Source: Chloroflexota bacterium (GTDB taxonomy: Bacteria; Chloroflexota; Anaerolineae; J036; Brachytrichaceae). Taken from it: 64,000 nucleotides of DNA. The notes below the pieces were generated by a model that was given only the letters and a program-made list of their open reading frames with translations, was not told the DNA's origin and made no database searches. Shown one piece after another: positions 1 through 64,000 of this stretch. The first letter of the stretch is position 1. Each line of letters opens with the position of its first letter. The DNA is taken from contig JANXLU010000019.1 of the NCBI GenBank assembly GCA_025354985.1, positions 1-64,000 of the forward strand. Reading direction: 5' to 3'. Position numbers and translations under genes: made by a program.

Positions 1-205
1 TCGCGGGAGATCCTGAAGCCATTTTCGGACCGCCAACTATTTTTGGACCGGACGGTCGTGGTGCGGCCGTTGCGCCTGCAGCAGCCGGTGCATCCACGGG
101 TGTGCCTGGCGCGTCAACCGCCGATCCGTCGGCGACAGAAATCTTGGGTGCGGAGCCGGCCGCGAATTTTGGGCCGCTTCGAGGGGGAGTTACTTCATCA
201 GCCAT
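1..205 (-). CDS. Partial CDS, Pro/Ala/Gly-rich N-terminus, unknown product
   Basis: Reading the minus strand from ATG at 205 gives 68 codons with no stop before the left window edge, so the gene is truncated. The peptide begins MADEVTPPRSGPKFAAG and is dominated by Pro, Ala, Gly and Ser, with three GPK-type segments (SGPKF, SGPKI, GGPKM) that look like a flexible repetitive N-terminal tail ahead of a domain lying outside the window. A perfect TATAAT at 222-217 sits 11 bp upstream of the ATG with no obvious Shine-Dalgarno, which supports this start and suggests a very short 5' UTR. It is divergent from the peptidase gene on the right. I do not recognise the family; the codons look normal for a real gene. 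Confidence 0.5.
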   Translation of the reverse strand, partial: MADEVTPPRSGPKFAAGSAPKISVADGSAVDAPGTPVDAPAAAGATAAPRPSGPKIVGGPKMASGSPA

Positions 206-216
206 GAGATTTTTCG

Positions 217-222
217 ATTATA
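217..222 (-). promoter_or_regulatory. -10 box of the left-edge gene
   Basis: On the minus strand this is a consensus TATAAT hexamer placed 11 nt before the ATG at 205. No good -35 hexamer is visible at 16-18 bp, so the call rests on the -10 match and its position. Confidence 0.45.
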
Positions 223-371
223 CCGTTTAGATGCGGGACTTTAGCATCGGGCACAAGCGTCCCTTAGTGTGCTTTTGCAGCCCGTGATGATGATAATCCT
301 CACCTGTTTTTGTGAGCTGCCAGCGGGGGCGATCCAGCAGGTCTTTTGCCACGGGGATGATAATAAATGTC

Positions 372-2216
372 ATGATAGATTTTGCGACTTCCAGCGCGGC
401 CAATGTTTCCTGGGATTTGAGTGAGCTATTTGTCGCTCCAGATGATCCGCGGATTGAAGCCACACTCGACCGTTTAAACCTGGACGCGGACGAATTTGTG
501 CGTGCCTATCGCGCCAAATTCGCGGCGTCGCGCGGGCCATCCGCGACTGCATTGTGCGAAGCATTGCACCGATATGAGGCGCTTCAGGAAGTGTGTGCCC
601 GTCTTGGCTATTTTGCAAGTTTGAGCTATGCGGCGGACACGACCAGCGATCAAAACCGCCATTTGGCGCAGCATATTGAAGAGGCTCTGACCTCGGTAAG
701 GAATAAACTGCTGTTTTTCGACCTGGCCTGGCTGGCACTGCCCGACGTTTCTGCAACCCGGCTGATAAACAGCCCAAAGCTTGAAGCCTATAAGAACTAT
801 TTAAAGTGCGCACGGGATATGAAGCCGCACACGCTTTCAGAACCGGTTGAACAGGTGATCAATGACAAGGATTTGACGGGGCTGAACGCCTGGTCGAAAT
901 TGCATACAGAGTATCTGGCGGGTCTTAAATTTGAGGTGACACAGGGTGGCATCACGAAGTTGCTCAGCCAAAGCGAGATATTGGTGTTGATGAGGCACCC
1001 GGATCGTAGCGTACGCAAACATGCACATGAGGTGTTTTTTGGCACCATCAAGAAACACAGTCAGATTTTGACCTTTATCTACGACACGCGGTTTCAAGAT
1101 CACCTGGTAAACATGCGGCTGCGCCAATACACAAGCCCGATGCAGGAGCGACATATTGCCAACTCGGTGCAACCAGCCGCGGTTGACGCCATGATGCTGG
1201 CTGTTGAACGCAACATGCCGTTGGCGCATCGATATTTCAATTTGAAGGCACGGTTGCTTGGATTGCCAAAACTGGAAATTTATGACCAATACGCGCCTGT
1301 GTTGGAAATAAAGGAAAAAATCAGCTATACCGACGCGGGCGCGCGCATTATTCAGGCCATGCACAAGTTTTCGCCTGAATTTGCGAATATAACCCAGCAA
1401 TTTTTTGAACAAAGCTGGATTGATGCCGACCCGCGCCCGGGAAAACGGGGAGGCGCGTTCTGCGCCGGTGTCACGCCCAGTGTTCACCCGTTTATTCTGA
1501 TGAGCTACAACGATGACTTGCGGGACGTTATGACGCTGGCCCACGAACTGGGCCATGGTCTGCATGATCGGCTGGCCTCCGAACAAACCCTGCTCAATTA
1601 CTATCCGTCGCTGCCCATTGCCGAAACCGCATCCGTGTTTGCCGAGATGCTGACGTTTGAGGAGTTGCTGTCTGGAATGTCGAGCGATAAAAACCGGCTG
1701 GCGCTGCTATGCGCCAAAATAGAGGATAGTTTCGCCACGGTATTTCGACAGACCGTTCTCACGCGGTTTGAGCAGCTTGCCTATGCTGCGCGAGGGGAAG
1801 GTCGGCTGACCACAGAGCGGATATGCGACCTATGGCTGCATGCCAACGCACCCTATTACGGTGACAGTGTATCGATGACGCCAGGATATGAAGCGGGCTG
1901 GAGTTACATACCGCATCTTATTAATACACCCTTTTATTGCTATGCCTACTCGTTTGGTCAGCTGTTGGTTTTAGCGCTATATGGCATGTATCGGCGCGTG
2001 GGCGCTGAAACATTTGTGCCCAGGTATCGGGCGCTCCTGGCGGCAGGCGGCAGCAAAACACCCGCTGAAATTGTCGCCGGGATAGGCATGAATATTGACG
2101 ATCCCGACTTCTGGCAGGTGGGTTTTGATGAGCTGGCACGATTCGTGGGTGATGCTGAACGGCTGTCCGGCACCGTCACCGCTGCGGCAAGCCAACCAGA
2201 CGCCGCACATCCGTGA
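372..2216 (+). CDS. M3 family oligoendopeptidase (PepF-like)
   Basis: This is a zinc metallopeptidase of family M3B that degrades oligopeptides in the cytoplasm. The product is 614 aa, normal for oligoendopeptidase F. The zinc site HELGH lies at about residues 391-395, and the third ligand Glu at about 418 in AETASVFAE, the typical M3 spacing. The N-terminal helical domain (WDLSELF near residue 14) is also typical. The frame opens earlier, at 312 and 357, but ATG 372 gives the natural start of the family (MIDFATS), and a GATAAT hexamer at 359-364 would place a transcript start almost on it. The 3' end overlaps the convergent trpS gene by 41 bp. Substrates are unknown, so I give no symbol. Confidence 0.9.
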   Translation: MIDFATSSAANVSWDLSELFVAPDDPRIEATLDRLNLDADEFVRAYRAKFAASRGPSATALCEALHRYEALQEVCARLGYFASLSYAADTTSDQNRHLAQHIEEALTSVRNKLLFFDLAWLALPDVSATRLINSPKLEAYKNYLKCARDMKPHTLSEPVEQVINDKDLTGLNAWSKLHTEYLAGLKFEVTQGGITKLLSQSEILVLMRHPDRSVRKHAHEVFFGTIKKHSQILTFIYDTRFQDHLVNMRLRQYTSPMQERHIANSVQPAAVDAMMLAVERNMPLAHRYFNLKARLLGLPKLEIYDQYAPVLEIKEKISYTDAGARIIQAMHKFSPEFANITQQFFEQSWIDADPRPGKRGGAFCAGVTPSVHPFILMSYNDDLRDVMTLAHELGHGLHDRLASEQTLLNYYPSLPIAETASVFAEMLTFEELLSGMSSDKNRLALLCAKIEDSFATVFRQTVLTRFEQLAYAARGEGRLTTERICDLWLHANAPYYGDSVSMTPGYEAGWSYIPHLINTPFYCYAYSFGQLLVLALYGMYRRVGAETFVPRYRALLAAGGSKTPAEIVAGIGMNIDDPDFWQVGFDELARFVGDAERLSGTVTAAASQPDAAHP

Positions 2217-3198
2217 TGGTTTGCGCGGCCACTGTCCGGGCTTGATCCGCGGTTTCGTGCATCAGCTTGTGAATGGCATCCCGATCTGCTGCGATCTCGG
2301 CGCGCCGGGCACGAACTCCGCTTGACAGCGCAACCAGTGCATCGGCAACTGCGTCCTTTAACGGCGCATATTTTCTATCTCCTGAACGAAACTGATTTTC
2401 AAAGGTTGCCGCCGTGTCCCCCAGATCACATGCGCGCAGAAGCCCAAGCAGATTATGCACCCCGGGGCTCAGTTCGCCCTCGGGTGTTTCTCCTGAATCC
2501 GTAATTGCTGAACGCACCCGCGCACGAATAACCCTTTCCTCGCCAAAGAGCGGCACCACGTGTTTTTCACCCAGGCTCTTGCTCATTTTCTTGCCCGGAT
2601 CGGCCAAAGACAGCAACTTGGGCAGCTCGGTTGAAAGCACTTTTGGCTCGGGAAAGTAGTCCCGACCAAACTGTTTGTTAAACCGGCGGGCGATGACGCG
2701 TGAAAGTTCGAGGTGCTGCTCCTGGTCCCGGCCTACCGGCACATACGCGCCGTGATAAAGCAGGATATCGGCGGCTTGGAGAACTGGGTAGTTGAACAAG
2801 CCAGCAGATATGAACCCGCCTGACGTAGGATCGTCAACGGTTGCAGCCAACTGTTCGCTCTTTTCTTTGAACTGAATCTGCCGGGTAAGATCACCATAGC
2901 TTGCCACGCAGGAAAGTATCCAGTTCAGCTCGGCGTGTTGCGGCACCATGCTCTGAATAAATACGGTGCACCGCTTCGGGTCCAACCCGCATGCCAGCAG
3001 GCTGACAAACATTTCTTCGGTATTCTTTTGGAACACCGCCACGTCATAGGGCATGGTCATTGAATGCATATCCACAACGCAAAAAAAGCAGCGGTGCAAA
3101 TCCTGCAGGCGGACCCAATTTTTGACCGCGCCAAAGTAGTTGCCTACGTGCAGCTCGCCCGTGGGTTGTATGCCGCTAAAGACTGTTTTGTTATCCAT
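2176..3198 (-). CDS. trpS: Tryptophanyl-tRNA synthetase
   Basis: This class I aminoacyl-tRNA synthetase charges tRNA-Trp with tryptophan using ATP. The 340-aa length is typical of bacterial TrpRS. The HIGH-type signature is GELHVGNYFG near residue 15 after the usual FSGIQPTG segment, and KMSKS is intact at residues 204-208 (GKKMSKSLGE). The AAD(I)LLY segment of the tryptophan pocket is present. It starts 6 bp after the aroF stop on the same strand, so it is almost certainly cotranscribed with aroF and shares the upstream aromatic attenuator. Its 3' end overlaps the convergent peptidase gene by 41 bp. Confidence 0.96.
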   Translation of the reverse strand: MDNKTVFSGIQPTGELHVGNYFGAVKNWVRLQDLHRCFFCVVDMHSMTMPYDVAVFQKNTEEMFVSLLACGLDPKRCTVFIQSMVPQHAELNWILSCVASYGDLTRQIQFKEKSEQLAATVDDPTSGGFISAGLFNYPVLQAADILLYHGAYVPVGRDQEQHLELSRVIARRFNKQFGRDYFPEPKVLSTELPKLLSLADPGKKMSKSLGEKHVVPLFGEERVIRARVRSAITDSGETPEGELSPGVHNLLGLLRACDLGDTAATFENQFRSGDRKYAPLKDAVADALVALSSGVRARRAEIAADRDAIHKLMHETADQARTVAAQTITDVRRLVGLPQR

Positions 3199-3204
3199 GG
3201 GTGG

Positions 3205-4248
3205 TTAAACCGTTTTGTCCACTGCCTCGGCAATTCGGCGAACCTGCCGCACCAATTCGGCGAATTGGGTTGGGTCCAAGGATTGGGCGCCATCACTCAT
3301 GGCTTGGGTCGGGTCGGGATGCACCTCGATGATCAGACCATCCGCGCCAGCGGCCACCGCAGCCCGGGATGTTGCAAGGACATATTCGCTTTTGCCGGTT
3401 GCGTGCGAAGGATCAACCACAACCGGCAGGTGACTCAGGCTCTTTAGCACCGGAACCGCATTGATATCCAGCGTGTTTCGCGTGTATTTCTCAAATGTGC
3501 GAATTCCGCGTTCGCACAGGATGACGTTGTAATTGCCCTTTGCGAGAATATATTCCGCGGCCATTAGCAATTCCTCCATCGTTGCCGCCATGCCGCGCTT
3601 GAGCAACACCGGCTTCATGCTTTCACCGGCGGCGTTTAGCAAGGCGAAATTTTGCATGTTGCGAGCGCCGATTTGCAGCACATCGGCATACTCACACACC
3701 ATTGGAACCAAACCCGGCTCCATTACCTCGGTCACAATTGCCAAACCAGTCAGCTCGCGCGCCTCGGCCAGCCACTTCAAGCCAAGCTCGCCGTGACCCT
3801 GAAAGGAATAAGGAGATGAACGCGGCTTATACGCACCGCCGCGCAGTGCCATCGCACCAGCTTCTTTTACTGCGAATGCACTCTCTATGATTTGCTCGCG
3901 GCTTTCCACGCTGCACGGTCCAGCGATGATTCCTACATGGCCGTTGCCGCCGATGGTCAGTGTCTTGGGCCCCAGGTCGTTTCTTGCTGCTGCAAAGGTG
4001 ACGGCGCTATCGTTTTTGCGAAAATCCCGGCTGGCCAGCTTGAACGGCTTCAGGATATTCATTGTGCTTTCAACACCGGGTAGCGAATCAAACAAGGTCG
4101 GATCGAACGGGCGCTCGTCACCGACAACGGCAATGACCGTTCGCTCCTCACCAATAATGGGGTGGGGCGTAAGCTTTACCTGCTCGATTCGCTTGATGAC
4201 TCCGGCTATTTGTACTTGTGTTGCTCCTGCTTTCATCGTGATTACCAT
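3205..4248 (-). CDS. aroF: 3-deoxy-7-phosphoheptulonate (DAHP) synthase, FXD-domain type
   Basis: It condenses phosphoenolpyruvate and erythrose 4-phosphate to DAHP, the first committed step of the shikimate pathway. The product is 347 aa. An N-terminal ferredoxin-like (FXD, ACT-like) domain of about 70 residues begins [10 protein letters not shown] and precedes the catalytic barrel, which shows [35 protein letters not shown] and VDPSHATG. In characterised enzymes of this architecture the N-terminal domain binds aromatic amino acids for feedback inhibition; that is family knowledge, not shown here. The frame extends to 4290, but ATG 4248 is preceded by AGGAG at the right distance and matches the family N-terminus. 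It is first in an operon with trpS and lies behind a leader peptide and terminator. Confidence 0.95.
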
Positions 4249-4287
4249 GTGATGTAGTCTCCTGCCATTTACGTTTATCCTGAAAAA

Positions 4288-4321
4288 CAAAAAAAGGCGC
4301 AGAGCTTACAACTCTGCGCCT
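4288..4321 (-). terminator. Attenuator terminator in the aroF leader
   Basis: On the minus strand a perfect 10-bp stem (arms 4321-4312 and 4304-4295, AGGCGCAGAG with CTCTGCGCCT) closes a 7-nt loop and is followed directly by a run of T residues. It lies after the leader ORF and 47 nt before the aroF start codon, inside the transcription unit, so it is better read as a regulated attenuator than as the end of another gene. A candidate antiterminator pairs GCAGAG of the upstream arm with CTCgTGC at 4369-4363 (6 pairs, one bulge); I could not fold it. Confidence 0.85.
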
Positions 4322-4345
4322 GTGTTGGCTTTCCATCTACTACTT

Positions 4346-4435
4346 TTAGATTGCCACACGCTGCACGAGTGCAAGCCCTTTAGCCTTGCTAAAGTAGCCA
4401 TACCAAAAGTAATAGCTAAAGTTTGCCCGTTGCAT
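4346..4435 (-). CDS. Aromatic-rich leader peptide of the aroF-trpS operon
   Basis: This 29-codon ORF runs from ATG 4435 to TAA 4346. Residues 5-15 read NFSYYFWYGYF, three Phe, four Tyr and one Trp in eleven residues, followed by a Lys/Ala/Leu/Val tail. Such a run of codons for the pathway's end products is the hallmark of ribosome-mediated attenuation. It begins only about 5 nt after the predicted transcription start, so translation is probably leaderless; there is no Shine-Dalgarno. A 7-bp hairpin (4394-4388 with 4384-4378) follows the aromatic run and the terminator begins 24 nt after the stop. It is too short to be found by ordinary ORF calling. I infer that starvation for charged Phe, Tyr or Trp tRNA stalls the ribosome here and permits read-through into aroF. 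Confidence 0.85.
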   Translation of the reverse strand: MQRANFSYYFWYGYFSKAKGLALVQRVAI

Positions 4436-4447
4436 GTGACGGTCAGA

Positions 4448-4476
4448 ATCTTATCTGCTATCGGCAAATTTGTCAA
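4448..4476 (-). promoter_or_regulatory. Promoter of the aroF-trpS operon
   Basis: On the minus strand a perfect -35 TTGACA (4476-4471) is separated by exactly 17 bp from a -10 TAAGAT (4453-4448). The expected start is about 4441-4440, only a few nucleotides before the leader ATG at 4435. Confidence 0.8.
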
Positions 4477-4556
4477 GGAGCCCAGAGCAAACCAACAAAT
4501 AAAAATTGTCTCAGCATGCTGTTAGGCGTGGAACTTACAATTTCGCCGCTCGCGCA

Positions 4557-4583
4557 ACCAAACACCTCCTAGCGATGTTTGGT
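4557..4583. promoter_or_regulatory. Inverted repeat upstream of the metal ABC transporter
   Basis: A perfect 8-bp inverted repeat, ACCAAACA at 4557-4564 and TGTTTGGT at 4576-4583, is separated by 11 bp. It lies between the divergent aroF promoter and the transporter ATPase gene. Its position suits an operator for a metalloregulator of the Fur/Zur/MntR kind, but no regulator gene is adjacent and I cannot assign it. The alternative is a short RNA hairpin in the 5' UTR. Confidence 0.45.
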
Positions 4584-4587
4584 GCGA

Positions 4588-4629
4588 GTTGTGCAATACC
4601 CACCATATGTTGTGCAATACCCACCATAT
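4588..4629 (+). repeat. Perfect 21-bp tandem duplication before the ABC ATPase start
   Basis: Two identical 21-bp units (4588-4608 and 4609-4629, beginning GTTGTGCAATACCC) abut each other and end one base before the ATG at 4631. Because 21 is a multiple of three, the units are also an in-frame duplication of the codons for CNTHH if translation starts at TTG 4589, giving a Cys/His-rich N-terminal extension. They may instead be a duplicated operator or a recent replication slip. Confidence 0.85.
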
Positions 4630-4630
4630 T

Positions 4631-5461
4631 ATGAAGGCGCTAATCGAGTTAAGAAATGTGACGTTCGGCTATGGTCGCATGCCGGTTCTTGAGAACATTA
4701 ATGTGCATTTGCATGCCGGACAGTTTGCCGCGCTCGTCGGGCCGAGTGGCGCGGGTAAGAGCACGTTCTTGCGTCTGGTGTTGGGCACGTTGCAACCAAC
4801 CCGGGGAGAGGTGGAACAGTGCGCGGAGGTTCTCGGCGATCACTGCAATCGTGACGCACAAATCGGCTACATTCCACAGCTTGAAACGGTGGATTGGAAT
4901 TTCCCGGTAACAGTGGATCAAGCTGTGTTGATGGGTCTTACGCGCAAAAGCGCCTGGGTACCCTGGCATTCGGCCGCGGACAAGGTTAAGCTGGGCCAAA
5001 TATTGGCACGGCTGGAAATTGATACCCTCGCGAAACGGCACATCCGGGATTTGAGCGGTGGGCAGCAACAGCGCGTTTTCCTTGCGCGCGCGTTGATTGC
5101 GGAGCCGGATATTCTTGTATTGGATGAACCAACCAGTGGTGTTGACGTCCGGACGGCGCAAAATGTGATGCATCTGTTGGCTGATCTAAACACCGCCGGC
5201 ATGACCGTCCTGTTGACCACGCATGATCTCAACCTGGCCGCGGCACATGTGCCGTGGGTGATTTGTCTTAACAGGAAGGTCATTGCGCAGGGCACGCCCG
5301 ACGATGTGTTTAACGAGGCGACGCTTAATGCGACTTATAACGGAGACATGCTGGTGCTTCGACAGAACGGCATGCTCCTGATACAAGAGCGGATGCATGG
5401 TCACTCCTGGAGAGAGACCGCGCCGAATGCAGTGCTCGGGCACGAATTGGTTTCAGAATAA
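4631..5461 (+). CDS. Metal (Zn/Mn-type) ABC transporter ATP-binding protein
   Basis: This is the cytoplasmic ATPase of an ABC-3 family metal importer (ZnuC/MntB-like). From ATG 4631 it has 276 aa. It carries Walker A GPSGAGKST near residue 37, a Q-loop, the signature LSGGQQQR near residue 140, Walker B ILVLDEPTSGVD and the switch His in TTHDLN. The frame stays open upstream to TTG 4589, which would add 14 residues with two CNTHH units; I prefer ATG 4631 because the conserved ABC N-terminus (IELRNVTFGYG) starts right there, but no start has a clear Shine-Dalgarno. The permease follows 54 bp downstream. No periplasmic-type binding-protein gene is next to it, so the metal cannot be named. Confidence 0.92.
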   Translation: MKALIELRNVTFGYGRMPVLENINVHLHAGQFAALVGPSGAGKSTFLRLVLGTLQPTRGEVEQCAEVLGDHCNRDAQIGYIPQLETVDWNFPVTVDQAVLMGLTRKSAWVPWHSAADKVKLGQILARLEIDTLAKRHIRDLSGGQQQRVFLARALIAEPDILVLDEPTSGVDVRTAQNVMHLLADLNTAGMTVLLTTHDLNLAAAHVPWVICLNRKVIAQGTPDDVFNEATLNATYNGDMLVLRQNGMLLIQERMHGHSWRETAPNAVLGHELVSE

Positions 5462-5515
5462 CCGCATCATTAGATAGCAGTGGGCCTGCGTCGTGCTTAA
5501 CAAAATCATCAAAAC

Positions 5516-6352
5516 ATGCTCGAACCCTTTCAATACTCATTTTTTGTAAATGGCAGCATTGCTGCTGTCGTGGTCGGGGCGCTATGCGGCTTAATAGGTG
5601 TTTATGTGGTCCTGCGCGGCATGAGCTATATCGGTCACGGTCTCAGCCACGCTATTTTTGGCGGGGCCGTCGTGAGTTACGTCATGGCTTGGAACTTTTA
5701 TCTCGGCGCCGGGCTCTGGGGTTTTTTGGCGGCCCTACTTATTAATCAGACTGCGCGTCGGGCCCGGATTGGCGCCGACGCCGCGATAGGGGTGGTCACA
5801 ACCGCCAGCTTTGCAATCGGGATTGCATTAATCAGCAAATTTCGCAAATTTTCGCGAAATTTTGATGCGGCACTGTTTGGCAACATTCTCGGGGTCGACA
5901 CGGTCGACGTGCTTGTGATCTCGGGTATTGCCATTTTGATTATGATTGTCGTTTTCGTGGCGTATAAGCGGTTGTTGTTTACCGCGTTTGACAGCGATGT
6001 GGCGCGGGTGTACGGCGTGCGTACAGAATGGGTGGAGGTGTTGTTTGCGCTTGCACTTGCCGCAACGCTGATCGCCTCGATGCAGATTCTGGGCGTGACC
6101 CTTATCGCCGCCGCGCTGGTGGTGCCGGCTATAACCGCACGACTGTTAACCGACAGTTTTAATCGGATGGTTGCCTATTCCATGATGATAGGCGCTTTAA
6201 CTGGTCTGGCTGGCATGTATGTCAGCTTTTACGCGGATGTTGCCAGCGGGGCCACGATCGTTTTGATTCAGGCATTTTGCTTTGTGGTTGCCCTGACCAT
6301 CGGGGCGGTGCGCCGAAGTAACGAGCGGCGGCTCGCCCATACCCACGTCTAG
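5516..6352 (+). CDS. Metal ABC transporter permease (ABC-3 family)
   Basis: This is the membrane channel partner of the preceding ATPase. The 278-aa protein shows about eight hydrophobic segments and the ABC-3 features GLIGVYVVLRGMSYIGHGLSHAIFGG split over the first two helices, and VTLIAAALVVPAITARLL late in the protein, as in ZnuB and MntC. Zinc and manganese permeases cannot be told apart by eye. The pair probably forms an operon with the ATPase. The third component, a metal-binding lipoprotein, is missing on both sides and must be encoded elsewhere if the system works. Confidence 0.92.
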   Translation: MLEPFQYSFFVNGSIAAVVVGALCGLIGVYVVLRGMSYIGHGLSHAIFGGAVVSYVMAWNFYLGAGLWGFLAALLINQTARRARIGADAAIGVVTTASFAIGIALISKFRKFSRNFDAALFGNILGVDTVDVLVISGIAILIMIVVFVAYKRLLFTAFDSDVARVYGVRTEWVEVLFALALAATLIASMQILGVTLIAAALVVPAITARLLTDSFNRMVAYSMMIGALTGLAGMYVSFYADVASGATIVLIQAFCFVVALTIGAVRRSNERRLAHTHV

Positions 6353-6504
6353 TCCAGTTTAGGCCGTGCCACAAAAATCTAGTGACTGACGACCCAGTCA
6401 CGATCAATCACAGAATTCCGTGCCCGGGCGGGTGCGAATGCTCTGGACCATCGCATTTGGATGCCTGAAAGATTCCTGTCTTTCCATGCTGCGAGAATAC
6501 CATT

Positions 6505-7353
6505 ATGGAAAATTTTAGCGGGAAGACCGCGGTCATTACGGGAGGCGCAAGCGGCATCGGTCTGGCGCTTGCGCACCGGTGCATTGTTGAGGGCATGCAG
6601 GTGGTGATTGCCGACGTGAATCAAACTGATTTGGAGCGTGCCACCGATGACTTGCAAAAACGTGGTGGCGCCGTGTTTGGCGTGCACACGGATGTATCCA
6701 AACAGGCGTCGGTCGAGGTCCTGTTGCAAGCCGCGGTGGCAAGGTTCGGCCCCATTCACCTGTTGTGCAACAATGCCGGTGTCGCGGCCGGTCGCAATGC
6801 GTGGGACACCGCAGTCGCAGACTGGGAATGGACACTTGGCGTTAATCTTTGGGGGGTGATTTTCGGGTTGAATTTATTCGTGCCGCACATGCTCGGCCAC
6901 GGTGAACCCAGCCACGTCGTCAACACTGCGTCGATTGCCGGCCTCATCACGCCCGTCAGCATGACGCCGTACGCGGTATCCAAGCATGCCGTGGTCGCGC
7001 TAACGGAATCGCTCCACCAACGACTGGTGGCGCGCAATGCCCCGATTCGGGCACATGTGCTGTGCCCTGGATTTGCAAAGACTCAAATCTACAATTCCGA
7101 GCGAAATCGACCGGGAGCCGTGGCGGATATTTCAGCAAATCCCGCCACGGCTGGGGCTTCAGATAAGGCCCGCAGGCGAATCCAGGATAGTGTTGAATCA
7201 GGCATTGAGGCAAGCGAGGTGGCCGATGCAGTGTTCGCTGGTCTTCAAGACAACCGCTTCTACATCCTCACCCATCCGGAAATGAATGAACTAATTGAAC
7301 TTCGGCATGCGTCAATCATGCGAGATGCGCAAGCGTTGGGTTCCAGCCGGTAG
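6505..7353 (+). CDS. Short-chain dehydrogenase/reductase
   Basis: A classical SDR of 282 aa. It has the Rossmann motif TGGASGIG near residue 12, NNAG near residue 89, and the catalytic pair as YAVSK near residue 158. An acidic residue after the second strand (ADVN) would favour NAD over NADP. The C-terminal extension of about 80 residues suits the SDR group that acts on larger or lipophilic substrates, but the substrate cannot be read from the sequence. ATG 6505 is the only sensible start; GAGAAT at 6493-6498 could be a -10 placing the transcript start on it. It converges on lspA with 3 bp between stop codons. Confidence 0.85.
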   Translation: MENFSGKTAVITGGASGIGLALAHRCIVEGMQVVIADVNQTDLERATDDLQKRGGAVFGVHTDVSKQASVEVLLQAAVARFGPIHLLCNNAGVAAGRNAWDTAVADWEWTLGVNLWGVIFGLNLFVPHMLGHGEPSHVVNTASIAGLITPVSMTPYAVSKHAVVALTESLHQRLVARNAPIRAHVLCPGFAKTQIYNSERNRPGAVADISANPATAGASDKARRRIQDSVESGIEASEVADAVFAGLQDNRFYILTHPEMNELIELRHASIMRDAQALGSSR

Positions 7354-7356
7354 GTG

Positions 7357-7869
7357 TTAGGAGTTTTGCGGCGCTGTAGCGTGGCGCTGCCAGAGCGCGT
7401 GACCAAGGAGAAATAGTCCACCCCCCGTTATGGCCATGTCCGCTACGTTAAATATGCCGGATCGAATTGGCCCGATGCCAATGTTCATAAAGTCGGTTAC
7501 CACGCCACCGTTAAAAATCCGGTCAAATAGGTTTCCAAGGCCTCCGGCCAAAACCAGACAAAGCGCCAGAAATACGTCGCGCCGCAAGGATCTTGTAATG
7601 ACAAGGTAGATGAAAAACCCACCAAGCGCAATGGCTGCGCCAAAGGTAAAAATCAGTGTGCGCGCCGTATCCGGAAGCCATGCGCCAAGGTTCAACGTGG
7701 CGCCAGCATTAAAGCCAAGCTGCAGTCGCATTGTGTCTCCAACATAGGACAATACGGCTGATTCCGACAACATGGATCGCGCAAGCGATTTTGTAACCTG
7801 GTCAACACTCACCAAAACGATTAAGACGACCATAATGACCGCGATCCGCAACTTCAAACTCATTGGCAT
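7357..7869 (-). CDS. lspA: Lipoprotein signal peptidase (signal peptidase II)
   Basis: An inner-membrane aspartyl protease that removes signal peptides from diacylglyceryl-modified prolipoproteins. It is about 170 aa with four hydrophobic segments and both catalytic Asp motifs, GGLGNLFDR and FNVADMAI. The frame opens at TTG 7881, overlapping the end of ligA, but ATG 7869 (MPMSLKLR) avoids the overlap and has a GGA upstream; ATG 7863 is also possible. It lies directly after ligA on the same strand and is probably cotranscribed with it. Its presence fits the several lipobox proteins in this window (21250, 37070, perhaps 55467). Confidence 0.93.
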   Translation of the reverse strand: MPMSLKLRIAVIMVVLIVLVSVDQVTKSLARSMLSESAVLSYVGDTMRLQLGFNAGATLNLGAWLPDTARTLIFTFGAAIALGGFFIYLVITRSLRRDVFLALCLVLAGGLGNLFDRIFNGGVVTDFMNIGIGPIRSGIFNVADMAITGGGLFLLGHALWQRHATAPQNS

Positions 7870-7873
7870 GATT

Positions 7874-10691
<2,818 letters not shown>

Positions 10692-10750
10692 ATTCCGTTT
10701 CGTTGTTGAGAGGGCTTTGGAAAGTTTAATAATCAATTGAGGAGACAAAT

Positions 10751-11251
10751 ATGTTGCTAAAAAAATTTGAATCAAAGGAATTGACCGGGACGGTGCTGAC
10801 CGTTGTGCGCGTGTTGCTGGGTATTTTTTGGTTGCTGCAAATCACCTGGAAATTCCCACCGACGTTTGGCTGCCCAAACCAAGGCTTGTGTTTGTGGATG
10901 GATATGGAGATCAAGAATCCCGTCTTTCAACCTTATGCGGACTTTGTTGCGGCAGTTATTCGTCCAAACGTGTATCTCATTGGGTGGGTCACCACCATCA
11001 TTGAAGAAGGCGTGGGCGTGCTATTGCTGTTGGGTTTGTTTACCAGGTTTGGCGCGTTTGTGGCGACCATGTGGTCCATCAACCTCCTGATCGGTCTTGC
11101 AAACATCCCCGGTGAACAAGGCTGGTACTATGCCTTTTTGATCATGCTAAATCTGGTATTTTTGGCGGTGGGCGCCAGCGGGCAGTTGTCGGTGGATCGG
11201 TTGCGTGGTTGGCGGAGCTGGTGGGCACGGGCTGCCCAAACGATTACCTGA
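10751..11251 (+). CDS. DoxX family membrane protein
   Basis: A small 166-aa membrane protein with four hydrophobic segments and the DoxX family pattern (RVLLGIFWLLQITWKF near the N-terminus, EEGVGVLLLLGLFTRFGA in the middle). A strong Shine-Dalgarno GAGGAG lies 8-13 nt upstream of ATG 10751, and TTTAATAAT upstream resembles a -10. DoxX relatives are linked to quinone or thiol/sulfur metabolism, but the biochemical role here is open. It sits between the two small transferases. Confidence 0.82.
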   Translation: MLLKKFESKELTGTVLTVVRVLLGIFWLLQITWKFPPTFGCPNQGLCLWMDMEIKNPVFQPYADFVAAVIRPNVYLIGWVTTIIEEGVGVLLLLGLFTRFGAFVATMWSINLLIGLANIPGEQGWYYAFLIMLNLVFLAVGASGQLSVDRLRGWRSWWARAAQTIT

Positions 11252-11274
11252 AACAGGCAACATTGTCCGGGACT

Positions 11275-11970
11275 ATGAGCGATTTGAGTGATTCGACGCC
11301 CGTAACCGATGAGCAAATATTGCTGGCCATTGCCAAGGCCCCCGCGAGTGGGCAGACCAAAACACGGCTTGGCGCATCAATCGGTCTCGATGCGGCAGCA
11401 GAGTTCTATGCCTGCCTGCTGGCGGATACGCTTGCCCTGATGCGCGGTACCTCGCATACCCGGTGCGGGATTGGCTATACACCGGCCGGTCGCGAAGATT
11501 TTTTTAAAGGTGTGGCGCCGGACTTTGAACTGGTTCTGCAGCAAGGCGCCAACCTGGGTGAGCGCCTAAACCACGTGATCAATGCCTGCTTTTCCCGTGG
11601 CTATCAGCGTGTAGGCGTTCTTAGCTGTGACACACCACTGGTGGACCCGGCTGAGATTGACCATGGCTTTGATCTGGTAGCGGGCGGGATTGATGTCGCG
11701 CTAGGCGCCTGCGACGATGGTGGATACTATCTGTTGATATTGAAGGAACCACATCCGGAATTGTTCCTTCCCATAGAAATGAGCACGCCACGTGTTGTGG
11801 CTGATACGTTGGCCGCTATTGCAAAGGCAAATTTGAGCGTGGTTGAGCTTGCTATGACTCAGGACATTGATGTCGCAGATGACCTTGTCAGGCTCAAACA
11901 GGAATTACACGGCTTGCCCGGGCACGTCGCGCAACAAACTCGCAAATGGCTCAAGCAAAACCACCGATAG
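11275..11970 (+). CDS. TIGR04282-like (DUF2064) glycosyltransferase-like protein
   Basis: A CofC/MobA-like nucleotidyl or glycosyl transferase fold of about 231 aa, recognised by AKAPASGQTKTRLG near residue 18, LSCDTPLVDPAEID near residue 120 and GACDDGGYYLL near residue 145. This is the partner type found with TIGR04283 proteins. The frame opens at 11209 inside doxX, but ATG 11275 gives the expected N-terminus. It overlaps the next gene by 25 bp, so the two are translationally coupled. Substrate unknown. Confidence 0.85.
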   Translation: MSDLSDSTPVTDEQILLAIAKAPASGQTKTRLGASIGLDAAAEFYACLLADTLALMRGTSHTRCGIGYTPAGREDFFKGVAPDFELVLQQGANLGERLNHVINACFSRGYQRVGVLSCDTPLVDPAEIDHGFDLVAGGIDVALGACDDGGYYLLILKEPHPELFLPIEMSTPRVVADTLAAIAKANLSVVELAMTQDIDVADDLVRLKQELHGLPGHVAQQTRKWLKQNHR

Positions 11971-13010
11971 ACCTTGCCCGACGCGGTCGTATGGCAACTG
12001 AGCTTCCGCGTCAGCTCTATATTGAGGTTACGAACCGCTGTAACTCACTGTGCAAAAGTTGCCCGCTGACCTATGACCATTTTCTGCCATTTGAGCCGAA
12101 ACACCACATGACCTGGTCGCAGTTTCGGAAGGTGGTGGATGCCGTACCGAATATTGAGCGCGTGGTGCTGCACGGCATTGGTGAACCGCTAATGAACCCG
12201 GAATTGCCCCGCTTTGTGGCGCACCTAAACCAGCGCGGGGTGCACACGCTTTTTAATACAAACGCGGTGCTGCTGGATCAAAAGCGGGGCGACGCTGTTG
12301 TGGATGCCGGTTTGGACGAGCTTCGCGTCAGCCTGGATGCGATCACACCCGAGTTGTACGATCAGCTTCGCGGCATCGACAAGCTGCCGCGTATTCTGGA
12401 CAATCTGCGCGCCTTTATGTTACGTCGCGCAGAGCGAAAGCTTGTTGAGCCCAAGCAGCCCCGGGTGAGCCTGTGGTTTGTGGGCATGCGCGAGAACCTG
12501 CACGAGCTTCCGGCCATCGCTAAATTTGCCATCGAGCTGGGCGTGCCTGAAGTGCACCTTCAACGGCTTGTTTTTTTTGGGGACGGGGCGACGCTGGATG
12601 CCGACGCCACCGCCAGCCAGGCGCAGAGTTTGCACAAGAGCCTGGAAGAAATGCAGGCGCGCATAATTCTTGAGTGTGAAGAACTGGCACTTCTACACGG
12701 TCTGCGATTTACGGCCAGCGGGGCCACGACGCCGGGTGAGAGCCTGCATGTGCATGGTGATCATCCGTGGAAGGGTTGTTATCGCCCGTGGACCCTTATG
12801 TATGTGACTGCAACCGGCATAGCATTACCATGTTGTATTGCACCGTTTGCCACCACGGACTTTCCAAGTATTATGTTGGGCAACGTGTTGGATCAGCCTC
12901 TTGCCGATGTGTGGAATGGCGAGCGCTATGGCGCGCTGCGCGAAGCGGTACTGGGAACGTCGCCCGCTCCATGGCCCTGCCAGCACTGTGGCGTAAAGTG
13001 GAGTTTATAG
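11946..13010 (+). CDS. Radical SAM/SPASM protein
   Basis: A 354-aa radical SAM enzyme. The cluster motif CNSLCKSC (Cx3Cx2C) is near residue 32 in the strand IEVTNRCN. GIGEPLMNPEL is the usual glycine-rich SAM-binding stretch. A SPASM-like C-terminal domain contains CYRPW, PCC and CQHCG, enough cysteines for an auxiliary Fe-S cluster. Close relatives include peptide and small-molecule maturases, and I see no precursor peptide ORF beside it. An internal ATG at 11991 is an alternative start. It follows the TIGR04282-like gene with overlap; its stop shares a base with the GTG of the NUDIX gene. Confidence 0.85.
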   Translation: MAQAKPPIDLARRGRMATELPRQLYIEVTNRCNSLCKSCPLTYDHFLPFEPKHHMTWSQFRKVVDAVPNIERVVLHGIGEPLMNPELPRFVAHLNQRGVHTLFNTNAVLLDQKRGDAVVDAGLDELRVSLDAITPELYDQLRGIDKLPRILDNLRAFMLRRAERKLVEPKQPRVSLWFVGMRENLHELPAIAKFAIELGVPEVHLQRLVFFGDGATLDADATASQAQSLHKSLEEMQARIILECEELALLHGLRFTASGATTPGESLHVHGDHPWKGCYRPWTLMYVTATGIALPCCIAPFATTDFPSIMLGNVLDQPLADVWNGERYGALREAVLGTSPAPWPCQHCGVKWSL

Positions 13011-13549
13011 TGGCGCCCAAACCCTGGAAAACCCTGAGCAGCCGGTCGGTCTATGAAAATAAGTGGACCAAGGTGCGTGAGGATGTTGCGGAAATGCCCA
13101 ATGGCAAGACCACCATTTATGGCGTCGTAAGTTTCGGTGGCTGTGTGGGCGTGCTGCCATTCATCAATCGGGATCAGGTGGTGATGGTGCGTCAATGGCG
13201 CTATGTCTATGGCGAAGGGCAGCGTTGGGAAATGCCGACAGGCGGCATGCATCCGGGTGAATCACCCGAGGCGGCGGCGCAACGTGAACTGGTTGAGGAA
13301 GTCGGGTATCACGCCAATACGTTGAGGCATGTGAGCACCTATTACACGTCAAAGTCCGTCATTTACGAGGTTGGCGAGCTATTTGTTGGTACGGATCTCG
13401 TTCAGAAATCCGCGATACCGGACGACACTGAATTTCTTGAAGTGGGTGTGCTTAACTTTAAGGACGTTGTGGAGATGACCCTGGCCAGCGAGATTCGCGA
13501 TAGTATGACCGTGATCGCGGTGCTGCATGCGGCCAGAATGGTGCGCTAG
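13010..13549 (+). CDS. NUDIX hydrolase, ADP-ribose pyrophosphatase-like
   Basis: Hydrolyses a nucleoside diphosphate linked to another moiety, most likely ADP-ribose or a nucleotide sugar. The Nudix box is intact as GGMHPGESPEAAAQRELVEEVG (Gx5Ex7REUxEExG) when read across two pieces. The 179-aa length from GTG 13010 fits ADP-ribose pyrophosphatases. The long upstream extension of the frame lies inside the radical SAM gene and is discarded; GTG overlaps that gene's TAG stop by one base, and ATG 12971 is the next alternative. Its coupling to the radical SAM gene suggests a shared pathway or house-cleaning of a nucleotide by-product. Confidence 0.88.
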   Translation: MAPKPWKTLSSRSVYENKWTKVREDVAEMPNGKTTIYGVVSFGGCVGVLPFINRDQVVMVRQWRYVYGEGQRWEMPTGGMHPGESPEAAAQRELVEEVGYHANTLRHVSTYYTSKSVIYEVGELFVGTDLVQKSAIPDDTEFLEVGVLNFKDVVEMTLASEIRDSMTVIAVLHAARMVR

Positions 13550-13602
13550 TTGAATCCGTCCCAGACAGCGTTGGTCTCCGCATAGGTCGGTACAAGTTGC
13601 AT

Positions 13603-14619
13603 ATGAATCAAACTCCAAAGTTTTCGGTTGGTATTGGTCTCACCAATGACTGCAATCTGGCTTGCGCGCATTGCTATCGTGACACGGTAAACATCAATTA
13701 CATGTCGCTTGCGCAGATTCAAATGATTTGTGACTCAGTTGAAGTCGCAAGCCTGGGAATGGGGACGGGTGAGAACGCCCTGAATCCCGACTTCATTCCG
13801 ATTACGGAATATCTACACGCGCGCGGCGTCAAATTGAACGTTGCCAGCAACGGTTACACCATCATGAGCATGGATGATGACCACTTGCGCATGTTTAATG
13901 ACGTGGAGTTGAGCATTGATTTTCCAACACGGGCGCAACAAGATGCATTTCGCAATGAAGGCAATTGGGATCTGTGCCACACGGCCATTGACCGTTGCAA
14001 AAAGCTAGGTGTAAAGGTTAGCATTTTGGCGACCATTATGCGGAACACATATGGCGAGATGGATCTGCTGGGGGCGCACGCCCGGGCACTTGATATCAAC
14101 CTGCGCGTAAACGTCTACCAAGCCGTCAAGACGGACAAATACAAGCTGACCTATGATGAGTTTTGGGATGCTTATCGCAAGCTGTTCAGCGTCACCCGCG
14201 TGGTCAGTTGCTATGAACCGGTCGTTCGAGCCGCAATGGGATTCGAAGATGTGCAGAGCCCGTGCGCCCGTACAAGTATTCGATTTAACCAGCGCGGGCA
14301 GGTCATACCGTGCGTTTATTGGCCGGCCACCCTAAACGGTTTTGTGCGTCCTGCACCCACCATCATGGACCTGCAGACGCTGGGCGGCGGGGTTCTGGAC
14401 ACCGAGGATTTTGTGATGGCGCGCCAATTACCGCCCACTGCCGCGAATTGCCGGTGCCAGGGTGGATGCGCAACCCGGCGCGCCCTCGCCGGCAATCTCG
14501 ATACACACGACGACTACTGCCCCTGGGTCCGGGGTGAAACTGTGAACCTCGATTGGGAGCCCGCGCCGGATAAGGGCTTGATGCGTGGTCGTAACGTCTG
14601 CACCACCATTGTTTGTTGA
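13603..14619 (+). CDS. Radical SAM/SPASM protein with Cys-rich C-terminus
   Basis: A second radical SAM enzyme, 338 aa, with CNLACAHC (Cx3Cx2C) near residue 17 in GIGLTNDCN, and GMGTGENALNPDF in place of the usual GGEP stretch. The C-terminal third has many cysteines (CARTSIRF, CVYWP, CRCQGGC, DYCPW) consistent with SPASM-type auxiliary clusters. It then ends in a short tail, NVCTTIVC, whose two Cys are the last features of the protein. TTG 13597 is an in-frame alternative start 6 nt upstream. It ends the cluster of two transferases, DoxX, radical SAM and NUDIX. Function unknown; I see no selenocysteine signal or precursor peptide. Confidence 0.82.
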   Translation: MNQTPKFSVGIGLTNDCNLACAHCYRDTVNINYMSLAQIQMICDSVEVASLGMGTGENALNPDFIPITEYLHARGVKLNVASNGYTIMSMDDDHLRMFNDVELSIDFPTRAQQDAFRNEGNWDLCHTAIDRCKKLGVKVSILATIMRNTYGEMDLLGAHARALDINLRVNVYQAVKTDKYKLTYDEFWDAYRKLFSVTRVVSCYEPVVRAAMGFEDVQSPCARTSIRFNQRGQVIPCVYWPATLNGFVRPAPTIMDLQTLGGGVLDTEDFVMARQLPPTAANCRCQGGCATRRALAGNLDTHDDYCPWVRGETVNLDWEPAPDKGLMRGRNVCTTIVC

Positions 14620-14678
14620 TGCACCGGGCAATCTTCAATTGGCCGTGACCGCCCCGCTTAGGCGATAATTTCGTTCTG

Positions 14679-16364
14679 TTGTCTGCTCTACGCAAAGTCG
14701 CGCCTGTCGCCGTCGTTACGCTGGCGCTTGCGGTTTTCCTTTTTAATTCGCTTCGTCAGCTTCAGCTTCCGGGTTTCTACTACGATGAGGGTTTTGACCT
14801 GACCCCCATGCTGGCGTTGCTACGGGGAGCGCAGCCGGAATTGCTTCGGGGCATCGGACTGAACGGTTGGCCGCTGATGCGCATGGACTACATGGGCAGC
14901 CTGAACGGATACCTCAGTCTGCCGTTTGTTGCAACATTTGGGTATCTCGGCGCGCGCATCCAGCCGATTTTTTTCTCATGTGTGACCATGGTGCTGGCAT
15001 TTATGTTGGTCCGGCGCTGGTTCGGATTTGGCGTTGCTTTGGTTACGGTGGGGCTGTTGGCTGTAAGCCCGTCTTTTATCTGGTTTACCCGGCAGGGCAT
15101 TACCGTGACCTCAAGCATGACCGTTCTGTCACTCGGGGCCTGGCTTCTTCTGGATCTTTGGCGTGTGCGCCTGCGTCAGCCTGGTTCGCGGTACAAAAGT
15201 GCACTGTTGCTATGCGCCGGTGTGCTGCTTGGCTTGGGTCTGTGGGATAAGATTATTTTTCTCTGGTGGCTGGTGCTAACCGCGCTGATTGGCGGAATTT
15301 GGATGATATGCACGCCCGGATTGCTGCGCAGCACTCGCAACAAAGTGGATTCGCCGGTATCACCGCGAGCGATGGCTCCACTCATGTTGGGTTTGGTGAT
15401 TGGGGCGTCGCCGTTGATTTATTTCAACGTAAGTGGCCTGCTCCGTGGATTGGGGTCGCCTGCGGTGACCTTGCTGTTTAAATCCTTGTTGGAACCCACG
15501 CAATATGGGGTTCGAAATTCGAACTTTATTGCGAATTTGGTCAAACGCTGGCAGGATTTTGCCACGTTTTTGAACGGCAGTTACTTTTGGTATCAGGCCA
15601 ACGTGCCGTATGGCAATGTTTTTTCAGTGCCGGCGTTCCTAATTTCGATGGTAATCGGATCGCTTTTAGCCACACGCCGTGCGGAATGGCGCAAATGGCT
15701 GGCCCTGTGTGCCTGCGTTGCGGTCTACCTTCCGATGAGCTCGTTCACCGTGTCCGATTTGTGGGCCACCCATTTCTTCGTGCTTCTACCGTTGCCCCAA
15801 ATGATCGTGGCTTGTGCATCGGTTTGGTTGGCTGAGTGGCTGGCATCGCTCGTTCATATTCGTTCAAGCATGCGAGTGCCGGTTACGGCGTGTGCGCTGG
15901 TTGCATTGCTGGCAGTCCCGGTCAGCCGGGATCAGTGGGTGAACGAGCAATATCACGCTGCGCTTGCGCAAACAGGTGGTTCCGGTCGCTTTTCCGATGC
16001 CATCTATTCGTTGGCAGGCTACTTTGAACAAAACCGAATAGGACAACCGATTGCGCTCGACTGGGGAATTCAGGCAAATGTGGAAGTGGTGACTCGCGGC
16101 GCCGTGCGCCCGGTGGAAATCTTCGGGTTTACACCGCAACCAGACGATGCTTTTCGGGCTCGTGCACGTGAAGCACTTGCCAATCCCGATAACGTCTATG
16201 TTTTGTTATGGGGTGGTGACGAAAAGTGGCCGGGATTTGCCGTGTTTGACCGGCGCAAGGAATTTACCCGTCTGGCTGCCGAAGCCGGGCATCATGCAAC
16301 CGAGGTTTTTACCGCGTACGAGCGCAGCGGGCTTCCGGTTTATGTGGTTTTGAAAGCGGATTGA
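14679..16364 (+). CDS. Polytopic membrane glycosyltransferase-like protein (GT39/PMT type)
   Basis: A 561-aa protein with about ten to eleven hydrophobic segments. After the first helix comes FYYDEGFDL, the acidic pair in the first extracytoplasmic loop that is characteristic of GT-C enzymes of the PMT/ArnT kind, which use lipid-linked sugars. The C-terminal 120 residues are soluble. The start is TTG 14679, with GATAAT at 14664-14669 nine nt upstream and no Shine-Dalgarno; no ATG lies near the first helix. Two further DE-motif membrane proteins are in this window (25566 and 34141). Donor and acceptor are unknown. Confidence 0.7.
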
Positions 16365-16382
16365 GAAAACATATCCGTCGAC

Positions 16383-16388
16383 TACAAT
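16383..16388 (+). promoter_or_regulatory. -10 box of mreB
   Basis: A TACAAT hexamer 10 nt before the TTG start of mreB. A transcript starting at about 16395 would have a 5' UTR of only a few nucleotides. The -35 is not convincing. Confidence 0.4.
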
Positions 16389-16398
16389 CCTACGCGCT

Positions 16399-17412
16399 TT
16401 GAGCTTATTCAGACAAGAAATTGGAATCGACCTCGGAACGGTCAACATTTTGATTTATGTGCGTGGTCGGGGCATTGTCGTCCATGAGCCTTCGGTTATC
16501 GCCATACTAAGCAAGGACGAGCGCCCATTGGATGTGGGTGAGAGCGCACGACAGATGTTTGGGCGAACACCAAATGAAATTGAAGTGGTTCGACCGGTGC
16601 GAGAAGGCGTGATCGCGGACTTTCGGTTTACCCAGAACATGCTGCGGTATTTCATAAATCGGGTCAAGGGATTGAAACTATTGCCACCCAAGGCGGTTAT
16701 CGGTGTTCCGTTTGGCGTAACCAGCGTGGAACGGCGCGCCGTACGCGAGGCGGCCATTGAGGCTGGAGCCGACGCGAACCAAGTCTTCCTGCTGCGGGAG
16801 CCGATGGCCGCCGCGCTTGGGGCCGGGCTGCCGGTCGACACGGCCACCGGCAACCTTATTTTGGACATTGGTGGCGGCACGGCCGAGGCCGCAGTTGTCA
16901 GCATGAATGGAATTGTCGTTGCCAACAGCGTGCGCACGGGTGGCGTGCGGCTGGATGAAGCCATTCAAGCGTTTGTCCGGCGCAAATATAACCTGGCGAT
17001 TGGCGAACCCACCGCGGAAGATATCAAGATAAAGATCGGCTCGGCGCTGCGGCTGGAAAATGAATTGGTGATGCCGGTCCAGGGCCGTGATCAGGTTACC
17101 GGCTATCCCAGAACCATTGAAATATCATCCAACGAAATCACCGAGTCGCTGCAGGAGCCGCTGCTGAGCATGGTGGCCTGCATACGATCGGTGCTTGAAC
17201 GTACACCGCCCGAGCTGGCCAGCGACATCATTGACCGCGGGATGGCCATGACCGGCGGCACGAGTTTGTTGCGCAAGCTTGATGAATATTTGACCCAACA
17301 AGTGGGTATTCCCGCCTACGTTGCCGATGCGCCGATGGCATGCGTCGCGCTCGGGTGTGGCCGTGCGCTTGAGAACATTGAAGTGCTTCGCCGTACTGAA
17401 TTCTCGGTTTGA
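16399..17412 (+). CDS. mreB: Rod shape-determining protein MreB
   Basis: Actin-like ATPase that polymerises under the membrane and guides wall synthesis. The 337 aa match MreB length. The phosphate 1 motif [13 protein letters not shown] is near residue 10, [14 protein letters not shown] is phosphate 2, and [15 protein letters not shown] is the adenosine motif. The TTG start at 16399 is the only start before the conserved N-terminus; a -10 lies 10 nt upstream and no Shine-Dalgarno is seen. mreC, mreD and rodA are not adjacent; instead maf follows 18 bp downstream, a pairing seen in many bacteria. It could be an Mbl-type paralogue. Confidence 0.93.
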
Positions 17413-17430
17413 CCACGGACTTTTAATTTC

Positions 17431-18099
17431 ATGAATAGCATGGCTCACATTGTGCTCGCAAGCGCTTCTCCCCGCCGGAGGCAGTTGCTGGCGACGCTCG
17501 GCGTGGTGTTTGACGTCAGGCCCTCAAATGTGAATGAGGAGGCACTGCCGAATGAGCATCCCTTAGTGACGCAAGAGCGAATTACGCTTGACAAGGCCGA
17601 GCGCTGCGATGTCGCTGATTTGAACGGTGGCGGTGCGTCGGCGCCCCGGTTTGTGATTGCCTGCGACACCACAGTACTAATGGATGGCGCGATGCTTAAT
17701 AAGCCGGCGGACGAACAGGAGGCGCGGGCAATGCTCGAGACACTGCGCGGGCGCACCCACACCGTGAATTCGTGCGTTGTGTTGCGCGATCCCGACTCAG
17801 GTGAGCGACAGATCGCACATGCCACGACCGACGTGGTCATGCGCAATTACACCGACGAGGAAATCACGACCTATATTGCCACAGGTGATCCATGGGACAA
17901 GGCCGGCGGTTATGCGATGCAACACGCGGGATTTCACCCGGTGCAATCCATTAACGGCTGCCCACTCAATGTCATTGGTTTGCCGCTGTGCGTGTTGCGA
18001 ACACAGATGCAATATCGACTACCGCTACCGGATCCTGTATGTGATTCGGAACTTCTAAAATTGGGCGTGCACTGTGCCGGGCGATCATGTGGCAGCTAG
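17431..18099 (+). CDS. maf: Maf family nucleotide pyrophosphatase
   Basis: Hydrolyses nucleoside triphosphates, including non-canonical ones, and is linked to division arrest in several bacteria. The 222-aa protein starts ASASPRRRQLLATLG, the Maf signature, and has ACDTTV and GDPWDKAGGYAMQ with the catalytic acidic and Lys residues. It carries a normal internal insert (NGGGASAPRF). ATG 17431 and ATG 17440 are both possible. It follows mreB closely and converges on a small membrane-protein gene 6 bp away. Confidence 0.92.
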   Translation: MNSMAHIVLASASPRRRQLLATLGVVFDVRPSNVNEEALPNEHPLVTQERITLDKAERCDVADLNGGGASAPRFVIACDTTVLMDGAMLNKPADEQEARAMLETLRGRTHTVNSCVVLRDPDSGERQIAHATTDVVMRNYTDEEITTYIATGDPWDKAGGYAMQHAGFHPVQSINGCPLNVIGLPLCVLRTQMQYRLPLPDPVCDSELLKLGVHCAGRSCGS

Positions 18100-18105
18100 C
18101 CAGGC

Positions 18106-18345
18106 TCAAGCTTTTTTCGCAGGTTCGGCATCATCCTCATCGGATTTGCCGTCCTCCCATCCAATGATCCAGACGCACAGTCCGGCAAGCCCGACGGTGG
18201 CGCAGATCAGGAAAAGCCATTGATTCCATAACAGGCCCACGTCTCGCGCGGCAATGATCAGGATGACCACCATGCCGATGCCCAAAAACAGCCACGAAGC
18301 CAATTTTGGGTGCAGGCCGGCCCAATTGCGCACTTTTCCAATCAT
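18106..18345 (-). CDS. Small two-helix membrane protein, unknown
   Basis: A 79-aa protein with two hydrophobic segments (WLFLGIGMVVILIIA near residue 18 and FLICATVGLAGLCVWII near residue 45) and a charged, acidic C-terminal tail ending PAKKA. Length, composition and placement in the only gap between maf and the kinase gene support a real gene. It converges on maf. I do not recognise a family. Confidence 0.6.
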   Translation of the reverse strand: MIGKVRNWAGLHPKLASWLFLGIGMVVILIIAARDVGLLWNQWLFLICATVGLAGLCVWIIGWEDGKSDEDDAEPAKKA

Positions 18346-18373
18346 GCTGGCATTCTAATCGAGGAAACCCGCG

Positions 18374-18379
18374 TATACT
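18374..18379 (+). promoter_or_regulatory. -10 box of the APH-like kinase gene
   Basis: TATACT lies 6 nt before TTG 18386, so transcription would begin on or next to that codon. This favours a leaderless TTG start over ATG 18404, which has no Shine-Dalgarno either. Confidence 0.45.
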
Positions 18380-18385
18380 CGACTC

Positions 18386-19264
18386 TTGTTAAGCGGATTT
18401 AACATGAGTATGAAAGGTGAAATGCTTGGACGGGGGCGTACGGCCGAAATTTTTGCCTGGGGCGAAGGTAAGGCGATAAAGATATTCCATTCAGATGTTC
18501 CTCTTGGAGTCATTGAATTGGAATTTAGCAAATCGCGAGCCATAAATCGTGCCGGGATCCCGTCTGCGTACGTGTTCGAAATCATTCAGGTGGAAGGCAA
18601 GCCTGCCATAATCTGCGAGCGCATCGTCGGAGAAACGGCGCTGCAGCGGTTCGTCAGCAGCCCAGGCACCATGTTAAGCTGCGTTAAGGCGGGCGCCGAG
18701 CTTCATGCCCGGATCCACAAATATCAGGTGATGGAGTTGCCGCCCTTTGCGCCGGAGCTGGAAAAGGCAATTCGCACAGCTCCAGTGCCGGTCGCCATGC
18801 GAGAGGCAGCCATGCGCGCCTTCAGGAGGTTGCCTGATGGAAACAGCGTATGCCATGGCGATTTTCATGCGGATAATGTAATCTTTGCAGATCGAGGCGC
18901 AATCGCCCTGGATTGGAGCTCATGCGCACGCGGCAATCCCTACGCCGACGTGGCATTTACTGCACTGTCGTTCCAATTAAGCCGAGTGCCACCGGGGACA
19001 AAAAATTCTCCCGTGATCGAGATTGGCCGGGAAGCAGCACGCGTTGCTTATTTGGAGGGCTATTACAAACTGGATCGACGAGCGCGAAACCAAGTAGAAG
19101 GTTGGATGCTACCCCTGGCAGTGGCTTTCACGAATGATGACGTGCGGGTGGACACACACCGGGCATTTGACTTGATTCGGTTGCTAATGATCCGTGAGCG
19201 CGTTGAACAAAAGGTGCGCAGCACCCTGGCCCGTTCAAGATTGTTGCTGGGTGTGCGCCCTTGA
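18386..19264 (+). CDS. Aminoglycoside phosphotransferase-like kinase
   Basis: A protein-kinase-like phosphotransferase of the APH/choline kinase superfamily, 292 aa. It has an N-terminal nucleotide-binding lobe (LGRGRTAEIFAWGEG), the catalytic loop VCHGDFHADNVIF near residue 155 with the Brenner motif HGDxHxxN, and the metal-binding Asp in ALDWSSC (a DFG counterpart). Family members phosphorylate small metabolites or sugars; resistance to aminoglycosides should not be assumed. Start is TTG 18386 or ATG 18404. It converges on an alpha/beta hydrolase gene. Confidence 0.8.
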   Translation: MLSGFNMSMKGEMLGRGRTAEIFAWGEGKAIKIFHSDVPLGVIELEFSKSRAINRAGIPSAYVFEIIQVEGKPAIICERIVGETALQRFVSSPGTMLSCVKAGAELHARIHKYQVMELPPFAPELEKAIRTAPVPVAMREAAMRAFRRLPDGNSVCHGDFHADNVIFADRGAIALDWSSCARGNPYADVAFTALSFQLSRVPPGTKNSPVIEIGREAARVAYLEGYYKLDRRARNQVEGWMLPLAVAFTNDDVRVDTHRAFDLIRLLMIRERVEQKVRSTLARSRLLLGVRP

Positions 19265-19279
19265 TTTCGAGTAACCCGT

Positions 19280-20341
19280 TTAAGTGAGCGCGCTTAGGAA
19301 CGCATCCATAAATGCCTCGGGCTTCTCTATGTAAGGCGTGTGCCCGGTGTCGGCAATCGTGACTTCGCGAGTCTTGCCCCCAGAGGCGGAATATTTGGCG
19401 AGAACGTCGCGGATTTGCGCTTCCATGGGTTGCGGCGGGCACACATCCGCCCCCGGCCATCCGGGCACCGCACCGAGCGACCCCAGCGTGCCCATGTCAA
19501 ACAGGCTGTTGTCCGCCACCACTTGATCATGGGTGCCATGGATCCACAAAAGTGAAGGTTTGGGTTGGGCTGCCACCACCGCTTTTGCGAGGTTCGTCAA
19601 ATATTTCGGGCTCATGGCATTGACCGGTCCATATCGCCCCGGTGCGACGTTTGGCCAGTTTGATGAGGCCACGCTGTCGCCCGGATACTTGTTCGGCCCG
19701 GTTTTTTGAGACAACACGGATGATAACAAATCCTCCTCTCGCGCAGGCACAAACGGCGGTTTGAAGTAGTAGGAGTTCATGACGACGCGGGGTGATGTGG
19801 GTGATGCGCTGCTTCGGTCACCATCACCAATACGCTGCGCAAAATCGGCACTGACGACGCCAGCGCCGCTGCCGGCAAAGTCAGAAGCGCACGGCGTGCC
19901 GTAGATGTCCTTCGTGCCTCCAAAGCCATAGGGTGAAACAGCTGCGACCTGCGTGGCACTGATGAGCCGCTCCGGGGCCGCCGCTATCAACCCCCAAACC
20001 ACTCCGCCACCCAACGAATGACCCACCAAGTGCGCACGCACCACTCCAAGCGTATCCATCAAGGCGAGGATGTCGTGAGCCCATTCGTCAAAGCCTTTTG
20101 TGGCATCAATAACCTTGTCATCGGTCAGGCCGAATCCGCGCAAATCTGGCGCAATACAGTGAAACCGGGACGGCATCCGCAACATGATGTCCTCCCAAAA
20201 CGTTGCGCTGCTGGCATTCCCGTGAATAAAAACGACCGGTGTGCCAGTGACCGGGCCACTGCTGAGCACGTGTGTGCGGATGCGCGAGGTATATACATCC
20301 TGTTCGAAGACACCTGGCAGGGTTGGGATTTGCTTGTTCAT
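19280..20341 (-). CDS. Alpha/beta hydrolase
   Basis: A 353-aa alpha/beta hydrolase. FIHGNASSATFW is the oxyanion-hole HG region, LVGHSLGGG carries the nucleophile Ser near residue 117, and the catalytic His is in TGHTPYIEKPE close to the C-terminus. A long cap region of about 130 residues between strands 6 and 7 makes it larger than most relatives. ATG 20341 is chosen because a good promoter (TTGCCA, 17 bp, TACAAT) ends 11 nt upstream; the frame extends to 20371. The substrate is unknown. It is head to head with a second hydrolase gene. Confidence 0.82.
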   Translation of the reverse strand: MNKQIPTLPGVFEQDVYTSRIRTHVLSSGPVTGTPVVFIHGNASSATFWEDIMLRMPSRFHCIAPDLRGFGLTDDKVIDATKGFDEWAHDILALMDTLGVVRAHLVGHSLGGGVVWGLIAAAPERLISATQVAAVSPYGFGGTKDIYGTPCASDFAGSGAGVVSADFAQRIGDGDRSSASPTSPRVVMNSYYFKPPFVPAREEDLLSSVLSQKTGPNKYPGDSVASSNWPNVAPGRYGPVNAMSPKYLTNLAKAVVAAQPKPSLLWIHGTHDQVVADNSLFDMGTLGSLGAVPGWPGADVCPPQPMEAQIRDVLAKYSASGGKTREVTIADTGHTPYIEKPEAFMDAFLSALT

Positions 20342-20352
20342 GGCTATGCAAA

Positions 20353-20381
20353 ATTGTAAGGTCGGAGGCACAATTTGGCAA
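20353..20381 (-). promoter_or_regulatory. Promoter of the minus-strand alpha/beta hydrolase
   Basis: TTGCCA (20381-20376) and TACAAT (20358-20353) are spaced by exactly 17 bp and end 11 nt before ATG 20341, giving a 5' UTR of about 4-5 nt. Confidence 0.6.
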
Positions 20382-20430
20382 TCACAGTTTCCTCATCCAG
20401 TCGTGTGGTATTTTGCAGTCAGGAATCCGT

Positions 20431-21237
20431 ATGCCATTCGTTCAGACAAATAATGTCTCGCTTTACTATGAAATCCACGGATCGCCCGTGGCTGAGCCGG
20501 TAATCCTAACCAATGGTGTGTTTATGAACACTACTTCGTGGTCGGCGCTGATTACCGCGCTCGCAACGCGATATTGCGTGGTGACGTATGACATGCGCGG
20601 TCAAAAGCAGAGTGACAAGCCGGTTTGTGAGGCGTATGATTTCGCCACGCATGCGGCAGACCTGTGTGGGTTGATGGCGGCTCTTGATATTCACGCGACC
20701 CATCTGGTTGGAACCAGTTACGGTGGGCGCCTCAACTTGCATATGGCGCTGCAGCATACCGATCGGGTGCGCAGCATCACGATCATTGCCAGCGTTGCCG
20801 ACAACCCGCCCCTGACGAGTGCTATGATCCAACGGTGGAAGCGCGCTGCGCAGCTTGGTGACGGCGCGCTTTTCTTTGATTTGATTCACGCGGATGTTTA
20901 TTCGGAGCGCACGCTCGCGCGCCAACCCGAACTTATCGGCGCGGCCCGGGCGCGCTATGGCGCACTTGACCTGCCCGCAGCCGAGCGATTGCTAAACGGC
21001 TTTACCCAGTTTGATGCCCGAGCACGACTAAACGAAATAACCGTACCAACCTGCATTGTTGCGGCCGAGCATGATCGTCTGTTTCCGCGCGAACACGTGG
21101 AGGCCATTCATCATGGCATACTGGGATCAGAATTTCATTTGGTGGCAAATGCAGCACATGTCTGCACGCTAGAACAGCCCGAGCCCATCAATACGCTTGT
21201 GCTTGGTTTCTTAGCCAAGCACACCACCGCAAAATAA
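20431..21237 (+). CDS. Alpha/beta hydrolase
   Basis: A 268-aa hydrolase of the 3-oxoadipate enol-lactonase/haloperoxidase type. It shows LTNGVFMNTTSW in the place of the HG oxyanion loop, YDMRGQKQSD after strand 4, the nucleophile Ser in VGTSYGGR near residue 97, an Asp in AAEHDRLFP, and a C-terminal His in NAAHVCTLEQPE. The nucleophile elbow is GTSYGG, with Thr where most have His or Asn. The frame extends upstream into the divergent gene, but ATG 20431 has CAGGA before it and the family N-terminus. The substrate is not predictable. Confidence 0.82.
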   Translation: MPFVQTNNVSLYYEIHGSPVAEPVILTNGVFMNTTSWSALITALATRYCVVTYDMRGQKQSDKPVCEAYDFATHAADLCGLMAALDIHATHLVGTSYGGRLNLHMALQHTDRVRSITIIASVADNPPLTSAMIQRWKRAAQLGDGALFFDLIHADVYSERTLARQPELIGAARARYGALDLPAAERLLNGFTQFDARARLNEITVPTCIVAAEHDRLFPREHVEAIHHGILGSEFHLVANAAHVCTLEQPEPINTLVLGFLAKHTTAK

Positions 21238-21249
21238 CAAGTTGGAAAC

Positions 21250-21714
21250 ATGACGAAACTCGCTTTGAAACTGTTGGTTGCCATTTCGATTCTCTCGGCA
21301 TGCTCCTCACCATCGCCGGCCTCAACGCCCCCCGCCCCTACGGTCGTTGAAACGCCAACCTCGGCCGCACGGTTGCTGGCGCCGACCCGCCCCGTGATCA
21401 GCACCGTTCCACCGACACCCGTCTTGAACGCGTCGCCGGCGCCTCAGGTTATTTCACCGTTGATCTCGGTGATTGTTCCAACGGTTCAGCCACCATCCGT
21501 GCCAACTGGAGCAGCGGTCGTGAATGGCGCAACCGAGAGCGCGCCGACCACTGCGGGTGAATGCCTGAAGCCATTTGACATAAAGGCTATCGACAATACC
21601 TATCTGTACTACCTCTCAACCCACTCTGGCTATGCCCGGGCAAGACCGGATCGATGCTTTGCCACCGAGCCCGCAGCGACTACTGCTGGCTTTAAGAAGG
21701 CACCAGGCAAGTAA
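21250..21714 (+). CDS. Putative lipoprotein with Pro/Thr-rich linker
   Basis: A 154-aa protein with a lysine-start signal peptide and lipobox LSAC at residues 15-18, so Cys18 would be lipidated after LspA cleavage. About 75 residues of Pro/Thr/Ser/Val-rich linker follow (STPPAPTVVETPT type). The C-terminal 50 residues are more ordered, with two Cys (GECLKPF and RCFAT) that could form a disulfide. It starts 12 bp after the hydrolase stop, so it may be cotranscribed. No family recognised. Confidence 0.65.
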   Translation: MTKLALKLLVAISILSACSSPSPASTPPAPTVVETPTSAARLLAPTRPVISTVPPTPVLNASPAPQVISPLISVIVPTVQPPSVPTGAAVVNGATESAPTTAGECLKPFDIKAIDNTYLYYLSTHSGYARARPDRCFATEPAATTAGFKKAPGK

Positions 21715-21755
21715 TTAGCAAGTGCAAAGCCAATAATCGGAATCATCTAATGAAT

Positions 21756-21778
21756 CGGATGATACAATAAATCATCCG
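21756..21778. promoter_or_regulatory. Palindromic operator over the promoter of the FCD regulator
   Basis: A perfect 8-bp inverted repeat, CGGATGAT (21756-21763) and ATCATCCG (21771-21778), flanks a -10 hexamer TACAAT (21763-21768), and its right arm ends on the first base of the GTG start. A third half site ATCATC lies at 21742-21747. Bound protein here would block RNA polymerase and probably translation, as expected of an autorepressor. Confidence 0.7.
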
Positions 21779-22500
21779 TGTCGTTGGCTCTATTGGAAAA
21801 TGACCTGCTGCGCCATATTGCGCAAAGTGGTCACCGCTCTGGTGATCGGCTGCAGCCATTGGATGAATTGGCGCCCGCGCTGGGTATTAGCGTGGGCAAA
21901 TTGCGCGAGCAGCTTGAGGTCGCGAAATTACTAGGTGTGGTCACCGTCCGTCCGCGCACGGGCATGCTGGTTGAAAGTTTTGATTTTCTTCCGGCGATCA
22001 AAACCAGTTTGTTGTTTGCGCTTGCGCGCGATCCGCACCAGTTCGAAGCATTTAGCCAGCTACGCAACCACGTTGAATTTAGCTATTTCGATGAAGCCGT
22101 CGCACGTCTTACCGGTGACGATCACGCCAGGCTGCGAGAGATTGTGGCCACCGCATGGATGCGCCTGAATGGATCGCCCATTCGAATCCCCGATCACGAA
22201 CATCGCGAATTGCATCTCGCGATATTTAGCCGATTGGACAATCCTTTTGTCAAAGGGTTGCTTGAAGCCTATTGGGAAGGCTATGCAGCGGTTGGATTGA
22301 ATGTATTTTCGGATTACAGCTATTTGTGCGAGGTTTGGCGGTATCACGAGGATATTGTCACAGCCATCGCGGCGGGCGAGGTTGAAACGGCCCGAAAATT
22401 GTTGATTGAGCATACGAAGTTGCTACAGCAACGCGATGCTCGTGGATCGAGACCCAAATCACCCGGTCGCACAAGGCGATCAGAAGCGATTCCGGCTTAG
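21778..22500 (+). CDS. GntR-type transcriptional regulator, FCD domain
   Basis: A 240-aa DNA-binding regulator. The N-terminal 65 residues form a winged helix (LGISVGKLREQLEVAKLLGVV, read in two parts, is the recognition region). The all-helical FCD ligand domain follows, with acidic and His residues suited to a metal site (EHRELH, DIVTAI). Its GTG start lies inside its own palindromic operator and only 9 nt after the -10, so the transcript is nearly leaderless. korA begins 31 bp downstream, so the 2-oxoacid oxidoreductase is the obvious target; the effector may be an organic acid. Confidence 0.85.
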   Translation: MSLALLENDLLRHIAQSGHRSGDRLQPLDELAPALGISVGKLREQLEVAKLLGVVTVRPRTGMLVESFDFLPAIKTSLLFALARDPHQFEAFSQLRNHVEFSYFDEAVARLTGDDHARLREIVATAWMRLNGSPIRIPDHEHRELHLAIFSRLDNPFVKGLLEAYWEGYAAVGLNVFSDYSYLCEVWRYHEDIVTAIAAGEVETARKLLIEHTKLLQQRDARGSRPKSPGRTRRSEAIPA

Positions 22501-22531
22501 AATACTTTTAGTTTGAAACAAGGGAGAAAGC

Positions 22532-24367
22532 ATGTCAGCAGTTATTGAGAAGCCTGGCGTCGAGGCAAGCAACGGCGCCCTGCGTTCCACCATCGTAAAT
22601 GATTTTTCGATTGTGGCCGCAACCAAAAATGGATCGGGATCGCAAACGGCGAACTCGACCATCCTGCGCGCATTGTTCAAAATGGGCATTCCGGTGGTCG
22701 GGAAAAACGTATTCCCGTCAAATATTCAAGGTCGCCCGACTTGGTACACCATTCGAGCCAGCAGCGAGGGTTACACCGCACGCCGCGACGCCAATGAAAT
22801 TACGATCACCTTGAATCCTGAGAGCGCGATTGATGACTATGCAAAGGTGGCGCCAAACGGTGTGTTTATTTACGCCGACGACATCAAGATGCCGATGCAG
22901 CGCACCGATGTCTTCCATTATCCGATCCCGGCCAAAAAAATGGCCAACCAGTATGAGACCGACGCCAAGTTGAAGACCTATGGGGCCAACATGGTTTATG
23001 TTGGAGGTTTGGCTTATTTGCTGGGTCTTGATCTCAAAGCCATTGAAGATGCGTTGACTTTTCACTTCAAGGGTAAGCAAAAACCGGTCGAAAGCAACAT
23101 GAAGCTGGTGCGAGCAGCCTTTGATTGGGCCGGTCAAAACTGGAAGAATGACCAGCCATATCGGGTGGAGAAGATGAATGGAACTGAGGGCCTCATCATG
23201 CTGGACGGAAACACGGCTGGCGCCCTTGGCAGCATTTATGGTGGCGTGAATTTTGTGGCTTGGTATCCAATCACGCCCGCCACGTCGCTTGCAGATGCCC
23301 TCGATGAATATTTGCCCCGGTTGCGGATGGACAAGGAAACGGGCAAACCCACGTTTGCGGTCATTCAGGCCGAGGACGAGCTTGCCGCCCTCGGCATGGT
23401 CGTGGGTGCTGGCTGGGCGGGCGCTCGGAGCATGACCAGTACTAGTGGCCCGGGCATTTCCTTGATGAGCGAGTTTACCGGGTATGCCTATTTCGCCGAA
23501 ATCCCGGCGGTTATTTGGGATGTGACCCGGATGGGACCGAGCACCGGTTTGCCCACCCGAACATCACAAGGTGACGTGCTGAAGGCGTATTTCCTTGGCC
23601 ATGGCGACACTAAAAACGTGTGCCTGCTGCCAAGTAGCATTTATGAGTGCTTTGAATTTGGATGGCGCGCGCTCGATCTGGCCGAGCGATTGCAAACTCC
23701 CGTGTTTGTATTGAGTGACCTTGATCTTGGCATGAATCAATGGATGAGCAAGCCGTTTGACTATCCCGCGACTGATCTGGATCGGGGTAAAGTGCTGAGT
23801 GCCGACGACCTCAACCGCCTAAAGGGCTTTGCCCGCTATCGGGATGTTGACGGCGATGGCATCGGTTGGCGCACGTTGCCAGGTACGGATCATCCGCTCG
23901 CAGCCTATTTCACGCGCGGTTCGGGCCACAACGAAGTTGCAGGGTTGACCGAAAAGAGTGAAGACTGGGTCAAGAATATGGCCCGACTCGGCAAAAAGCA
24001 TGAAACCGCCCGAACGATCGCGCCCCAGCCGGTCATTGATCAGGTGGATGGTGCGGAAATCGCGATCATCAGCTTCGGCAGCACCGATCCGGCAATCAGC
24101 GAGGCCCGTGCGCGATTGGCCAAAGAGGGCTACAAGATCAGCTACCTGCGGATCAAGGCACTGCCGCTTGCCAACAGCATCATCGACTTTGTGGCCGCGC
24201 ATAAGCGGGTCTACGTAGTAGAGATGAACACCGATGCGCAGATGCTGTCCCTGCTTCGATTGCACAATCCAGCCGCAGGCACCAAATTGGTAGCCTGTAA
24301 TTTGAATGACGGCATGCCACTGACGGCCAAGTGGGTCAGCGAAGCGATTCTGTCCAAGGAGAAATAA
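22532..24367 (+). CDS. 2-oxoacid:ferredoxin oxidoreductase, fused gamma-alpha subunit
   Basis: With the next gene it forms a two-subunit KorAB-type enzyme that oxidatively decarboxylates a 2-oxoacid to the acyl-CoA and reduces ferredoxin. The 611-aa protein has the gamma domain first (GSGSQTANSTILRAL, then VFPSNIQGRPTWYTIR). The alpha PP domain follows from about residue 215 (GNTAGALGSIYGGV, YPITPATSLADAL, TSTSGPGISLMSEF), then the transketolase C-like domain. 2-oxoglutarate is the commonest substrate for this architecture, but pyruvate cannot be excluded. A Shine-Dalgarno GGGAGA precedes ATG 22532, and TAGAAT at 22499 may be a second promoter. Confidence 0.92.
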   Translation: MSAVIEKPGVEASNGALRSTIVNDFSIVAATKNGSGSQTANSTILRALFKMGIPVVGKNVFPSNIQGRPTWYTIRASSEGYTARRDANEITITLNPESAIDDYAKVAPNGVFIYADDIKMPMQRTDVFHYPIPAKKMANQYETDAKLKTYGANMVYVGGLAYLLGLDLKAIEDALTFHFKGKQKPVESNMKLVRAAFDWAGQNWKNDQPYRVEKMNGTEGLIMLDGNTAGALGSIYGGVNFVAWYPITPATSLADALDEYLPRLRMDKETGKPTFAVIQAEDELAALGMVVGAGWAGARSMTSTSGPGISLMSEFTGYAYFAEIPAVIWDVTRMGPSTGLPTRTSQGDVLKAYFLGHGDTKNVCLLPSSIYECFEFGWRALDLAERLQTPVFVLSDLDLGMNQWMSKPFDYPATDLDRGKVLSADDLNRLKGFARYRDVDGDGIGWRTLPGTDHPLAAYFTRGSGHNEVAGLTEKSEDWVKNMARLGKKHETARTIAPQPVIDQVDGAEIAIISFGSTDPAISEARARLAKEGYKISYLRIKALPLANSIIDFVAAHKRVYVVEMNTDAQMLSLLRLHNPAAGTKLVACNLNDGMPLTAKWVSEAILSKEK

Positions 24368-24369
24368 CC

Positions 24370-25500
24370 ATGACGACTGAAAATAAACCCACTGCTCCGA
24401 TCGTAAAGGAGCATATCGCCAATATTAATATGCCCGCCACGGTGAAGCCGGCGGGTCCCGCGGCAGCCAAACCGGTTGTCGCGCTGAATCTGTCCGGACT
24501 TGCCAAAACCGACTATAAGGGCAATGAAAGCACCCTGTGCAATGGATGCGGACACGATTCGATCAGCGCCCAAATCATCAACAGCATGTATGAGCTTGGG
24601 GTCAAGCCCGAAACCGTCATAAAGTTCAGTGGCATTGGCTGTTCTTCGAAGTCCCCGGCCTATTTCATGAACCGCTCGTTTGGCATCAACACGCTGCATG
24701 GTCGTATGCCGGCCGTGGCGACCGGCGCGTTGATGACCAACCACACCATGCACGGTATCGCCGTCAGCGGTGACGGCGATACGGGGAGCATAGGATTCGG
24801 CCAGTTCAAACACATGCTGCGTCGCAATGTGCGGATGATTTACATCATTGAAAACAACGGCGTCTATGGACTAACCAAGGGTCAGTTTAGCGCCACCAGT
24901 GACCAGGGCGCCATGCTTCGCCACGCCGGTCGCAATGACTTCATGCCAATTGACATGTGTCTTGAGGCAATCGCCAGCGGATGTGGATTCGTCGCGCGTT
25001 CTTTTGCGGGTGATCCCAAGCAATGCATGGCACTCCTAAAGGCTGCATACGCGCACCGCGGCACGTCGATGTTGGATATCATCAGCCCATGCGTGACGTT
25101 TAACAACAAAGAAGACAGCACCAAGAGCTATGACTGGGGCCGCAAGCACGACGAGCGAATTAACGACTTTGGTTATGTGCCGCCACACGAAGAAATCATG
25201 ATTGCGGACTACAAGGACGGCGAGGAACAGGTGGTTGAGATGCACGATGGAAGCAAGGTTATTCTCAAGAAAACCGCCGACAGCCACGATCCTACCGACA
25301 AGTTCGCCGCGATGAAGCTGTGCATGGAAGCACGCGATTCCAAGCGTTTCATTACCGGCCTGATATATGTCGACCCCAGCGCCCAATCGCTGGCCGAGGT
25401 CGAGGATATTTCAAGCGGTCTGCCGCTTTCGCAAATTCCAAACGCAAAGCTGCGCCCGAGCCCGGATTCACTGGCCAAGTTGATGGCTGGCATGAAGTAG
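24370..25500 (+). CDS. 2-oxoacid:ferredoxin oxidoreductase, beta subunit
   Basis: The thiamine diphosphate subunit, 376 aa from ATG 24370, which has AAGGAG upstream overlapping the end of korA. It holds CNGCGHDS and GIGCSSKSP (Fe-S ligand cysteines) and the ThDP/Mg motif from GDGDTGSIGF to ENNGVYGLTKGQ. The N-terminal 50 residues are a longer, low-complexity extension than usual (Ala/Pro-rich). The two subunits are coupled and end at a strong terminator. No ferredoxin or delta subunit gene lies nearby. Confidence 0.93.
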   Translation: MTTENKPTAPIVKEHIANINMPATVKPAGPAAAKPVVALNLSGLAKTDYKGNESTLCNGCGHDSISAQIINSMYELGVKPETVIKFSGIGCSSKSPAYFMNRSFGINTLHGRMPAVATGALMTNHTMHGIAVSGDGDTGSIGFGQFKHMLRRNVRMIYIIENNGVYGLTKGQFSATSDQGAMLRHAGRNDFMPIDMCLEAIASGCGFVARSFAGDPKQCMALLKAAYAHRGTSMLDIISPCVTFNNKEDSTKSYDWGRKHDERINDFGYVPPHEEIMIADYKDGEEQVVEMHDGSKVILKKTADSHDPTDKFAAMKLCMEARDSKRFITGLIYVDPSAQSLAEVEDISSGLPLSQIPNAKLRPSPDSLAKLMAGMK

Positions 25501-25523
25501 ATTCGCGCACGCGAAACCACTCC

Positions 25524-25560
25524 AAAGATCGCAAAGAGACCCTTTGCGATCTTTGTCTTT
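25524..25560 (+). terminator. Intrinsic terminator after the korAB operon
   Basis: A perfect 13-bp stem (25524-25536 with 25542-25554, AAAGATCGCAAAG) closes a 5-nt loop and is followed by GTCTTTTC. It lies 23 bp after the beta subunit stop. Confidence 0.88.
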
Positions 25561-25565
25561 TCAGC

Positions 25566-27461
25566 TTGAAATACCCGGTCGCCGTCACCAAAATTCGGAT
25601 CAGTTTAGTGGCGCTCGTTCTATTGGCCTTTGCGCTTCGTCTAGCGTTTCTTGACCGGCGCCCGCTGCACTTTGACGAAGGCAATAGCATCTACTTCGCC
25701 TGGATCGGCTGGGATAGGTTATTGGCTGATGTGCTACGCACGGGTGAAACCGATCCAATGATCCATCGGCTTACCATGGGATTGTGGATGCGGATGGCTG
25801 GAATCACGCCCTTTGCGGTAAGAAGCTATTCGGCGTTTTACGCCGTTTTGACCGTGGCCCTGTTCGCCAGGGTGTTACGGCTGTTGCGGGCTGGTTCATC
25901 GGTCACTGTGGTCGGTTGCCTGTTGCTTGCCATGAGTGCGTTTGCCATTGACTATGCACAGCAGGCCAAAGGCTATGCAATGGGCGCCTGCTTGGTCCTG
26001 CTCAGCTGGTGGATGTGGATTGCGTGGACGCGCACCGGTCGGTCACGCGTGGTCATGGCGGTTTATGTAATGTCGCTGGCCGCGGCGCTTGGCACACACT
26101 ATTACATTGTGCCGATATTGGGGATGCACTGGCTTTGGTGGATGGCAACCGTGTGGAAATGGGGGCGTGTTTCCTTGCCGGGTCTGCGAGGTGATGTGAT
26201 TCGGCGCCTTCTGGTTCAGGGCTTGGCGCTTGCACCCAATGCACTTTGGGCGGCGGTCTCGCTGCCGGCAGTCGTCGGAGGTTCACTCGGTCTTTCGAGC
26301 CACTCGCCCCTGAACCCGGTTGATCTGTTGCGGCTAGTTCTGGGCGAGTGGTCGGCAGGCACATCAGCACCGGAGTGGGCGCAAACGTTTGGTGCGATCG
26401 TTTTCGCCGGGCTAATTATTTTGGGCCTGGTCCGCGTTCAACGTGACGCCAAATTATGCGGGCTGGTGTGGTTCGGCGCAAGCCTGGTTATCCCCATAAC
26501 ATTTGCATTTCTGACACAGTTGCGGGTCACGTTCTTTTACCCTCGATTTCTGCTCTACGCATTGCCCTGCGTGCTGGCTCTGGTGGCAGTGGCGCTTGCG
26601 CCTGCTCGCGGGGCACAGGCGCGGCCGATTGCGCCGCGCGCCGCAATCGCCGCATGTGCGCTTTTGCTGTTAGCGTGTATTGCCGGCTTTTATACGTCTC
26701 CGATAGATTCAGCTAACGATTACCGACCCATGCTTGCCGCGCTGCGTCACTGGATTCGCCCGGGCGATATCGTGTTGGGTACCTACATCTGGATGCCGGC
26801 CATGATGGATAGCTACGCTCCAGAGTTGGCAGGGTCGTATGCCTGGCGTGAAGACTTTGCCAATCCGGACAACGCCAACGCGCTGTTGCCGGCTGCAACG
26901 GTAGGGTCTGATCGTGTCTGGAGTCTCAACTATCTGCGCGATCCTGATGCGTCGGATACCGGCGCCGTCATGTGGCTTCGCCGCGAGCTGGCTTACGTGG
27001 ATCGCGTCAGCATCGGTACGCTCAGCGTCTTGTTGTTTTCACGCAATCCGTCGTTAAGCGGACAGGAGACCTTCTTAACCGCCACGTTTGGCGATCGAAT
27101 TCGAATTGCTGCGCCGCATGCGAGAGGAAGCCTATCCCAAGGACAAATTGTGGAAACTGACCTGCAGATTACAGCACTGACGCCACTTGAGCGCTTTTAT
27201 GCAATTAGCTTGCAATTGGTGGACGTGCAGAACGCACTGATTGCCCAGAATGACGGTGACGCGGTAAACGGGTTGCTCCCTTCAATCCAATGGAGGAGTG
27301 GTGACGTCATAACGGATCGCCGGGCACTGCTGATTCGCGAGAAGCTGCCGTCCGGCACGTATCGTTTGCTTGTCGCGCTGTACGATCGAGCCACCGGCGA
27401 ACGCTTGCGAACTGCGGATGGGGCTCAGGATTTCACTCTGGGTCAATTTACAGTGGACTGA
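25566..27461 (+). CDS. Polytopic membrane glycosyltransferase-like protein (GT39/PMT type)
   Basis: About 631 aa with ten or more hydrophobic segments in the first 450 residues and a soluble, beta-rich C-terminal domain of about 180. The loop after helix 1 has LHFDEGNSIYF, the DE pair typical of GT-C enzymes. The frame is open back into the korB gene, but the first helix starts at residue 12 only if TTG 25566, just past the terminator, is the start; the longer form would be read through a terminator. It probably transfers a lipid-linked sugar outside the membrane. The next gene overlaps nothing and starts 67 bp downstream. Confidence 0.72.
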   Translation: MKYPVAVTKIRISLVALVLLAFALRLAFLDRRPLHFDEGNSIYFAWIGWDRLLADVLRTGETDPMIHRLTMGLWMRMAGITPFAVRSYSAFYAVLTVALFARVLRLLRAGSSVTVVGCLLLAMSAFAIDYAQQAKGYAMGACLVLLSWWMWIAWTRTGRSRVVMAVYVMSLAAALGTHYYIVPILGMHWLWWMATVWKWGRVSLPGLRGDVIRRLLVQGLALAPNALWAAVSLPAVVGGSLGLSSHSPLNPVDLLRLVLGEWSAGTSAPEWAQTFGAIVFAGLIILGLVRVQRDAKLCGLVWFGASLVIPITFAFLTQLRVTFFYPRFLLYALPCVLALVAVALAPARGAQARPIAPRAAIAACALLLLACIAGFYTSPIDSANDYRPMLAALRHWIRPGDIVLGTYIWMPAMMDSYAPELAGSYAWREDFANPDNANALLPAATVGSDRVWSLNYLRDPDASDTGAVMWLRRELAYVDRVSIGTLSVLLFSRNPSLSGQETFLTATFGDRIRIAAPHARGSLSQGQIVETDLQITALTPLERFYAISLQLVDVQNALIAQNDGDAVNGLLPSIQWRSGDVITDRRALLIREKLPSGTYRLLVALYDRATGERLRTADGAQDFTLGQFTVD

Positions 27462-27528
27462 ATGCGGGCCGTGGGCGCATGATGCCGCTTGTAATAAGAT
27501 TGCAAACTCGCAGATTCCTCGCCGCACC

Positions 27529-29463
27529 ATGAATCAACCTCTCACCATTCGTCAGCGTATCCGCTATTTCTTGGATGAACTAATCGGCCGTGGCTCCGCG
27601 GGATTGATCGGGCTGCTAACGCTAATGGCCGCCGTGTTAATTTTGGTGGTGTCAGTTGCAATGACCCTGGTCGGCGCCGCGCCGGCAGACGGTGCACCTG
27701 TCCCATTTGTCGAAGCGCTTTGGCTATCCATGGTGCGCACCCTGGATGCCGGGACCTTTGGCGGCGATCAAGGTTGGGCGTTTCGTGGACTTATGTTTGT
27801 AGATACCCTCGGAGGCGTGTTTATTGTGGCCTTGTTGATCGGTGTGCTGTCAAATGCCATTGAAGAGCGCTTACGTGAGTTGCGGAAAGGCCGCTCGCTG
27901 GTCGCCGAAAGCGGACATACGCTTATCCTCGGCTGGTCGGCAAAGGTGATCACGGTAGTGGCTCAATTGATCATGGCCAATGAAAGTCAGCGTAGTGCGC
28001 ACATTGTGATCGTGGCCGATCGCGATAAAGTGGAAATGGAGGATGAAATCCGCGCGCGCATTCCAAATTGGAGAACCACCCATGTTATTTGCCGCCGAGG
28101 CAGCCCGATTGATCCGATTGATATTGCGATTGGGAGGCCATTCTCTGCAAAGTCCATCATAGTATTGGCTGGCTCGGATGGCGATCCGGATGCCGAGGTC
28201 ATCAAATCCATTCTCGCTTTGACACTGGAAAAGCGCCGAATTGGCGGGTCTCCGCTCAACATTGTGGCCGAGATTAAGGAGCCCCAGAATTTGCATGTCG
28301 CTCAGATTGTGGGTCGAAAAGATGCTGAGTTTGTACTTACCTCGGATTTAATTGCCCGGATTATTGCGCAGACCTGTCGTCAAAGCGGTCTTGCCACCAT
28401 CTACGTGCATTTGTTGGATTACAGCGGAAGCGAAGTTTATTTCACCTCGCAACCGGCGCTGATTGGCATGACGTTTGGGGCGGCCCAATTTGCGTACGAC
28501 ACGAGCGTGGTCATTGGATTGCGACGCAGCTCGGGCGAGATTGTGTTGAACCCGCACGTTGAGACTTTGATTGCGGCAGGCGACCAGGCAATTGTCATTG
28601 CCATTGACGATAGCCAGATTCCATTGGATGGCCTGCCTCAGCCAAGCCTCCAGCTGGATGCGATTCGAAATGAAACTTCGCGCGAGCCAAAGGTTGAGCA
28701 CTCGTTGATTCTTGGCTGGAATGCACGCGGGTTGCGGCTGATCCAGGAACTCGATGCATATGTTGGGCCCGGTTCCACAGCGCATGTGGTCACTGTACAC
28801 CCTCCGGATGAAGCAGCATTGCACCACCTGGAGTCGAACCTAGAAAATCTCGCAGTCACGGTTGAAACCGGCAATATCAATAGCAGGGCTCTGTTGGAGT
28901 CGGTTCAGTTGGATGGTTTTCAGCATGTGATTTTGCTCGCGGAAATCTTCGATACGGTGCAAAGGGCGGATGCACGGGTCTTAATGACACTGCTTCATTT
29001 GCGTGACATGATCGAGCGGGACGGGCAAACGTTTAGCCTGACCACTGAAATTCTGGACATTGGCAACCGTGAACTTGCCGAGGTGACACGAGCCGACGAT
29101 TTCATCGTCAGTGATCAACTAACCAGCCTCATGATGGCTCAACTTTCGGAGAATCGCGAGGTTGGCGTGGTATTTGGAGAATTGTTTGGCTCTGAAGGTA
29201 ATGAAATTTACCTTCGGCCTGCTACCGACTACGTTGAATCAAATCGAAACCTGACTTTTTACGCACTTGTGGCGTCCGCTCAGCGCAAAGGCGAAATTGC
29301 GATAGGCTATCGGATCGCAGCACAAAAGGGGGACGCACACAAAGAATATGGGATCGTAATCAATCCTCGAAAGTCACACACGTTCACTTTGGGTTCTGAC
29401 GACAAGGTTATCGTCATTGCCCACGGAATCGCCGGTGCCAACCGGCAGCGAAACGCAGCATAA
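27529..29463 (+). CDS. CASTOR/POLLUX-like ion channel
   Basis: A 644-aa membrane channel related to the plant nuclear CASTOR and POLLUX (DMI1) channels and their bacterial homologues. Two N-terminal helices (about residues 24-46 and 84-104) bracket a pore loop with LDAGTF, matching the ADAGNH-type filter region. Two RCK-like NAD-binding cytosolic domains follow, each starting with a Rossmann-like LILGWSAKV or LILGWNARG. Plant members conduct calcium or potassium; the ion here is unknown. ATG 27529 is chosen over the longer frame that lies inside the previous gene. An MscS-type channel follows, making a possible osmotic or ion-homeostasis pair. Confidence 0.85.
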   Translation: MNQPLTIRQRIRYFLDELIGRGSAGLIGLLTLMAAVLILVVSVAMTLVGAAPADGAPVPFVEALWLSMVRTLDAGTFGGDQGWAFRGLMFVDTLGGVFIVALLIGVLSNAIEERLRELRKGRSLVAESGHTLILGWSAKVITVVAQLIMANESQRSAHIVIVADRDKVEMEDEIRARIPNWRTTHVICRRGSPIDPIDIAIGRPFSAKSIIVLAGSDGDPDAEVIKSILALTLEKRRIGGSPLNIVAEIKEPQNLHVAQIVGRKDAEFVLTSDLIARIIAQTCRQSGLATIYVHLLDYSGSEVYFTSQPALIGMTFGAAQFAYDTSVVIGLRRSSGEIVLNPHVETLIAAGDQAIVIAIDDSQIPLDGLPQPSLQLDAIRNETSREPKVEHSLILGWNARGLRLIQELDAYVGPGSTAHVVTVHPPDEAALHHLESNLENLAVTVETGNINSRALLESVQLDGFQHVILLAEIFDTVQRADARVLMTLLHLRDMIERDGQTFSLTTEILDIGNRELAEVTRADDFIVSDQLTSLMMAQLSENREVGVVFGELFGSEGNEIYLRPATDYVESNRNLTFYALVASAQRKGEIAIGYRIAAQKGDAHKEYGIVINPRKSHTFTLGSDDKVIVIAHGIAGANRQRNAA

Positions 29464-29518
29464 TTACGTTCTACTGAAATTATTGGTCGGTATCCGGCCG
29501 GCATCGGGAAACTCATTT

Positions 29519-30322
29519 ATGGAAGTCGCACAATTGCAAATCTTTGTATTAACAGTCGTTGTTCCCACCCTGATCAAGCTGTTGCTTGCACTGGTTGTGT
29601 GGTTGGTGGGCCGCCGGGTGATCGAACTCATCGTCACATTGACCCAGCGTGGATTTCAGCGTCAGCGGATGGACAGCACGGCGGCAAGCTACTTAAGCTC
29701 AACGGTCAGAGTGCTTTTGACTGTTGCCCTTGTTGTGGGTGTCATAAGCCTCCTTGGTATAGAAACCACGTCGTTTGCCGCGCTGCTGGCTGGCGCCGGC
29801 CTGGCAATCGGAGCGGCGATCTCCGGATTGCTTGGCAATTTTGCGGCGGGTCTTCTGATGTTGGTATTGCGTCCGTTCAAAGTGGGCGATCAAATAGAGG
29901 GTGGGGGCGTCACCGGGGTTGTCAAGGAAATTGGCATGGTCACCACCGTGTTGGACACGGTCGACGGTTTACAAGTGATCGTTGGCAACAATAAGCTATT
30001 TGGCGATAACATTACCAACTTTAGCGCCAACCTCTCACGGGTCGCGGCCGTAAGCGTGGAAATAGATGGGGATCATGATCATGGCCCGATACTTGAACAG
30101 CTTTCAATCGCAGCCAGGGCAATTCAGCACGTGGAAATCAGTCCGGCGCCAACCGCGTTTATTTCGGCATTCAAAACCGGGCCGGTAGTAACCACGCACG
30201 TGCATTGTCATCATGATTACTACTTGCAGGTTTTGGCCGATCTGCACCGGGTTGTAAAGGAAACACTAATCCAACAAAAGGTCAGTGGACCGATTCAATC
30301 AGTTCGAATGATCGCAACCTAA
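29519..30322 (+). CDS. Small-conductance mechanosensitive channel (MscS family)
   Basis: A 267-aa MscS channel that releases solutes on hypo-osmotic shock. It has three N-terminal helices, the third being the Gly/Ala-rich pore helix (GAGLAIGAAISGLLGNF), then the beta domain FKVGDQIEGGGVTGVVKEI with the family pattern, and NNKLFGDNITNFS. The C-terminus is shorter than E. coli MscS but complete. ATG 29519 (MEVAQLQ) is better than the open frame start at 29417, which overlaps the channel gene. It is 2 bp upstream of uvrC and is likely cotranscribed. Confidence 0.93.
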   Translation: MEVAQLQIFVLTVVVPTLIKLLLALVVWLVGRRVIELIVTLTQRGFQRQRMDSTAASYLSSTVRVLLTVALVVGVISLLGIETTSFAALLAGAGLAIGAAISGLLGNFAAGLLMLVLRPFKVGDQIEGGGVTGVVKEIGMVTTVLDTVDGLQVIVGNNKLFGDNITNFSANLSRVAAVSVEIDGDHDHGPILEQLSIAARAIQHVEISPAPTAFISAFKTGPVVTTHVHCHHDYYLQVLADLHRVVKETLIQQKVSGPIQSVRMIAT

Positions 30323-30324
30323 CC

Positions 30325-32235
30325 ATGGCCATTCCCGACCACCTGGAGCCGGTAGTTCGTACGCTCCCCATGATGCCCGGTTGTTACCTATACTACGACA
30401 AGAACAATACGGTCATTTACGTTGGCAAGGCAATTAATTTGCGCAACCGGGTGCGCTCGTATTTTAATCCCGCTGGCTGGGTGACCAGCCCAAAGACCGG
30501 GCGTCTCGTCGAGAATATTGACCGCATCGAATTTGTGGTGCGTGGTAGCGAGCTCGAAGCGTTGATCCAGGAAGCCGAGCTGATCAAGAAATACAAACCG
30601 CGTTACAACATTCTGTTAAAGGATGACAAACGCTATCCGTATTTAAAGGTTACCTGGCAGGATGACTTTCCAACTGTAATGGTCACGCGGCGCATGGATA
30701 AGGATGGCGCCCGCTACTACGGTCCATATTCGAGCGCAAAGGCCGTTTATGAAACCCGTGACGCACTTCGGCGAATGTTCCCGTTCCTAAATTGCGACAG
30801 GGATATCACCGGTCAGGATCGTCGGGCCTGCATGTATTACGACATCAAGCTGTGCAGCGGTCCGTGCATCGGAGCGATTCAGCGAGCGGAATATCGAGCC
30901 ACCATTCAACGCTTGTGCGATTTTCTTGAAGGCAAAAGCGACCTGGTTATCAACGATTTGACCGCGCGAATGGGCAGGGCCGCGGACGGCTTTCAATATG
31001 AAAGAGCGGCAATGTATCGCGATCAGCTAAAGGCGGTGCAACATGTGGCGCAGAAGCAGCGAATCGTAAATAGTAATGCGATAGATCAGGACGTGATCGC
31101 CTTTGCCAGCAACGAGGGTGATACCTGCGTCCAAATCATGTTTATTCGCGGGGGCAAGTTGCTTGGTCAGGAATACTTTGTATTGGATGGCGCCGAAGGC
31201 GAGGATGAGCAAACTGTTCTTGATGGCTTTCTCAAGCGGTTTTACGACGAGGCCGCCTATATTCCGCCGGAAGTTTTGATTCCACGTCAGGTGGAGGAGG
31301 CGATGATCATCGAGAACTGGCTTGCCAACAAGACCAGCCATAGCGTCAAGCTCCTGCTGCCAAAGACCGACTCTGACCGTGGTCTGCTGGACTTGGCCCG
31401 ACAAAATGCGGTCGAAACGTTGACATCGCTAAAGGCACAGTGGGAGGAGGACAGCCACCGACAGGAGAACACGCTTAAGGAGTTGCAGGATGCTTTGGAG
31501 CTCCCCAAATTGCCCACCCGCATTGAGTGCTTTGACATTTCAAATACGCTGGGTACGGCCATGATGGCGGCCATGATAGTTTTTGTACACGGTACATCCC
31601 GGAAGAGCGACTATCGCCGGTTTAACATCAAGGATATTGAGGGGCCAAATGATTTTGAATCCATGCGACAAGCCTTGCGACGACGGTTTAACCGGTGGAA
31701 GGACGGGCAGGGCACTGACGGTGGCGTCGCCATTGGGAATGACAAATCGCCGTTGTCGCGGAGGCCATCATCCAAGCCAAACGGAAAAAAACTGGACGAG
31801 TCATTTGCTGTTCTACCCGATCTGTTGTTGATCGACGGGGGCAAGGGGCAGCTTGGTATCGCGGTCGAGGTACTCCGAGAATTTGACCTTCTGCATATCG
31901 TTCCGGTTTGTTCGCTTGCGAAGCAAAACGAGGAGATTTTTTTACCGGGTAAGGCATCGAGCATTTTGCTGCCTCGCAGCGCCCAATCTTTCTTCCTCGT
32001 GCAACGTATTCGCGACGAAGCTCATCGTTTTGGGCTCACCGGTCATCGTGCCCAGCGACAAAAGATTGGTATGGCCTCGCGTCTGGATTCGATTAAAGGT
32101 GTGGGGCCGCTTCGACGACGGCGCTTACTGGTTCAATTTGGGAGCATTGAGGGTATTCAATCTGCCAGCATCGAGGAGCTTGGTCATATCGTGCCGCACG
32201 ACGTTGCCCAGTCAATAAAGGACGCATTGGTTTAG
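30325..32235 (+). CDS. uvrC: Excinuclease ABC subunit C
   Basis: Nuclease subunit of nucleotide excision repair that cuts both sides of a lesion bound by UvrB. The 636 aa show the GIY-YIG domain first (GCYLYYDKNNTVIYVGKA near residue 17), the UVR motif that binds UvrB near residue 210, the RNase H-like domain with ECFDISN and LLLIDGGKGQL, and the C-terminal helix-hairpin-helix pair (SIKGVGPLRRRRLL). An insert of about 30 residues, rich in Lys, Ser and Asp, lies between the RRF helix and LLLIDGG and is longer than in enterobacterial UvrC. Starts at ATG 30325 directly after mscS. Confidence 0.96.
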   Translation: MAIPDHLEPVVRTLPMMPGCYLYYDKNNTVIYVGKAINLRNRVRSYFNPAGWVTSPKTGRLVENIDRIEFVVRGSELEALIQEAELIKKYKPRYNILLKDDKRYPYLKVTWQDDFPTVMVTRRMDKDGARYYGPYSSAKAVYETRDALRRMFPFLNCDRDITGQDRRACMYYDIKLCSGPCIGAIQRAEYRATIQRLCDFLEGKSDLVINDLTARMGRAADGFQYERAAMYRDQLKAVQHVAQKQRIVNSNAIDQDVIAFASNEGDTCVQIMFIRGGKLLGQEYFVLDGAEGEDEQTVLDGFLKRFYDEAAYIPPEVLIPRQVEEAMIIENWLANKTSHSVKLLLPKTDSDRGLLDLARQNAVETLTSLKAQWEEDSHRQENTLKELQDALELPKLPTRIECFDISNTLGTAMMAAMIVFVHGTSRKSDYRRFNIKDIEGPNDFESMRQALRRRFNRWKDGQGTDGGVAIGNDKSPLSRRPSSKPNGKKLDESFAVLPDLLLIDGGKGQLGIAVEVLREFDLLHIVPVCSLAKQNEEIFLPGKASSILLPRSAQSFFLVQRIRDEAHRFGLTGHRAQRQKIGMASRLDSIKGVGPLRRRRLLVQFGSIEGIQSASIEELGHIVPHDVAQSIKDALV

Positions 32236-32268
32236 GCGGCGCGTGTAGATTTTCCGCGGATTTTTCGC

Positions 32269-32274
32269 TAAACT
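32269..32274 (+). promoter_or_regulatory. -10 box of the possible toxin-antitoxin pair
   Basis: TAAACT ends 7 nt before GTG 32282, so the transcript would start at or beside the start codon. No -35 or Shine-Dalgarno is evident. Confidence 0.4.
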
Positions 32275-32281
32275 TACGACT

Positions 32282-32575
32282 GTGCTTGACTCGATTCGTC
32301 GATTGGTTTTCTCCATCCTTGCGCGGGCGAACCTGTTGCGACGGCGTGACGGCTCCGTCATTGGACTAAATCCCATCGGCGAGATGGAGTTGCGTGACAT
32401 GCCACGGGACGGTTGGTATTGGGGAGATTCTTGGCAGTCCGCTGAAAAGCAAGCGAATAAGGATCTTGCTACCGGCCAGTACCAGGATTTTCGTAATTTG
32501 GATGAGCTCGTCCGGGCACTGACTCAAACGGACCAAGATCCGTTGACATCTGCACTGCGCAAGAGGACGCCTTGA
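32282..32575 (+). CDS. Small protein, possible antitoxin of a two-gene module
   Basis: A 97-aa basic protein beginning at GTG 32282. The N-terminal 25 residues are an amphipathic basic helix (MLDSIRRLVFSILARANLLRRR in two pieces), the middle has a beta-like GSVIGLNPIGEMEL, and the C-terminal part contains DFRNLDELVRAL, similar to the acidic Leu-rich end of several antitoxins. It overlaps the next gene by 4 nt (TTGA). I infer antitoxin from size, order and coupling; the sequence matches no family I can name with confidence. Confidence 0.5.
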   Translation: MLDSIRRLVFSILARANLLRRRDGSVIGLNPIGEMELRDMPRDGWYWGDSWQSAEKQANKDLATGQYQDFRNLDELVRALTQTDQDPLTSALRKRTP

Positions 32576-32847
32576 TTTTTAGATGCACGGCCCAGTTTAT
32601 CCGTTCCTTTGACAAGCTTGTTCCGGAACGACGGAAGCATGTCATTAATGTGCTCGGCGCGTTCAAGCTCAGCCCAAGGTTGCCGTCTGCAGATGCTTGG
32701 TATCTTAAATCAAGCCGGGGCGTCTGGGCGCTTCCAGTTGGTGAGGACGGGTACATCACATACCATTTTGAAACGGGTGAAGGGGACGACAACGTGTGTG
32801 TGTTCAGGCATGCAGGCTTCACACCGCGCGCATTGCCGGCAAAATAA
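32572..32847 (+). CDS. RelE/HigB-like toxin candidate
   Basis: A 91-aa basic protein starting at TTG 32572 inside the TTGA overlap with its neighbour. The layout (FIRSFDKLVPERRKHVINVL helix at the start, then GVWALPVGEDGYITYHFE strands and a late VCVFRHAGF) recalls RelE/ParE-fold toxins, which are small ribosome-dependent RNases or gyrase poisons. Catalytic residues are not obvious. The last 29 bp overlap the convergent membrane-protein gene. The alternative is a non-toxic partner protein. Confidence 0.5.
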   Translation: MIFRCTAQFIRSFDKLVPERRKHVINVLGAFKLSPRLPSADAWYLKSSRGVWALPVGEDGYITYHFETGEGDDNVCVFRHAGFTPRALPAK

Positions 32848-34141
32848 CCCTGACCAGAAGATAGGCATCCAGCAGGCACAGCGCCAGTGTTGGCACCAAC
32901 CAGAGCCAGCGATGCACAATTTTCCATGGCGAACTCACATGGTGCCACCCAAACGCACCTGCGACTGCAATCGGAACCAACGCAGGGAATAGATATCGTC
33001 CTTGAGCTTGCACAAATTGAGCGTTGTACCAGACAAAGGCGCCAAGGGTCATCACCGCCAACAACGCCAGGATGAAAAAGGCATGTCGTTGTTGCGCCCC
33101 TCGTGCCCCCGGCTTGATCCACCACAGCACGATGACTATGATCGTCGCAACGGAAACCGCCAGCATCGCGGTGTACAACTGTTGATTGAGCGGGATACTC
33201 ATCCATCCAAACTGGCCCCAGAAGCTTTGAAAGCCAGTCTGAAAAACATATGTTAGCCAACCCGCAATACCGCGCAAAGTGATGGCTGTGGCCGTCGTCA
33301 ATTGGCCGGTGACGACCAAATTATGCCGCTGCAAACCCAGCAGGTCCAGCCCGCCATACAAGTTGGCGTTGCGCCCCCACCACATCGCGGGCACGATCGC
33401 GGCGAGTATGGCAGTTCGAGCGCCATTTGCAAGTGCGCGTCTGCGGTGCGATTGTTGGATAAACGCCACCGCGCATACAGCCAGCGGTAGTGCAAGATAC
33501 GCTTGCGCCTTGGTCAGCATGCACGCACCAACCGTCAGCGCAATGATGATTAGATCCGGGGTCATACCGAGCATGGTCGGTCGGGTCATTTCATCCGTCT
33601 GTGACATCAGCCGCCGGATGACCAGCCAGAGCGTCGTAGCTAGCAATGCCTCGCTAAGTGCGTCATTGTTATAGCTGGCCATCATAAACAGATGTTGTGG
33701 AAGGAACGCAACTGTGGCTGCCGCAAATGCTGCCACACTAATGTTCTCCGGGGCGATTACAAGTGTGCACAGATAGGCCATGATCACGGTCGTTGCCGCA
33801 ATGGCTAGCGATACCAGACGCAGCACGGCCAGGTTGCCATCCGATGCAATGTAGAACGGATACGTCAGGGCGTAAAAGAGCGGGGGTTGATGATCTTCAT
33901 ATGTGATCCGGGCAACCGGTACGTCTCGATTCTCGGGCGCGATAGGCACGAGGGATGCGTTCCAATCAGATGTTTCAATCACGGGTAATTGCCCGGTTTC
34001 GACGAGTTGGCGCGTGTAGTTATAGTGTGCCGGCTCGTCTGGGCCCTGCCAGGCCGGGATTCGCATGGCATAAGCCGCGCCCAGCACGAAATAGAGGAAC
34101 AGGATGACCGCAAGTGGCCAGAATCTGCGCACAACGTTCAT
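32819..34141 (-). CDS. Polytopic membrane protein, DUF2142/GT-C type
   Basis: A 440-aa protein with about eleven hydrophobic segments. The first extracytoplasmic loop has IPAWQGPDEPAHYNY, the acidic signature of DUF2142-type GT-C relatives, and YEDHQPPLFYAL further on. It probably transfers or handles lipid-linked sugars outside the membrane. Its ATG follows the stop of the upstream gene directly (TAAATG), so it is the last gene of the HNH operon. Its 3' end overlaps the toxin-like gene by 29 bp. Confidence 0.72.
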   Translation of the reverse strand: MNVVRRFWPLAVILFLYFVLGAAYAMRIPAWQGPDEPAHYNYTRQLVETGQLPVIETSDWNASLVPIAPENRDVPVARITYEDHQPPLFYALTYPFYIASDGNLAVLRLVSLAIAATTVIMAYLCTLVIAPENISVAAFAAATVAFLPQHLFMMASYNNDALSEALLATTLWLVIRRLMSQTDEMTRPTMLGMTPDLIIIALTVGACMLTKAQAYLALPLAVCAVAFIQQSHRRRALANGARTAILAAIVPAMWWGRNANLYGGLDLLGLQRHNLVVTGQLTTATAITLRGIAGWLTYVFQTGFQSFWGQFGWMSIPLNQQLYTAMLAVSVATIIVIVLWWIKPGARGAQQRHAFFILALLAVMTLGAFVWYNAQFVQAQGRYLFPALVPIAVAGAFGWHHVSSPWKIVHRWLWLVPTLALCLLDAYLLVRVILPAMRAV

Positions 34142-34525
34142 TTAGATTCGACAATCTCCGGCATTCACGATCGCCTTGTTTAATGCTTCGCGCGCCGCTG
34201 GAAGCGTGCGCATCGCCTGCCGATTTCCAATAAAGTCACGTGCATGTGCCGCACCAATGAGCGCTTCGAAAGGGCTTATCGCGGTTGGCTGACCTCCAAT
34301 TAGTGTTCCCTGCCAATGGGGTGCCAATTCGGATGACCAATCGGGCAGCTCCACTGACAAAATGGCGTGCACCTCATGCCACTCCTGGTCATCAATTTCG
34401 TCGGCCTTTGCGCTTCGATAAACGCGAATGATGACCTGCTCGAGTCTGTCCCAGTTACGTACAAAACCAATTAGACGGTTGCTGCTGCCTTGTGCGGTCA
34501 ATGCGCGGGTAAATGGATTTGCCAT
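34142..34525 (-). CDS. Hypothetical protein
   Basis: About 127 aa from ATG 34525 (MANPFTRAL). It is mainly helical with many Trp and acidic residues (WDRLEQVIIRVYRSAK, DDQEWHEVHAILSVELPDW). The longer frame to 34717 runs inside the HNH gene in another frame and looks like shadow sequence, so the shorter start is preferred. It lies 10 bp after the HNH stop and abuts the membrane-protein start. No family recognised. Confidence 0.55.
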   Translation of the reverse strand: MANPFTRALTAQGSSNRLIGFVRNWDRLEQVIIRVYRSAKADEIDDQEWHEVHAILSVELPDWSSELAPHWQGTLIGGQPTAISPFEALIGAAHARDFIGNRQAMRTLPAAREALNKAIVNAGDCRI

Positions 34526-34535
34526 GGCGTCAAAC

Positions 34536-35123
34536 TCAGCGCAAATATTTGCGCCAAGCTTCGTGTCCACCGATTGTTGCCAATGCCATGGCCCAAAAAC
34601 GTGGGCGGACCGGGATCGTGAGCAGCGGCATGCCGGCCTCGTCGGGGGTCTTGTTACCCTTTCTTCGATTGCACGCGCCGCAGGCTGCCACGACATTATC
34701 CCATTCGGTTCGGCCACCCTTGCTCCGCGGCATTACATGATCTATGGTCAGGTTTTCCCGGCCCGGTTGCGTTCCACAATACTGGCACGTATGCGAATCC
34801 CGGGTCAGTATGGCACGCCTGCTAAGCGGCATTGGAAGGTTGTGGGGAATGCGCACATAATGCCGCAGCCGGATCACAGACGGCGCGCTCATCGTCAGAT
34901 GCGCACTTCGTATGAGTTGGTCACTCTCTTCGATGATCTCCGCCCGGTCATTCATCGTCAAGTGTATGGCGCGCGTCACCGGCACCACGCTTAGTGGTTC
35001 ATAAGTCGCGTTAAGCACTAGTACCCGCCTTAATGACGGGACGGCGGTGCTAAAGGTGTACGTTGTTGAGTTGGTTGGGGCGCTTCTCCTGAATAGCCTT
35101 CGGTCTAGCGTCGCACACGCCAA
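34536..35123 (-). CDS. HNH endonuclease
   Basis: A 195-aa protein of the common bacterial HNH_5 type. After a variable N-terminus comes RVLVLNATYEPLSVV near residue 33, and then the nuclease core with CQYCG, LTIDHVMPRSKGGRTEWDN and ACGACNRRKGNKTP: two CxxC zinc pairs around the HNH His/Asn residues. Targets are unknown; most such stand-alone genes are not mobile. The start is uncertain: TTG 35123 lies 5 nt after a perfect TATAAT (35134-35129), which suggests leaderless initiation, but the conserved part begins about 32 residues later. Confidence 0.85.
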   Translation of the reverse strand: MACATLDRRLFRRSAPTNSTTYTFSTAVPSLRRVLVLNATYEPLSVVPVTRAIHLTMNDRAEIIEESDQLIRSAHLTMSAPSVIRLRHYVRIPHNLPMPLSRRAILTRDSHTCQYCGTQPGRENLTIDHVMPRSKGGRTEWDNVVAACGACNRRKGNKTPDEAGMPLLTIPVRPRFWAMALATIGGHEAWRKYLR

Positions 35124-35128
35124 ATGGG

Positions 35129-35134
35129 ATTATA
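35129..35134 (-). promoter_or_regulatory. -10 box of the HNH operon
   Basis: A consensus TATAAT on the minus strand with a weak TTCCAG at 17 bp spacing. It ends 5 nt before the TTG start of the HNH gene. Confidence 0.5.
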
Positions 35135-35160
35135 CGGGTGAATGTTAAGCGCTGGAATTG

Positions 35161-36204
35161 TCATGATGGCAGCACGGACAGTGCGGTTTGATCAGCGACA
35201 AGCCGAATCCGGTCACCAGAAAACGGCAGCATATCCAATTCAACGGTTGCGCCGCTTGCATGCCGCACCGTTACCCTCTCGGTGGATCCGCGGAAGGCAC
35301 GCTTGATGACATCTCCTTCTAGGATAAGCCCGGTGCCCGCCTCACCTGCCGAGAGTCCGGCTTCTGGCCGGACAATAACGGCGACCTGCCGCCCAATATC
35401 TACCGGTTTGTCGGTTTGCGCCACCGTAATCTTTCCAAGATCGGTGGAAATTTCAAAGGCTTCGTTGGAGACCCTGATTATTCGGCCTTCAAACACGTTG
35501 GTGAGCCCAAGGAAACCCGCGACATAGCGCGTTGCCGGTTTTTGATAAAGCACGCGCGGCGCCGCTATTTGTTCGATTGCGCCATGATGGAGCAACGCTA
35601 CACGATCCGCGATGCCAAATGCCTCGGTTTGATCGTGTGTGACATAAATTGAAGTCAGTTCCAATCGTTTTACAATGTCGCGAATCTCCCCGCCAAGTTG
35701 TTCTCGCAGTCCGCGATCCAGTGATCCGAGTGGCTCATCCAACATCAGCAAGTTTGGCCGGGGGGCGATGCTCCGGGCCAGTGCAACACGCTGCTTCTCA
35801 CCACCGCTCAAATGGCTCACATCGCGATTTCCGTATCCAGTCAGACCAACCAGCGCGAGTGCGTCTTCCACGCGCCTCGCAATGACTGACTTTTCAAGAC
35901 CCGCCATGCGCAACCCAAAGGCTACATTGGCCGCCACATTTCTATGCGGAAATAATGCAAATTCTTGGAACATCAGCCCGAAGCCGCGTTCGTGGACCGG
36001 GACGCCATCAAGCGAACGTCCGTCAAGGCGAAGCGTGCCACTGTCAGGTTTTTCAAGACCGGCCACAATGCGGAGCAATGTGCTTTTGCCGCTTCCGCTG
36101 GCGCCCAACAGACACAGAATTTCTCCGGGTGCAACGTCCAGATCAATATGCTGAAGCACGCGGGTCGCGTCAAATGATTTGGAAATGTCAGTCAGGCTGA
36201 GCAT
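35161..36204 (-). CDS. ABC transporter ATP-binding protein, FbpC/PotA-like with TOBE domain
   Basis: A 347-aa importer ATPase with Walker A LGASGSGKST near residue 33, Q-loop, LSGGEKQRVALAR, Walker B LLMLDEPLGSLD and VTHDQTEA. The C-terminal 110 residues form a TOBE-type domain (VAVIVRPE near residue 275), as in ATPases for iron(III), spermidine/putrescine or sulfate. No permease or binding-protein gene is adjacent; an SDR gene follows upstream on the same strand. The substrate cannot be assigned and the gene appears orphaned. Confidence 0.85.
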   Translation of the reverse strand: MLSLTDISKSFDATRVLQHIDLDVAPGEILCLLGASGSGKSTLLRIVAGLEKPDSGTLRLDGRSLDGVPVHERGFGLMFQEFALFPHRNVAANVAFGLRMAGLEKSVIARRVEDALALVGLTGYGNRDVSHLSGGEKQRVALARSIAPRPNLLMLDEPLGSLDRGLREQLGGEIRDIVKRLELTSIYVTHDQTEAFGIADRVALLHHGAIEQIAAPRVLYQKPATRYVAGFLGLTNVFEGRIIRVSNEAFEISTDLGKITVAQTDKPVDIGRQVAVIVRPEAGLSAGEAGTGLILEGDVIKRAFRGSTERVTVRHASGATVELDMLPFSGDRIRLVADQTALSVLPS

Positions 36205-36216
36205 GTCAACCGGATG

Positions 36217-37020
36217 TCAGCCCCGCATCCCGCGAAACAGGTTTGCTCCGCCTTCCAGCATGATGCAATCCCCGGTAATAAAATGCGGCCCGGTTATCAA
36301 GAACATGACACATTCCGCCACTTGTTCCGCGCTACCCACAATGCGCAAAGGATTATTGTTGCGGAGATTCTGCCAGGCGGCATCATCAAGAGTGGACGGT
36401 TTGAGTACCGGGCCCGGACATATCGCGTTTACCCGCACATACGGGCCAAGCTCGGCTGCTTGAAGCCTGGTAAGTGCGAGCAAGGCACTCTTGCTGACCC
36501 CGTGAGCGGCATACGGATTTCGGGGAACCATGGCGCCTTCGTCCACGATATTGATGATGTTACCGTGTTTGAGGGGCCCACCGCCGCTGTCAAGGTCGGC
36601 AATGATGACGTCCTGGCTGCGCATTCGGATCATGTCTTCGGCGACGACCTGACCCAAGGCAAAGGGCCCTTTTATATTCACGTCCATGGCCGCATCAAAC
36701 GCTGCTTCATCAGTGGCAAGATAGTCGGCACGAACAAATGAACTGGCACTATTGACCAGGATATCCACATGACCGAAATCGGAAAGGACCTGATGTCCAA
36801 GCTCCCGAGCACCAGACCAGACGCCCAGATCCGCCTTATACATGCGCGCCGTCCGCCCCAAGTGCCGCAGCTCATCGATTGTTTGCCGGGCTTCCTGAAC
36901 GTTTTGGCCATAGTGCAATGCAATATCCGCACCTGCTTCGGCCAGGGCTAGTGCAATGACTTTACCGACGCGATGTGCGCCCCCGGTGACGATCGCGGTG
37001 TTACCATGCAAACTTCTCAT
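36217..37020 (-). CDS. SDR family protein with His in place of the catalytic Tyr
   Basis: A 267-aa SDR resembling pteridine reductases: TGGAHRVG near residue 12, NSASSF in place of NNAG near residue 89. The active site reads YAAHGVSK, so the residue four before Lys is His, not Tyr; the nearest Tyr is seven before. Codons confirm this. The protein is otherwise complete, so it may use another proton donor, bind ligand without catalysis, or shift its register. The start is ATG 37020 or 37026; the much longer open frame to 37422 crosses the divergent sortase gene and is discarded. It precedes the orphan ABC ATPase gene by 12 bp. Confidence 0.78.
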   Translation of the reverse strand: MRSLHGNTAIVTGGAHRVGKVIALALAEAGADIALHYGQNVQEARQTIDELRHLGRTARMYKADLGVWSGARELGHQVLSDFGHVDILVNSASSFVRADYLATDEAAFDAAMDVNIKGPFALGQVVAEDMIRMRSQDVIIADLDSGGGPLKHGNIINIVDEGAMVPRNPYAAHGVSKSALLALTRLQAAELGPYVRVNAICPGPVLKPSTLDDAAWQNLRNNNPLRIVGSAEQVAECVMFLITGPHFITGDCIMLEGGANLFRGMRG

Positions 37021-37069
37021 CAACATTTGGTCAAATGAGTATACTGAGTTTGATTCAGGACGATGCTTA

Positions 37070-37876
37070 ATGTGTGATTCGAAATTGAAACGTGCGCCCA
37101 CAATCGGTCTTTTGTCGCTAACTTTAATGATGATGGCATGCGGAGCACAGGTCACATCGCAGCCTGATGTGACTGTTTTCCCCACTCCGACGCGTTTCCC
37201 AACAGCCTCGTCCGTCCCGGTCGCGACAACAAAGGCTTCCGAGGAATTGCCGACGATTACTCCCCGAAGCCAAGGCCCGATTGCTTCTCCGTCGCCGATC
37301 CCCGCCACGGCCACGGCTCTGTCACCAACCCAAACCCCAAAGCCAACGGCAACGCCGCCGCCGGCTGAAATTCCAATTGGACTGGAAATTTCCAACATCA
37401 AGCTCCAGGCAGCCGTGACCAAGATGGGTTTGATCCAGGTAAATGGCGGCTACGAGTGGAACCTTCCGAGTGGACGTACAGCAGGCTGGCATGATGACAG
37501 TGCGCGTCTTGGCGAGGAAGGCAATCTTGTAATGAGCGGCCATCACAACATCGATGGGCTGGTATTTCAAAATTTGAACCTGCTGCCTGGTGATGTCACA
37601 AAAGTTTGCTCGCGCACTCCGGATGGTCACGCGAACGGCATAAAACAGGGCATCATGATCAAGGTGAAGGGCAAGCAGCATGAAGCGACCTATGAATTAT
37701 CCGATTGCAAACTGTTGCTGCAGCGAAACCAGCCCATGGCCGTCTTGTTGGAAGACGGCAAGTTGTTGTTGCAAGATGGCGAAGACAAGTTGACGCTGGT
37801 TACCTGCTGGCCATTTACGGACAATTCGTATCGCTTGGTGCTGATCGCAAAGCAGGTGGAGTCGAAAATATTGTAG
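37070..37876 (+). CDS. Sortase-like lipoprotein
   Basis: A 268-aa exported sortase-fold transpeptidase. The signal peptide ends in lipobox MMAC near residue 25, so Cys would be lipid-anchored after LspA cleavage, unlike most sortases, which have a transmembrane anchor. A Pro/Thr/Ser linker of about 80 residues follows. The catalytic domain has MSGHHNIDG (His), LVTCWPFTDNSYR (Cys, with Arg eight residues later). No LPxTG-type substrate gene is seen nearby. ATG 37070 lies 24 nt after TATACT (37040-37045), with AGGA upstream. The class is uncertain, perhaps E or F. Confidence 0.8.
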   Translation: MCDSKLKRAPTIGLLSLTLMMMACGAQVTSQPDVTVFPTPTRFPTASSVPVATTKASEELPTITPRSQGPIASPSPIPATATALSPTQTPKPTATPPPAEIPIGLEISNIKLQAAVTKMGLIQVNGGYEWNLPSGRTAGWHDDSARLGEEGNLVMSGHHNIDGLVFQNLNLLPGDVTKVCSRTPDGHANGIKQGIMIKVKGKQHEATYELSDCKLLLQRNQPMAVLLEDGKLLLQDGEDKLTLVTCWPFTDNSYRLVLIAKQVESKIL

Positions 37877-37937
37877 GTTCGCGTCGCTTGTCCGAGGCGC
37901 TTTTGCCTGATGTCACCTGCGCTGATATCATCGCGGC

Positions 37938-39341
37938 ATGCCGGATGACTTGTTTGCGCACGCCGAGGCCGAGCAGACTAACCAGACCCAGCCACTGGCC
38001 GCCAGGATGCGTCCGCGCACTCTAGATGAATTTATTGGCCAAGAGGACATCGTGGGCCCTGGTAAGTTGCTGCGGCGCGCGATTGAATCCGACCGGTTGT
38101 TTAGTTCGCTCATATTGTGGGGACCACCCGGAACCGGTAAGACCACGCTCGCGAGGATTATTGCCAACCGCACCCAAAGTCATTTTGAGACGCTCAATGC
38201 CGTCATGGCGGGCATTGCCGATATCCGGCGCGTTACTGCGGATGCCAGGGAGCGCAAGCGCCTCTATCGCCAACGCACCATTCTCCTTGTCGACGAGATT
38301 CATCGGTTCAACAAGAGCCAGCAGGATGGATTGCTCCCGCATGTCGAAGATGGGACCATCATTCTGATCGGCGCAACAACTGAAAATCCATTCTTTGAGG
38401 TCAACAGTGCGCTCATATCCCGTTCTCGGCTTTTTCAGCTGACGCAACTTAACGACATACACGTGCTCGCTCTAATGCGCCGGGCGCTGGTCGACGTGGA
38501 ACGCGGATATGGTGGCAGGAACGTTGTTGCTGATGAGGCCGCTCTGGCGCATATTGCGCATATCTGCAGCGGAGATGCCCGCAATGCCCTGAACGCACTT
38601 GAATTAGGGGTGGAAAGCACGCCCCCTGACGCCGAAGGCAACATCCATCTGACTATGGCGGTTGCTCAGGATTCCATCCAGCGGCGGGCGGTCCTTTATG
38701 ACAAGGAAGGTGACGCGCATTACGACACAATCAGCGCCTTTATCAAAAGCGTCCGCGGTAGTGACCCTGATGCCGCTCTGTATTGGCTTGCCAAAATGTT
38801 GTATGCTGGTGAAGACCCACGATTTGTGCTTCGCCGGTTGATCATTTTGAGTGGCGAAGATATTGGTCTCGCCGATCCCATGGGCTTGGTTGTAGTTGCC
38901 GCTGCATCTCACGCGTTCGACATAATCGGTATGCCCGAAGGTATTTTTCCGATTGTAGAAGCCACCTTGTTTTTGGCTACGGCTCCAAAAAGCAATTCCA
39001 CCAACCACTACTTTCGCGCCCGGGCGCAGATCGAAAAGGAAGGCGCCGGCGAAGTGCCAGATCACCTAAAAGATGCGAGTCGTGACGGCGAGAGGCTTGG
39101 ACACGGCAAGGGTTACTTATATCCTCACGACAACCCGGATCATTTTGCAGCCCAAAACTATCTCCCCAGGCAAATTGCAGGTATGTCGTTCTATGCGCCG
39201 TCGTCCGTTGGGTACGAGGCCGTCGTGGGCGAGCGCATGTCGCGCTGGCGCGCAGCGCAGCTGGCCGCGCTTGGTATTAGCGAACGTCAGGGGCCGTTGC
39301 TTACGCAAGATCAAGTGGACCGCATGAAGCGGGAACGATAG
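37938..39341 (+). CDS. rarA: Replication-associated recombination protein A (MgsA)
   Basis: An AAA+ ATPase of the clamp-loader group that acts at stalled replication forks. The 467 aa show [16 protein letters not shown] at the start, Walker [11 protein letters not shown] near residue 55, Walker [16 protein letters not shown], sensor 1 GATTENP and arginine finger segment [10 protein letters not shown], followed by the C-terminal tetramerisation domain ([18 protein letters not shown] and following). The length fits RarA. It lies 61 bp after the sortase gene. Confidence 0.95.
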
Positions 39342-39351
39342 GGTCGCGTGA

Positions 39352-39357
39352 TACACT
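39352..39357 (+). promoter_or_regulatory. -10 box of the NuoN-like membrane protein gene
   Basis: TACACT ends 6 nt before GTG 39364; the transcript would start on the start codon. The -35 is weak. Confidence 0.4.
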
Positions 39358-39363
39358 GACGCA

Positions 39364-41010
39364 GTGCCAGGCTCTCTTGCACCGTTTGCCGTGCTTCTCA
39401 CCCTGCCGCTGCTGGCAACGCTGTTGCCGCAACTAAATAACTTTGCAGTGTTTCGCCGCAGGGTCGTTGTTCCAGCCCACATTCTCGGAATCTCCCAGTC
39501 TGTTTTATGGCTGGTCGCCTGTCTGTTGGCGTTTGCGTTGCTTCCGACGAACTTGGAATTTACACTAGGATCATGGCTGCCGGTATCCGTGACTGGTGCA
39601 CCGCTCCTATTCGTTTCAAGAAGCAATGCGTTGCTCGTTATCGTCGCGGTTATGCTTGTGCAGTTGCATCGGTCAAGCCACTTGGGACTGCGCGCCGTTG
39701 ACGCGCTGGCAACTGTTTCGACGGCCCTCGTTGCTTTGGCAAACAATTTTCCCGCCATGTTGGTCGGTCTGGGGTTGGTTGATTTGACTGTTTCCATGAA
39801 TATTGGTCGGGATCGCGATCAGGCTGCACGGTCACATCAAGCATCCTTGAACGGTCTGAGCCTGCTTCTGATGACCATCGCAGTAGTTATTTATGCCGCC
39901 AACCAAAACAGCGTGTGGTTTCCACTTGCACAGCTTGGATCGCAATCGACCAGCCTGCTGACGCTTGCGCTGCTGGCACGGTTCGCGGCTTTGATTACAA
40001 CACCGGCCATCGGAAATTCCCAGCTCGGTCACGCCGCAACGTTTTTAGTCGCCGCCCGATTGTTTGATCTTGGTCTGCCAATTCCAAGCCCGGTGTTTAT
40101 CTTGGTCGGGTTGGTGCTGGCCGCGTCGCGGCTGTTGGTGGCATGGTTGTCTGATCAGAATGATTCGGACGCGGTGCTCAAGAACCTTTCAACCGCCACC
40201 TGTGCGTATGCGGCGTGCAGCCTGGCGTTCGGAAATTCAACACGCACGGTGTTGGCGCTACTGGGCTGGCTCATCGGCATTGGTCTATTGTCGTCCGGCT
40301 CTACCAATGCGCAGGCGCCAAACGCTGACCGGGTTGCCCGTGTCGTCAGCTTTGCGTCGCGCATCGGTGGAACCGCGATTCTGATTGGATTCCCGCTAAC
40401 CGCAATGTTTTCGGGCACAGCCGGGCTCGTGTCAACCGTGATGACGCTAACAGGTGGCGGTATCCTGATTGCGGCAATTTCGACGCTTATCGTCGGGCTT
40501 ACAACCGCATGTTGCCTTCGGTTGGTGTTTCAAACCACCAATGTCGATATGACTGACGCCAGCTCGGATGTGCGCGATGTCACGTTTCCCGATCAGTCGG
40601 TTTGGTTTCGTGCCGCCACGTCTGCGATTATGTTTGGTTTGGCGTTGGCGACAGGCTGGCTCGGTACGTCGCTGAACGCCTCTCAGTCGTATCTTGGTCG
40701 GATGACCGTCACCGATTGGTTTGTCTGGGTGGGTGCGCTAGCCGGTGGATCTGCGCTGTGGTGGTTCGAGTCCAACCTGCTTGTCCGGCTTGATCGCCCG
40801 GCACTATCCATCAGCGCCCGATCCGTGCGCGATCTCATCCGGCGGATCAGCGGCTTGGACGGGCTCGGCAGCCTTGTTGGAGATTCTGCATCCGCATTGG
40901 GGCGACCGCTCGCCGGCGTGTTTGATTTTCTTGAAAGCGACGGTGCGCTCATTTGGGGCGTGATCGCGATTTTGGTGGCCCTCGTGGTTACGCGCGCAGG
41001 TGGCCCATGA
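39364..41010 (+). CDS. Large membrane protein, distantly NuoN/MrpD-like
   Basis: A 548-aa protein starting at GTG 39364 with about 14 hydrophobic segments. Patterns such as GFPLTAMFSG and the paired long helices in the middle recall proton-channel subunits of complex I and Mrp antiporters (NuoN/NuoL). The conserved Lys and Glu of those subunits are not clearly present and no other nuo gene is adjacent, so it may have lost the pump function. It overlaps the DUF2085 gene by 4 nt (ATGA), so the two are coupled. Confidence in the family is low, in the gene high. Confidence 0.6.
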   Translation: MPGSLAPFAVLLTLPLLATLLPQLNNFAVFRRRVVVPAHILGISQSVLWLVACLLAFALLPTNLEFTLGSWLPVSVTGAPLLFVSRSNALLVIVAVMLVQLHRSSHLGLRAVDALATVSTALVALANNFPAMLVGLGLVDLTVSMNIGRDRDQAARSHQASLNGLSLLLMTIAVVIYAANQNSVWFPLAQLGSQSTSLLTLALLARFAALITTPAIGNSQLGHAATFLVAARLFDLGLPIPSPVFILVGLVLAASRLLVAWLSDQNDSDAVLKNLSTATCAYAACSLAFGNSTRTVLALLGWLIGIGLLSSGSTNAQAPNADRVARVVSFASRIGGTAILIGFPLTAMFSGTAGLVSTVMTLTGGGILIAAISTLIVGLTTACCLRLVFQTTNVDMTDASSDVRDVTFPDQSVWFRAATSAIMFGLALATGWLGTSLNASQSYLGRMTVTDWFVWVGALAGGSALWWFESNLLVRLDRPALSISARSVRDLIRRISGLDGLGSLVGDSASALGRPLAGVFDFLESDGALIWGVIAILVALVVTRAGGP

Positions 41011-41831
41011 AGTCAACACCAGTTGCGCACAGGCTTGGGTTCACGCTTTCGCAGGATGCTCGCGTTGGGCTGTTGACCGTGGGTATGCTCGTTGTTGCCG
41101 CACTCATCCTGCCCGCGAGTATCGTCTCCAAGCTTGATCTGGTTGGCTATGCCGTGTGTCATCGCATATCGGATCGCTCATTTATTATCGGTGGCACCCA
41201 ACTACCCATGTGCGCCCGTGACACCGGCATGTTTGGATCAACGCTGCTGTGCGTGCTTGGGTGTTTGGTAGTGCGACCAGCCCGGGTTGCCAAGTTTCCC
41301 CAACTGCGCTTTTGGCCGGTCCTGGTCGCCTTCGGTCTGATGTGGGCTGCAGATGGTTTTAACAGCTATATGCTGCTTGCCACCGGGCACGTCTTCTATT
41401 ACGTGCCGCTAAACTCGGTGCGTCTGCTAACGGGGGCGCTGATGGGGGTTGCACTGGCATCATTTGTGGTACCGTTTTTTAATGAAGCTGTTTGGTCCCC
41501 CAAAATCCGCAGCAACGAACCGGTCATTCAGTCATGGGGCACACTGCTAATTCTCGTGTTTATAGCGCTTGCATGGGTGGCATTTGTGCTGTGGCAGCCG
41601 GGCGCGCTATATGGCGCTTATGCCCTGATATCAACACTTGGGACCATGATGTTGCTGTCAATAGTCAACTCACTCGTCGTTGTCCTGCTTACGCATCGAG
41701 AAAATACGCTCGTAAGCTGGCGTCAATTTACGCTTCCTTTTCTTATAGGGGTGACGCTTTCGGTAGTAGAGATTGCGGCAATCGGCGCGCTTCGCAGCTT
41801 CATAACCGCACGGATGAATTTGCCGTTTTGA
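41007..41831 (+). CDS. DUF2085 family membrane protein
   Basis: A 274-aa protein with about seven hydrophobic segments. The DUF2085 signature is clear: YAVCHRISDRSFIIGG, then LPMCARDTGMFG, giving conserved Cys, His and Arg at the membrane face. The role is unknown; the Cys/His pattern suggests metal binding or redox activity. ATG 41007 overlaps the preceding stop (ATGA), so the longer upstream frame is not needed. plsC follows 3 bp after the stop. Confidence 0.85.
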   Translation: MKSTPVAHRLGFTLSQDARVGLLTVGMLVVAALILPASIVSKLDLVGYAVCHRISDRSFIIGGTQLPMCARDTGMFGSTLLCVLGCLVVRPARVAKFPQLRFWPVLVAFGLMWAADGFNSYMLLATGHVFYYVPLNSVRLLTGALMGVALASFVVPFFNEAVWSPKIRSNEPVIQSWGTLLILVFIALAWVAFVLWQPGALYGAYALISTLGTMMLLSIVNSLVVVLLTHRENTLVSWRQFTLPFLIGVTLSVVEIAAIGALRSFITARMNLPF

Positions 41832-41834
41832 GCT

Positions 41835-42593
41835 ATGTGGCGTTCACTTCGTGCTGTCTTGCGGTTGTTGGCGTTTGCCGGATTAGTGGTGTGGCACTAC
41901 CTGTGTTTTGAAATTGGTCGTGGGTTGTCTCAAAGTTCCGAACAGGCCAGATTGCGCCGAGGGGCGGTATTGCAAAGCTGGGCACACGCTACCGCACAGG
42001 CAATTGGGATGAAGCTGGCGATCATAGGTTCACCACCAAAGGCGCCATACTTTCTTGTTTTCAATCATCTTAGCTACATAGACGTATTGCTGTTGTTGGC
42101 AACCGTTGACCAGCCGATGGTCTGCGCCCGCCATGATTTTGCAACGTGGCCGGTGCTGGGGTTTGTAGCGCGACGCATGGGTGCAATTTGGGTGCATCGG
42201 GCGGATTTCAACGCCATGCCCGCCGTGACCCGGGATATGAAGGCCGCCATGACGGCCGGCTACGGTGTCGTGATGGCACCCGAGGCGACCACTACCCGAG
42301 GCGACCGGGTATATCCGTTCCATAGCACGTTGTTGGATCCGGCAATTCAGCTGTCCGTTCCCGTTCACTATTGCAGCCTGAGGTATGTCACGGGTCCCAG
42401 GGATGCGCCAGCGTCAACCGTGGTCAACTGGTGGGAAGACCTGACTTTTTTTGCACACGGCTGGCGGTTGGTTCATGCCGACAAAATTGACGCAACAATA
42501 CACTTTGGCGAGGCCCCTATTTTGGAGCAAAACCGCAAGCAACTTGCCCGATCCCTTCATGATGCGGTAGCCGCAATTTACGAACCCATGTAG
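41835..42593 (+). CDS. plsC: 1-acyl-sn-glycerol-3-phosphate acyltransferase (PlsC family)
   Basis: Transfers an acyl chain to lysophosphatidic acid in phospholipid synthesis. The 252-aa protein has an N-terminal hydrophobic anchor, the catalytic NHLSYID (Hx4D) near residue 77 and PEATTTRG in place of the usual EGTR substrate motif near residue 152. Other acyltransferases of the family, for example on ornithine lipids, are possible, so the symbol is tentative. It is in the same transcription direction as the two membrane genes before it, and its stop abuts the stop of a convergent gene. Confidence 0.82.
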   Translation: MWRSLRAVLRLLAFAGLVVWHYLCFEIGRGLSQSSEQARLRRGAVLQSWAHATAQAIGMKLAIIGSPPKAPYFLVFNHLSYIDVLLLLATVDQPMVCARHDFATWPVLGFVARRMGAIWVHRADFNAMPAVTRDMKAAMTAGYGVVMAPEATTTRGDRVYPFHSTLLDPAIQLSVPVHYCSLRYVTGPRDAPASTVVNWWEDLTFFAHGWRLVHADKIDATIHFGEAPILEQNRKQLARSLHDAVAAIYEPM

Positions 42594-42956
42594 CTATAGC
42601 CCTGCCGCGCCGGCCACGCCCACCCCTATGCATATCATCAACATGGCCAGCGCAATACCGAGCCAGCGCTTCCAAAAAGATCCAACCGGTCCAATGAATG
42701 AAATGATAAAACCGACAAGCCCGCCGCCGGTTACCAAAACAAAGCTCATGGCAATCGCCGCGTAGCCCAGATACTCATCCAAATTAGCTGCCACGCGGAC
42801 TGTATTGGGGAACACCTTTGCAACCAAGGTTCCTGCGCCCATGACGCCAATCCATGGTGCGATGGCCCCCCAGGCGCTAAGGACGAAGGCGCCGCCAATA
42901 GCCACAGCGAACTTGAGACCTAACGAGGGCTTGGCGCGGGTCGTGATGTTATTCAT
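42594..42956 (-). CDS. Small membrane protein, unknown
   Basis: A 120-aa protein with three hydrophobic segments (AIGGAFVLSAWGAIAPWIG, YAAIAMSFVLVTGGGLVGF, WLGIALAMLMICIGVGVA). Gly/Ala-rich helices and a basic N-terminus suggest a membrane-inserted protein. It converges exactly on plsC (stops abut) and is divergent from the phosphoribosyltransferase gene. No family recognised. Confidence 0.6.
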   Translation of the reverse strand: MNNITTRAKPSLGLKFAVAIGGAFVLSAWGAIAPWIGVMGAGTLVAKVFPNTVRVAANLDEYLGYAAIAMSFVLVTGGGLVGFIISFIGPVGSFWKRWLGIALAMLMICIGVGVAGAAGL

Positions 42957-43000
42957 GCCGCAATCCTATCCTGCCACCGCTAAATCAACGCAAAATTGCT

Positions 43001-43006
43001 TAGAAT
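43001..43006 (+). promoter_or_regulatory. -10 box of the phosphoribosyltransferase gene
   Basis: TAGAAT lies 6 nt before ATG 43013, which fits a leaderless transcript beginning on the A of the start codon. Confidence 0.5.
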
Positions 43007-43012
43007 GGGCTG

Positions 43013-43573
43013 ATGCAATCAATCCACAAGGTTTCAGTCGCCGGTCTGCAACGGGATTTGCCGCTGCTGGAAGTGGCGCCAGGTGTTCGAATCGCAGTTC
43101 TGAATATTCTGGGTGACACCGAATTGGTCGAAGCGGCAGCCAAGGCCATGGCGCCTTTAATCCCTGCTGACTGTGACGTGTTGGTCACCGCCGAGGCAAA
43201 GAGCATTCCGCTGGCACATGCGCTTGCAGTGCAGCTTGGTGTATTGCGTGGGCGGGTCATGCGTTATGTAGTTCTCAGGAAGTCATACAAGCCTTATATG
43301 GGTGATGCGTTGCAGGCTGAAACGCTGTCGATTACCACCGGAGCCCCGCAGACATTATTCCTTGACGCAAAGGACCTTGAACTGATCGCTCATAAGCGTG
43401 TTGTGATCGTGGATGACGTCATTTCCACCGGCAGCACCCTTCAAGGTGTGCGATTGATCATGCAGAAGGCGCATGCCGACGTTATTGCAGATGCTGCAAT
43501 CTTTACGGAAGGTGACCGGGCCAAATGGACCAACGTAATCGCCCTGGGCCACCTTCCCGTGTTGCTAACTTAA
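43013..43573 (+). CDS. Phosphoribosyltransferase, adenine PRTase-like
   Basis: A type I phosphoribosyltransferase of 186 aa. The PRPP loop VVIVDDVISTGSTLQG near residue 133 is intact, with the usual Asp pair, and VTAEAKSIPLAHALA near residue 60 matches the purine-PRTase hood of Apt. It salvages a nucleobase with PRPP; adenine is the likeliest but xanthine is possible. The ATG lies 6 nt after a -10 box and has no Shine-Dalgarno, so a leaderless message is likely. It is followed by the trxB hairpin. Confidence 0.85.
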   Translation: MQSIHKVSVAGLQRDLPLLEVAPGVRIAVLNILGDTELVEAAAKAMAPLIPADCDVLVTAEAKSIPLAHALAVQLGVLRGRVMRYVVLRKSYKPYMGDALQAETLSITTGAPQTLFLDAKDLELIAHKRVVIVDDVISTGSTLQGVRLIMQKAHADVIADAAIFTEGDRAKWTNVIALGHLPVLLT

Positions 43574-43634
43574 AGGCCCGGTCCGCCCAACTTATGGGCT
43601 TCAAATGTCGGTAAAGTAGGATTCAAACCTTACT

Positions 43635-43686
43635 GGCTTGTGCTAATCGGTTAGTCCGTACGCGGACCGACTGATTAGTACAAGCC
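43635..43686 (+). promoter_or_regulatory. Long 52-nt hairpin directly upstream of trxB
   Basis: The two arms (starting GGCTTGT at 43635 and ending ACAAGCC at 43686) pair over about 24 bp, with the inner part GTCCG/CGGAC closing a UACG loop and only one or two mismatches or wobbles. It ends 12 nt before the trxB ATG. No U-tract follows, so it is a poor terminator; it may be an RNA regulatory hairpin, a palindromic operator, or a small palindromic repeat. Confidence 0.75.
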
Positions 43687-43698
43687 TGACTACAAATC

Positions 43699-44622
43699 AT
43701 GTCAGAAAAACTTGCAATTATTGGATCGGGGCCCGCGGGTTTGACTGCGGCCTTATACGCGGCGCGTGCCGACTTGGCTCCGCTGGTGTTCGCCGGGCCC
43801 GCATTTGGTGGTCAGATCGCCACCACGACAGAAGTGGAGAATTTCCCCGGGTTTCCCGGGGGGCTTCAGGGCCCGGAGCTAACCGCAAAAATGCGGGAGC
43901 AGGCCGAGCGATTTGGATCACGGATTATTGAAGAAACCGTGGAATCAGTTGACCTAAGTCAGCGCCCGTTCAAGATCGGTACTTCCGAATCCACCTATGA
44001 AGTGGCGTCGCTGATCATAGCCACAGGCGCCACGCCACGTCCGCTTGGCGTACCCGGTGAAACTGAATTTATTGGTCGCGGCGTCAGCTATTGCGCCACA
44101 TGTGACGGATTTTTCTTTCGTGGCAAGGAAATCATCGTGGTTGGCGGCGGTGACAGTGCCTTTCAGGAGGCATTGTTCCTGACGAAGTTTGGCAAGCGGG
44201 TGCGTATTGTCCACCGGCGGGATACCTTTCGCGCAGGTGCCACGCTGCTCAAGTATGCAGCCGCAAATCCAAAGATCGAAATTGTTCCGAATACAGTTAT
44301 TGAAACGATCAATGGGAATGGCAAGGTGACCGATGTGATTTTTAAGAATCTAAAGACCGGTCAAAATGCGCCCAGCGCGGTTGACGGCGTGTTTATTTTT
44401 GTTGGACACGAGCCGAATTCGCAACTATTTTCCGGTCAGCTGGCCATGGATGAATCGGGTTACTTGGTGGTGGATTCCCGCTTGCACACGAGCGTACCGG
44501 GTGTATTTGCCGCGGGTGAAATCCATGACAGTTGGTTTAAGCAGGCAATTACCTCGGCGGGATTTGGTTGCATGGCAGCATTGGAGGCCGAGAAGTTTCT
44601 AGCCGGCCAGAATATTCACTAG
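43699..44622 (+). CDS. trxB: Thioredoxin reductase
   Basis: An FAD/NADPH disulfide reductase that reduces thioredoxin. The 307 aa have the FAD motif IGSGPAGLTAALYAARA near residue 6, the redox pair CATC near residue 134 (SYCATCDGFF), the NADPH motif VVGGGDSAFQEALFL and the C-terminal FAD motif VPGVFAAGEIHD. In the last motif, the usual GD after AG is GE (AAGEIHD), and the typical Gln/Gly-Ala tail is slightly changed; a low-Mr TrxR role is still likely. The gene is preceded by a long hairpin. No thioredoxin gene is adjacent. Confidence 0.92.
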   Translation: MSEKLAIIGSGPAGLTAALYAARADLAPLVFAGPAFGGQIATTTEVENFPGFPGGLQGPELTAKMREQAERFGSRIIEETVESVDLSQRPFKIGTSESTYEVASLIIATGATPRPLGVPGETEFIGRGVSYCATCDGFFFRGKEIIVVGGGDSAFQEALFLTKFGKRVRIVHRRDTFRAGATLLKYAAANPKIEIVPNTVIETINGNGKVTDVIFKNLKTGQNAPSAVDGVFIFVGHEPNSQLFSGQLAMDESGYLVVDSRLHTSVPGVFAAGEIHDSWFKQAITSAGFGCMAALEAEKFLAGQNIH

Positions 44623-44656
44623 CTTTGCAGCCCGCCATGGGTGAGAGGCACCCCCA

Positions 44657-45316
44657 ATGACCGGAACAATCCACCAGATCAAAAACGGCTTTGTCAATCT
44701 GTATCTAATCGACGAGCCAAATCAACTGACGTTGGTTGACACCGGCATGCCGGGCTCTGGACCAAAGGCCGTGCTTCAAGCGATACGAAAACTCGGACGT
44801 GCGCCACAGGATCTCAAACGCATTCTTATCACCCATGCAGATCTGGATCATACGGGCGGTGCGTTGGCGGTGCGCACGGCTACCGGTGCTCAATTGTGTG
44901 CGAGTGCCATTGAAGCGCCCGCCATCATGATTGGCGGGCTGTCACGGGAGCCGCGGGCGGGTCCGGTTGCCAAGGCGATTTTCACCGTTGTTGGGCGTGT
45001 ATTCAAAATTCAGCCTGTGCCGGTAGACCAAATTTTGGAACCCGGATCGGAAATTCCTGTGCTTGGCGGATTGATTGTGATCGCAACACCCGGCCACACT
45101 CCGGGGCATTTGTCCTTTTATGCGCCTGCAACGGGCGACCTGATTGCCGGCGATTCCATGGTTGCGCTTGGGGGAACACTTCGCTGGCGCGAGACGGCCG
45201 TTCAGTGGAATTACAAACAGGGTCGCGCTTCTGTCGCAGCGCAATCTGCGTTGGGTGCTCGAACCGTGTACTGCGGGCATGGTCCGGTGCTCACAACCCC
45301 GGCATTTCCAGTCTGA
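44657..45316 (+). CDS. MBL fold metallo-hydrolase
   Basis: A 219-aa metallo-beta-lactamase fold hydrolase of the glyoxalase II-like group. The metal motif reads THADLDHTGG near residue 57, with Asp where the first histidine pair partner usually sits (HxDxDH), then a distal His in TPGHTPGHLSFY, an Asp in IAGDSM and a late His in CGHGP. The substrate is unknown. It starts 35 bp after trxB, with GAGAGG and a small hairpin (GGGTG/CACCC) before the ATG. Confidence 0.85.
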   Translation: MTGTIHQIKNGFVNLYLIDEPNQLTLVDTGMPGSGPKAVLQAIRKLGRAPQDLKRILITHADLDHTGGALAVRTATGAQLCASAIEAPAIMIGGLSREPRAGPVAKAIFTVVGRVFKIQPVPVDQILEPGSEIPVLGGLIVIATPGHTPGHLSFYAPATGDLIAGDSMVALGGTLRWRETAVQWNYKQGRASVAAQSALGARTVYCGHGPVLTTPAFPV

Positions 45317-45338
45317 TATCTGCCGGACAACGCGGACA

Positions 45339-45347
45339 TGCTAAAAT
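45339..45347 (+). promoter_or_regulatory. Extended -10 promoter of rpmF
   Basis: TGCTAAAAT is an extended -10 (TGn followed by TAAAAT). It is the only promoter-like sequence between the MBL gene and rpmF. Confidence 0.5.
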
Positions 45348-45372
45348 AGCCAGCTAATAATTTTCAAGGATT

Positions 45373-45399
45373 CACGCGCCCAGTCAATCGGGGCGCGTG
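45373..45399 (+). promoter_or_regulatory. GC-rich hairpin in the rpmF leader
   Basis: CACGCGCCC (45373-45381) pairs perfectly with GGGCGCGTG (45391-45399) around a 9-nt loop, followed by TTTCGTG. It lies 10 nt upstream of the AGGAG of rpmF. It could be a weak terminator or a leader hairpin, for example for a ribosomal protein regulator; I cannot decide. Confidence 0.55.
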
Positions 45400-45423
45400 T
45401 TTCGTGTCAGGAGTAATACAAAC

Positions 45424-45624
45424 ATGGGTCCGCTTCCAAAGCGCAAATTTTCCGTAGGCCGAACACATCGCCGTCGCGCGCATCATGCGCTAACACCTGT
45501 AATGCTGGTTACGTGCAATCATTGCAATGAAAAGCACCTGCCACACACCGTGTGCCCTTCCTGCGGGTTCTACCGCAATCGCGAAGTGGTGCGCATTGAG
45601 AAAGCAGCGTCTCCCAAGGAATAG
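45424..45624 (+). CDS. rpmF: 50S ribosomal protein L32
   Basis: A 66-aa ribosomal protein with the family start MGPLPKRKFSVGRTHRRRAHH read in two parts, and a zinc-binding CNHC and CPSCG pair near residues 32 and 45. AGGAG lies 10-15 nt upstream of ATG 45424. A strong terminator follows 20 bp after the stop, and fabD starts downstream, giving the common rpmF-fab gene order. Confidence 0.95.
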   Translation: MGPLPKRKFSVGRTHRRRAHHALTPVMLVTCNHCNEKHLPHTVCPSCGFYRNREVVRIEKAASPKE

Positions 45625-45643
45625 GTCCGCATCCGGACCAATG

Positions 45644-45690
45644 ACAACCCCCGTTGGCTGGTAATCCCGACGGGGGTTGTTTTCTGTTTT
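45644..45690 (+). terminator. Intrinsic terminator after rpmF
   Basis: A perfect 11-bp stem (ACAACCCCCGT at 45644-45654 and its complement at 45670-45680) with a 15-nt loop is followed by TTTTCTGTTTT. It separates rpmF from fabD. Confidence 0.85.
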
Positions 45691-45700
45691 AGTCTGCACT

Positions 45701-46609
45701 ATGAAAACCGCTTTTGTTTTTCCTGGTCAAGGATCGCAGTTCGTCGGCATGGGCCGCGACCAGGCGGCGGTGCGTCCGGTTTTTCGAGGCATTTTTGATC
45801 GGGCAAATGAGGCGCTTGGTGAAGATCTCAAGAGCCTGTGTTTTGAAGGGCCGCAGGCTTCTTTGGATGACACGGTCAACACCCAGCCTGCCATCTACAC
45901 CCACAGCGTCGCCGCCTTTGAGCTGGTGATGATGAGTGGCGAAGTGCCCGCTCCGGACTTTGTCGCGGGCCACAGCCTTGGCGAGTTTAGTGCGTTGTGC
46001 GTTGCGGGTGCCCTGCAGTTTGAGGACGGGCTGCAATTGGTTCGGTCGCGTGGGAAGTTGATGAAGCAGGCGGGTGAAAGCCTTCCTGGATCAATGGCCG
46101 CTGTAATTGGCGCCGATATGGCAGCAGTGGTGCAGGTGTGTGCATTGGCGTCCGAACAGTCGGGTGGCCTGGGCGTGGTGCCGGCAAATGACAACTGCCC
46201 AGGCCAAATTGTCATCAGCGGCACCCGCGAGGCGGTTGCTGCCGCCATTGCAATTGCCAGGGCAAATGGAATAAAACGAGTCATTCCGCTGGCGGTGAGT
46301 ATCGCGTCACACTCGCCGCTTATGGCCGGCATTTCCCGCGAATTTGCCCGGCTCGTCGCCTCCACGTCAGTTCAAACGGCGACCATCCCGGTGGTGGCAA
46401 ATACTTCCGTTGCGATCATCACGCATCCGGATGACATTCGAGCTGAATTGGTGGCGCAATTGACTTCGCCGGTTCGCTGGACTGAAACCGTGCAATTCAT
46501 GCATCGGCAAGGCGTGACCAATTTTTACGAACTTGGCCCGAAGGACGTGTTGAGCAATTTGCTAAAGCGAACAATTCCGGATGGCATAACATCCAGTGCG
46601 ATTGGTTAA
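45701..46609 (+). CDS. fabD: Malonyl-CoA:ACP transacylase
   Basis: Loads malonyl onto acyl carrier protein for fatty acid synthesis. The 302-aa protein starts MKTAFVFPGQGSQFVGMG at ATG 45701; the frame opens 24 nt earlier inside the terminator. The nucleophile Ser is in GHSLGEFSAL near residue 90, the catalytic His in ASHSPLM near residue 200, and GQIVISG is typical. fabG follows with its start 10 bp downstream, and no acpP or fabF gene is next to it. Confidence 0.95.
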   Translation: MKTAFVFPGQGSQFVGMGRDQAAVRPVFRGIFDRANEALGEDLKSLCFEGPQASLDDTVNTQPAIYTHSVAAFELVMMSGEVPAPDFVAGHSLGEFSALCVAGALQFEDGLQLVRSRGKLMKQAGESLPGSMAAVIGADMAAVVQVCALASEQSGGLGVVPANDNCPGQIVISGTREAVAAAIAIARANGIKRVIPLAVSIASHSPLMAGISREFARLVASTSVQTATIPVVANTSVAIITHPDDIRAELVAQLTSPVRWTETVQFMHRQGVTNFYELGPKDVLSNLLKRTIPDGITSSAIG

Positions 46610-46619
46610 ACTCACAACC

Positions 46620-47372
46620 ATGACCACATTAACAGGTAAAACAGCAGTGGTGACCGGTGCTTCGCGTGGCATTGGGCGGGCAATAGCGCTGGAGCTCGGG
46701 CGACGCGGAGCCAATGTTGTTGTGAATTTCAACAGCTCCGAGGCATCCGCCCTTGAAGTGGTTGGCGAAATCCAAGCTGCCGGCACCCAAGCCATTGCGC
46801 ATAGGGCGGATGTGAGCAGTTTGGAGCAGGCCACCGGCCTCATCAAGGCCGCCATCGATGCGTTTGGCAAGCTGGACATTCTCGTGAACAATGCGGGAAC
46901 CACGCGCGATGGTCTTATCATGATGATGAAGGAAGCGGACTGGGACTTGGTGATCAATGCCGATCTAAAGAGTGTCTTCAATTGCTGCAAGGCTGCAACA
47001 AAGCCCATGATGCGCGCCCGGGTTGGGTCCATTATAAATATTACGAGCGTGGTGGGTTTGGCCGGGCAGAGTGGGCAAAGCAATTACGCTGCGGCCAAGG
47101 CGGGGATGATTGGGCTTACCAAAAGCCTTGCCAAGGAGTTGGGTGCAAGGAACATTCGTGTCAATGCCGTTGCGCCCGGTTATATTCCCACCGATTTGAC
47201 TGATTCACTTCCTCAAGAATTAAAGGATGGCATGGTGAAGCTTACGCCATTGGGTCGCATGGGGACACCTGAAGAAGTCGCGCGTGCCGTTGCGTTTCTG
47301 GCTGGTGATGAGGCCTCGTTTATCACTGGCGTGGTGCTAAGCGTGGATGGTGGTATCGTGATGCAAGGCTGA
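46620..47372 (+). CDS. fabG: 3-oxoacyl-ACP reductase
   Basis: NADPH-dependent SDR that reduces 3-oxoacyl-ACP in elongation. The 250-aa product has TGASRGIG near residue 14, NNAGTTRDGLIMMM near residue 90, catalytic YAAAK near residue 157 and the FabG C-terminus TGVVLSVDGGIVM. The frame opens 24 nt upstream, but ATG 46620 fits the family start and its place after fabD. Cotranscribed with fabD and the Asp23 gene, which begins 3 bp after its stop. Confidence 0.95.
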   Translation: MTTLTGKTAVVTGASRGIGRAIALELGRRGANVVVNFNSSEASALEVVGEIQAAGTQAIAHRADVSSLEQATGLIKAAIDAFGKLDILVNNAGTTRDGLIMMMKEADWDLVINADLKSVFNCCKAATKPMMRARVGSIINITSVVGLAGQSGQSNYAAAKAGMIGLTKSLAKELGARNIRVNAVAPGYIPTDLTDSLPQELKDGMVKLTPLGRMGTPEEVARAVAFLAGDEASFITGVVLSVDGGIVMQG

Positions 47373-47375
47373 CTC

Positions 47376-47696
47376 ATGAACACGGCACGAATCTCGATTT
47401 CTCCGGATATTGTCAAAGACATTGCCCGCCTGACCACACTGGCGACGCCGGGTGTGGTGGGGCTTGCAGAGGCGCCTACCAGCGTGCTCCACCGTTCCCC
47501 GCCAAAAGGTGTCGATGTTGAAATGATTGGCGAACTCGCCAGGATCACCCTGCACGTCACTGCGGCCACTGATCAGTCACTGCCGGCTCTGGGAGCCATA
47601 ATTAAACGAAAAATTGCCGGGGCGGTCGAAGAAATTGCCGGGATCAAAGTCGAGAGCATTTCGGTGTCTTTTGAAGATGTAAGGATTGCACCGTGA
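47376..47696 (+). CDS. Asp23/Gls24 family protein
   Basis: A 106-aa protein of the DUF322 family, with ISPDIVKDIARLTTLATPGV near the start and VESISVSFEDVR near the end. Members bind the cell envelope or sit in cytoplasmic rings in Gram-positive bacteria, linked to envelope stress. Its place between fabG and nusB is common in Firmicutes and Chloroflexota. It overlaps nusB at GTGA. Confidence 0.88.
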   Translation: MNTARISISPDIVKDIARLTTLATPGVVGLAEAPTSVLHRSPPKGVDVEMIGELARITLHVTAATDQSLPALGAIIKRKIAGAVEEIAGIKVESISVSFEDVRIAP

Positions 47697-48157
47697 AGTC
47701 ACGCCGTGCTGCGCGCATTTTGGCCCTTCAGGTGCTCTATGAGACCGACACCTCAGCACATGCCGCGGGTGACGTTCTGAGCAGGTATTTTCACGTTGAT
47801 TTTCACCAGGAGCAAGGCGAAGAAACAGATGAGCAGATCAAGCTTGCCGTCGCCGATCCCGACGCACGCAGCTATGCCAGCACGCTTGTAAGCGGCGTAG
47901 TGATGGCGCGGGCGAGTCTGGATCAAGAATTGGCCAAGTTTGCTAAGCAATTTCCAATCGAGACACTTTCCGCGATTGACCGCAATCTGATGCGGATGGC
48001 GTTATACGAGTTTAACTCTGGTAAAGTGCCCTTCAAGGTGGCGATAAATGAAGCCGTGGAGATTGCAAAGAGCTACGGCGGTGAATCATCGCCAAGATTT
48101 GTCAATGGAGTTTTGGGCGCGTTATGGCAGGCACACTCTTCAATTTCGGACCGCTAG
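47693..48157 (+). CDS. nusB: Transcription antitermination factor NusB
   Basis: An RNA-binding helical protein that assists rRNA antitermination with NusE. The 154 aa begin KSRRAARILALQVLYETD and contain LSAIDRNLMRMALYEF and AINEAVEIAKSYG with FVNGVLG, typical of NusB. GTG 47693 overlaps the Asp23 stop (GTGA), and the 3' end overlaps tatA by 34 bp. All genes from fabD to tatC appear to form one unit. Confidence 0.93.
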   Translation: MKSRRAARILALQVLYETDTSAHAAGDVLSRYFHVDFHQEQGEETDEQIKLAVADPDARSYASTLVSGVVMARASLDQELAKFAKQFPIETLSAIDRNLMRMALYEFNSGKVPFKVAINEAVEIAKSYGGESSPRFVNGVLGALWQAHSSISDR

Positions 48158-48669
48158 AAATATTGGCCGTTGTGGCGTTGACGCTCATCCTGTTTGGTCC
48201 AGAGCGGCTGCCGGGTCTCTTTCGTCAATTTGGCGAAGGCATTCGAAAGTTTCGCAATTACTACCTGGTCTTGGCGGAACAAATTCGCAAGGAGTTGGAG
48301 CCGGTAAGTGAGGACCTGGGCGAGATTAGACAGGTCATGCACGACGTACAGGCCGATCTACATGACATACGAAATGCGGTTGATTTGCGGGCCATGTTGC
48401 CACCGCTAAATATTGCCGAGGAGCTGCAAAACGGGGATGCCTCCAAGGTCGTCGCTCACGTAGATATGGCGCAGCCGACGGCGGCGCTTGACCCATCGGC
48501 ACAAATGTATGGTGATAGTCATGTGCAGGCGGTGCCGCTTATCAATAGCTCACCGGATGCCAATCTGAGTGCGGATAATCCATGGGCGGTGGGTATTCAG
48601 CCATCGATCGCCAATAAAAGCGACCAAGAAGGTGCCCTTCTGTCGGACGACAACCCTTGGGCAAAATAA
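48124..48669 (+). CDS. Sec-independent protein translocase TatA/TatB-type protein
   Basis: A 181-aa component of the twin-arginine translocase that carries folded proteins. A short N-terminal segment and helix (FGPLEILAVVALTLILFGPERLPGL in two parts) contain the FGP hinge, followed by an amphipathic helix. The tail is longer than TatA, closer to TatB, with about 100 residues of acidic, low-complexity sequence in which NPWA occurs twice (ADNPWAVG and DDNPWAK at the very end). It overlaps nusB and precedes tatC by 3 bp. Confidence 0.88.
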   Translation: MAGTLFNFGPLEILAVVALTLILFGPERLPGLFRQFGEGIRKFRNYYLVLAEQIRKELEPVSEDLGEIRQVMHDVQADLHDIRNAVDLRAMLPPLNIAEELQNGDASKVVAHVDMAQPTAALDPSAQMYGDSHVQAVPLINSSPDANLSADNPWAVGIQPSIANKSDQEGALLSDDNPWAK

Positions 48670-48672
48670 CCT

Positions 48673-49476
48673 ATGTCAAGCGAAGTTTCAACCACCCCGT
48701 CAGCTAACGAAGAGGCAACCGGCGGCGAAGAAATGAGCCTGCTCGACCACCTGCGTGAGGTGCGCAATCGCGTGGTCGTAAGCGCGCTTGCACTTACTAT
48801 TGGTACGGCGATATCGTTTGCTCTCACACCCGCACTGTTAAAGATCATAACGATGCCTTTGGGCGCCAACAAGAAGCTCGTGGTCACCGACCCACTATCG
48901 GGTCTGACGAGCACCTTTGGAGTTTCGCTTACCGCGGGCGCGGTGCTGGCGTTACCCGTGATCTTGTATCAGGTGATCGCCTTTATTTTGCCCGGCTTGT
49001 TGCCAAAGGAAAAAAACTGGCTGCGGTTTGGGTTCCCATGCGCCATAATTTTGTACGCCTTGGGTGCGGGTTTCGCCTGGTTTGTTTTCGTTCCAAATGC
49101 GATTACATTCCTCACGTCCTGGATGAGCGAAAGCTTTGACTATCTCATCAAGAGCGACGAATACCTGCCATTCGTATCGGGAATCGTATTTTGGATGGGT
49201 TTTGCTTTTGAAATGCCCCTAATCATGTTCCTGCTGGCCAAGGTAAATGTAATTAGCTCCCGCGTGCTTGCGAAGAATTGGCGGTATGCTGTCGTGGCTA
49301 TTGCAATACTTGCAGCCTTCATAACGCCCACGCCGGATCCAATCAACATGGGTCTTGTCATGTTGCCGTTGCTGGTTCTCTATGTGGTGAGCATTGGCAT
49401 GGTGTGGCTGGCCCGTCGCGGTGCAACGGTGCCGGCGTTGCTCGATCCTGAAGAGCAACTAAAGCAGAATTCGTAA
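48673..49476 (+). CDS. tatC: Sec-independent protein translocase TatC
   Basis: The membrane receptor of the Tat system; it binds twin-arginine signal peptides. The 267 aa have six hydrophobic segments, LLDHLREVRNRVVVSA near residue 18 and the conserved FWMGFAFEMPLIMFLL. A non-conserved acidic N-terminal tail of about 15 residues precedes the first helix. Starts at ATG 48673, right after the TatA/B gene, confirming a tatAC unit. Confidence 0.95.
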   Translation: MSSEVSTTPSANEEATGGEEMSLLDHLREVRNRVVVSALALTIGTAISFALTPALLKIITMPLGANKKLVVTDPLSGLTSTFGVSLTAGAVLALPVILYQVIAFILPGLLPKEKNWLRFGFPCAIILYALGAGFAWFVFVPNAITFLTSWMSESFDYLIKSDEYLPFVSGIVFWMGFAFEMPLIMFLLAKVNVISSRVLAKNWRYAVVAIAILAAFITPTPDPINMGLVMLPLLVLYVVSIGMVWLARRGATVPALLDPEEQLKQNS

Positions 49477-49536
49477 CTAAAGCGGGCTCGCGCACACGTA
49501 AATCTTGACCGAGGCGCCACGCCCCCTGGATATTTC

Positions 49537-50913
49537 ATGAAGAAGTCCTATTATTTGTTGTCGCTGGGGTGTTCAAAAAATACAGTTGATAGCGACAGTA
49601 TTTCGCAGTTGCTCAATGAGAGTGGCTATAAGGGGTTGGAAACGCCAGGCAAGGCGGATGTGTTGATAGTGAACACTTGCGGTTTCATAGGCCCTGCCCG
49701 CGACGAGAGCATTCGCAACTTGCGCGAACTGGCTACCAAAAAGAAGAAGGGTCAGCAATTGATTGCGGCCGGGTGCCTCAGCCAGCTTTGGGGACCCAGA
49801 CTGGCGCAGGCTGTTCCAGGCCTGGATGGTGTTATCGGAACCCGTCGCTGGATGGACATCGTGTCGTTTATCGATACTGTGCGTGGTCGGGCCAAGCCCG
49901 AACCCATGTATCACCTGCCAACCGATGCCCTTACGGTCGGCGATGACGAGCGTGGCGCCATGCGGACGGCGGTTCAAGGGGCAAGCGCATACTTGAAAAT
50001 ATCAGACGGCTGCCGTCGCCCATGCGCCTTCTGCACCATCCCCACCATCAAGGGCACTCTAAAATCGCGCCAGCCACACTTGATCCTGGATGAGGCACGA
50101 AATCTCTCCGAATCAGGCGTTCGTGAATTGGTGTTGCTTGCACAAGATTTGACCGACTATGGCAGCGATCTTGGTCTCAAGGACGGACTGTCAACCTTGC
50201 TAAACGACATAGTGGATGCCGCTCCGCGGCTCGATTGGGTGCGGTTGATGTATGCCTATCCGGGTGCGGTCACGGACACGCTGATTGAGACTATGGCAAG
50301 CCAGCCAAAAATTGTCAAGTATCTTGACATCCCATTGCAGCATGGCCATCCTGCGACGCTGCGGAGGATGCGCCGTCCCAGCAATATTGATTGGGTTTAT
50401 CGCACAGTGGCGAAAATGCGCGACCATATCCCCGATCTTTGTGTGCGCACCACATTCATTGTCGGGTATCCGGGTGAGACCGACGAGGAATTTGATGGAC
50501 TTATGAGGTTCGTTGAGGACATGCAATTTGACCGCGTCGGGGTCTTCACCTATAGCTTTGAACCCGGGACGCCGAGCGGGGACATGGCGTTCCAAGTTCC
50601 GGAAGATATTAAGAATCAGCGCCGAGACACGCTGATGCTTAAACAGCAGCAGATCTCCCTGGTCAGGAACCAACAACAAGTGGGCAAGACGCTGACCACG
50701 TTGATTGAGGGACATGACCGGGACAACGAACTAAGTTTTGGGCGGAGTTATCGCGATGCACCTGAGGTGGACGGGCTTGTTATTGTTGAGGGAACAATCC
50801 CTGTTGGTGAGATGGTGCCGGTCAAAATCAATGGCGCCATGGAATATGACCTCACTGGTTCGGTCGAGCAGGTGTCCAACGTTGTTGCTTTGGACCAGAT
50901 TTCAGTAGCATGA
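49537..50913 (+). CDS. rimO: Ribosomal protein S12 methylthiotransferase
   Basis: A radical SAM methylthiotransferase that modifies an aspartate of ribosomal protein S12. The 458 aa contain the UPF0004 domain with CSKNTVDSD and CGFIGPARDES (cluster Cys), then the radical SAM motif CRRPCAFCTIP near residue 159 and a C-terminal TRAM domain. The Cys spacing and length favour RimO over MiaB, though the split is by eye. The stop overlaps the next start by 4 nt. Confidence 0.9.
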   Translation: MKKSYYLLSLGCSKNTVDSDSISQLLNESGYKGLETPGKADVLIVNTCGFIGPARDESIRNLRELATKKKKGQQLIAAGCLSQLWGPRLAQAVPGLDGVIGTRRWMDIVSFIDTVRGRAKPEPMYHLPTDALTVGDDERGAMRTAVQGASAYLKISDGCRRPCAFCTIPTIKGTLKSRQPHLILDEARNLSESGVRELVLLAQDLTDYGSDLGLKDGLSTLLNDIVDAAPRLDWVRLMYAYPGAVTDTLIETMASQPKIVKYLDIPLQHGHPATLRRMRRPSNIDWVYRTVAKMRDHIPDLCVRTTFIVGYPGETDEEFDGLMRFVEDMQFDRVGVFTYSFEPGTPSGDMAFQVPEDIKNQRRDTLMLKQQQISLVRNQQQVGKTLTTLIEGHDRDNELSFGRSYRDAPEVDGLVIVEGTIPVGEMVPVKINGAMEYDLTGSVEQVSNVVALDQISVA

Positions 50914-51713
50914 CGCTCAATTTAGCCGAGGCGCTGGCGTTCGCGCGGATGATTGCACGTGAAACGGCACAATTCTTGATACCGGGCGCTGGTCGCGGAA
51001 CAGCGGATGTGAAGGCGGATGGATCGTATGTCACCCAGTTTGACCTGGCATCGGACAAGCGTCTTACAGCTGCAATTCGAGCGAGATATCCAGAGCACGC
51101 GATCTTGAGCGAAGAGGAGAATAAGGTTTTTGATGGCGATGAATGGACCTGGATTCTTGATCCGATCGATGGCACTACCAACTACACGTGGGGTTATCCG
51201 CTATGGGGTGTGCTCATCGGGCTGTTGCACAACGGCGTGCCCGTGCTGGGTGTGGGTGATTTTCCACTGAGTGGAGAACAGTTTTATGCGTGCATTGGTC
51301 AGGGCGCATGGTGCAACGAGCGACCCATCAAGGCCTCTCCAGCGACGACAATCAACCCGTTACACATCTTTGGCGTGTGCTCGCGGCTTGCAGAGCGCAC
51401 GAAGTTCCCAATTCAGGCCAAGGCCCGCATCGCAGGATCAAGCGCCTATGACATGGCCAAGCTGGCCGATGGAACCTATGTGGGGTTGTTCAATTATTCA
51501 GTCGCGGTATGGGACGTTGCCGCACTGTGGCCGCTCGTAACCGAGGCGGGCGCCATCTGTGCCACCTCCCTCCATGATCGTAGTTTTGGGCTTACAACCG
51601 GCGCGGATTACGGCGACAGCTCCGTTTCAAAGTTTTCGATCTACGGCGGATGCTCAGAACTGGTTTTTGACAGTGCACGCACGTCAATAGACGAAGCCCT
51701 TGCGACATCGTAA
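50910..51713 (+). CDS. Inositol monophosphatase family protein
   Basis: A Mg-dependent phosphatase of 267 aa acting on inositol phosphate, histidinol phosphate or PAP. It has AILSEEEN (metal Glu), DPIDGTTNY near residue 90 (metal Asp) and AVWDVAALWPLVTEAG near the C-terminus (WDxAA motif). Substrate specificity is not evident. ATG 50910 overlaps the rimO stop (ATGA), so it is coupled to rimO. Confidence 0.9.
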   Translation: MTLNLAEALAFARMIARETAQFLIPGAGRGTADVKADGSYVTQFDLASDKRLTAAIRARYPEHAILSEEENKVFDGDEWTWILDPIDGTTNYTWGYPLWGVLIGLLHNGVPVLGVGDFPLSGEQFYACIGQGAWCNERPIKASPATTINPLHIFGVCSRLAERTKFPIQAKARIAGSSAYDMAKLADGTYVGLFNYSVAVWDVAALWPLVTEAGAICATSLHDRSFGLTTGADYGDSSVSKFSIYGGCSELVFDSARTSIDEALATS

Positions 51714-51742
51714 GGACCCAGAGCATACGATGGGCTTATTCC

Positions 51743-51794
51743 TTAAGTAAGTTATGTTAAGTAACTTGCTTTAACAAGGTGGGTCGCGTACCAT
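51743..51794. promoter_or_regulatory. Repeats and promoter upstream of the tailed MBL gene
   Basis: TTAAGTAA occurs at 51743-51750 and 51757-51764, and an inverted repeat AAGTTA/TAACTT covers 51749-51767. The possible -35 TTGCTT (51766-51771) and -10 TACCAT (51789-51794) are 17 bp apart, so the repeats overlap the -35. This suggests a repressor operator; no regulator gene is near. Confidence 0.45.
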
Positions 51795-51804
51795 CGGAAC
51801 TGTA

Positions 51805-52896
51805 ATGCATATTGAACGCGCTTCCGATGACGTTTACGTCTTCACCTCTGAAAGATACGCCCAAGTTACTGCAACGTTGATTGTCAGCGGCACTGTGGGT
51901 GTGATGATTGATACGCTACCGTATCCCTCCGAGACGGCTCAAATCGCCCGGCTGGCCCAAAAGGTGGCGCCAGATGGCGTGCGCTATCTTGTATACACCC
52001 AACACCAAGCCGATCACGTGTACGGGGCAATTTATTTTCCGCGCGCGGAAATAATTGCGCACACCTTGTGCCGCCAATATCTGATTGAGCGGGGATATAA
52101 AGCACTTGAGGCGGCCCGCAAGCAAAGCGATGAGTTTGAATTTACCCGCATAAAACTACCGACAACCACGTTTGATTCCGGCACGTTCAGCTTGCGGTTG
52201 CCCAACAAGACGCTTGACATGATTTCAACACCCGGTCACACGGATGACTCGATCAGCTTGTTATTGCAGGAGGAAAAAATCCTGTTTGCAGGTGACACGG
52301 TGATGGCGTTGCCAACCATTGCGGATGGCGATGTGCAGCAACTCCGATCCAGCCTGCAAATGATCGGTGAGATGCCACTAGACAGCATCGTGCAGGGGCA
52401 CGGCGAGATTATTCTGAAGGGCGAAATAAAGGAGTATCTGCGTCGCAGTATTAACTACCTTGATCAGCTGGAAGCCAGGGTGCACGCTGCCATTGAAGCT
52501 AATGTCACGCGTGACGAAGCACGCCAACAAATCACGATCGAGAGCTGTGGAATGGGTCGGGTATTGTTAAATGGACAAGTTGCCCCGTTGCACACGGCGA
52601 ATCTTGGCGCTCTTTATGATCGCCTTGCACCGGCCAAGCTTAATAAGCCGTCGGTAAAGTTGCTCCCAGTGGTAAAACCAGTCGAATATGCCGCGGTTCA
52701 AATTACCGCGCCTCGTATCAAGGCCCGGGCTACGAAAATTGTCTCCAGAACAGCGGCCAAACCAAAGCCGACGCGAACCCGCAAGGTTGCTGTAGCGGAA
52801 AAGACTGTCGGACATGCTGCACGGAAATCGGCCAAATCCACTACCAAGCCAAAGGCAGCGGGAGTTGTAAAAGTGCCCAGGAAGAAAAAGAAGTAA
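51805..52896 (+). CDS. MBL fold hydrolase with Lys/Ala/Pro-rich basic tail
   Basis: A 363-aa protein. Residues 1 to about 215 form an MBL hydrolase with YTQHQADHVYGA (metal-binding HxxDH) near residue 70, STPGHTDDSIS and LFAGDTVM, and VQGHGE later. A helical segment follows. The last 70 residues or so are extremely basic and low complexity (RTRKVAVAEK, KSAKSTTKPK, ending PRKKKK), like the C-terminal tails of histone H1-type proteins, suggesting binding to nucleic acid. The ATG lies 10 nt after a TACCAT box. It is upstream of the fused PTS gene. Confidence 0.8.
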   Translation: MHIERASDDVYVFTSERYAQVTATLIVSGTVGVMIDTLPYPSETAQIARLAQKVAPDGVRYLVYTQHQADHVYGAIYFPRAEIIAHTLCRQYLIERGYKALEAARKQSDEFEFTRIKLPTTTFDSGTFSLRLPNKTLDMISTPGHTDDSISLLLQEEKILFAGDTVMALPTIADGDVQQLRSSLQMIGEMPLDSIVQGHGEIILKGEIKEYLRRSINYLDQLEARVHAAIEANVTRDEARQQITIESCGMGRVLLNGQVAPLHTANLGALYDRLAPAKLNKPSVKLLPVVKPVEYAAVQITAPRIKARATKIVSRTAAKPKPTRTRKVAVAEKTVGHAARKSAKSTTKPKAAGVVKVPRKKKK

Positions 52897-52902
52897 ACGT
52901 CC

Positions 52903-54453
52903 ATGAGTCTGTTCCAGGCGGTTGTTATTGCGCTTGGCTATGCATTTGCGCGCAGCGCGGCGTGCGCCGGTCTGGGAAATCAGGTATTGTCACAGCCGCT
53001 GTTTGCCGGGGCGTTTGCCGGGCTGGTCATTGGTCAGCCAGTGGCCGGCGCAGCGTTGGGTGGCGTGCTCAACCTGGCCTCGTTGGCTATATCGACCAGC
53101 CAAAAGCCACTGCCGCCTTCGGCAGATGTTGGTCTGATTGGCTACGTCGGCGTGCCATTGTTGTTGATAAGCGGTATCAAGACCGGAAGCGTCGCGGGAT
53201 TGGGGCTTCTCGCGGCACTTGCAGGTTTTGGGCTTATCCTTACCTTCGTGCGCGGTCTATTCAACACAGTGTTGGTGCATTGGGTGGATGTTGCAGTTGA
53301 ACGAAGCTCGCCGGTGACAGTAATGAAGGTTGCCTTGGTCGCGTCGCAGGGATGGTTATTTGTAACCACGTTTTTCCCGGTGGTCGCCTTGTTGCGCCTG
53401 GATATTCAATCTCTGATTGTGCTGCAACCACCCGCCAACCTATCCTCTATTTTGATATTTGTGGAACAGGCATTGGCCGCATTTGGCTTGGCCCTATTGC
53501 TAAAAGACGTGGTGCGCGGAAGTGGTCTGGCCTATTTCGCGCTGGGTTGGCTGTTGACGGGTCTGGCACGAGAAGTCGTGACTGCTTCATTTTCGGTTCT
53601 AGCCGTCGGCGCGTGTGTGGCGGTTATCCACACCTACATTGCCCGGCGACGCGCGATAGATGAGCAAAGCACCCATATTCGGGAATCTGCAGGGCCCGGC
53701 TCAGCGACGCCTGAAATTCCAGCGGCCATGTTGAATCGGGCATGGTTGACATGGTTGTTTACCGCGGATGCATTAGGCAACTTTGAACGGTTTAAGAACC
53801 TGGCGTTTGGCATGGCCATGGCGCCATTGGGAGAACGACTCTATCCGTCGCCTGAACCACGAAGGTTGTATATGGTGCGCAATTTGCGGCTGTTGGAGAC
53901 CGAGCCAGTGATCGGCGCCGCCACGATTGGCGCCGCGCTTGCCGCAGAGCGGATTATGTACTCGGCGCCAGCGGCCGTCTCCGTCGATGAATTGGGGAGT
54001 GCTCGAACCGCACTCATGACCATAGGCGCGGCGCTGGGTGACCCGATGATGCGCATCATTTTGTCTATAAACGTGGCGATTGGTGCGGCGCTGGCCAATC
54101 AGGATAATTTTCTTGGGCCGGTTTTATTCGGCGGATTGCAAGGCACGTTGATTTGGGCGTTGAGCTATGCGAGCTTCAACCTTGGCTATGCTCAGGCGCG
54201 CACGCACTATGGCGCCGCTCGTCTGGCCGATTGGCTTAGCGCCGGAATGTTTGCGCTCTCGCGCATTGGAGCGTTTGCAATTGGGATGTTGATCGTGCGG
54301 CTGGCACCGCTCCATTTTGATGGCGCAACCAGCGTTCGCATGGATGACGCGCTAATTCCGCTTGCTTCCACGCTGGACCAAATCGCACCCAACCTGCTTG
54401 CCATGATGGTGGTGGCTGGCCTGGCCTGGGTGATGGCGCGGCGGAACCGATGA
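52903..54453 (+). CDS. Fused PTS IIC-IID protein, mannose/sorbose family
   Basis: A 516-aa membrane protein that looks like IIC and IID of the mannose-family phosphotransferase system in one chain. The N-terminal part shows QPLFAGAFAGLVIGQPVAG and GVLNLASLAISTS, the IIC sorbose-type pattern. From about residue 275 the IID pattern appears: NFERFKNLAFGMAMAP, LLETEPVIGAATIGAALAAE and NFLGPVLFGGLQG. A charged linker with RRRAIDEQS joins them. No IIA, IIB, HPr or enzyme I gene is adjacent, so sugar phosphorylation by a complete system is not shown. It could be an orphan channel. Confidence 0.8.
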   Translation: MSLFQAVVIALGYAFARSAACAGLGNQVLSQPLFAGAFAGLVIGQPVAGAALGGVLNLASLAISTSQKPLPPSADVGLIGYVGVPLLLISGIKTGSVAGLGLLAALAGFGLILTFVRGLFNTVLVHWVDVAVERSSPVTVMKVALVASQGWLFVTTFFPVVALLRLDIQSLIVLQPPANLSSILIFVEQALAAFGLALLLKDVVRGSGLAYFALGWLLTGLAREVVTASFSVLAVGACVAVIHTYIARRRAIDEQSTHIRESAGPGSATPEIPAAMLNRAWLTWLFTADALGNFERFKNLAFGMAMAPLGERLYPSPEPRRLYMVRNLRLLETEPVIGAATIGAALAAERIMYSAPAAVSVDELGSARTALMTIGAALGDPMMRIILSINVAIGAALANQDNFLGPVLFGGLQGTLIWALSYASFNLGYAQARTHYGAARLADWLSAGMFALSRIGAFAIGMLIVRLAPLHFDGATSVRMDDALIPLASTLDQIAPNLLAMMVVAGLAWVMARRNR

Positions 54454-54476
54454 ACGCGGTTCCACCAACGAGCGAA

Positions 54477-55385
54477 TCAAACAATGACACGCAAACCGGC
54501 CGGAATTACTTCAATTTCAAGCTCGTTTCTGGCATCAAAGGCGAAGATTTCGCCATCGACATGTATGGGCAAGTGGCGATCCATCTGCACGTGCAATTTT
54601 TTAAATGTCCCCACGGTAACGTGCTTGTCCGAGACGTGCGTGCCATTCATGACTCTTGGTAAAAGCGCGATCATTTGTGCGCGCGACAGCTGCTCGACCA
54701 TGCAGAAATTTAACAAACCATCATCCAGTATGCTTGCGGGTGTGCAGGTAAAACCACCACCCTCTCGCGGACCGTTGCCTACGGTGAGCATGAGAATATC
54801 TCGTGCGAGTTCTTCACCATCAACGCGCAGGTGCATGCGTGATGCTTGGAAGTCTTGGGCGATTGTGCGCACCACGGCAAGTAAATACATGGCAAAGCCC
54901 GTGACGACTTTGATCGACTTGGCCTGCAAATTCGCGGCCGCGTCAAAGCCAATGCCCAGCGTGTTGTCCCAATATTCAGTTTTCTGTATTCCATCCGTCA
55001 CGCGGGCGCAATCTATGGCGCGCGTGGTGGCCCGATTGAGCACGCGTTGCAAGGCTACATTTGAATCGGTGGTAAACAATCCGGATCCCATGGCAAAGTC
55101 GTTTCCAGTGCCAATTGGAATAACCCCAAGCGAAGGTCGTTCGGAGGCCCCGATCTGCATGAGCCCGTTCACTGTTTCATGGACGGTGCCATCCCCTCCG
55201 ACCGCGGCCACTGTGTCAAACCCATCGGCGCGCGCCCGGGCCGCGAGCTCGGTAGCGTGCTTTTCATATTTGGTCTCCACCCACGTCGCGTCTTGTGCGC
55301 GCAGCGCCCGTTCACGGAGACTTGTCAGCAGGGCGGAGTTTTGGCCGTGGTTGGCGGCCGGGTTGGCGATAAAGAGGGTGGGCAT
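54477..55385 (-). CDS. Lipid kinase of the diacylglycerol kinase family (YegS/DagK-like)
   Basis: A 302-aa kinase with the diacylglycerol kinase catalytic domain: NPAANHG near the start, the nucleotide motif AVGGDGTVHETVNGL near residue 62 and IGTGNDFAMGS near residue 92. The C-terminal half has the beta-sandwich with DGLLNFCMVE and MDRHLPIHVDGE. It phosphorylates diacylglycerol, sphingoid or undecaprenol-type lipids; the substrate is unresolved. Starts at ATG 55385 and converges on the PTS gene with 23 bp between. Confidence 0.9.
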   Translation of the reverse strand: MPTLFIANPAANHGQNSALLTSLRERALRAQDATWVETKYEKHATELAARARADGFDTVAAVGGDGTVHETVNGLMQIGASERPSLGVIPIGTGNDFAMGSGLFTTDSNVALQRVLNRATTRAIDCARVTDGIQKTEYWDNTLGIGFDAAANLQAKSIKVVTGFAMYLLAVVRTIAQDFQASRMHLRVDGEELARDILMLTVGNGPREGGGFTCTPASILDDGLLNFCMVEQLSRAQMIALLPRVMNGTHVSDKHVTVGTFKKLHVQMDRHLPIHVDGEIFAFDARNELEIEVIPAGLRVIV

Positions 55386-55466
55386 CGACGCTATGGGCTT
55401 TGGTAATTTATGTCTTCAGACAACCACTTATTGTTACACATTTGTTGATTCCGGACGACCTATGCT

Positions 55467-57980
55467 ATGCCCATAAAGTGCCGGCCAAGATTCTTTTTCG
55501 CGGCGCTGATTGCTACTCTGCTTTTGATATCAGGTTGTAATAGTGATTCTGGTTACGTTGATTCGAGTCAGCTGACAATTGATTCCTGGATCGAGATGCG
55601 TGAAGGTTTAGCCATCGGTCAATCATTTGTATCTCAGCAAGCCGGACTCTCGACTGTTCAAATTAGTGTATCCGGAGTGAGTCGTGCCGAAAATGTCTCT
55701 TTGCAAATTCTTTCCGGCATCGATGCCAGCATGCCCATTCGTTCGGCCACAATTCATGTGGAGCCAGTTTCTGCTCATCAACAGCTAAATTTTAGGTTCG
55801 AACCGATTGCGAACTCCGCCAGGACGCCATATTTGCTACGAATGTGGTTCGAACCCAACTCATCATTATCCGTTGGCGCAGCTGATCAGTCCACTTATCT
55901 GAGTGGCATAGCTTATGTTGGGGAAAGTCCAATCAACAAGCAACTATCATTTCGCCTGACCTATGGCGTGCTGCCGATGCTCGTGCAGTTGGTTGGCGAG
56001 TCCGCGCGCTGGATCGGACTGTTCTTGATAGCGTTGCTAATGATCCTTATCCCTGGTACGGCAATCTGGCTTTGGCTTAAGCCAGATTCTATGGACATTT
56101 CTGCCATGGAAGTTATGTGCATCACCTACGGTTTGGGTGCCGCCGTAATTCCAATTGCAACGGTGTGGGTTGGCTTGTTTGGGCTCAAGATCAATTTGAT
56201 CGTGATTTTGGGCTTGTTTGGGTTTTGTCTCGTGGCAATTGGTTTCATGCTCATAAATAATAAGTCTTTGTGGCGTGGCTCGCAGGAAAAACTGTTTACA
56301 TATTGGCATCAGGTAAAAACTGGGCGTCTGGCTTTGCCTCCGATTACCTCAACTGCATGGGGCTATGCCACCCTGGCCGTTGTATGTTTGCTAATTGTGA
56401 TCGGTCGGTTTTACGCAATCCGCTCACTGGAATATCCAATGTGGGGAGATTCTGTTCATCACACGATCATTTCTGAATTACTGTTGGAAAACGGTGGGCT
56501 ATTTCAGTCCTGGCAGCCTTTCGCTCCGATGGTGAGTTTTACGTATCACTTTGGATTCCACGTGTTGGCCAGTATCTTTGGTCAGCTGGCCGGACTAGAG
56601 GCAAACCAGGCCGTCCTAATTTACGGACAGGTTGTAAACTGCGTCGCCGTGTTTGTGTTGTTCCCTCTTGGGAAACGCATTTCGGGCTCCATTTGGGGCG
56701 GAATACTGACGGTCATGATTGCAGGGATAGCCATACCGATGCCGTTTATGTACGTGAATTGGGGCCGCTATACTCAACTGGCCGGTCAGGTGTTGTTGCC
56801 AATTGTGTTCCTGATGACGTCAACTTTACTCACCCGAAAGCCGTCGTTCGGGTTGGGTCTGATGGTGACCGTGTTGGTGGCAGGTCTCGCGTTGACTCAC
56901 TATCGAATAGCGTTGATCTGCTTAGTTTGGTTGGCATGTCTGCTCGTTGTAACAATAATAAGTCGGAAAAATTTGCTGCGCGCTCACATTATCCAGTTTA
57001 TTTGGATGGGCGCTATGGCGATCATATTGCTAATTCCATGGGCGCTTCAAACGCTTGAAGGGAACTTGCCGACCTTTGTCGGTACATCTCTGGCCCCGGC
57101 CAATGTGCAATCGACAGCGGGTGAAGTATTTAACGATTTGCCGGATTTGCTAAGTCTAATGCCGATGACGCTGTGGATCCTATTTGGCGTATCCGCGATT
57201 TTTCTGTGTATTCGCAGAAATTGGCTCACGATTGCAGTAATCACCGCATGCGTAGCTTCACTCATTCTTACCAACCCAGGCTGGCTAGGATTGCCAGGGA
57301 ATGGCCTAATAACAAACTTTGCCCTGTCGATCGCTTCTTATATACCGGCGGCCATCACCATAGGTGGCGCAAGCGGTTACGTACTAGATTGGTCGCTGCG
57401 CAGATTGGCACGATGGCCAATCCAGTCAACGACGTATCAGAAGATTGCTTTAACGTCACTTGCGATTGTCCTTATCTCTACCGGTGCATTTTTTACCAAC
57501 CGTGAACTTGGCTTGGTCAATCCAATGAGCGCTGTCATGGTCACAGAGCCGGATATTCGCATGTTTGAATGGATTGAGGCAAACACAACGCGCGATAGCG
57601 TTTTTGCGGTAAATTCGTTTTTGGCATACGACAACAAACTGGTGGTTGGTTCAGATGCCGGATGGTGGCTGCCCTTTGCCACCAGACGAAAGTCGATCCT
57701 GCCGCCAATTCTATATTCGGCGGAAAAGGGCCCGTATCCGCAATATGCAGGTGACGTCCTGCAATTTCACAAGGAATTGTTGGCAACCAATGAACAAACG
57801 TTAGCTTCTTTGCTGATGCGCGCAAAGATCGATTATATTTTTATCGGGCAGCGCGATGGTCGCGTGAATACCCAATCACCGAGCCTTAGCCGGCTGGATC
57901 TGGCAAATGCGAAGTCAATCCGTTTGGTGCATCAGATTGACGGCGCGCGCCTGTATAAGGTGGATGGGCCTCCACCTTGA
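55467..57980 (+). CDS. Large polytopic membrane protein, envelope glycan type
   Basis: An 837-aa protein. An N-terminal signal with lipobox-like LLISGC (residues 19-24) precedes an extracytoplasmic beta-rich domain of about 140 residues. Some 12 hydrophobic segments follow from about residue 170 to 690, and then a soluble C-terminal part. WGDSVHHTIISELLLENG and FTYHFGFHVL are in a loop typical of GT-C-like enzymes, so it may handle lipid-linked sugars. Whether the Cys is lipidated is uncertain. The next gene starts in its stop codon (TTGA). Confidence 0.65.
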   Translation: MPIKCRPRFFFAALIATLLLISGCNSDSGYVDSSQLTIDSWIEMREGLAIGQSFVSQQAGLSTVQISVSGVSRAENVSLQILSGIDASMPIRSATIHVEPVSAHQQLNFRFEPIANSARTPYLLRMWFEPNSSLSVGAADQSTYLSGIAYVGESPINKQLSFRLTYGVLPMLVQLVGESARWIGLFLIALLMILIPGTAIWLWLKPDSMDISAMEVMCITYGLGAAVIPIATVWVGLFGLKINLIVILGLFGFCLVAIGFMLINNKSLWRGSQEKLFTYWHQVKTGRLALPPITSTAWGYATLAVVCLLIVIGRFYAIRSLEYPMWGDSVHHTIISELLLENGGLFQSWQPFAPMVSFTYHFGFHVLASIFGQLAGLEANQAVLIYGQVVNCVAVFVLFPLGKRISGSIWGGILTVMIAGIAIPMPFMYVNWGRYTQLAGQVLLPIVFLMTSTLLTRKPSFGLGLMVTVLVAGLALTHYRIALICLVWLACLLVVTIISRKNLLRAHIIQFIWMGAMAIILLIPWALQTLEGNLPTFVGTSLAPANVQSTAGEVFNDLPDLLSLMPMTLWILFGVSAIFLCIRRNWLTIAVITACVASLILTNPGWLGLPGNGLITNFALSIASYIPAAITIGGASGYVLDWSLRRLARWPIQSTTYQKIALTSLAIVLISTGAFFTNRELGLVNPMSAVMVTEPDIRMFEWIEANTTRDSVFAVNSFLAYDNKLVVGSDAGWWLPFATRRKSILPPILYSAEKGPYPQYAGDVLQFHKELLATNEQTLASLLMRAKIDYIFIGQRDGRVNTQSPSLSRLDLANAKSIRLVHQIDGARLYKVDGPPP

Positions 57981-59191
57981 AAATTTTTCAGTTGGCTACG
58001 TCCTATCCGGCATCTGAGACCGACGCGACCGCGCCTTTCGTCCGAAGCATGGCATATGCGCTGGCTGATATGGGCCACAGCGTGGTATTGCACGTGCCTT
58101 TGCATCCCGCTGCAATAGGAAACGTACAACGTTATCTTGGGCCAACTAAAGGCTATGTTGATGTCTCGTGGATACGTTATACGCCGAACAAATCACTAAA
58201 TACCATCGGTCATGGACGATCACTGCAGGGAGATCAAAAACTCAATCCGACTGTGCTGTTAGCGGTGCCTTTATATGTGATTGCAAGCTTGATCAGAGGG
58301 TACATCCTGATAAAACTGTGGAAGCCTGACGTGATACAGGCTCATTGGGTCGTTGTTCCTGGTGTAATTGCAGCCATGTTAAGTTTCCTTACGGGAACAC
58401 CGCTGATTATTAATTTGCATGGATCGGATATTTTCCTGGCCAAAAAATCACGCATGATTGGTGCACTGGCACGGTTTGGTTTTCGACGAGCAGCTGCCGT
58501 TTCCGCCTGTAGTCCATACCTCCGAGATTCAGCCGTTCAGATGGGCGCCAGGAATGTCCACGTTATTCCACACGGAGCAGATCCGCTTCGCTTTCCCGCC
58601 AAGACTAGATATGACGAGAATCCCCGGATCATTTTGTCTCTGGGTCGCTTGGTGCAGAAGAAGGGTCTGGATGTTCTTCTGAGGGCGGCCCCGCGAATCC
58701 TTGGCGAGATCCCTGACGTTGAGATCTGGATTGCAGGCGACGGTCCTGAACTACAGAGATTGAAAACCATGGCCGGTCAATCCAATGAGTCAATGCGCAA
58801 GCGGCTAAAGTTCTTGGGAAGTGTTGCCTGGACGAATGTCCCTGCACTGTTACGACAAGCGACAGTGTTTGTTGTTCCCTCGATACGCGACGGTTCCGGT
58901 AATGAAGATGGACTCCCAACTACGATATTGGAAGCCATGGCAAGCGGGTTACCGATTGTAGCAAGCGACATCGCAGGCGTGTCACTAGTTGTCAAAGACG
59001 GTATAAACGGATTACTAGTGCCACCCGGCGATGTCACAGCGCTTGGGAATGCAGTGAACAGGATACTAAGCGACAACAATCTAAAACTATCGATGGGTTC
59101 TGCAGGTCGCGAATCGGTCGAAAACAACTTTTCTTGGATTCACAGCGCACGCTTACATTTGGAACTAATAAACTATGCGGTTTGGTCGTAA
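57977..59191 (+). CDS. Family 4 glycosyltransferase
   Basis: A 404-aa GT-B enzyme. It has SYPASETDATAPFVRSMAYAL in the N-terminal domain, the acceptor side IINLHGSDIFL, and the donor site SLGRLVQKKGLDVLL with EDGLPTTILEAMASGLPIV (EX7E) near residue 310. It transfers a nucleotide-activated sugar to a growing glycan. TTG 57977 overlaps the previous stop, so it is coupled to the 837-aa membrane protein. The next gene overlaps its 3' end by 17 bp. Confidence 0.9.
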   Translation: MKIFQLATSYPASETDATAPFVRSMAYALADMGHSVVLHVPLHPAAIGNVQRYLGPTKGYVDVSWIRYTPNKSLNTIGHGRSLQGDQKLNPTVLLAVPLYVIASLIRGYILIKLWKPDVIQAHWVVVPGVIAAMLSFLTGTPLIINLHGSDIFLAKKSRMIGALARFGFRRAAAVSACSPYLRDSAVQMGARNVHVIPHGADPLRFPAKTRYDENPRIILSLGRLVQKKGLDVLLRAAPRILGEIPDVEIWIAGDGPELQRLKTMAGQSNESMRKRLKFLGSVAWTNVPALLRQATVFVVPSIRDGSGNEDGLPTTILEAMASGLPIVASDIAGVSLVVKDGINGLLVPPGDVTALGNAVNRILSDNNLKLSMGSAGRESVENNFSWIHSARLHLELINYAVWS

Positions 59192-59933
59192 CTCAACAGG
59201 GGGACAATCTGGGCGTCTATATGATTCTAGCTCCCGGTTTCGGAAAGCCAGGAAAATTGCAACGATACTTGAAACTGAACTCGAATCTGGTTTGAGTAAT
59301 CGTGTGGGATTGGACGTTGGCTGCGGTAACGGAGCAATTGCCTACTACTTTAAGTCATGTAGTAGGGCCTTTTTTGGCATTGATTCCGCCCATGAATTTA
59401 TTGGAAAATTCGATACAAAAGACTCGTTTTTGCTTGGCGGAGATGGCGTCGGGTTACCATTTAAGGACGAGGCATTCGACGTGGTTATTTGCGCCCAGGT
59501 ATACGAACATGCGGCAGACGCGCCCGGCCTTGTGTCTGAAATTCGACGCGTATTGAAAAGAGATGGCGTCGTATTCTTTAGTGGACCAAACAAATATTCT
59601 GTGATCGAAGATCACTACGGACTACCGTTTCTGTCTTGGTTTCCAAGGCGCTTGTCAAGCGTTATCGTGCGAATTTTTGGCAAAGGACAGAGCTACGATG
59701 AATCTCCGAAGTCACTCAAAGAATTGGAAACCCTTTGGAAGTATTTTGAAATTAAGGATATTACTCACCAGATCATTGCGAACCCGACTAAATTCGGCTT
59801 GGATCGCGAAGTTAGAGGTATGCGGTGGACATCACGAATCCCGGTAGCGATTTTGGTTGCCCTTAGGCCGTTATACCCAAATTACAATTGGATCCTGCGT
59901 AAGAGACTTCAAAATGCCGTTGTTGACAGCTAA
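59175..59933 (+). CDS. Class I SAM-dependent methyltransferase
   Basis: A 252-aa methyltransferase with motif I VGLDVGCGNGAIAYYF near residue 45, FFGIDSAHE as motif II and VVICAQVYEHAADAPGL as the Methyltransf_11 post-II segment. The C-terminal 80 residues are basic with aromatic residues. In a glycan cluster it may methylate a sugar or lipid carrier. The start overlaps the GT gene. Target unknown. Confidence 0.85.
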   Translation: MRFGRNSTGGQSGRLYDSSSRFRKARKIATILETELESGLSNRVGLDVGCGNGAIAYYFKSCSRAFFGIDSAHEFIGKFDTKDSFLLGGDGVGLPFKDEAFDVVICAQVYEHAADAPGLVSEIRRVLKRDGVVFFSGPNKYSVIEDHYGLPFLSWFPRRLSSVIVRIFGKGQSYDESPKSLKELETLWKYFEIKDITHQIIANPTKFGLDREVRGMRWTSRIPVAILVALRPLYPNYNWILRKRLQNAVVDS

Positions 59934-59969
59934 GTTACTCTGCACATTTCTGCGGCTGATCTGTAGATA

Positions 59970-60815
59970 ATGTTTTCTAGATCGCCCGGTCGAACACTAT
60001 CCGTTGCAGAATCCGGAAAATCGCCAACCACAATGAATCTTCCAAAATCGCGAATTGACTCTGCACGATATACAACTGAGTATTTTGAAAAACATTGTGG
60101 TGGAGCCGACATATTTTCAACGTCTCCAGGTTCTGAATTGCCAATTAGGATTAAGAGAGCGATTGATTGCGCAAGCCCCCGGCCAAATGATTTAGTACTT
60201 GATATTGGTTGCGGTCGTGGAGAGCTCATGGCGTTTTGCGCGCGGGCAGGATCCAGAATTGTCTCGGTGGATTACGCCTCGGCCGCCATCGAAATTGCAA
60301 AAACGGTGCGATTGGACGAGGGTATTGGCAAAGAAACTATGTTAGCGCAAGCAGATGCGCGAACATTGCCTATTCCAAATGGTTGTGTCGATGTTGCATT
60401 CATGTTGGATGTGGTTGAACACTTAAGTGCCGAGGAACTCGCGTTGGCGTTTCGTGATGTGGCTCGTGTTTTGAAGAAATCCGGTCGACTAGTAGTGCAC
60501 ACCATGCCAAACACGTGGTACTACCGATATGGCTATCCAATCCATCGTCTACTTATGAGAGCCAAAGGCAGCAACTTACCCGCCAACCCCCGAGACAGGT
60601 GGGAATATGTGGATACCCACGTGAATGAGCAAAACCCCAGTTCACTAGCGCGCGCCATGCGACAAGCTGGTTTCAAAACTAAGGTTTGGGTTACCAGCTC
60701 ACACGAGTCCAGCGCAGTTCCATTTGGCAGGCCTTACGAGATCGCCGTTCGAACGCCCTTGTTGCAAAACGTCGTTTGCAATGACATTTACGCCATCGGC
60801 TATATCAATTCATGA
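59970..60815 (+). CDS. Class I SAM-dependent methyltransferase
   Basis: A second methyltransferase, 281 aa. Motif I is LVLDIGCGRGELMAF near residue 75, then VSVDYASAAIEIAK and DVAFMLDVVEHLSAEEL. ATG 59970 gives a 21-residue non-conserved tail; ATG 60033 (MNLPKSRID) begins nearer the conserved YTTEYFEKHCGG and may be the true start. It differs from its neighbour too much to be a simple tandem duplicate. The next gene starts in its stop codon (ATGA). Confidence 0.83.
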   Translation: MFSRSPGRTLSVAESGKSPTTMNLPKSRIDSARYTTEYFEKHCGGADIFSTSPGSELPIRIKRAIDCASPRPNDLVLDIGCGRGELMAFCARAGSRIVSVDYASAAIEIAKTVRLDEGIGKETMLAQADARTLPIPNGCVDVAFMLDVVEHLSAEELALAFRDVARVLKKSGRLVVHTMPNTWYYRYGYPIHRLLMRAKGSNLPANPRDRWEYVDTHVNEQNPSSLARAMRQAGFKTKVWVTSSHESSAVPFGRPYEIAVRTPLLQNVVCNDIYAIGYINS

Positions 60816-61933
60816 AGGTGCTGTTAGATGTCATGGGCATCAGCAAAGCTGGTGGCGGTCGTACAGCCTCCATTGAATTGCTCAAGGGCTTGGCCGAAGC
60901 AGAGCCGTCTATAGAGATTTGCGCTCTCGTTGACTCATTCATAGATGAACTAGCAAGAATTCCTCAAATAGTTCAAAAAGTCATCCCGGTACGAAATCGA
61001 TTTGTGGCGAGGGTGATTCTTCAGGTTTATCTGCCATGGTTAACTCGGCGAAAGCAGTTCGACATTGTTCACCACGCTAAAAACTTATCCGTCCTATTTG
61101 CCAAAGGTATCAACATTGTGACGATCTACGATATGGCAAATTTGACCATCCCGCAAATATTTCCAAAAGTCGACAATGTCTTTTGGCGCTTTGTGCAACC
61201 TGCGTTGCTGCGAAGAGCCAACCATATTATTGCGATATCGGATACAACTGCTCTGGATTTGAAGCGCTTCTTTGGTATTGCCGACGACCGAATTACGACG
61301 ATATATTTATCGGTGCCATCACGATTCCGTTTGTACCCTCCTCAAGATGTTGAAACCATAATCCAAAAACTGGGCATAACAACACCATATGTCATACATG
61401 TGGGATCAATTTCGCCAAAGAAAAACTTAAGGCCGCTACTTACAGCATTCGCCAAAGTTAAGGATTCGGGATGGACTGGAAAGTTGGTTTTGGTTGGCGA
61501 TCGCTATCTAACACTCGCGAATGATCCTTTGGACGACCTGATGGAAGACCTACAAATTAGAGAGCGCGTAATTTTTACTGGTGGGTTGCCCGACGATGTG
61601 TTACCGCCCGTATTGGCAGGGGCGGATCTGTTTGTGTTTACATCACTGTACGAAGGGTTTGGCTTGGTTCTGATCGAAGCGATGGCGTCCGGTGTTCCAA
61701 TAATTGGCACATCGACAGGTGCAATACCAGAAGTTGTTTCGGACGCGGGGATGTTAATCAAAGCCAATCCAACAGCAGGAGAACTTGCGGAGGCTATGGC
61801 AACATTACTCAACAATCCAAGCGTGAGTGCCAGATATCGGGAGATGGGTCTCAGACGATCAAGGATGTTTACGTCGAAAATACTGGGAACGAATACTATC
61901 GAGGTCTATCGACGGCTTCTTGAGCACAAATGA
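60812..61933 (+). CDS. Family 4 glycosyltransferase
   Basis: A 373-aa GT-B enzyme with GISKAGGGRTASIELL near the start, VIHVGSISPKKNLRPLL in the donor domain and FTSLYEGFGLVLIEAMASGVPII with the EX7E pair near residue 280. It is coupled to the methyltransferase (ATGA overlap) and to the next membrane gene, overlapping by 4 nt. It probably adds a sugar to an envelope or exopolysaccharide unit. Confidence 0.92.
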   Translation: MKVLLDVMGISKAGGGRTASIELLKGLAEAEPSIEICALVDSFIDELARIPQIVQKVIPVRNRFVARVILQVYLPWLTRRKQFDIVHHAKNLSVLFAKGINIVTIYDMANLTIPQIFPKVDNVFWRFVQPALLRRANHIIAISDTTALDLKRFFGIADDRITTIYLSVPSRFRLYPPQDVETIIQKLGITTPYVIHVGSISPKKNLRPLLTAFAKVKDSGWTGKLVLVGDRYLTLANDPLDDLMEDLQIRERVIFTGGLPDDVLPPVLAGADLFVFTSLYEGFGLVLIEAMASGVPIIGTSTGAIPEVVSDAGMLIKANPTAGELAEAMATLLNNPSVSARYREMGLRRSRMFTSKILGTNTIEVYRRLLEHK

Positions 61934-62829
61934 CCGCCTTTTTGAGATCAAACTGGCGCAAGAGAATTGAGACTTTATTTGGCCTGATTGGTGCTGGACT
62001 CCTGATCTATTTCCTTATAAGAGCAGAGCGTGAGGGCCAACTTAACTTACTAACATTTAAGTGGAAGTGGTTCATACTTGCGGTTTTGTCCGCATCAGCA
62101 AGCACCTGCATGGGTGTCATAAATCTCGTACTGTTGGTAGCAATGATTGCGCCAACTTTTAGTGTGGCGCAAATTGTAACAATACAGCTTCGTTCTATTC
62201 CAGCTCGATATTTGCCAGGCTCCTTTTGGAATGTTCCCACAAAGTGGATGGGATTTACGGGCAAAGACATCCAGGCCGGAAGCGTAAGTCGGGTGCTTAT
62301 GTTGGAACTGGCTTTACTTTATGGAATAGGAACCTTAATGTTTCTGCTGGCAACAGTTTGGCGACCGTGGTACGCAAAGTACATAGATGTCCCCATAAGT
62401 GTTGTAGTTGTCGTCGCTGTTTCGGCGATGTTACTTGGAGTCGTTGGACTCGAATTGGGACGAAGGTCGCTTAACATAACAATTTCGAAGTTCTATGTGA
62501 CAATTTCCAAAGCCGCTTTGGTTGTAGCGGTGGGATGGGGATTCATGGTCATTGCACTCGGCTGTTGCGTTGTTGCTGTTAATGGTCTGATCGATTTCAG
62601 TCAAATCCAGTCTGTTGCAGCGTTGATGGAGGCGGTAACGTCTGGATTTATTGGCGGTTTTCTTTTAATTGTTAGTCCAGGCGGAGTTGGTGTGCGTGAA
62701 GGCATAATGGTTTTTATGTTAGACGGCATAGTACAGGGAGTCAGCATCATCGCGATTGGAATTTGCTTGCGGATATCAATTGCAATAGCGGATCTTTTAC
62801 TTGTGTTGGGATCTTTGCTAGTGAAATGA
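61930..62829 (+). CDS. Lysylphosphatidylglycerol synthase TM-region family protein
   Basis: A 299-aa membrane protein with eight hydrophobic segments, of the UPF0104/LPG_synthase_TM type. It has IPARYLPGSFWN near residue 90 and SPGGVGVREGIMVF near residue 257, both conserved in the family. Such proteins flip or translocate lipids or glycolipids. Its place at the end of the glycan cluster suggests a flippase-like role, which is inference. Coupled to the previous GT gene. Confidence 0.85.
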   Translation: MTAFLRSNWRKRIETLFGLIGAGLLIYFLIRAEREGQLNLLTFKWKWFILAVLSASASTCMGVINLVLLVAMIAPTFSVAQIVTIQLRSIPARYLPGSFWNVPTKWMGFTGKDIQAGSVSRVLMLELALLYGIGTLMFLLATVWRPWYAKYIDVPISVVVVVAVSAMLLGVVGLELGRRSLNITISKFYVTISKAALVVAVGWGFMVIALGCCVVAVNGLIDFSQIQSVAALMEAVTSGFIGGFLLIVSPGGVGVREGIMVFMLDGIVQGVSIIAIGICLRISIAIADLLLVLGSLLVK

Positions 62830-62948
62830 TTCGTTTTATAGGTGATTCGACGCAATAACCCGTTTGGCATATTGGATTCGGGTAATTTCTGATCATAATT
62901 TCAGTAGTACTTGCATTGGGCAAGGCATAATTAACGTGGTGATAGGTA

Positions 62949-64000
62949 ATGAAAAATTATTCTAAGACAATTCGTTCAATCGGTTTTGCATGCCTTTGCA
63001 TTGCACTGACATGTAACACCGGTTTGGTCCAGGCGGCTGGACCAAGCGGCTCTTATCAGTCCGAGATCGTATGCGGTAATTTGGATGCAACAACTGCAGC
63101 GGCTGTCCAAATCGTTTATTATCCCGAGGATGGAAGCGCTTCTACAACTTTCGATGATAGCCTTAATCCTTTAGGCCCACTTCAAAGCAAGGTATATGTT
63201 GTGAGTGCTCCCGCGGGCTTTAAAGGTGCAGCAGTTGTAAACTCTAACACTGATATGGCTTGCTCTATTAACCTAAGCAAGACGGGTGCAGACGGTACGC
63301 AAGGTAATCCTGCCCGCATTGCCGCCAGTGAAGGCGTTTCGTCGGCAAACGTGGGGGAAGTACTTTACGCGTCACAGGTAGTGAAGGGGTTGGGCAATGC
63401 CTCAAGTGGGATATATAACGCCTATTATTCGGTCCAAAATACTGATCCAGCGGCGGATGTCGTCGTTGATATTTCCTATACGAGCAGATTGGGTGTAACG
63501 ACTGCGTCTTCATTTTCTGCTCCGCAAAGAACTGTTAAGCCTAACGCTTCCAAGGTGTTTTACGTCGAAGACGATACCGCTGTTCCCACAGGTTTCATTG
63601 GAGGTGTCAAGGTGGTGGGCCCAGCTGGTTCCAAGTTGGCTGGAACGGTTGTTATGTTTAACGATGGATCGGCGCTCAGCAAAAATCAATTGCTTGCTTA
63701 CAGCATGGTTACGGCCGGTGCAAATAAACTAACGGTTCCGCAATTCGTGGTGAATTACTTTGGTTTCAACACTGGCTTTAACGTGCAAAATGTTGACTCT
63801 GTGGCTGCTGTTGTCAACATTGCATTTACGATGGCAAACGGCGTAACGTATAACGAGGGTCCGATAAACCTGGCACCCGGCAATGTGTATGCACCGTTCG
63901 CACCAGGAATTGCTTCTCTGGCACCAATGGCACAGCAACCAACTGGCAAGCGGACTGGCAGCGCAATTATTACAAGCACAGGCGGCAAGATAATTTCAAA
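62949..64000 (+). CDS. Secreted surface protein with repeats, truncated at the window end
   Basis: An open frame from ATG 62949 to the right edge, at least 350 aa without a stop. A signal peptide (MKNYSKTIRSIGFACLCIAL) ends near VQAA|GPSG. The rest is rich in Ala, Val, Thr, Asn and Gly with beta-strand patterns. Two similar segments appear: one with YNAYYSVQNTDPAADVVVD and VPTGFIGGVKV, and one with FGFNTGFNVQNVDSVAAVV and NEGPINLAPGNV. I read this as repeated beta-sandwich domains of an adhesin or S-layer-like protein. It lies 119 bp after the glycan cluster, downstream of CATAAT. The C-terminus is not visible. Confidence 0.75.
   Translation, partial: MKNYSKTIRSIGFACLCIALTCNTGLVQAAGPSGSYQSEIVCGNLDATTAAAVQIVYYPEDGSASTTFDDSLNPLGPLQSKVYVVSAPAGFKGAAVVNSNTDMACSINLSKTGADGTQGNPARIAASEGVSSANVGEVLYASQVVKGLGNASSGIYNAYYSVQNTDPAADVVVDISYTSRLGVTTASSFSAPQRTVKPNASKVFYVEDDTAVPTGFIGGVKVVGPAGSKLAGTVVMFNDGSALSKNQLLAYSMVTAGANKLTVPQFVVNYFGFNTGFNVQNVDSVAAVVNIAFTMANGVTYNEGPINLAPGNVYAPFAPGIASLAPMAQQPTGKRTGSAIITSTGGKIIS

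Follow-up and report, generated by a model that had tools for sequence, protein, structure and literature searches.

Transcription attenuation by leader peptides is a textbook mechanism, and the ilvGMEDA operon supplies a precedent for an attenuator that answers to several amino acids at once. According to Naville and Gautheret (2010; PMC2965389), such systems were known only in Proteobacteria and Actinobacteria before their own work added the Firmicutes. The aroR leader of C. glutamicum is described as carrying Phe-Tyr-Phe before aroF, acting by attenuation and allowing more read-through under Phe limitation (Neshat et al. 2014, in PMC11802643; PMC4046766). The uORFC-13-1 motif of Acholeplasma, a predicted uORF with a terminator, occurs exclusively upstream of aroF (PMC8632094), and the leader peptides of Streptomyces trpS attenuators control trpS directly (PMC1262725). 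Leaderless or RBS-less starts have been described for the leader peptides of S. meliloti trpL (PMC7298713) and of C. glutamicum ilvBNC (Morbach et al. 2000, in PMC10272879; PMC11857589). A leader-peptide attenuator from the Chloroflexota, or one reading Phe, Tyr and Trp together, was not found in the searchable literature, where an earlier prediction within surveys (Lopatovskaya 2010, Vitreschak 2004) is possible.

Here we describe a leader before aroF in the 64,000-nucleotide stretch of Chloroflexota DNA analysed as a whole (from this point on, the window). It is very probably a ribosome-mediated transcription attenuator triggered by scarcity of any one of three charged tRNAs. The window comes from a draft assembly of 98 contigs, whose nearest named records are Anaerolineae, several of them labelled Thermoflexales or Candidatus Roseilinea.

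The leader and the genes behind it

The sequence-only reading of this DNA had proposed a consensus promoter, a 29-codon ORF just past the predicted +1 with three Phe, four Tyr and one Trp codon, and a 7-bp hairpin beyond the aromatic run; all are present on the minus strand (Table 1). From the position of the -10 box, +1 would fall near 4441, about 6 nt ahead of the leader ATG. Eight aromatic residues lie within 11 codons of the ORF, and the 5' arm of the hairpin, P1, takes in the final Phe codon together with some of the final Tyr codon. The proposed terminator with its U-tract before aroF is likewise there, although its stem (4321-4295), given as 10 bp, counts 12 pairs when the two top pairs, one of them G-U, are included; the stem is followed by TTTTTTGTTTTT and the terminator lies 46 nt upstream of the aroF start. 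The locus therefore has the short ORF rich in end-product codons expected of an attenuator, a feature seen in 26 of the 28 family genomes, and an intrinsic terminator between that ORF and the first structural gene.

Table 1. Features of the leader locus, with their positions in the window
Feature	Position	Strand	Details	Evidence
Promoter, sigma-70 type, TTGACA-17-TAAGAT	4448..4476	-	TTGACA 4476-4471, TAAGAT 4453-4448	
Leader peptide ORF, 29 codons	4346..4435	-	MQRANFSYYFWYGYFSKAKGLALVQRVAI; ATG at 4435	Aromatic run conserved in family
Control codons	4391..4423	-	NFSYYFWYGYF (3 Phe, 4 Tyr, 1 Trp)	
Post-run hairpin P1	4378..4394	-	7 bp, CTTTAGC-AAG-GCTAAAG	Covariation in 24 leaders
Antiterminator, 5' strand	4368..4379	-	AGGGCTTGCACT (= AGGGCUUGCACU); inside leader ORF end	Duplex energy, compensatory changes
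Antiterminator, 3' strand	4301..4313	-	AGTTGTAAGCTCT (= AGUUGUAAGCUCU)	Duplex energy, compensatory changes
Intrinsic terminator and U-tract	4287..4321	-	12-bp stem, GTA loop	Covariation in 24 leaders
aroF, type I-beta DAHP synthase	3205..4248	-	347 aa	NCBIfam NF006421 478.9 bits (cut-off 335), TIGR01361 383.7 bits
trpS, tryptophanyl-tRNA synthetase	2176..3198	-		TIGR00233 282.9 bits (cut-off 176.75)

What the earlier description lacked, and is added here, is an antiterminator. Starting where the run ends, the RNA is predicted to be able to form a long alternative hairpin, whose 3' strand spans the top of the terminator 5' arm, the loop and the upper half of the 3' arm, making the two structures mutually exclusive. 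The duplex has a dG of -30.3 kcal/mol in the window, compared to a mean of -21.5 for shuffled upstream sequence, and only one of 200 shuffles is as low. The same shuffle test gives p<=0.05 in 31 of the 55 leaders found (see below), with the same-genus relatives on the weak side (L003 and L004, z near 0; L008, z -1.4). The presence of this antiterminator argues for an attenuator, that is, for more than an ORF that happens to precede a terminator, and to that extent the earlier reading is borne out.

The aroF start at 4248 is preceded by an SD-like GGCAGGAGA. The gap between aroF and trpS is 6 bp, an adjacency seen only here among the family genomes, and neither a minus-strand promoter nor a terminator was found at the junction; the two genes are probably co-transcribed. 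In two same-genus genomes, trpS is near aroF on one contig, with an acetyltransferase-like ORF between them. It was not found in G001, and in the remaining family genomes it is far off or on other contigs. Judged from this synteny, co-control of trpS may be a genus-level feature. Of the two targets first assigned to the leader, DAHP synthase thus holds across the family, while trpS stands directly behind aroF in the window only. Elsewhere in the family, the genes behind the leader are aroH/aroG/aroF-tyrA-aroA-aroE-aroC, without trpS; the EPSP synthase gene of the window genome is on another contig. In G005, the leader precedes aroH-aroG-tyrA and then genes reading as aroA, aroE and aroC, and a type I-beta aroF was not found. 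The leader being kept there without it, the association follows the first pathway step and not one protein family.

Several family genomes carry DAHP synthases in tandem. In the L014-L026 group (genomes g2, g5 and g6), an aroG type (TIGR00034) and then a type I-beta aroF follow the leader, and in L115-L122 copies of type I-beta aroF, some 65-73% identical to the single copy of the window, are in tandem within one operon. On the other strand of the window, 4589-4633 (+) holds two head-to-tail copies of TTGTGCAATACCCACCATAT directly before a divergent gene for a metal-type ABC transporter ATPase, and this repeat pair is a possible operator.

Conservation and distribution

The regions upstream of aroF in relatives reprise the same design in changing letters, as in MRFFAYFSYFWFNYF..., MTRGAFSFSYFWFYGYF..., MVSVRFWGYFWFSYF... 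and MACHRFYGYFWFYGYF.... A scan of 2.17 Mb of partly redundant strand sequence, taken from loci around aroF and further aromatic genes, looked for an ORF that has at least five aromatic residues in 12 codons and a terminator behind it. All 55 distinct matches are just before DAHP-synthase genes and none is elsewhere: nine precede aroF, 34 precede the chorismate mutase gene aroH and then aroF, 11 precede an aroG-type DAHP synthase gene and then aroF, and one is an overlapping duplicate. By the same criteria, no leader peptide was found before trpE or pheA in nine genomes. Immediately upstream of aroF, leaders that combine an aromatic run and a terminator also occur in records from Ignavibacteria (L093:3847-3969, where the antiterminator is 15 bp, uninterrupted) and Phycisphaeraceae (L103:3803-3942).

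A covariance model built from 24 family leaders was searched against the 28 family genomes and the class. Exactly one copy was returned in 26 of the 28, including the window genome; in the other two, aroF was either present as a mere fragment or not found. Weaker yet significant matches, some of them partial and covering the terminator alone, occur in 57 further genomes of the 396 searched in the class, and related leaders rich in Phe and Tyr are widespread in Anaerolineae. The sequence-only reading had staked itself on relatives having conserved aromatic codons and a terminator upstream of aroF. Both are kept, together with an antiterminator that covaries.

Covariation was assessed on an alignment of the 24 family leaders, with slid pairings as the control. 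P1 pairs in 91.7% of cells (37-64% in the controls), with exchanges such as GC/AU and CG/GC. The antiterminator pairs in 93.5% of cells (19-41% in the controls), a figure in which some cells of the window are scored as unpaired, as MAFFT shifts its row by two bases there. Four antiterminator pairs have changed on both sides; to illustrate, AGCUUAC/GUAAGCU becomes AGCUUAU/AUAAGCU and AGCUUGC/GCAAGCU. Terminator pairs form in 98.2% of cells, six of them changed on both sides. Leaders from outside the family have the same layout in unrelated letters, for example GGAGCGUU compared to AACGCUCC.

The start of the transcript is equally characteristic. A full TTGACA (6/6) with 16-17 bp spacing is found in 22 of the 24 family leaders, and in these the -10 box is 12-19 nt from the ATG (median 16), which would make the 5' UTR about 5-12 nt long. 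No match to the Shine-Dalgarno consensus longer than 4 nt was seen at the leader ATG in the family. Where a promoter can be recognised in other Anaerolineae, most of these distances are 30-45 nt; three leaders depart from this, at 5-7 nt. The near-leaderless start, occurring in 22 of 24 leaders, is therefore a character of the clade and not an accident of the window.

A model of the switch and its rivals

Under the proposed mechanism, transcription would start at about 4441 and a ribosome would load at the nearly 5'-terminal ATG. With Phe-, Tyr- and Trp-tRNAs all charged, the ribosome would pass the run, open P1 and the antiterminator strand, and reach the stop codon, at which point the terminator would end transcription. 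Were any one charged tRNA scarce, the ribosome would stall on the run and mask the 5' strand of P1. Farther downstream, AGGGCUUGCACU could then base-pair with the emerging terminator, at its top, its loop and the upper part of its 3' arm, and transcription would continue into aroF and, in the window, trpS. Translation of the leader, stalling, and a response to each amino acid are what this layout predicts, and the common first enzyme would come under an OR of three inputs.

Two folding models differ on whether the position of the ribosome chooses the fold. Equilibrium folding of the complete leader with masked ribosomes yields mostly the terminator for almost all ribosome states and shows no switch; antitermination must therefore be kinetic. 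A model that folds the RNA at nascent lengths, crude as it is and with a shuffle control added, was used in its place and does agree. In the window, the probability of the antiterminator is 0.77-0.88 with the ribosome stalled at a Phe, Tyr or Trp codon and 0.24 with the ribosome at the stop. The family medians are 0.55 and 0.00, and the difference between stall and stop is 0.31 in the family versus a mean of 0.00 with shuffled upstream sequence. L003, L004 and L008 again score poorly. Folding the leader had been suggested at the outset as a check: the leader RNA is more stable than every one of 200 shuffles (z -3.9), and of the two models the nascent one favours the antiterminator upon stalling.

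Which amino acids are read is a question of the run. Phe and Tyr codons are in all leaders, and Trp is within the run, at a matching place, in about 20 of the 24 family leaders. The three residues replace one another at the same places, such that the aromatic class is kept; 73% of positions in the run are aromatic in the coding frame as against 8-10% in the other frames. Substitution rates by codon position show no classic synonymous excess, a test made uninformative here by the exchange of Phe for Tyr and back, which runs through position 2. The first-drawn picture of one leader for all three aromatic amino acids thus stands as regards mixed codons kept as a class, while sensing of each amino acid is suggested by these codons and the folding model.

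The leader could instead be an attenuator for Phe and Tyr only, with the single Trp codon incidental. Most other Anaerolineae leaders have just Phe and Tyr codons, with Trp in a minority; three members of the family (L008, L011 and L013) have lost Trp from the run, so that Trp sensing is not universal; and aroR of C. glutamicum, the closest studied case, has Phe-Tyr-Phe (PMC11802643). We nevertheless consider this unlikely for the window, given the matching place of Trp in most of the family, a modelled stall at the Trp codon that yields as much antiterminator (0.88) as one at Phe or Tyr, and trpS behind aroF.

That the aromatic peptide itself arrests the ribosome upon binding of a small molecule, as in TnaC, is highly improbable. 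The peptide is certainly rich in aromatic residues, and stretches such as YGYF or SYF are conserved within sub-clades. The run, however, varies in length and spacing, and the fixed residues of a TnaC-type arrest peptide are missing, since Phe, Tyr and Trp swap freely within their class. Such interchange fits sensing of tRNA charge better than a fixed arrest peptide.

A T-box or riboswitch before aroF, binding a tRNA or a metabolite and making the ORF incidental, is scarcely credible, even though the lineage does use T-boxes. What is conserved is the aromatic codons along with the three helices, and no T-box sequence (RF00230) is matched at the leader. Among 4227 Rfam families at gathering score, there were no matches in the window and none at the leaders scanned; with a permissive threshold, the best at the leader is RF04312, at 25.9 bits where gathering is 59. 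As for the T-boxes themselves, one precedes trpE in five family genomes (L131, L132, L133, L134 and L138) at 57-86 bits, below the Rfam gathering score of 93, and standard annotation would therefore miss them. Three more sub-threshold T-boxes in the window genome (L151, L152 and L153, on contigs C19, C20 and C45) precede, by eye, a valS-like start, a leuS-like start and a stretch containing a YbaK-like ORF.

Finally, an ordinary terminator behind a chance ORF, for which it might be said that a consensus promoter or terminator taken singly is no rarer than expected in shuffles of the region, is refuted by the conservation, the exclusive association with DAHP-synthase operons and the covariation, and we give it practically no credence.

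A T-box reads one tRNA. The mixed leader, by contrast, could read three, which would suit an enzyme common to three products. We consider it reasonably probable that the attenuator described here works as an OR gate with three inputs (tRNA-Phe, tRNA-Tyr and tRNA-Trp) on a near-leaderless mRNA at the shared first step, while the one-tRNA T-boxes of the lineage serve the Trp branch (trpE). If so, there is a reason to keep a leader peptide beside T-boxes, in that one RNA watches three tRNAs. The leader would then also offer a naturally designed sensor with several inputs that can be tested directly, and it would speak for near-leaderless initiation on an ORF with a regulatory role.

Comparison with known attenuators

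Mixed sensing and a near-leaderless leader had both been called unusual. They are, although C. glutamicum aroR and ilvBNC and S. meliloti trpL are precedents. Attenuators of trp and phe operons and aroR were already known; what appears to be new is the set of Phe, Tyr and Trp, the Chloroflexota lineage and the near-leaderless architecture. As in the enterobacterial trpL, pheL, pheST and ilvGMEDA attenuators, control codons are coupled to a choice between antiterminator and terminator. The window differs from these in that its antiterminator strand pairs with the loop of the terminator and the upper part of the 3' arm, the final control codons run into P1, and regulation is aimed at the common aromatic pathway. 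Placing trpS under a leader peptide recalls the Streptomyces attenuators, with the difference that trpS in the window is the second gene, behind aroF. In its start, the leader resembles Sinorhizobium meliloti trpL and C. glutamicum ilvBNC, the first of which has Trp only and the second branched-chain amino acids. Acholeplasma uORFC-13-1 shares the uORF and terminator before aroF, but it comes with an RBS and with a U-run that encodes one Phe or more, and its 24 representatives are of another lineage and structure (PMC8632094). Closest is C. glutamicum aroR, likewise an aromatic-codon leader peptide before a DAHP synthase operon with ribosome-mediated attenuation; it is described with three aromatic codons, with no mention of Trp, and it belongs to another phylum, whereas the leader of the window has eight, Trp included.
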